From Candidatus Omnitrophota bacterium (GTDB lineage Bacteria > Omnitrophota > Gorgyraeia > Gygaellales > Profunditerraquicolaceae), in assembly GCA_023247875.1 (NCBI GenBank), contig JAHFFQ010000013.1, forward strand, positions 1 through 17,514: 17,514 nucleotides of DNA, given 5' to 3'. Shown piece after piece: positions 1-17,514 of the stretch; position 1 is the first letter of the stretch; each line of letters starts with the position of its first letter. A program made the position numbers and the translations under genes. Under the pieces are notes generated by a model, which had not been told where the DNA came from, did no database searches, and saw nothing but the letters and a program-made list of their open reading frames with translations.

Positions 1-2019
1 AGAAGGTTCCATTGTATATGATGCACGGCCTTGTGTCAAGGACCTTGTTATAGTCGCGTAATTAAAAACCTCCGAAAGCGGGACATTGGCCCGGATGGTC
101 CGCAGATTCAGCCTCTGGCCGAGGGCGATGATCTTGGCGCGCCGGCTGCTTAAGTCACCGATGATCTGGCCCATGAATTCCTCGGGGACAATTACTTCAA
201 TATCCATGATCGGCTCTAATAAAACCGGGTGGGCTTTTTTCATTCCATCCTGAAAGGCAATAGAGCCGGCCATTTTAAATGCCAGCTCCGATGAATCAAC
301 CTCGTGGAATGAGCCATCCACTAAAATACAGGCTACGTCGGTAACCGGATAACCTGCCAGAACGCCGTTCTTGGCCGCCCCCATTATGCCCTGCTTTACC
401 GCCGGGATGAATTCACGCGGGATAGAGCCGCTTTTTATTTTATCTTCAAAAGTAATTCCCGTTCCGGGGGTTTCCTGCGGGCCCATCTCAATAACACAAT
501 GCCCGTATTGCCCGCGGCCTCCGGACTGTGAAATAAATTTACCCACACTGGAGACGCTCTTTTTAATTGTTTCTCTATAAGCAACCTGCGGAGCGCCGAC
601 CTGGGCCTCCACATTGAACTCGCGTAAGATCCTGTCAATGATGATCTCCAGGTGCAACTGGCCCATGCCGGCAATAAGGGTCTGGCCGGTCTCCTGGTTA
701 TAAGTGACCCTGAATGACGGATCCTCATCCTCTAATTTATGCATTGCCAGACCCAATTTTTCCTGGGCATCCTTTGACTTGGGTTCAATCGCCTGCTGGA
801 TGACCGGCTCGGGAAAGCGCATGGCTTCAATAAGGATGGGATTTTTTTCCGTGCACAGGGTGTCCCCGGTTTTCGTATCTTTTAAACCAACTGCGGCTGC
901 GATATCTCCGGTAGAAACACTCTCCACTATTTCCTGGCGGTTAGCGTGCATTTTTACAATCTTGGTGACCCGCTCTCTTTCCCTTTTGGTGGCATTATAA
1001 ATATATGTCCCTGATGCAAGTGTCCCGGAATACATCCTTATAAAATATATTTTACCGACGAAAGGATCGGTAGCTACCTTAAAACATAAAGCTGTAAAAG
1101 GTGCCTTATCATCTGCAACTACCTCCTCAAATTCCCCTGAATCAGGATTGGTGCCTTTTACCGGAGGCACATCAACGGGAGAAGGAAGATAATCTTTTAC
1201 GGCGTCTAGCACCAACTGGACCCCTTTATTTTTAAAAGCCGAGCCGCAGAGCACCGGCACAAATTTATTGGCGATCACTGTTTTGCGTATGGTATCCTTT
1301 AGCTGCTGGTTGGTTACGGCCTTGCCTTGCAGATAAATCTCCATGATCGCGTCATCCGCTTCGGCGAGTTTCTCCACCAGGATCATCCGGTATTTCTCAA
1401 AATCCGCGAGCATCTCTTCAGGCACATCTTTTGTTTCAAATTCTTTTCCTAAATCATCATCTTTGTAGAAGATGAGTTTTTTCTCAACCAGGTCCACCAG
1501 GCCTGAAAAACCCGCCTCCTTGCCGAAAGGAAGCTGGATCGCCGCGACATTGGCCCCTAATCTTTGTTTCATCTGCTCAATTACTTCAAAGAAATTCGAG
1601 CCGGTGCGGTCCATCTTATTCACAAAGGCGATGCGCGGGACATTATAGCGGTCAGCCTGGCGCCAGACGGTTTCGGACTGCGGCTCAACTCCGCCGACCC
1701 CGCAAAAAACAACCACTGCCCCGTCCAAAACCTTTAATGACCTTTCTACTTCAATGGTAAAATCCACATGGCCCGGGGTATCGATCAAATTGATGGTGAT
1801 ATCCTTCCATACGCAGGTAGTGGCGGCAGCGGTAATGGTAATGCCTCTCTCCTGCTCCTGGACCATCCAGTCCATCGTCGCCGTACCGTCATGCACCTCA
1901 CCCAGCTTGTAATTCTTTCCCGTATAGAACAGGACACGCTCGCTGGTCGTGGTCTTGCCGGCATCGATGTGCGCGATTATCCCGATATTCCTTATTTTAT
2001 CTAACGGTATTTTTCTCAC
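1..2019 (-). CDS. fusA: Elongation factor G (C-terminal end cut by window edge)
   Basis: EF-G is the GTPase that drives ribosomal translocation and, with ribosome recycling factor, ribosome splitting. 673 codons are present. The family is about 690-700 residues, so about 20 C-terminal residues lie outside the window. Visible G-domain motifs are the P-loop AHIDAGKTT (residues 16-24), the QERGITI switch region, DTPGHVDF (from residue 80) and NKMD (134-137). Near the window edge the domain V signature [15 protein letters not shown] is readable, so the gene is intact up to the cut. The start is GTG at 2019 (M-R-K-I-P-L-D-K). The frame stays open upstream only to an in-frame TAA at 2068-2070 and holds no ATG, and the next residues match the usual EF-G start. 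No good Shine-Dalgarno precedes the GTG. The 75-bp palindrome ends 11 bp upstream and may have replaced the native leader. It follows rpsG, as in the str operon. Confidence 0.97.
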
Positions 2020-2030
2020 TCTTTTACAGT

Positions 2031-2105
2031 AGGGACGGTTCTCAAGACAAAGGAAAACTGTCCCTTTTTAGGGGACAGTTCTGCTTTGGTTTGAGAACCG
2101 TCCCT
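2031..2105. repeat. 75-bp near-perfect palindrome (REP/MITE-like) between rpsG and fusA
   Basis: The outer arms are 15-bp perfect inverted repeats, AGGGACGGTTCTCAA (2031-2045) and its complement at 2091-2105. The inner arms are AACTGTCCC (2056-2064) and GGGACAGTT (2072-2080) around a 7-nt loop. Between them, 2048-2052 pairs with 2084-2088. In all about 30 of 34 positions pair. Outer and inner arms also resemble each other (GGGACGGTTCT against GGGACAGTTCT), so the element is a nested pair of related inverted repeats, as in BIME/REP-type elements. It fills 75 of the 94 bp between rpsG and fusA. On the plus strand the hairpin is followed by GTTTTT, so it could stop antisense transcription. In the gene direction no T-tract follows. 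Mobility is inferred from form only. Confidence 0.85.
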
Positions 2106-2113
2106 GTTTTTAT

Positions 2114-2584
2114 CTACCACCTGAAGTGCGCGAAGGCCTTATTGCTCTCGGCCATCTTATGCGTGTCGTCGCGTTTCTTAATTGCCGAACCTTCGCCTTT
2201 ATAGGCCGCGATAATTTCATCGGCTAATTTCTCCTCCATGGGCTTTCCCTTCCTGTTCTGGGAAAAATCCCTGATCCAGCGCAAGGCAATGGAAGTGCCG
2301 CGCTCCTGCCTTACCTCGACAGGCACCTGGTATGTGGCCCCGCCTACCCTGCGGGGTTTGACCTCCAGGCGCGGCCGGGCGTTATCCAGGGCCTTATAGA
2401 ATACCTTTAAAATATCCTCTTCATTCAAATTTTTCTGGACGATCTCGAAGGCGCCGTAAACCATCCTCTCGGCGATGGACTTCTTGCCTTCAAGCATCAC
2501 CATGTTAATGAATTTGGCTACTATCTTACTGTTAAACTTGGGATCCGCTAAAATATTTTTTTCCTGCGCTTTTCTTCGTCTCAT
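2114..2584 (-). CDS. rpsG: 30S ribosomal protein S7
   Basis: S7 is a primary 16S rRNA-binding protein that nucleates assembly of the 30S head and lies near the E site. The product is 156 residues, the standard length. It starts [10 protein letters not shown], carries the conserved stretch KVFYKALDNARPRLEVKPRR around residue 60-79, the GGATYQVPVEV motif just after it, and ends in the typical basic tail KRDDTHKMAESNKAFAHFRW. The ATG overlaps the rpsL stop by one base (TAATG), so its translation is probably coupled to S12. It is followed by the palindrome and fusA. In E. coli S7 represses the str operon through the rpsL-rpsG spacer. Here that spacer does not exist, so any such control would have to use another site. 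Confidence 0.98.
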   Translation of the reverse strand: MRRRKAQEKNILADPKFNSKIVAKFINMVMLEGKKSIAERMVYGAFEIVQKNLNEEDILKVFYKALDNARPRLEVKPRRVGGATYQVPVEVRQERGTSIALRWIRDFSQNRKGKPMEEKLADEIIAAYKGEGSAIKKRDDTHKMAESNKAFAHFRW

Positions 2585-2964
2585 TATTTCCCTTCCTTCG
2601 GCCTCTTGGCCCCGTATTTTGAGCGCGACCTTCTGCGAGCGTTGACCCCGGAGGCATCCAATGTGCCTCTGACAATATGGTAGCGCACCCCGGGAAGATC
2701 CTTTACCCTGCCGCCCCTGACCAGGACAATAGAATGCTCCTGCAGGTTATGCCCTTCTCCGGGAATGTAAGCCGTGACCTCTATGCCCGTGGTAAGCCTG
2801 ACCCTGGCGATCTTTCTTAAGGCGGAGTTGGGTTTCTTAGGCGTCATGGTGCGCACCTGAAGGCAGACACCCCTTCTCTGGGGTGAGGCCTTTAAAGCCG
2901 GTGATTTACTCTTCTTCTTTTTGGAAACTCTTCCATGTCTAATGAGTTGGGCGATTGTCGGCAT
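2584..2964 (-). CDS. rpsL: 30S ribosomal protein S12
   Basis: S12 sits at the decoding centre and influences accuracy. The product is 126 residues, close to the family norm of about 124. The two streptomycin-related loops are both wild type in form: [11 protein letters not shown] (Lys43 and Lys44) and [12 protein letters not shown] (Lys88, with Asp89 the position methylthiolated by RimO in E. coli). It starts [12 protein letters not shown], which is canonical. AAAGGA about 8 nt before the ATG lies within the rpoC 3' end; rpoC stops 4 bp before the rpsL start. The rpoC-rpsL junction means the RNA polymerase and str operons are joined here without a separate promoter visible between them. Confidence 0.98.
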
Positions 2965-2968
2965 ATAA

Positions 2969-5900
2969 TTATTCCTTTACGCTTTCTTTTTGAACTTCTA
3001 ATTTTTCTTCTAAGCCCTTTATGGCTCCAGTTTTGACTACTTCAATATCGCGGTGCGACCTGAATCCGGTTCCCGCCGGGATCAGATGGCCCACGATGAC
3101 ATTTTCCTTTAACCCGAATAGTTCATCGCGCTTGCCGGAGGTTGCGGCTTCGGTCAGAACGCGGGTGGTCTCCTGGAAACTGGCCGCGGAGATAAAACTC
3201 TCCGTGGTCAGGGAGGCCTTGGTAATACCTAAAAGCAAAGGCGTTGCCTGGGCAGGCTTGCCGCCTTTTTTGATCACCCGGGTATTTTCCTTCTGGAAGA
3301 CCCACTTATCCACCTGCTGGGTAGCCAGGAACTCCGTGTCGCCCGGATCCTCGATCCTTACTTTTTTGAGCATCTGGCGGATGATCAACTCAATATGTTT
3401 ATCATTGATGCGCACACCCTGCAGGCGGTAGACCTCCTGCACTTCATTGACCAGGTACTCCTGTAAAACCTTATCCCCGCAGACGCGCAAAATATCCTGC
3501 AAAACCACCGGGCCGTCGGTAAGCTGCTGTCCGGCGGTAACTTTATCCCCTTTATAAACATTAGGATGCTTGCCGTGCGGAATAACATACTCCCTGGCCA
3601 TGCCGGTAGTGGATTTAACGATAATTACCCTCTGGTTTTTCTTGGTCTCGCCAAACTCCACGAATCCGTCTATTTCGCTGATCACCGCCGGATCCTTCGG
3701 CCGCCTGGCTTCAAAAAGCTCGGCTACTCGCGGAAGGCCCCCGGTGATATCGCGGGTTTTAACCACTGTGCGCGGGATCTTGGCCAGGAGATCGCCTCCT
3801 CCTACCTTTTCCCCGTCCCTGACGATAATGTGCGCTCCGATAGGTATGGGATAAATCCCCAGGACTTCTTTCTTATCATCTAAAATAACCACCTGCGGAT
3901 GATACTCCGGTTTATGCTCAACGACTACGCGCTCAGCTAACTTGGTGACCGGGTTGATCTCTTCGCGCATAGTAATATTTTCACGCAGGTCCTCAAAACG
4001 CACTCCTCCGCCGACTTCGGTAAGCACGGGGATCGTATAGGGATCCCAGCGCACAAAGGATATCCCCTTGTTCACCTCTTCGCCGTCAGGAATACTGATG
4101 AAGGCGCCCTGCGGAACAGGGTAGCGTTCAAGCTCGCGGCCCTGGGCGTCATTGACGCTGATAGCGCCGTTACGGTTCAAAACAACATTCTCTTTATTTT
4201 TGAGGGTAACCCTCAGGTTATGATATTTGACCAGCCCCTTATTCTTGGATTTGATAAAAGATTGTTCGATGGTCCTGGAGGCGGTACCGCCGATATGGAA
4301 GGTCCTCATGGTCAGCTGCGTGCCGGGCTCCCCGATACTCTGGGCAGCTATAACCCCCACTGCTTCTCCCAATTCCACCAACCTTCCGCTTGAGAGGTTG
4401 CGGCCGTAACACCTGGTGCATACGCCTCTGCCTGATTCACAGGTCAGCACACTGCGGATACGGATCTTCTCAATGCCCAGCTTTTCGATCTGATCGGCCT
4501 TTTCTTCGGTGATCTCCGAAGCCTGCTGGACAATTACCTCGTCGGTAATAATATCCACCACATTATCCAAAGCCACCCTGCCGATGATCCGGTCCTTAAG
4601 GCTGACCACCTCCTCATCCCCTTCGATGATCGCCGAAACCGTGATACCGTTTAAGGTTCCGCAGTCATCTTCGCAGGCGATTACCTCCTGGGCAACATCA
4701 ACCAGCCTGCGGGTCAGGTAACCGGCGTCTGCGGTCTTGAGCGCTGTATCTGCCAAACCTTTACGCGCGCCGTGAGTGGAAATAAAATATTCCAAAACAT
4801 TCAACCCCTCGCGGAAATTAGCGGTGATCGGATTCTCAATAATTTCACCGCTGGGCTTGGCCATCAGCCCGCGCATACCGGCCAGCTGCCTGACCTGTAA
4901 ACGGGAGCCGCGCGCACCCGAATCAGCCATCATAAATATTGGATTAAAGGAATCCATTCCTTTGAATAAAAGGTCGGATATCCTGTCGGTGGCGTGCGTC
5001 CAGATATCGATAACTTTGGATTTGCGTTCGCTGTCGGTAATAATACCTTTGCGGTACTGGTCCTCAACCTTGGCCACCTCTTCTTTGGATTCTTTCAGCA
5101 CCTGCGGCTTATCAAGCGGGACAGTCATATCATCTATGCCGATGGAGATGCCTCCCCTGGTCCCCATTTCAAAACCTAAGCGCTTGATATCATCAAGCAG
5201 CTTGATGGTCGCCGAGTGCCCGAACCTCTTGTACACGCTTACTACTATATCATTTACCCTGCTTTTATTTAATTCCCGGTTGACAAACCCGAATTCAGGA
5301 GGAAGAATCTGGTTAAATAATACCCGGCCGACAGTGGTGGCAAGCAACTGTTTTCCGGGGAGAACCATCTTCTGGTCAAAATCATAAACGCCATCAACGC
5401 GGATCTTGATCTTGGCATGCAGCTCCACGCCCTTATCTTCATAAGCTGTGAGGACTTCATCGAAGCCTGAAAAACTCTTGCCCTCCCCTAAGGCGCCGGC
5501 CTTCTCCTTGCTAAGATAAGAAACACCGAGGACAATATCCTGCGTAGGAGAAATTACCGGCCTGCCGTCAGCTGGAGAAAACACATTATTTATGGCCAGC
5601 ATCAATACCTTGGCCTCTAACTGGGATTCCAATGATAAAGGGACGTGCACAGCCATCTGGTCTCCGTCAAAGTCGGCGTTAAAAGCGGTACAGACCAACG
5701 GATGGATCTTTATGGATTTTCCTTCGATTAATAACGGCTGAAATGCCTGAATACCCAGGCGGTGCAGGGTGGGGGCGCGATTAAGCATTACCGGATGGTC
5801 CTTGATCACTTCATCCAGGATATCCCAGACTTCGATCTTGCCTCTCTCAACCATCCTGCGGGCGCCTTTGATCGTATGCACAAAACCCTTTTCTCTTAAT

Positions 5901-7021
5901 TTTTTAATGATGAAGGGCTCAAATAATTCCAGGGCCATCTGCTTAGGCAGGCCGCATTCGTGGAGCTTTAACTCCGGGCCTACCACGATAACGGAACGTC
6001 CCGAATAATCCACGCGCTTACCAAGAAGGTTCTGGCGGAATCTGCCCTGTTTTCCTTTAAGCATATCGGAGAGGGATTTTAACGGACGGTTATTGGCGCC
6101 GTTTACCGGCTTGCCGTGGCGGCCGTTATCCAGGAGAGCATCCACCGCCTCCTGAAGCATGCGTTTTTCATTGCGGATAATGATCTCCGGGGCAGAAAGG
6201 TCCATCAGTTTCTTCAGGCGGTTATTCCGGTTGATCACCCGGCGGTATAAGTCATTAAGGTCGCTGGTGGCAAATCTCCCGCCATCCAGGGGAACCAATG
6301 GCCGCAGGTCAGGGGGAATTACCGGTAAGGCCTCCAGGATCATCCATTCCGGCTTGTTTCCGCTCTTCTTAAAATCCTCCACGATCTTCAGGTTCTTGAT
6401 CGCTTTACGGTTATTTAAAACATCTTTGGATTTTTCCAGGTCCTTCCTGAATTTACGGCAGACGACATCCAGGTCAAGCTCCTTTAAAAGGTCCCGGATC
6501 GCTTCAGCGCCGATCTTGGCTTTAAAGCTTGCCCCGTATTTGCTCACTGCCTCCTGGTACTGTTCATCGGTAAGCAGCTCCTTCTTCTTTAAAGGAGCAG
6601 AGCCCGGGTCAACAACGACATACTCCTCGTAATAAATTATCCTCTCTAAATCCCTTAAGCCGATATCCAAAAGCGCGCTCATCCGTGAGGGCACTGCCTT
6701 AAAGAACCAGATATGCGTAACCGGGGTAGCCAGGTCAATAATGCCCATGCGCTCCCGCCTTACGCTTGAACGGTCAACGGTCACCCCGCAGCGGTCGCAG
6801 GTGATCCCCTTGAACTTTATACCTTTATATTTACCGCAGTTACACTCCCAGTCGCGGACCGGCCCAAATATCTTCTCGCAGAAGAGCCCATCTTTTTCCG
6901 GCTTCAATGTGCGGTAATTAATGGTTTCGGCTTTTTTCACCTCGCCCTTAGACCAGGATTTAATTACCTGGGGGCTGGCGATCTTTATTGAAATACTGTC
7001 AAATGAGACGATCTCTTCCAT
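2969..7021 (-). CDS. rpoC: DNA-directed RNA polymerase subunit beta-prime
   Basis: Beta-prime is the largest subunit of RNA polymerase and holds the catalytic Mg2+. The product is 1350 residues. Seen in order: first zinc site Cys60, Cys62, Cys75, Cys78; the rudder/lid region; the active-site loop NADFDGDQM (448-456) with its three aspartates; the bridge-helix and trigger-loop region starting MADSGARGS (698) and running through the [11 protein letters not shown] and [10 protein letters not shown] motifs; and the second zinc site Cys787, Cys861, Cys868, Cys871, with spacing as in E. coli. The C-terminal part holds the expected [15 protein letters not shown] and [12 protein letters not shown] motifs. 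Its ATG overlaps the rpoB stop by one base (TAATG), so translation of the two large subunits is probably coupled. No frameshift or missing catalytic residue was seen. Confidence 0.99.
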
Positions 7022-10000
7022 TATTTGCCCTTTTCTGTCCTGATATCAAGGCCTAAGCCTTGGAGTTCTTTGATTAATACATTAAATGACTCCGGGGTCC
7101 CGTGAGTCAGGCGCTGCTCCCCTTTGACGATCGCTTCGTAAATACGCGTCCTTCCGTTTACGTCGTCGCTCTTTACGGTGAGCATCTCCTGCAAAGTAAA
7201 TGCCGCCCCATATGCCTCAAGCGCCCAAACCTCCATCTCTCCTAACCTCTGGCCGCCGAATTGCGCTTTGCCGCCCAGGGGCTGCTGCGTAACCAGGGAG
7301 TACGGGCCGATAGAGCGGGCGTGGATCTTTTCATCAACCAGATGGATCAACTTCAAAATGTACATATATCCGACGGTAACCTCCTGGTCAAAGGGCTCGC
7401 CGGTATAACCGTCATAAAGAGTGATCTTGCCATCCTCGGGAAGCCCTGCTTTCTTAAGCAGCTCCTTGATCTCACCCTCTTTAGCTCCGTCAAAAACAGG
7501 ACAGCTCACATTTAAACCCAAAACTTTAGCTGCCCAGCCTAAATGGCATTCCAGGATCTGGCCTACATTCATACGCGAAGGCACGCCCAGCGGATTCAAA
7601 ACCACATCTACCGGAGTACCGTCGGGCATATAAGGCATATTTTCTTCCGGTATGATCCTGGAAACCACACCCTTGTTCCCGTGCCTTCCGGCAAGCTTAT
7701 CCCCTTCGGAAAGTTTGCGTTTGGTGGCTATATAGACTACTACCCTTTTCAGGATGCCTGCCGGTAATTCATCACCGCGGCGGACCTTCTCGATCTCCTG
7801 CTCCTCTTCAGCCAATAACTCCTGCATCTGCTCATCAAAAGATGCGGCCAGGATCTTGGCTTCCTCATTATCGCTGAGATCGAACTTCTCCACCTTTTTC
7901 TTATCTATTCCTAACGCTTGAGCTAAACGCGCGGTCTTCTCAGTCTGCAGGAACTCGATCTCTTGCTTATAATAGGCCTTGAGCTCCCTGATCTTGGCTA
8001 ATTCCTTGGTTTTCTCTTCCTTTGATTTTCTGCCGCGGTCCTTACGCTGAAATACATGCACGTCAATGACCACCCCTTCAACCCCCGGAGACACGATCAA
8101 TGAAGTATCCCGCACATCCCCGGCCTTCTCCCCGAAAATCGCCCGTAACAACCTTTCTTCGGGGCTGGGCTCGGAATCGGTCTTGGGGGTGATCTTGCCT
8201 ACCAAAATATCCCCGGCGCTCACCTCAGCTCCGATGCGGATGATCCCGGTCTCATCCAGGTTTCTTAACGCTTCCTCGCTGACATTGGGAATATCGCGGG
8301 TGATCTCTTCATTGCCCAGCCTGGTTTCGGCGGCTTCGATCTCAAACTCTTCTATATGGATAGAGGTAAAGGTGTCGTTTTTGATCAACCTCTCGCTGAT
8401 CAGAATAGCGTCTTCAAAGTTATACCCTCTCCACGGCATAAAAGCCACCAGCACATTCTTGCCTAAAGCCAGCTCCCCTTCTTTGGTCGCGATCCCGTCG
8501 CCGATAGCCTGCCCCGGCTCTACACGGTCACCCAATTCTACCAAGGGCCTCTGGTTCAGGGAGGTGTCGGCATTGGTGCGCAGGAATTTCTTCAGGTGGT
8601 AGATCTTTTTTCCTATGGTGATCGATGAAGCATCCACGCTGGTTACTTTACCGGAGTCGCGGGCAATAACCACTGTGCCCGAATCCTGGGCGACCTTGGC
8701 TTCCATCTCAGTGCCGACTAAAGGCGACTCGGTGATCATCAGCGGCACAGCCTGTCTTTGCATATTTGAACCCATCAAAGCGCGGTTGGCATCATCATGC
8801 TCCAGGAAAGGGATCAATGAGGCGGCGACAGAAACCAACTGCTTGGCGGAAACATCCATATACTGCACATCTTTGGCCGGGACCTTCGGGAAATCATCTT
8901 TATAGCGGCAGGTAACAAACTTATCGACAAAACGCCCATCGCTGTCCAAAGGGACATCTGCCTGGGCAATAGTTTTATCCTCTTCGATATCCGCGGTAAG
9001 GTAGTCTATCTTCCTGGTCAGGCGGCCATCTTCAACCTTGCGGTAAGGAGTCTCGATCAAACCTAAAGCGTTAATCCGCGCGAAACAACTTAAAGAAGCG
9101 ATCAACCCGATATTCGGGCCTTCGGGGGTCTCGATAGGGCAGACGCGGCCGTAATGCGAAGGGTGGATATCCCTTACTTCAAAACCCGCCCTCTCGCGCG
9201 ATAAACCTCCGGGGCCAAGAGCGCTCAACCTTCTCTTATGCGTCATCTCAGCCAAAGGATTGATCTGGTCCATGAACTGGGACAACTGGCTGCGGCCGAA
9301 GAAATCCCGGATCTGGTTGCTTAAAAGCTTTGAATTGATCAGGTAATGGACGTTAAGATTATCAAACTCCCCTAAGATGCTTAATCGCTCCCTTATCGAA
9401 CGCTCCACGCGGGATAACCCGATGCGCACCTGGTTCTGCACCAGCTCCCCTACGCTTTTCACCCGGCGGTTACCCAAATGGTCTATATCGTCGATCTTGC
9501 CGGTGCCGGCGTTCAATTTGATCAGGTATTCGATCACCTTAATTACGGTGTCGGAATCAAGTATCCTTTTTTCCAGGGATACATCCATTCCTAATTTACG
9601 GTTCAGGATAAAACGCCCCGCGCGCTCTAAGTCATAACGGGCCGGATCAAAGAATAACCTGTAAAAGAGGCCTTCGGCAGCCTCTTTGGTTACCGGTTCG
9701 GTCGGCCGCATCTTGCGGTAAAAATCAAGATAGGCCTCTTCTTTGTTTTTGGTGTAATCTTTCTTTAAAGTATTGATGATCTCGGGATGCTCCTTGCCGA
9801 AAGCGGCAAAGATGGATGAGTCCTCGGAAAAACCCAGGATCCTTAAGATCTGCGTCGCGGGGAAATTCCTGCGGCGGTCAACATAGGCGGTGATCGTCTC
9901 GGTGAGGTCGTATTTAAACTCAAGCCAGGCCCCGCGGTAAGGGATGATCCTTCCGTAAAATATTTTCTTGCCCGTGGGATGCAATTCCTCTTCAAAGGAA

Positions 10001-10425
10001 ACACCCGGTGAACGCTGCAACTGGCTGACCACTACCCGCTCATCTCCGTTAATGATGAATGTTCCGGTTTCGGTCATTAAAGGGATCTCGCCGAAATAGG
10101 CATCCTGCTCTTTTGTCTCACGGGGAGTAGTTAAGCGGAATTTTACTTTTAGCGGAGCGGCATAGCTTAATGAGCGGTTCTTGGATTCAGCCATAGTGTA
10201 TTTAGGCTTACCCAGAGAATAACTGATGAATTCCAGCTTGATCAGGCGGTCCGGGCTTTCAACGGGAAAAATCTCCCCGAAAACCTCCTGTAAGCCCTGG
10301 TTTTTCCTCTCATTTGCCGGAACATCTATCTGCAAAAATCCTCGGTAGGTTTCCAGCTGCACATCCAACAGATTAGGTAAATCGTAAACTTCTTTTAACT
10401 TGGCAAAACTTTTTCTCTTTATCAT
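7021..10425 (-). CDS. rpoB: DNA-directed RNA polymerase subunit beta
   Basis: Beta forms one pincer of RNA polymerase and much of the active-site wall. The product is 1134 residues, shorter than the 1342 of E. coli, so it lacks large lineage-specific insertions. Seen in order: the N-terminal protrusion and lobe; the rifampicin region around residues 378-401 ([20 protein letters not shown]); [29 protein letters not shown] from Trp665; [12 protein letters not shown] (908-919); and the C-terminal clamp-connecting motif [20 protein letters not shown]. It ends in [10 protein letters not shown]. The ATG at 10425 (M-I-K-R-K) begins the usual N-terminal sequence. No clear Shine-Dalgarno is visible within 15 nt upstream. 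It lies after the 10-bp-repeat spacer and overlaps rpoC by one base. Confidence 0.99.
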
Positions 10426-10440
10426 AATATTGAGGTTATC

Positions 10441-10560
10441 TAGCCTTAGTTAACTTACTCAGACTTACTCTAGTTTACTCTTAATTACCTTGAATATCTT
10501 AGATTTACTTACTTAGAATTAAATAGAATTACTCAAACTTACTTATACTTACTTTAATTC
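10441..10560 (-). repeat. Degenerate 10-bp-period array filling the rplL-rpoB spacer
   Basis: On the minus strand the sequence from the rplL stop codon towards rpoB reads as about 10 to 12 units of 10 bp with a loose consensus RAGTAAGTNT. Clear units are AAGTATAAGT, AAGTTTGAGT, GAGTAAACTA, GAGTAAGTCT and GAGTAAGTTA, separated by weaker ones (AATTCTATTT, AAGATATTCA). The AGTAA core recurs about eight times. The array begins inside the rplL stop (AAG TAA G) and ends about 15 bp before the rpoB ATG. It is AT-rich, full of TAA stops, and contains no convincing hairpin or terminator. In E. coli the equivalent spacer holds an attenuator and an RNase III site; neither is seen here. Confidence 0.7.
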
Positions 10561-10935
10561 TACAGTGGCTCCGGCTGTTTCCAGCTTCTTTTTAATCTCG
10601 GCAGCCTCTTCTTTGGTAGCGCCTTCTTTGATCGTCTTAGGCGCGGCATCCACTAAATCCTTGGCTTCTTTCAAGCCCAGATTAGTGATGGTGCGTACCT
10701 CTTTGATCACCGCAATCTTATTAGCGCCGCAGCTGGCCAGCACTACGTTAAATGTGCTCTTCTCTTCGGCAGCAGGAGCGGCACCGGCAGCAGCACCAGC
10801 GGGGGCGGCAGCCATCATCGGCATATTCGCGCTTACGCCGAATTTTTCCTCCAAAGCTTTAACCAGATCAGAGAGCTCCAGAACACTCATCGTCTCTATC
10901 GACTTGATCATCTCCTCTAATTTTGCAGTTGCCAT
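10549..10935 (-). CDS. rplL: 50S ribosomal protein L7/L12
   Basis: L7/L12 is the multi-copy stalk protein that recruits and activates the translation GTPases. The start is ATG at 10935, giving 128 residues (M-A-T-A-K-L-E-E). A longer open frame runs upstream to 10992, but it only overlaps the rplJ 3' end. The chosen ATG is preceded by AAAGGAGGG, the strongest ribosome-binding site in this cluster, at the right spacing. The N-terminal dimer and L10-binding domain is about residues 1-36, an Ala/Pro/Gly-rich hinge is about 37-57, and the C-terminal factor-binding domain is 58-128, with the conserved [20 protein letters not shown] segment. The strong ribosome-binding site fits the need for several L12 copies per ribosome; this is inference. 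rplJ ends 11 bp before the start, with its stop next to the Shine-Dalgarno. Confidence 0.97.
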
Positions 10936-10946
10936 GACTCCCTCCT

Positions 10947-11483
10947 TTAATTTGTTGGTTTTTCCTTGCTTGTTTTTATTTGGTCTAAACAATAAACAAA
11001 TTTCTTTAATGTTTGATTTAAAACGATAACGAATTTGGTTATCGGAGAATTCAGGGTCATCACTACCATGGCCCGGAGTACCTCCTTGGAAGGAAGCTTG
11101 CTCATCGCCTCAATATCCTTTTGGGTCAAGGGCCTGTCGATCAGGTATCCGCCTTCCAGAATAAGCTTATCGTGATCTTTACGGAAGGCGCATAAGATCC
11201 TGGAGGTATCTACCGGTTCATCTTTAAAAAATATCATCCCGCAGGGGCTCTGGACGCTGGGGATCAGGTCATTCAGGCCTAACTCCTTCATCGCCCTTCT
11301 GGCCACGGTGTTCTTGACCACAAAAAGGTTGGCCCCTGTGCCTTTGAGGGTCTTCCGCAAAGAGCTCATATCGGGGCTGGATACCCCGGAGTACTTTACG
11401 ATGATCAACCCCTTGGAGGATTTGAAGCTATCCTTTATCCTGTTCTCCGATGTTTCCTTGACCAGCAATCCTATCTTTTTCAT
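10947..11483 (-). CDS. rplJ: 50S ribosomal protein L10
   Basis: L10 anchors the L7/L12 dimers to the ribosomal stalk base on 23S rRNA. The product is 178 residues, slightly longer than E. coli L10 (165). The N-terminal rRNA-binding domain contains [11 protein letters not shown] (54-64), and [11 protein letters not shown] (25-35) is also typical. The C-terminal part, about residues 140-178, ends in the long helix region expected to bind L12 dimers. In E. coli, L10-L12 represses its own mRNA by binding a structured leader upstream of rplJ. Here rplJ starts only 4 bp after the rplA stop, so no such leader exists between the genes. No good Shine-Dalgarno is visible, and translation is probably coupled to rplA. 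Confidence 0.96.
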
Positions 11484-11487
11484 AGTA

Positions 11488-12168
11488 TTAACAAATTAAC
11501 CTTAGCCCCGGGTTCATGGAAGCAGCTATGCTTAAACTCTTCAAAAATTTGCCCTTTACCGACGCGGGCCTGGCTTCGGTAACCGCCTCAATAACCTTAG
11601 AGGCGTTATCATTAAGCTGATCTTCGCTAAAAGAAATCTTGCCTACGGCTAAATGCATTCCGCCCTGTTTATCCACGCGAAATTCCACCTTGCCTTTTCT
11701 TACATCTTCGATCGCCTTAGTGATATCATTGGTCACTGTGCCGGTCTTGGGGCTGGGCATAAGGCCCCGCGGGCCCAATAACTTGCCCAGCTTGCTTAAG
11801 TCTTTCATCATCTCGGGGGTGGCCACGGCGCAATCAAAATCAAGAAAACCAGCGGCAACCTTATCGATGAGCTCCGTGCCCCCTACGTAATCTGCTTTGG
11901 CTGCACGGGCCATGCTTTCATGTTCCCCTTTGCAGAATACCGCGATGCGCACCTTCTTCCCGGTCCCGTGCGGAAGCACGACGGTGCCGCGGATCATCTG
12001 ATCGCTTTTCTTGGTATCCACGCCTAAATTAAAATGCAGGTCAACCGAACCGTCAAACTTCGGCTTGGGAAGCTTCTTCAATATTGCGATAGCCTCCTTT
12101 AATTGATAGGCCTTATCCTGCTGGAGCTCTTTTACTGATTCTTTATATCTTTTGCTGTGAGTTTTCAT
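11488..12168 (-). CDS. rplA: 50S ribosomal protein L1
   Basis: L1 forms the mobile L1 stalk that helps release deacylated tRNA from the E site. The product is 226 residues (E. coli 234). The family signature [16 protein letters not shown] lies at residues 131-146. The N-terminal segment [10 protein letters not shown] and the domain II sequence RIAVFCKGE (74-82) are also characteristic. The C-terminus ([10 protein letters not shown]) is short and unremarkable. It starts 3 bp after the rplK stop and is followed after 4 bp by rplJ. In many bacteria L1 represses the rplK-rplA mRNA by binding a mimic of its rRNA site upstream of rplK. With nusG abutting rplK there is no free leader here, so any site would have to lie inside nusG. 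Confidence 0.97.
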
Positions 12169-12171
12169 AAT

Positions 12172-12597
12172 TTATCCTTCGACCGCAATGCCCATGCTGC
12201 GGGCAGTGCCTTCAATGATCTTCATCGCCTGCTCCAGGCTATCGGTATTTAAATCCGGAAGCTTGAGCTTGGCGATCTCTTCAACCTGTTTCTTAGTCAC
12301 CTTGCCGATAGTCTCTTTACCGCTGGTACCGGAGGCCTTGGCCAGGTTGGCTGCCCTTTTAAGAAGGATGGATGACGGAGGGCTCTTTATAATAAAGGTA
12401 AAGGTCCTGTCCTCAAAAACGCTGATGACTACCGGCAGGATCAACCCATCCCTGCCCTTGGTCTGGTCATTGAACTGTTTACAGAACTGCATGATGTTAA
12501 CGCCATGCTGGCCTAATGCCGGGCCTACCGGGGGCGCTGGGTTTGCCTGCGCTGCCGGGACGTGTAATTTGATCTGTGCCTTGATCGCTTTTGCCAT
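12172..12597 (-). CDS. rplK: 50S ribosomal protein L11
   Basis: L11 binds 23S rRNA at the GTPase-associated centre, next to the stalk base. The product is 141 residues, exactly typical. The N-terminal domain has the proline-rich [19 protein letters not shown] segment (17-35), the site near which thiostrepton binds in the family. The C-terminal rRNA-binding domain includes [20 protein letters not shown] and ends [10 protein letters not shown], as expected. The ATG lies 1 bp after the nusG stop (TAA-T-ATG), so it is probably translated by coupling. It is paired with rplA in the usual order. Confidence 0.98.
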
Positions 12598-12598
12598 A

Positions 12599-13126
12599 TT
12601 ATACCTTTTCCACCTGCCAGTATTCTAACTCTACCGGCGTTGAGCGGCCGAAGATAGAGACGCTGACCTTGACCTTGCCTTTTTCCGGGTAGACCTCTTC
12701 GATCGTGCCGTTAAAATTCAGGAACGGGCCTTCATTGACCCTGACTTGTTCACCTTTTTCGAAAACGATCTTTGGGGAAGGTTTGACCGCGGTATCTTTG
12801 GTGCGCTTAAGGATGTTCTCTACCTCCTCCTTGGGGAGCGCGACCGGCTTTTTGCCTAATCCGATAAATCCGGTGACCCCGGGAGTATTCTTCACAAAAA
12901 GATAGGTTTTTTCGCTCAAGTCCATTTCAACTAATAAGTAGCCGGGAAAGAATTTCCTCTGGGTGATCTTCTTTTTGCCGGAACGCACCTCGGAAACCTG
13001 CTCGGTAGGGATGATCACGCTGGCGATCTCATCCTGAAGGCCGCCTGTGACGATCTTCCTCTCCAGGGAGGCCTTGACCTTTTCCTCTATTCCGGTCTGC
13101 GTATGCACGACGTACCAATTTTTCAT
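12599..13126 (-). CDS. nusG: Transcription termination/antitermination factor NusG
   Basis: NusG binds the RNA polymerase clamp, increases processivity, and links polymerase to Rho or to ribosomal protein S10. The product is 175 residues, close to E. coli NusG (181). The N-terminal NGN domain begins [17 protein letters not shown] and contains [11 protein letters not shown] (60-70) and the loop TPGVTGFIG (81-89). The C-terminal KOW domain spans about 122-155 ([20 protein letters not shown]). There is no large insertion between the domains. The ATG overlaps the secE stop by 4 bases (ATGA), the standard secE-nusG coupling. It is followed after 1 bp by rplK. Confidence 0.98.
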
Positions 13127-13314
13127 TTAAAGACCACGCTTAAGAATTTTGATAAAGCTACATCCACTATTCCGATAAAAACCGTCATTATTGCCGTAAC
13201 CGCTATTACCAGGACCGTCGATGCCAGAAGCTCCTGCCTGGTTGACCAGGAGACCTTGCTCAATTCAGCCCTTACTTCTTTTAAAAAATTTACCGGCTTG
13301 GCGATCATATTCAT
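13123..13314 (-). CDS. secE: Preprotein translocase subunit SecE
   Basis: SecE is the clamp-like membrane subunit that holds the two halves of SecY together. From the ATG at 13314 it is 63 residues. The conserved amphipathic helix is NFLKEVRAELSKVSWSTRQE (9-28), followed by one transmembrane segment at about 31-53. This is the short single-span form found in most bacteria, unlike the three-span E. coli protein. The frame is open upstream to a TTG at 13344, which would add 10 residues (Ser-Val-Glu-Trp and so on). That TTG has GGGAG directly against it, too close to serve well, and the added residues do not look like SecE. A second in-frame ATG at 13308 is also possible. The gene begins 43 bp after the tRNA-Trp 3' end and overlaps nusG by 4 bases. 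Confidence 0.93.
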   Translation of the reverse strand: MNMIAKPVNFLKEVRAELSKVSWSTRQELLASTVLVIAVTAIMTVFIGIVDVALSKFLSVVFK

Positions 13315-13356
13315 AATATTAACCCAATCCCATTCTACGCTCAACTCCCAAATTTA

Positions 13357-13427
13357 CAGGAGCGGCAGGACTTGAACCTGCAGTCACGGTTTTGGAGACC
13401 GTTGGTTTGCCATTAACCGACGCCCCT
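13357..13427 (-). tRNA. tRNA-Trp, anticodon CCA
   Basis: The minus strand folds into a complete cloverleaf. The acceptor stem is AGGGGCG with CGCTCCT (one G-U pair). The D arm is GGTT/AACC. The anticodon arm is ACGGT/ACCGT around loop CTCCAAA, giving anticodon CCA. A 4-nt variable loop (GACT) follows, then the T arm GCAGG/CCTGC with loop TTCAAGT and discriminator base G. The 3' CCA is not encoded (the next bases are TAA). Length is 71 nt without CCA. A tRNA-Trp just upstream of secE is a common bacterial arrangement and supports the call. Confidence 0.96.
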
Positions 13428-13441
13428 ATAAAACATTCTTT

Positions 13442-13551
13442 TACCGGCTCATACCTTGCTTAAAAATTTAATTTGAAATTTTTAAGCATTCGCCGGTATA
13501 AATTCGGCTAATAACTTATGTCGCGCTATGTGCGCTCCATAAGTTATAGCC
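13442..13551 (-). repeat. 110-bp double-hairpin element, copy B (rpmG to tRNA-Trp)
   Basis: There are two adjacent stem-loops. In transcript order, hairpin 1 is 13551-13506: a 4-bp and a 10-bp stem separated by a 1-nt bulge (arms CTTATG/CATAAG at the top), with a loop containing GGAGCG and ATAGCG. Hairpin 2 is 13498-13442: a 7-bp base TACCGGC/GCCGGTA, then a conserved asymmetric internal loop (GAAT on one side, TATGA on the other), and a 13-bp AT-rich stem around GCTTAAAAATTT with a 6-nt loop. The first paired base is directly next to the rpmG stop codon. tRNA-Trp begins 14 nt after the last paired base. It matches copy A in length, layout and conserved blocks. Confidence 0.85.
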
Positions 13552-13704
13552 TCATTTAATTTCTTTATGCGGGGTATGCTTGTGACAGGACCTATTGCAG
13601 AACTTATTAAGTTCAAGCCTATCCTGATGCAACTTTTTATTTTTTGTCGTCGTATAATTCCGATTTTTGCAAACCGTACATTCTAAAGTTATGATTTCGC
13701 GCAT
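13552..13704 (-). CDS. rpmG: 50S ribosomal protein L33
   Basis: This is a small 50-codon gene. The product is [20 protein letters not shown] at the N-terminus, then a lysine-rich segment, and [21 protein letters not shown] at the C-terminus. The NYTTTKNKK and KxHTPHKE segments are diagnostic of L33, which binds 23S rRNA near the E site. Cys9 and Cys12 form the first half of the zinc ribbon. The second half is Cys36 and Cys40, a C-x3-C spacing instead of the usual C-x2-C (as in KYCPxCRKHT), through one extra residue. The ATG at 13704 has AGAGGGA about 9 nt upstream. rpmG near tRNA-Trp and secE is a common arrangement. It is flanked on both sides by the 110-bp double-hairpin element. Confidence 0.96.
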
Positions 13705-13723
13705 TTTTATTATCCCTCTATCT

Positions 13724-13833
13724 ATCCCGGCTCATATAATGTAGCAAAATTCTCTTCAATAATTTTGCTACATTCGCCGGGATTAGTTCGGCCATACAAC
13801 TTATGTTCGCTATCCGCTCCATAAGTTGTGGCC
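13724..13833 (-). repeat. 110-bp double-hairpin element, copy A (tRNA-Thr to rpmG)
   Basis: It has the same architecture and exact length as copy B. Hairpin 1 (13833-13790) has a 4-bp stem, a 2-nt bulge, then a 10-bp stem CAACTTATG-type with a 14-nt loop holding GGAGCG and ATAGCG. Hairpin 2 (13783-13724) has an 8-bp base ATCCCGGC/GCCGGGAT, the same internal loop blocks (GGCGAATG and TATGAGCC), and a 14-bp upper stem AATGTAGCAAAATT with a 9-nt loop. Between the copies, paired positions change together (C-G to T-A twice in hairpin 1, C-G to A-T in the base of hairpin 2), and the upper stem of hairpin 2 differs almost wholly yet still pairs. It starts 7 nt after the tRNA-Thr 3' end and stops 19 nt before the rpmG ATG. 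Confidence 0.85.
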
Positions 13834-13840
13834 TTACTAA

Positions 13841-13913
13841 AGCTGGAGGCGAGAATTGAACTCGCGACCCCGTCCTTACCAAGGACGTGCTCTGCCAACT
13901 GAGCTACTCCAGC
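13841..13913 (-). tRNA. tRNA-Thr, anticodon GGT
   Basis: It is a complete cloverleaf on the minus strand: acceptor stem GCTGGAG/CTCCAGC, D arm GCTC/GAGC with the AGTTGGCA loop, anticodon stem CGTCC/GGACG around TTGGTAA (anticodon GGT, reading ACC and ACT), and a T arm CGAG-type with loop TTCAATT. The discriminator base is T. The 3' CCA is not encoded. Length is 73 nt. It appears to be the first gene after the promoter at 14053-14081. In E. coli a tRNA-Thr precedes tufB and secE; here rpmG follows and no tuf gene lies between. Confidence 0.97.
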
Positions 13914-13950
13914 AGGATTGGATTTGCTCCGTCGCTAGAGCCCTCAAAGT

Positions 13951-13988
13951 AAAAAAAACCACACCCCAAGAATTTAAACAAAATTCTT
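13951..13988 (-). terminator. Weak hairpin plus T8 in the tRNA-Thr leader (doubtful attenuator)
   Basis: On the minus strand, AAGAATTT (13988-13981) pairs with AAATTCTT (13975-13968) around a 5-nt loop. Nine G-rich bases (GGGGTGTGG) and then eight T (13958-13951) follow. The stem is only A-T rich, and the T-tract is displaced by 9 nt, so it does not meet the usual pattern of an intrinsic terminator. It lies downstream of the predicted promoter, inside the leader of tRNA-Thr. If it acts, it would be as an attenuator, or it may end transcripts reading through from the upstream S74 gene. Confidence 0.25.
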
Positions 13989-14052
13989 TCTTTGGTTATA
14001 GGTATTGCTAAATTAAAAGTGTTGTAATGCTAGATATTTACGTAAGCAAGAG

Positions 14053-14100
14053 AGTTTATACTAAAATGGGGGGTTTGTCAAGATTTTTTTAGCTTTTTTT
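14053..14100 (-). promoter_or_regulatory. Strong sigma70-type promoter with UP-like A-tracts for the tRNA-Thr-rpmG-tRNA-Trp-secE unit
   Basis: On the minus strand, a perfect -35 TTGACA (14081-14076) is followed by a 17-bp spacer and TAAACT (14058-14053). An alternative -10, TATAAA (14060-14055), has a 15-bp spacer. Directly upstream of the -35 are two A7 tracts (14100-14094 and 14090-14084), starting 10 bp apart, as in UP elements of rRNA and tRNA promoters. Expected start is near 14046. An 8-bp palindrome TTACGTAA (14038-14045) lies at the expected start. The leader to tRNA-Thr (to 13914) would be about 130 nt. Apart from the weak hairpin I see nothing else in it. Confidence 0.7.
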
Positions 14101-15433
14101 AATGATTGGCGTTAAGTTTTGCCTCCAGCGATTTAACTCTTTCTTTCAATTCCTGAATCCCTTTTTGCTGTTCTTTCATTGCCTCAACTAACAGGCCCAC
14201 AAGGTACTCATACTCTACGGCCTTGGTTTTCATCTTGTCATCGGCGGTATGCACTACTTCAGGCACCACCTTTTCCACCTCCTGGGCGATCATGCCCATG
14301 TGAAGTTTAGTATCTACAGAGGCATCCTTCCATCTGAAATCGACTCCCCGCAAAGAAAGGACTTTTTTCAAAGCATCGGAAATGGTGACAACATCCTTTT
14401 TCAGGCGGATGTCAGAACTGACGTGGTAATTGCCGTAGACTCCGGTGACGTTGCCGTTGGCTGCCAGAACCAAACCATACGCGCTGCCATATATATCGCC
14501 GGTACCGTTTATGCCGAAATACAATGAGCCATCGTTATTATTTCCGATGCTGGAGCTCTTGTTGCTTGATGAGGCATAAAACCTCATTGAAGGAAAGGTG
14601 GTGCTGGAGAGCCGAAGGTTACTCATCCAGCCGCCGGAATAAGTAGTAGTGGTATAAGCATCCAAAGCCGCTGCCGGGATAGTCGTTCCGATACCGACAT
14701 TTCCGGCCGTCACCCTTAAACCATTACCCTGTATGTCCACATAACTCTTACCATAAGCGGTGCCTGGATTCATGACAATTCCTGTTGCAAAAGAAAGCGT
14801 CAGCTGCTGATAAGGGGCAGTCCAGGCGCCAGAGGAACGATAAATGCCATAACTCGAAGAAGGAGTTCCCGCAGACTGATGCCAATATATCCCATATGTG
14901 CCATCTGTGCCGACAGTGCCTCCGTTTGGATTTAAAATCAGGCTGGAATAATTAGTCCCGATATTTCCATTTACATCCAGTTTATATCCCGGGGCCGTCG
15001 ACCCGATGCCGACGTTGCCACTATCTTTAATAACCATCCTGGCATTTCCGGTCACGCCAAAGATATAATCTCCACCGTGAATTAAAGAGAATTCAAGGCT
15101 GCGGGCAGTTGAACTGGATGATTGAGTTTCTATAAAGTAATTATTCCCCGATCCTGGCAGCATACCGGTTCTTGAAAAATCAAACCATGTAAAAAGTCCG
15201 TCTCCCACATTTGAGTTTGTATGCCGAAAACTCCCACCACCATGAATATGCAGTTTCCCCCCAGGGCTCGTCGTCCCGATGCCTAAGCTAGTTGCAACAT
15301 AGAGCTGGTTATAGCTTCCGTAAGGGGAGGGATAATAGGTGGTAATGGTGATGGATTCATCGGCAAAAATGGAATGGCTAAAGGCAAGAAGTAAAATTCC
15401 GAAAGAAAATAAAAGTTTTTTGGATTTAAGCAT
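14099..15433 (-). CDS. Secreted tail-fibre-like protein with C-terminal peptidase S74 intramolecular chaperone domain
   Basis: The product is 444 residues. Residues 1-24 look like a signal peptide (lysines, then a hydrophobic core, ending SIFA before DES). Directly after is TITTYYPSPYGSYNQLYV, a motif I associate with secreted Omnitrophota proteins. The middle is rich in Gly/Ser/Thr/Asn and carries three spaced copies of a VGIGTTxP-x3-L-D/H motif (near residues 50, 140 and 245), typical of phage tail-fibre and similar trimeric fibrous proteins. The C-terminus is an S74 domain: SDIRLKK starts at Ser340, with Lys345 five residues on, matching the Ser-Lys self-cleavage pair of the family, then MGMIAQEVEKVVPEVV and a terminal coiled coil. 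By family knowledge the domain trimerises the fibre and then cuts itself off, here releasing about 105 residues. The start has an excellent AAGGAGG. The gene lies 15 bp after rsmA. The actual target or role is unknown. Confidence 0.88.
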   Translation of the reverse strand: MLKSKKLLFSFGILLLAFSHSIFADESITITTYYPSPYGSYNQLYVATSLGIGTTSPGGKLHIHGGGSFRHTNSNVGDGLFTWFDFSRTGMLPGSGNNYFIETQSSSSTARSLEFSLIHGGDYIFGVTGNARMVIKDSGNVGIGSTAPGYKLDVNGNIGTNYSSLILNPNGGTVGTDGTYGIYWHQSAGTPSSSYGIYRSSGAWTAPYQQLTLSFATGIVMNPGTAYGKSYVDIQGNGLRVTAGNVGIGTTIPAAALDAYTTTTYSGGWMSNLRLSSTTFPSMRFYASSSNKSSSIGNNNDGSLYFGINGTGDIYGSAYGLVLAANGNVTGVYGNYHVSSDIRLKKDVVTISDALKKVLSLRGVDFRWKDASVDTKLHMGMIAQEVEKVVPEVVHTADDKMKTKAVEYEYLVGLLVEAMKEQQKGIQELKERVKSLEAKLNANH

Positions 15434-15448
15434 TACAGCCTCCTTAGC

Positions 15449-16246
15449 TTAATTCTTAAAATTATTCAAACCGGCGAATTGCTCCAGGGAAAGTTCCTCC
15501 GGCCGCGCGTTTTTATCAATGCCGTGCGCGTTAAAAAATTCTTCCAGCCTCTCCTGCGCTACAACCCCCTCCAGGCTGTTCCTTAAGGTCTTTCTCCTCT
15601 GATTAAAAGCCGAGCGGATCAGTTTAAAGAACATTGTCTCGTTTTTGACTGAAACCGGCGGTTCTTCCCTGACCTCCAGGGACAAAAAACAGGAATCCAC
15701 TTTTGGCGCCGGGTAGAAAGAGTTCTTCTTGATTTCAAAAAGTATCTTTGGCTTCAAATAATATAGCACGAAACAGCTAAAAGAACCATAATCTTTTGAG
15801 CCGGGAGCAGCCACGACCCTGCGGCCGAACTCTTTTTGCACGGTTAAAAAGATCGCGCTGATCTTATCGCGGTAGCCGATAAGATGCTCGATGATCGGGC
15901 TGGATATATAATACGGTATGTTAGCGACGACCTTTATTTTCCGGTTTATCTTATTTTCCCGGATGAATTTATTTATATCAAATTTCAATATATCCGCTTC
16001 AATGGCCCGGCAATTAGCAAGATGGGCTACGTTCTTTTCCAATAAGGGAATGAGATGCCTGTCGATCTCCAGGGCATAAACATCCTTTGAAACTAAGGCA
16101 AGCTCCGCGGTCAAATCCCCGGTGCCGGCGCCGATCTCTAAAACAATATCTTCACCGCTGACTCCGCAGCCGCGGATTATCTTCCTCTGGATATTTTTAT
16201 CTTTAAGAAAATTCTGGCCTAATCTTTTTTTTGGTTTGATGTGCAT
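15449..16246 (-). CDS. rsmA: 16S rRNA (adenine(1518)-N6/adenine(1519)-N6)-dimethyltransferase
   Basis: RsmA (KsgA) dimethylates two adjacent adenines in helix 45 of 16S rRNA, a late 30S assembly step. Loss of it in E. coli gives kasugamycin resistance. The product is 265 residues (E. coli 273). Motifs seen: KKRLGQNFL at the N-terminus (6-14), SAM-binding motif VLEIGAGTG (35-43), acidic Glu60 for the ribose, catalytic NIPYYIS (109-115), and the C-terminal NQRRKTLRNSL (215-225). Pro and Phe residues around FYPAPKVDS (177-185) are also typical. The ATG overlaps the pdxA 3' end by 28 bases in another frame. The N-terminal QNFL motif fixes this start. Confidence 0.97.
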   Translation of the reverse strand: MHIKPKKRLGQNFLKDKNIQRKIIRGCGVSGEDIVLEIGAGTGDLTAELALVSKDVYALEIDRHLIPLLEKNVAHLANCRAIEADILKFDINKFIRENKINRKIKVVANIPYYISSPIIEHLIGYRDKISAIFLTVQKEFGRRVVAAPGSKDYGSFSCFVLYYLKPKILFEIKKNSFYPAPKVDSCFLSLEVREEPPVSVKNETMFFKLIRSAFNQRRKTLRNSLEGVVAQERLEEFFNAHGIDKNARPEELSLEQFAGLNNFKN

Positions 16247-17211
16247 TTTACGGCAAGGTTTATGGCGGCGATAAGTGAATTCGGGTTAGCCAGCGCAGGC
16301 CTTTTGGCGATATCAAAGGCAGTGCCATGCAGGGGCGAGGTGCGCACAAAAGGCAAACCCAGGGTCAGATTAACCCCGCTGTCAAAATCAGTTAACTTTA
16401 AAGGTATGAGCGCCTGGTCATGGTATAAGGCGATCACGCAGTCAAAGTTCCCCCGCGCTGCCCGGGAGATCGCTACGTCAGCGGGAAGCGGACCTTCGAT
16501 AACCGCGCCCCTGATTTCCTTTTTTAATTCCTGTATTACCGGAATGATCAGCCTCTTCTCTTCTGTCCCGATCAAACCGTTATCCGAAGCATGAGGATTA
16601 AGGCCGCAAACAACAATCCTGGGTTTTTCAATAAGAAATAAAGAGTTCAGGCCTTTGATCGCAGCCAGAATATTATTCCTTAAAACTCTCCCGGTAAGCC
16701 GGCCGCAGACATCCTTAAGCGGGATATGCCGCGTAACCAGGCTGAACTTCAGCTTTTTATTAACAAGCATCATCACCGGATCATTGCTGCCTGTGCGCTC
16801 TGCCAGATATTCGGTATGCCCGGAAAACCTGGCTCCTGCCAGATTGACCGCTTCCTTTGAAATCGGGCAGGTAACCAGGCAGTCGATTTGATTATTTTTG
16901 AGCAGGCCCAATGCCGTATCCAGATATTCAATGGAGGCCTTAGCGCATTCGGCGCTCATCCTGCCGGGGGCAAAAACGCCCGGCTTGATATTATCCAAGT
17001 CGAACAACTCCGCGGCCAAAGGCTTGATCTTGAGGAGGCGGGCTGTTTTAGCCAAAATAAAGCCGCTGCCGACCAAGGTAATGCGGATTTTACCTTTTAA
17101 TTGTCTTAGCGCTTTTAAAGCTATGGCTGGCCCGATGCCGGCGGGATCGCCGATAGTAAGGCCGGCTCTAATTGCCGGTGATCTTGATATAGGATTGTTT
17201 TTTGATCTCAT
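16219..17211 (-). CDS. pdxA: 4-hydroxythreonine-4-phosphate dehydrogenase
   Basis: PdxA oxidises 4-phosphohydroxy-L-threonine in the DXP-dependent pathway to pyridoxal 5'-phosphate, using NAD+ and a divalent metal. The product is 330 residues (E. coli 329). Motifs seen: TIGDPAGIGP (19-28), SGHTEYLA (130-137), and candidate metal-binding His162 (TRHIPL), His207 (NPHASD) and His264 (YHDQALIPLK). PLHGTAFDIA (293-302) is followed by KRPALANP, where many homologues have a glycine-containing GKG; this is a mild departure. The ATG at 17211 adds about 15 residues before the usual start of the family. No other start codon lies in between, and it overlaps the upstream gene by 44 bases. Paralogous PdxA2-type enzymes exist, but the surA-pdxA-rsmA order supports the B6 role. 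Confidence 0.93.
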   Translation of the reverse strand: MRSKNNPISRSPAIRAGLTIGDPAGIGPAIALKALRQLKGKIRITLVGSGFILAKTARLLKIKPLAAELFDLDNIKPGVFAPGRMSAECAKASIEYLDTALGLLKNNQIDCLVTCPISKEAVNLAGARFSGHTEYLAERTGSNDPVMMLVNKKLKFSLVTRHIPLKDVCGRLTGRVLRNNILAAIKGLNSLFLIEKPRIVVCGLNPHASDNGLIGTEEKRLIIPVIQELKKEIRGAVIEGPLPADVAISRAARGNFDCVIALYHDQALIPLKLTDFDSGVNLTLGLPFVRTSPLHGTAFDIAKRPALANPNSLIAAINLAVKCTSNQKKD

Positions 17212-17514
17212 CTAACCACCTGTTTAAGGCCTCTTGCATTTTCCTCTCAAATAAATACGGCTGGATCTTATCCTGGGACTGAATGAGGCTTAGTTGATGG
17301 CTTCCGGTAATATTCTCCAACTTGAATACATAATACTGCTGGTCAACCTTTACCGCTTCGGAAACCTCCCCTAAATCCAGCTTGAACACCGCTTCCTCTA
17401 TTTCTTTACGCAGCTCCTCACCCTTCCAGACGGATAATGTATTGATAGTAAAAGTATACCTTGTCGCCAGGTCTTCCAGCTTTTTCCCCAGGCGCAGATA
17501 GTAGCTTAACTCTT
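17168..17514 (-). CDS. Parvulin-type peptidyl-prolyl isomerase, SurA-like (only the C-terminal end in the window)
   Basis: 114 residues before the stop are present, and the gene continues past the right edge. The fragment reads as the end of a parvulin rotamase domain: an EEAVFKLDLGEVSEAVKV segment followed by YYVFKLENI, the pattern of the last strands of the fold (function: cis-trans isomerisation of proline bonds, usually in envelope proteins). A C-terminal helical segment follows (ERKMQEALNRWLDEIKKQSYIKI), as seen in SurA and PrsA relatives. The position before pdxA and rsmA matches E. coli surA. The N-terminus, with any signal peptide, is not visible, so SurA, PpiD or a related parvulin cannot be told apart. 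It overlaps pdxA by 44 bases. Confidence 0.8.
   Translation of the reverse strand, partial: ELSYYLRLGKKLEDLATRYTFTINTLSVWKGEELRKEIEEAVFKLDLGEVSEAVKVDQQYYVFKLENITGSHQLSLIQSQDKIQPYLFERKMQEALNRWLDEIKKQSYIKITGN

Follow-up and report, generated by a model that had tools for sequence, protein, structure and literature searches.

Two folded elements flank rpmG in the stretch of DNA analysed here (17,514 nucleotides, hereafter the window), and these probably belong to a family of short palindromic DNA repeats, mobile but non-autonomous, that extends across the Omnitrophota and works like REP/REPIN or MITE sequences. Individual copies are best read as being kept as intercistronic hairpins with a putative function. 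The source genome comprises 1.38 Mb in 177 contigs; on the minus strand of the window the order of features is tRNA-Thr, element A, rpmG, element B, tRNA-Trp, secE, nusG, rplK, rplA and rplJ. Each element is made up of an outer stem, hairpin 1 (HP1) and hairpin 2 (HP2). We searched with three covariance models, built from the two window copies (R1), from 21 copies (R2) and from HP1 only (R3).

13841..13913, minus strand: tRNA-Thr (ggt)
13725..13840, minus strand: element copy A in the tRNA-Thr/rpmG spacer (outer stem, HP1 and HP2); R2 match 13721-13843, 130 bits, E 3.3e-31
13836..13840, minus strand: copy A outer stem, 5' arm TTAGT, abutting the tRNA-Thr 3' end, with its partner ACTAA at 13783-13787 (from sequence and fold)
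13788..13835, minus strand: copy A HP1, with basal dinucleotides AA (13834-13835) and GA (13788-13789) and a second GA-type internal loop (GA 13818-13819)
13725..13782, minus strand: copy A HP2, with a 7-bp base, GA 13774-13775 facing GA 13732-13733, 2 bp, a 5-nt 3' bulge (13736-13740) and the upper stem
13552..13704, minus strand: rpmG (ribosomal protein L33; Ribosomal_L33), the gene separating copies A and B
13442..13558, minus strand: element copy B in the rpmG/tRNA-Trp spacer; R2 match 13438-13561, 116.2 bits, E 1.7e-27
13554..13558, minus strand: copy B outer stem, 5' arm TAAAT, formed by the final rpmG codons and the first base (T) of the TGA stop, with its partner ATTTA at 13499-13503
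13504..13553, minus strand: copy B HP1, with GA 13552-13553 opposite GA 13504-13505
13442..13498, minus strand: copy B HP2, with GA 13490-13491 opposite GA 13449-13450 and a 5-nt 3' bulge (13453-13457)
13356..13428, minus strand: tRNA-Trp (cca)

An earlier sequence-only reading had described double-hairpin elements with the same order of parts in both rpmG spacers, and we found these on the minus strand at those places. The paired changes that it named between the copies, at 13797-13828, 13793-13830 and 13726-13781 against 13512-13546, 13509-13548 and 13443-13497, were seen as described. It had put the length of each element at 110 bp, but they span 116 nt (A) and 117 nt (B), the 5-bp outer stem having been overlooked. 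As the outer stem of copy A reaches 13840, this copy begins directly at the tRNA-Thr 3' end rather than 7 nt after it. Copy B does lie at the end of rpmG, but not 0 nt beyond the stop, its outer stem overlapping the final codons of the gene and the first base (T) of the stop. Facing GA dinucleotides had also been missed. They lie below HP1 (GA/GA, with AA on one side in copy A), and further pairs are seen inside HP1 and near the HP2 base.

HP1 is about 60 nt long, and its plan consists of a 5-bp TNART outer stem, GA/GA, a 4-bp stem, a short 3' bulge, a stem of 9-10 bp, a second GA-type loop and a variable tip. HP2 follows with a GC-rich base, GA/GA, 2 bp, a 3'-side bulge usually of 5 nt, and a long upper stem. 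The two window copies gave RNA folding z-scores of -9.35 and -8.76, values matched by 0 of 200 shuffles, and DNA folding z-scores, for both strands of both copies, of -8.87 to -11.01. Elsewhere in the window, next to the ribosomal operon, positions 14099-15433 of the minus strand encode a protein of 444 aa that has an N-terminal TITTYYPSPYGSYNQL stretch and whose C-terminal domain is Peptidase_S74 (endosialidase chaperone).

We identified many further copies by covariance-model search of the source genome and its relatives, a check that the sequence-only reading had proposed, so that the pattern does not depend on two copies. With R1 we found 16 matches at E<=10 in the source genome, including both window copies and one opposite-strand shadow, and matches in 43 of the 58 genomes of a set of relatives (own included). 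R2 gave 30 matches in the source genome at E<=10, of which 24 reach E<=1e-3, and at E<=0.001 it detected the element in 268 of 384 genomes from the phylum, with 9 candidates scored per genome; the genome-set searches of both models were run with stricter filters. The 22 R3 matches in the source genome comprise 20 HP1 units and two opposite-strand shadows. Four other genomes hold 103, 64 (G405), 29 and 11 R3 units (by contig places, G406 corresponds to G219, of the same class, G404 to G031 and G407 to G052), and three one-contig genomes of the class hold 14, 46 and 14. In one of these (G128, contig C1, 2.0 Mb), 20 units lie on the plus and 26 on the minus strand, as counted by eye; also by eye, 3 of the 46 units lie between about 0.55 and 1.1 Mb.

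A pattern scan of GTDB recovered at least 118 stretches, and among the matches listed 73 of 80 fell in records titled Omnitrophota or Omnitrophica. One copy each was found in records titled Planctomycetota (L115, 3.4 Mb), Neomarinimicrobiota (L141, 2.6 Mb) and Peregrinibacteria (L146, 1.3 Mb), and these single copies outside the phylum are most likely stray Omnitrophota contigs. A record titled 'Planctomycetales' has its Y1 transposase genes at the same places as G031, a genome of the window's family. Carriage by viruses or plasmids was considered and rejected, with 0 matches in viral contigs searched with one pattern and 0 in plasmids searched with one copy. A known Rfam family was similarly rejected: the proposed Rfam check gave no match for either element, only the two tRNAs matching in the window, and the best other match has an E of 0.88, far under its cut-off. 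Our literature searches, confined to open-licence papers, brought up no earlier description of the element family. Within G406, 53 HP1 units (58 matches less three opposite-strand shadows and two weak units) average 63% identity with a maximum of 90%, and 0 of 1378 pairs exceed 95%, indicating that there has been no recent burst in the part of this genome examined, and in agreement with the earlier view that the two copies are not a simple recent duplication.

The element is kept for shape while its letters change, a conclusion well supported by alignment A3 (21 copies), in which 94.7% of 788 stem cells pair and two-sided changes occur at 24 of 38 pairs. Covariation in A3 reached 0.419, against 0.153 in shuffled alignments and at most 0.085 with slid partners. 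In A5 (56 HP1 sequences) 97.6% of 1064 cells pair, with 154 two-sided cells against 43.5 shuffled, and in A6 (58 matches in G406) 96.6% of 1101 cells pair, with 223 against 67.4; kinship alone can lift sequences above such shuffles without structure, but the slid-partner controls fall low, at up to 14 (A6), 18 (A5) and 16 (A3) two-sided cells. The number of pair types was raised in A6 (45 against 33.1 shuffled) and unraised in A5 (22 against 21.5) and, for further pair types, in A3 (41 against 42.6). The claim that shape is under selection or otherwise maintained is therefore borne out, two-sided changes lying far above both controls. The sequence-only reading was also right to allow for a cruciform DNA element. 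The sequence-only reading had also held that dispersed copies beside transposases, and lacking covariation, would make this an ordinary repeat; the copies are dispersed, but covariation is strong and the sole transposase class tested (Y1_Tnp) is unlinked.

The facing GA dinucleotides are almost invariant: in A5 the 5' position has GA in 55 of 56 sequences and the 3' position in 56 of 56, and in G406 the corresponding figures are 50 and 52 of 53. The loci of A4 and A5 were picked by a fixed pattern with ATGAG, and A3 consists of high-scoring matches of the two-copy model, so that the invariant inner AACTTA/TAAGTT and the low wobble in these sets stem partly from the selection of loci. The model-found sets A3 and A6, the latter taken from 40 regions in the upper part of the G406 score list, nonetheless agree with the pattern-picked A4 and A5 on the TNARTGAG start and the GA positions. 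Wobble and mismatch are rare: 6 GU and 6 AC among 788 cells in A3 (GU 0.8%), 1 GU and 2 AC among 1008 in A5 (GU 0.1%), and 28 GU and 14 AC among 953 in G406 (GU 2.9%). The scarcity of wobble counts in favour of a DNA repeat. GU pairs do exceed AC in G406, however, a pattern better suited to a single strand that folds, whether RNA or ssDNA, than to a cruciform.

We investigated the placement of copies beside genes on 100 (L103-L202) of the 118 loci, each up to 8 kb, with genes called by a simple longest-ORF method and with units that come from related genomes, so that counts are not independent. For 150 of the 176 R2 matches on these loci, 46 were sense and 63 antisense between co-directional genes, 14 lay between convergent or divergent genes, 3 were inside ORFs and 24 at edges; 109 of the 123 placed copies are thus between co-directional genes. 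A TAA occurs at a set position in 17 of the 46 sense matches. Among HP1 units of at least 30 bits, those in sense near a 5' gene have N=A in 31 of 34 and R=G in 24 of 34, and in 23 of the 34 the unit itself provides the stop codon, a TAA in one and the same position, whereas antisense units have R=A in 68 of 70 and N other than A in 49 of 70. The outer-stem N is associated with gene context (Fisher p 3e-9 for units of at least 30 bits; p 8e-10 in an earlier set of 34 + 73 units), in tables that leave out units not fitting TNART (27 of 176 and 28 of 181).

We additionally identified 38 inverted doublets, with spacers of 17-269 nt, among the 176 units that score 30 bits or more on the 100 loci; window copies A and B are not doublets. 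Neighbouring units of this score lie within 300 nt of each other in 38 of 39 convergent pairs, 0 of 12 divergent pairs and 6 of 25 direct pairs. Thirty doublets are between co-directional genes, five between other genes and three at edges; the 30 co-directional ones have the TAAGT unit next to the upstream stop in 18 cases and next to the downstream start in two. Keeping weaker units gave 19 and 3 of 33; this set holds 181 of 196 R3 matches, selected by hand and including six units below 30 bits, the rest being L180 (cut by an end) and 14 matches of 25-28 bits, mostly opposite-strand shadows. The orientation of doublets relative to transcription suggests a host function beyond mobility.

This placement bears on two alternatives. 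Somewhat unlikely, in our estimate, is that a mobile two-hairpin element has turned into operon punctuation while still spreading through a shape-recognising enzyme outside the known REP/RAYT systems. The upstream stop codon would then lie inside the outer stem and the downstream ribosome-binding site directly behind the mirror-image stem, with orientation set by transcription, and the elements would separate, protect or decouple adjoining cistrons, and tRNAs from mRNAs as at rpmG. We consider it unlikely that the family is a cis-acting structured RNA for operon punctuation, whose transcript hairpins keep tRNAs apart from mRNAs, stop exonucleases or determine where RNases cut between cistrons. 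The strong covariation in A3, A5 and A6, the preference for co-directional genes, the stop-side bias of TAAGT units, the association of outer-stem letters with gene context and the excess of GU over AC in G406 all speak for such an RNA, but copies lie in sense about as often as in antisense, with no single orientation to a regulated gene. An RNA would consequently bear GA/GA in one half of the copies and UC/UC in the other, which makes this reading the less likely. Wobble is also rarer than in tRNA stems (78 of 1756 cells at the same loci, a control biased by a tRNA finder that itself favours pairs), and the lack of an Rfam match counts against it insofar as it means that the element is not described in Rfam.

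Occupancy of the rpmG site varies between genomes. Counted by eye in 21 same-genus genomes (own included; 21 of 27 rows), the site between rpmG and tRNA-Trp is filled in 8, empty in 8 and reduced or unclear in 5, with L236 entered as empty without a located rpmG end, L245 as unclear, and L232, L246 and L251 (contig without the tRNAs) and G011 (filled, L019) left out. The 13 genomes of 21 in which the site is empty, reduced or unclear argue against the structured-RNA reading. In the nearest relative by NusG (95%), the rpmG-tRNA-Trp side is empty. Across six same-genus genomes, 15 comparisons at this site gave 88 two-sided and 61 one-sided pair differences; two-sided changes in place would suit a structured RNA, and, since these elements look inherited, they also speak against a purely selfish, decaying repeat. 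A common HP2 lettering (GAATGC...) points to probable common descent at this site, repeated insertion at one hot spot being a possible alternative. With both orientations, variable occupancy of the rpmG site and a few repeats like target duplications, the earlier proposal that a structured RNA serves in processing or protects 3' ends is unsupported in its original wording.

For the preferred reading of a mobile DNA repeat, we looked for signs of insertion in copies that come from related, sometimes orthologous, loci. Next to the HP2 end there was no excess of short target duplications (166 copies, 4.92 against 4.88 permuted). In a wider window, direct repeats scoring at least 15 occurred in 6 of 201 distinct copies (L055, L056, L105, L108, L138 and L160), besides the tandem copy L197, against a shuffled expectation of 0.225 on average and 2 at most (80 shuffles). 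Four of these (L055, L056, L105 and L108) have a common repeat of 18-19 nt that matches the start of a tRNA-Arg, and an intact tRNA-Arg lies behind the right repeat in L055 (tcg) and in L105 and L108 (tct); none was called beside L056. As the coordinates of L108 are those of G007:C22, a locus to which L056 can be aligned, the two are probably one orthologous insertion. In L160 a 17-nt repeat equals the 3' part of a tRNA-Glu(ttc) that is intact on the right, and in L138 the repeat is weaker (21 nt, two mismatches, offset 42). These 17-19-nt direct repeats at tRNA genes look like target-site duplications. In the five tRNA-type cases the right repeat begins 9-17 nt past the model end, so that the mobile unit probably has a short tail. 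No duplication was found around doublets (51 doublets, best score 9; these include 10 doublets of G406, some with weak units). Against mobility stand the fact that most copies have no target duplication, the long repeats being confined to six copies, and the lack of a recent burst noted above for G406. A further idea, that the outer-stem 5' arm is target sequence of the host which the 3' arm, acting as guide, recognises, had arisen from empty rpmG alleles, which already hold TAAAT; it was dropped because the tRNA cases place the direct repeat outside the outer-stem 5' arm.

Under the preferred reading, the core unit would be HP1, followed either by HP2, as at rpmG, or by a second, inverted HP1 on the far side of a variable palindrome. 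A putative trans-acting enzyme may recognise the folded DNA by its shape and GA mismatches, inserting new copies into gene spacers and tRNA genes and duplicating some 17-19 nt of the target. Copies would then survive where they are least harmful or of some use, in the gap from a stop codon to the next ribosome-binding site, and their hairpins would be kept. Observations in favour of this reading are the dispersed copies, the inverted doublets, the varying occupancy of one site, the opposite orientations in one spacer, the stop-supplying termini and the direct repeats at a few tRNA genes; transposition in trans, DNA as the acting molecule and any benefit to the host are inferred.

A true REP/REPIN moved by a RAYT (a Y1 HUH enzyme), with folded ssDNA hairpins, a bulged mismatch and TGAG rather than GTAG as the 5' tag, is a reading that we regard with considerable doubt. 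Inverted doublets, mismatches within the stem, the tag-like TGA/TGAG with stop codons nearby, and the presence of Y1_Tnp (IS200/RAYT-type) genes in 49 of the 58 genomes of the relatives set would all fit it. Against it, there is no GTAG or CGTC tag, units beginning TNARTGAG; direct repeats occur at tRNA genes, which to our knowledge are not expected of Y1 enzymes; and of the 43 genomes with R1 matches, four (G029, G033, G037 and G053) have no Y1 match. Of 72 Y1 loci taken, 69 are distinct, three of G407 repeating G052 (about 0.28 Mb in all), and around these 69 genes R3 gave only two matches at E<=0.1, of 20.6 and 29.3 bits. Accepted HP1 units score from about 30 to 79 bits, so the 29.3-bit match may be a decayed unit. 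A RAYT-driven REP is thus unsupported around the Y1_Tnp genes looked at. This also weighs against the mobile reading, for which neither a linked transposase nor an autonomous relative was found; in a check for autonomous partners on loci up to 8 kb, 1 of 39 convergent neighbour pairs lay more than 300 nt apart. Y1_Tnp genes are common in these genomes yet, where looked at, stand apart from the element.

Among known systems, integron attC sites are imperfect hairpins with variable stems that are recognised by shape, and casposons make duplications of 14-15 bp and target tRNA genes. Unlike attC sites, the Omnitrophota elements are single and lie between core genes such as rpmG, and no cassette array was noticed; as with casposons, a few appear to be inserted at tRNA genes. 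The long direct repeats around a few copies are also a likeness to the IS1202 group of insertion sequences, for which PMC10132070 gives target duplications of 16-28 bp. The ends of the Omnitrophota element are hairpins, unlike the simple terminal inverted repeats of the IS1202 group and casposons, both possible makers of MITEs.

The closest known kind is REP/REPIN. The REP trait of multi-copy, interspersed, extragenic palindromes was found, with 20 units in the source genome and 3 of 150 matches inside ORFs. According to PMC3733652, the termini of GTAG REPs supply stop codons and CGTC REPs have no linked transposase; the Omnitrophota element resembles both in being a short palindrome interspersed between genes, near upstream 3' ends, with stop-supplying termini and inverted dimers, and resembles the latter in that no linked transposase was found. 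Set against the same account, its units begin TNARTGAG instead of with a GTAG or CGTC tag; it is longer, the unit of about 60 nt being joined by a second hairpin to make 116-117 nt at rpmG, where REPs have 20-40 bp; it has facing GA/GA at up to three levels and stems that vary by paired changes; and its antisense copies lie just before ribosome-binding sites, with 17-19-nt direct repeats at a few tRNA genes. Going by PMC3116915 and PMC8266576, inverted hairpin doublets with a spacer are shared with REPINs, and an imperfect stem with conserved mismatches with the REPs of E. coli; unlike in REPINs with RAYT, no RAYT linkage was found, G406 units average the low identity given above, and the singlet has a second hairpin of its own. 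The element was not filed as a REP/RAYT member because the tag and the enzyme linkage fail.

If our reading is true, this is a large family of folded repeats, without an Rfam match, in a little-studied phylum known mostly from metagenomes, and it shows how the fold of a repeat can persist throughout a phylum even as the sequence diverges. It raises the questions of which enzyme moves the element, the usual RAYT linkage being absent, and whether the operons of these small genomes owe their organisation to hairpins at stop codons and ribosome-binding sites. There is practical importance in this, because discovery pipelines could take such covariation alone for a structured RNA.

Finally, it is very unlikely that the palindromes are kept perfect by a DNA process alone (template switching or hairpin-templated replication repair) without selection for shape. 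In favour of such a process, two-sided changes are almost purely Watson-Crick, and the central palindromes of the doublets inspected differ in sequence with pairing retained, but the facing GA/GA survives where such repair should make perfect pairs, and some copies decay by one-sided changes (L302 against L307).

Other element sites are also common to several genomes, some with decayed copies, and elements in opposite orientations occur in one spacer in different genomes (L084 against L298, L303 and L058). HP1 is gone between its flanking dinucleotides, with HP2 kept, in L319 as compared with L052, and in L239. At the rpmG-tRNA-Trp site, L241 and L242 have a near-same HP2 and left flank with a different HP1 between the two GA, as if block-swapped. 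A whole-element tandem duplication was seen at L197 (3742-4007), with near-identical HP2 and a common flank, and two different HP1.
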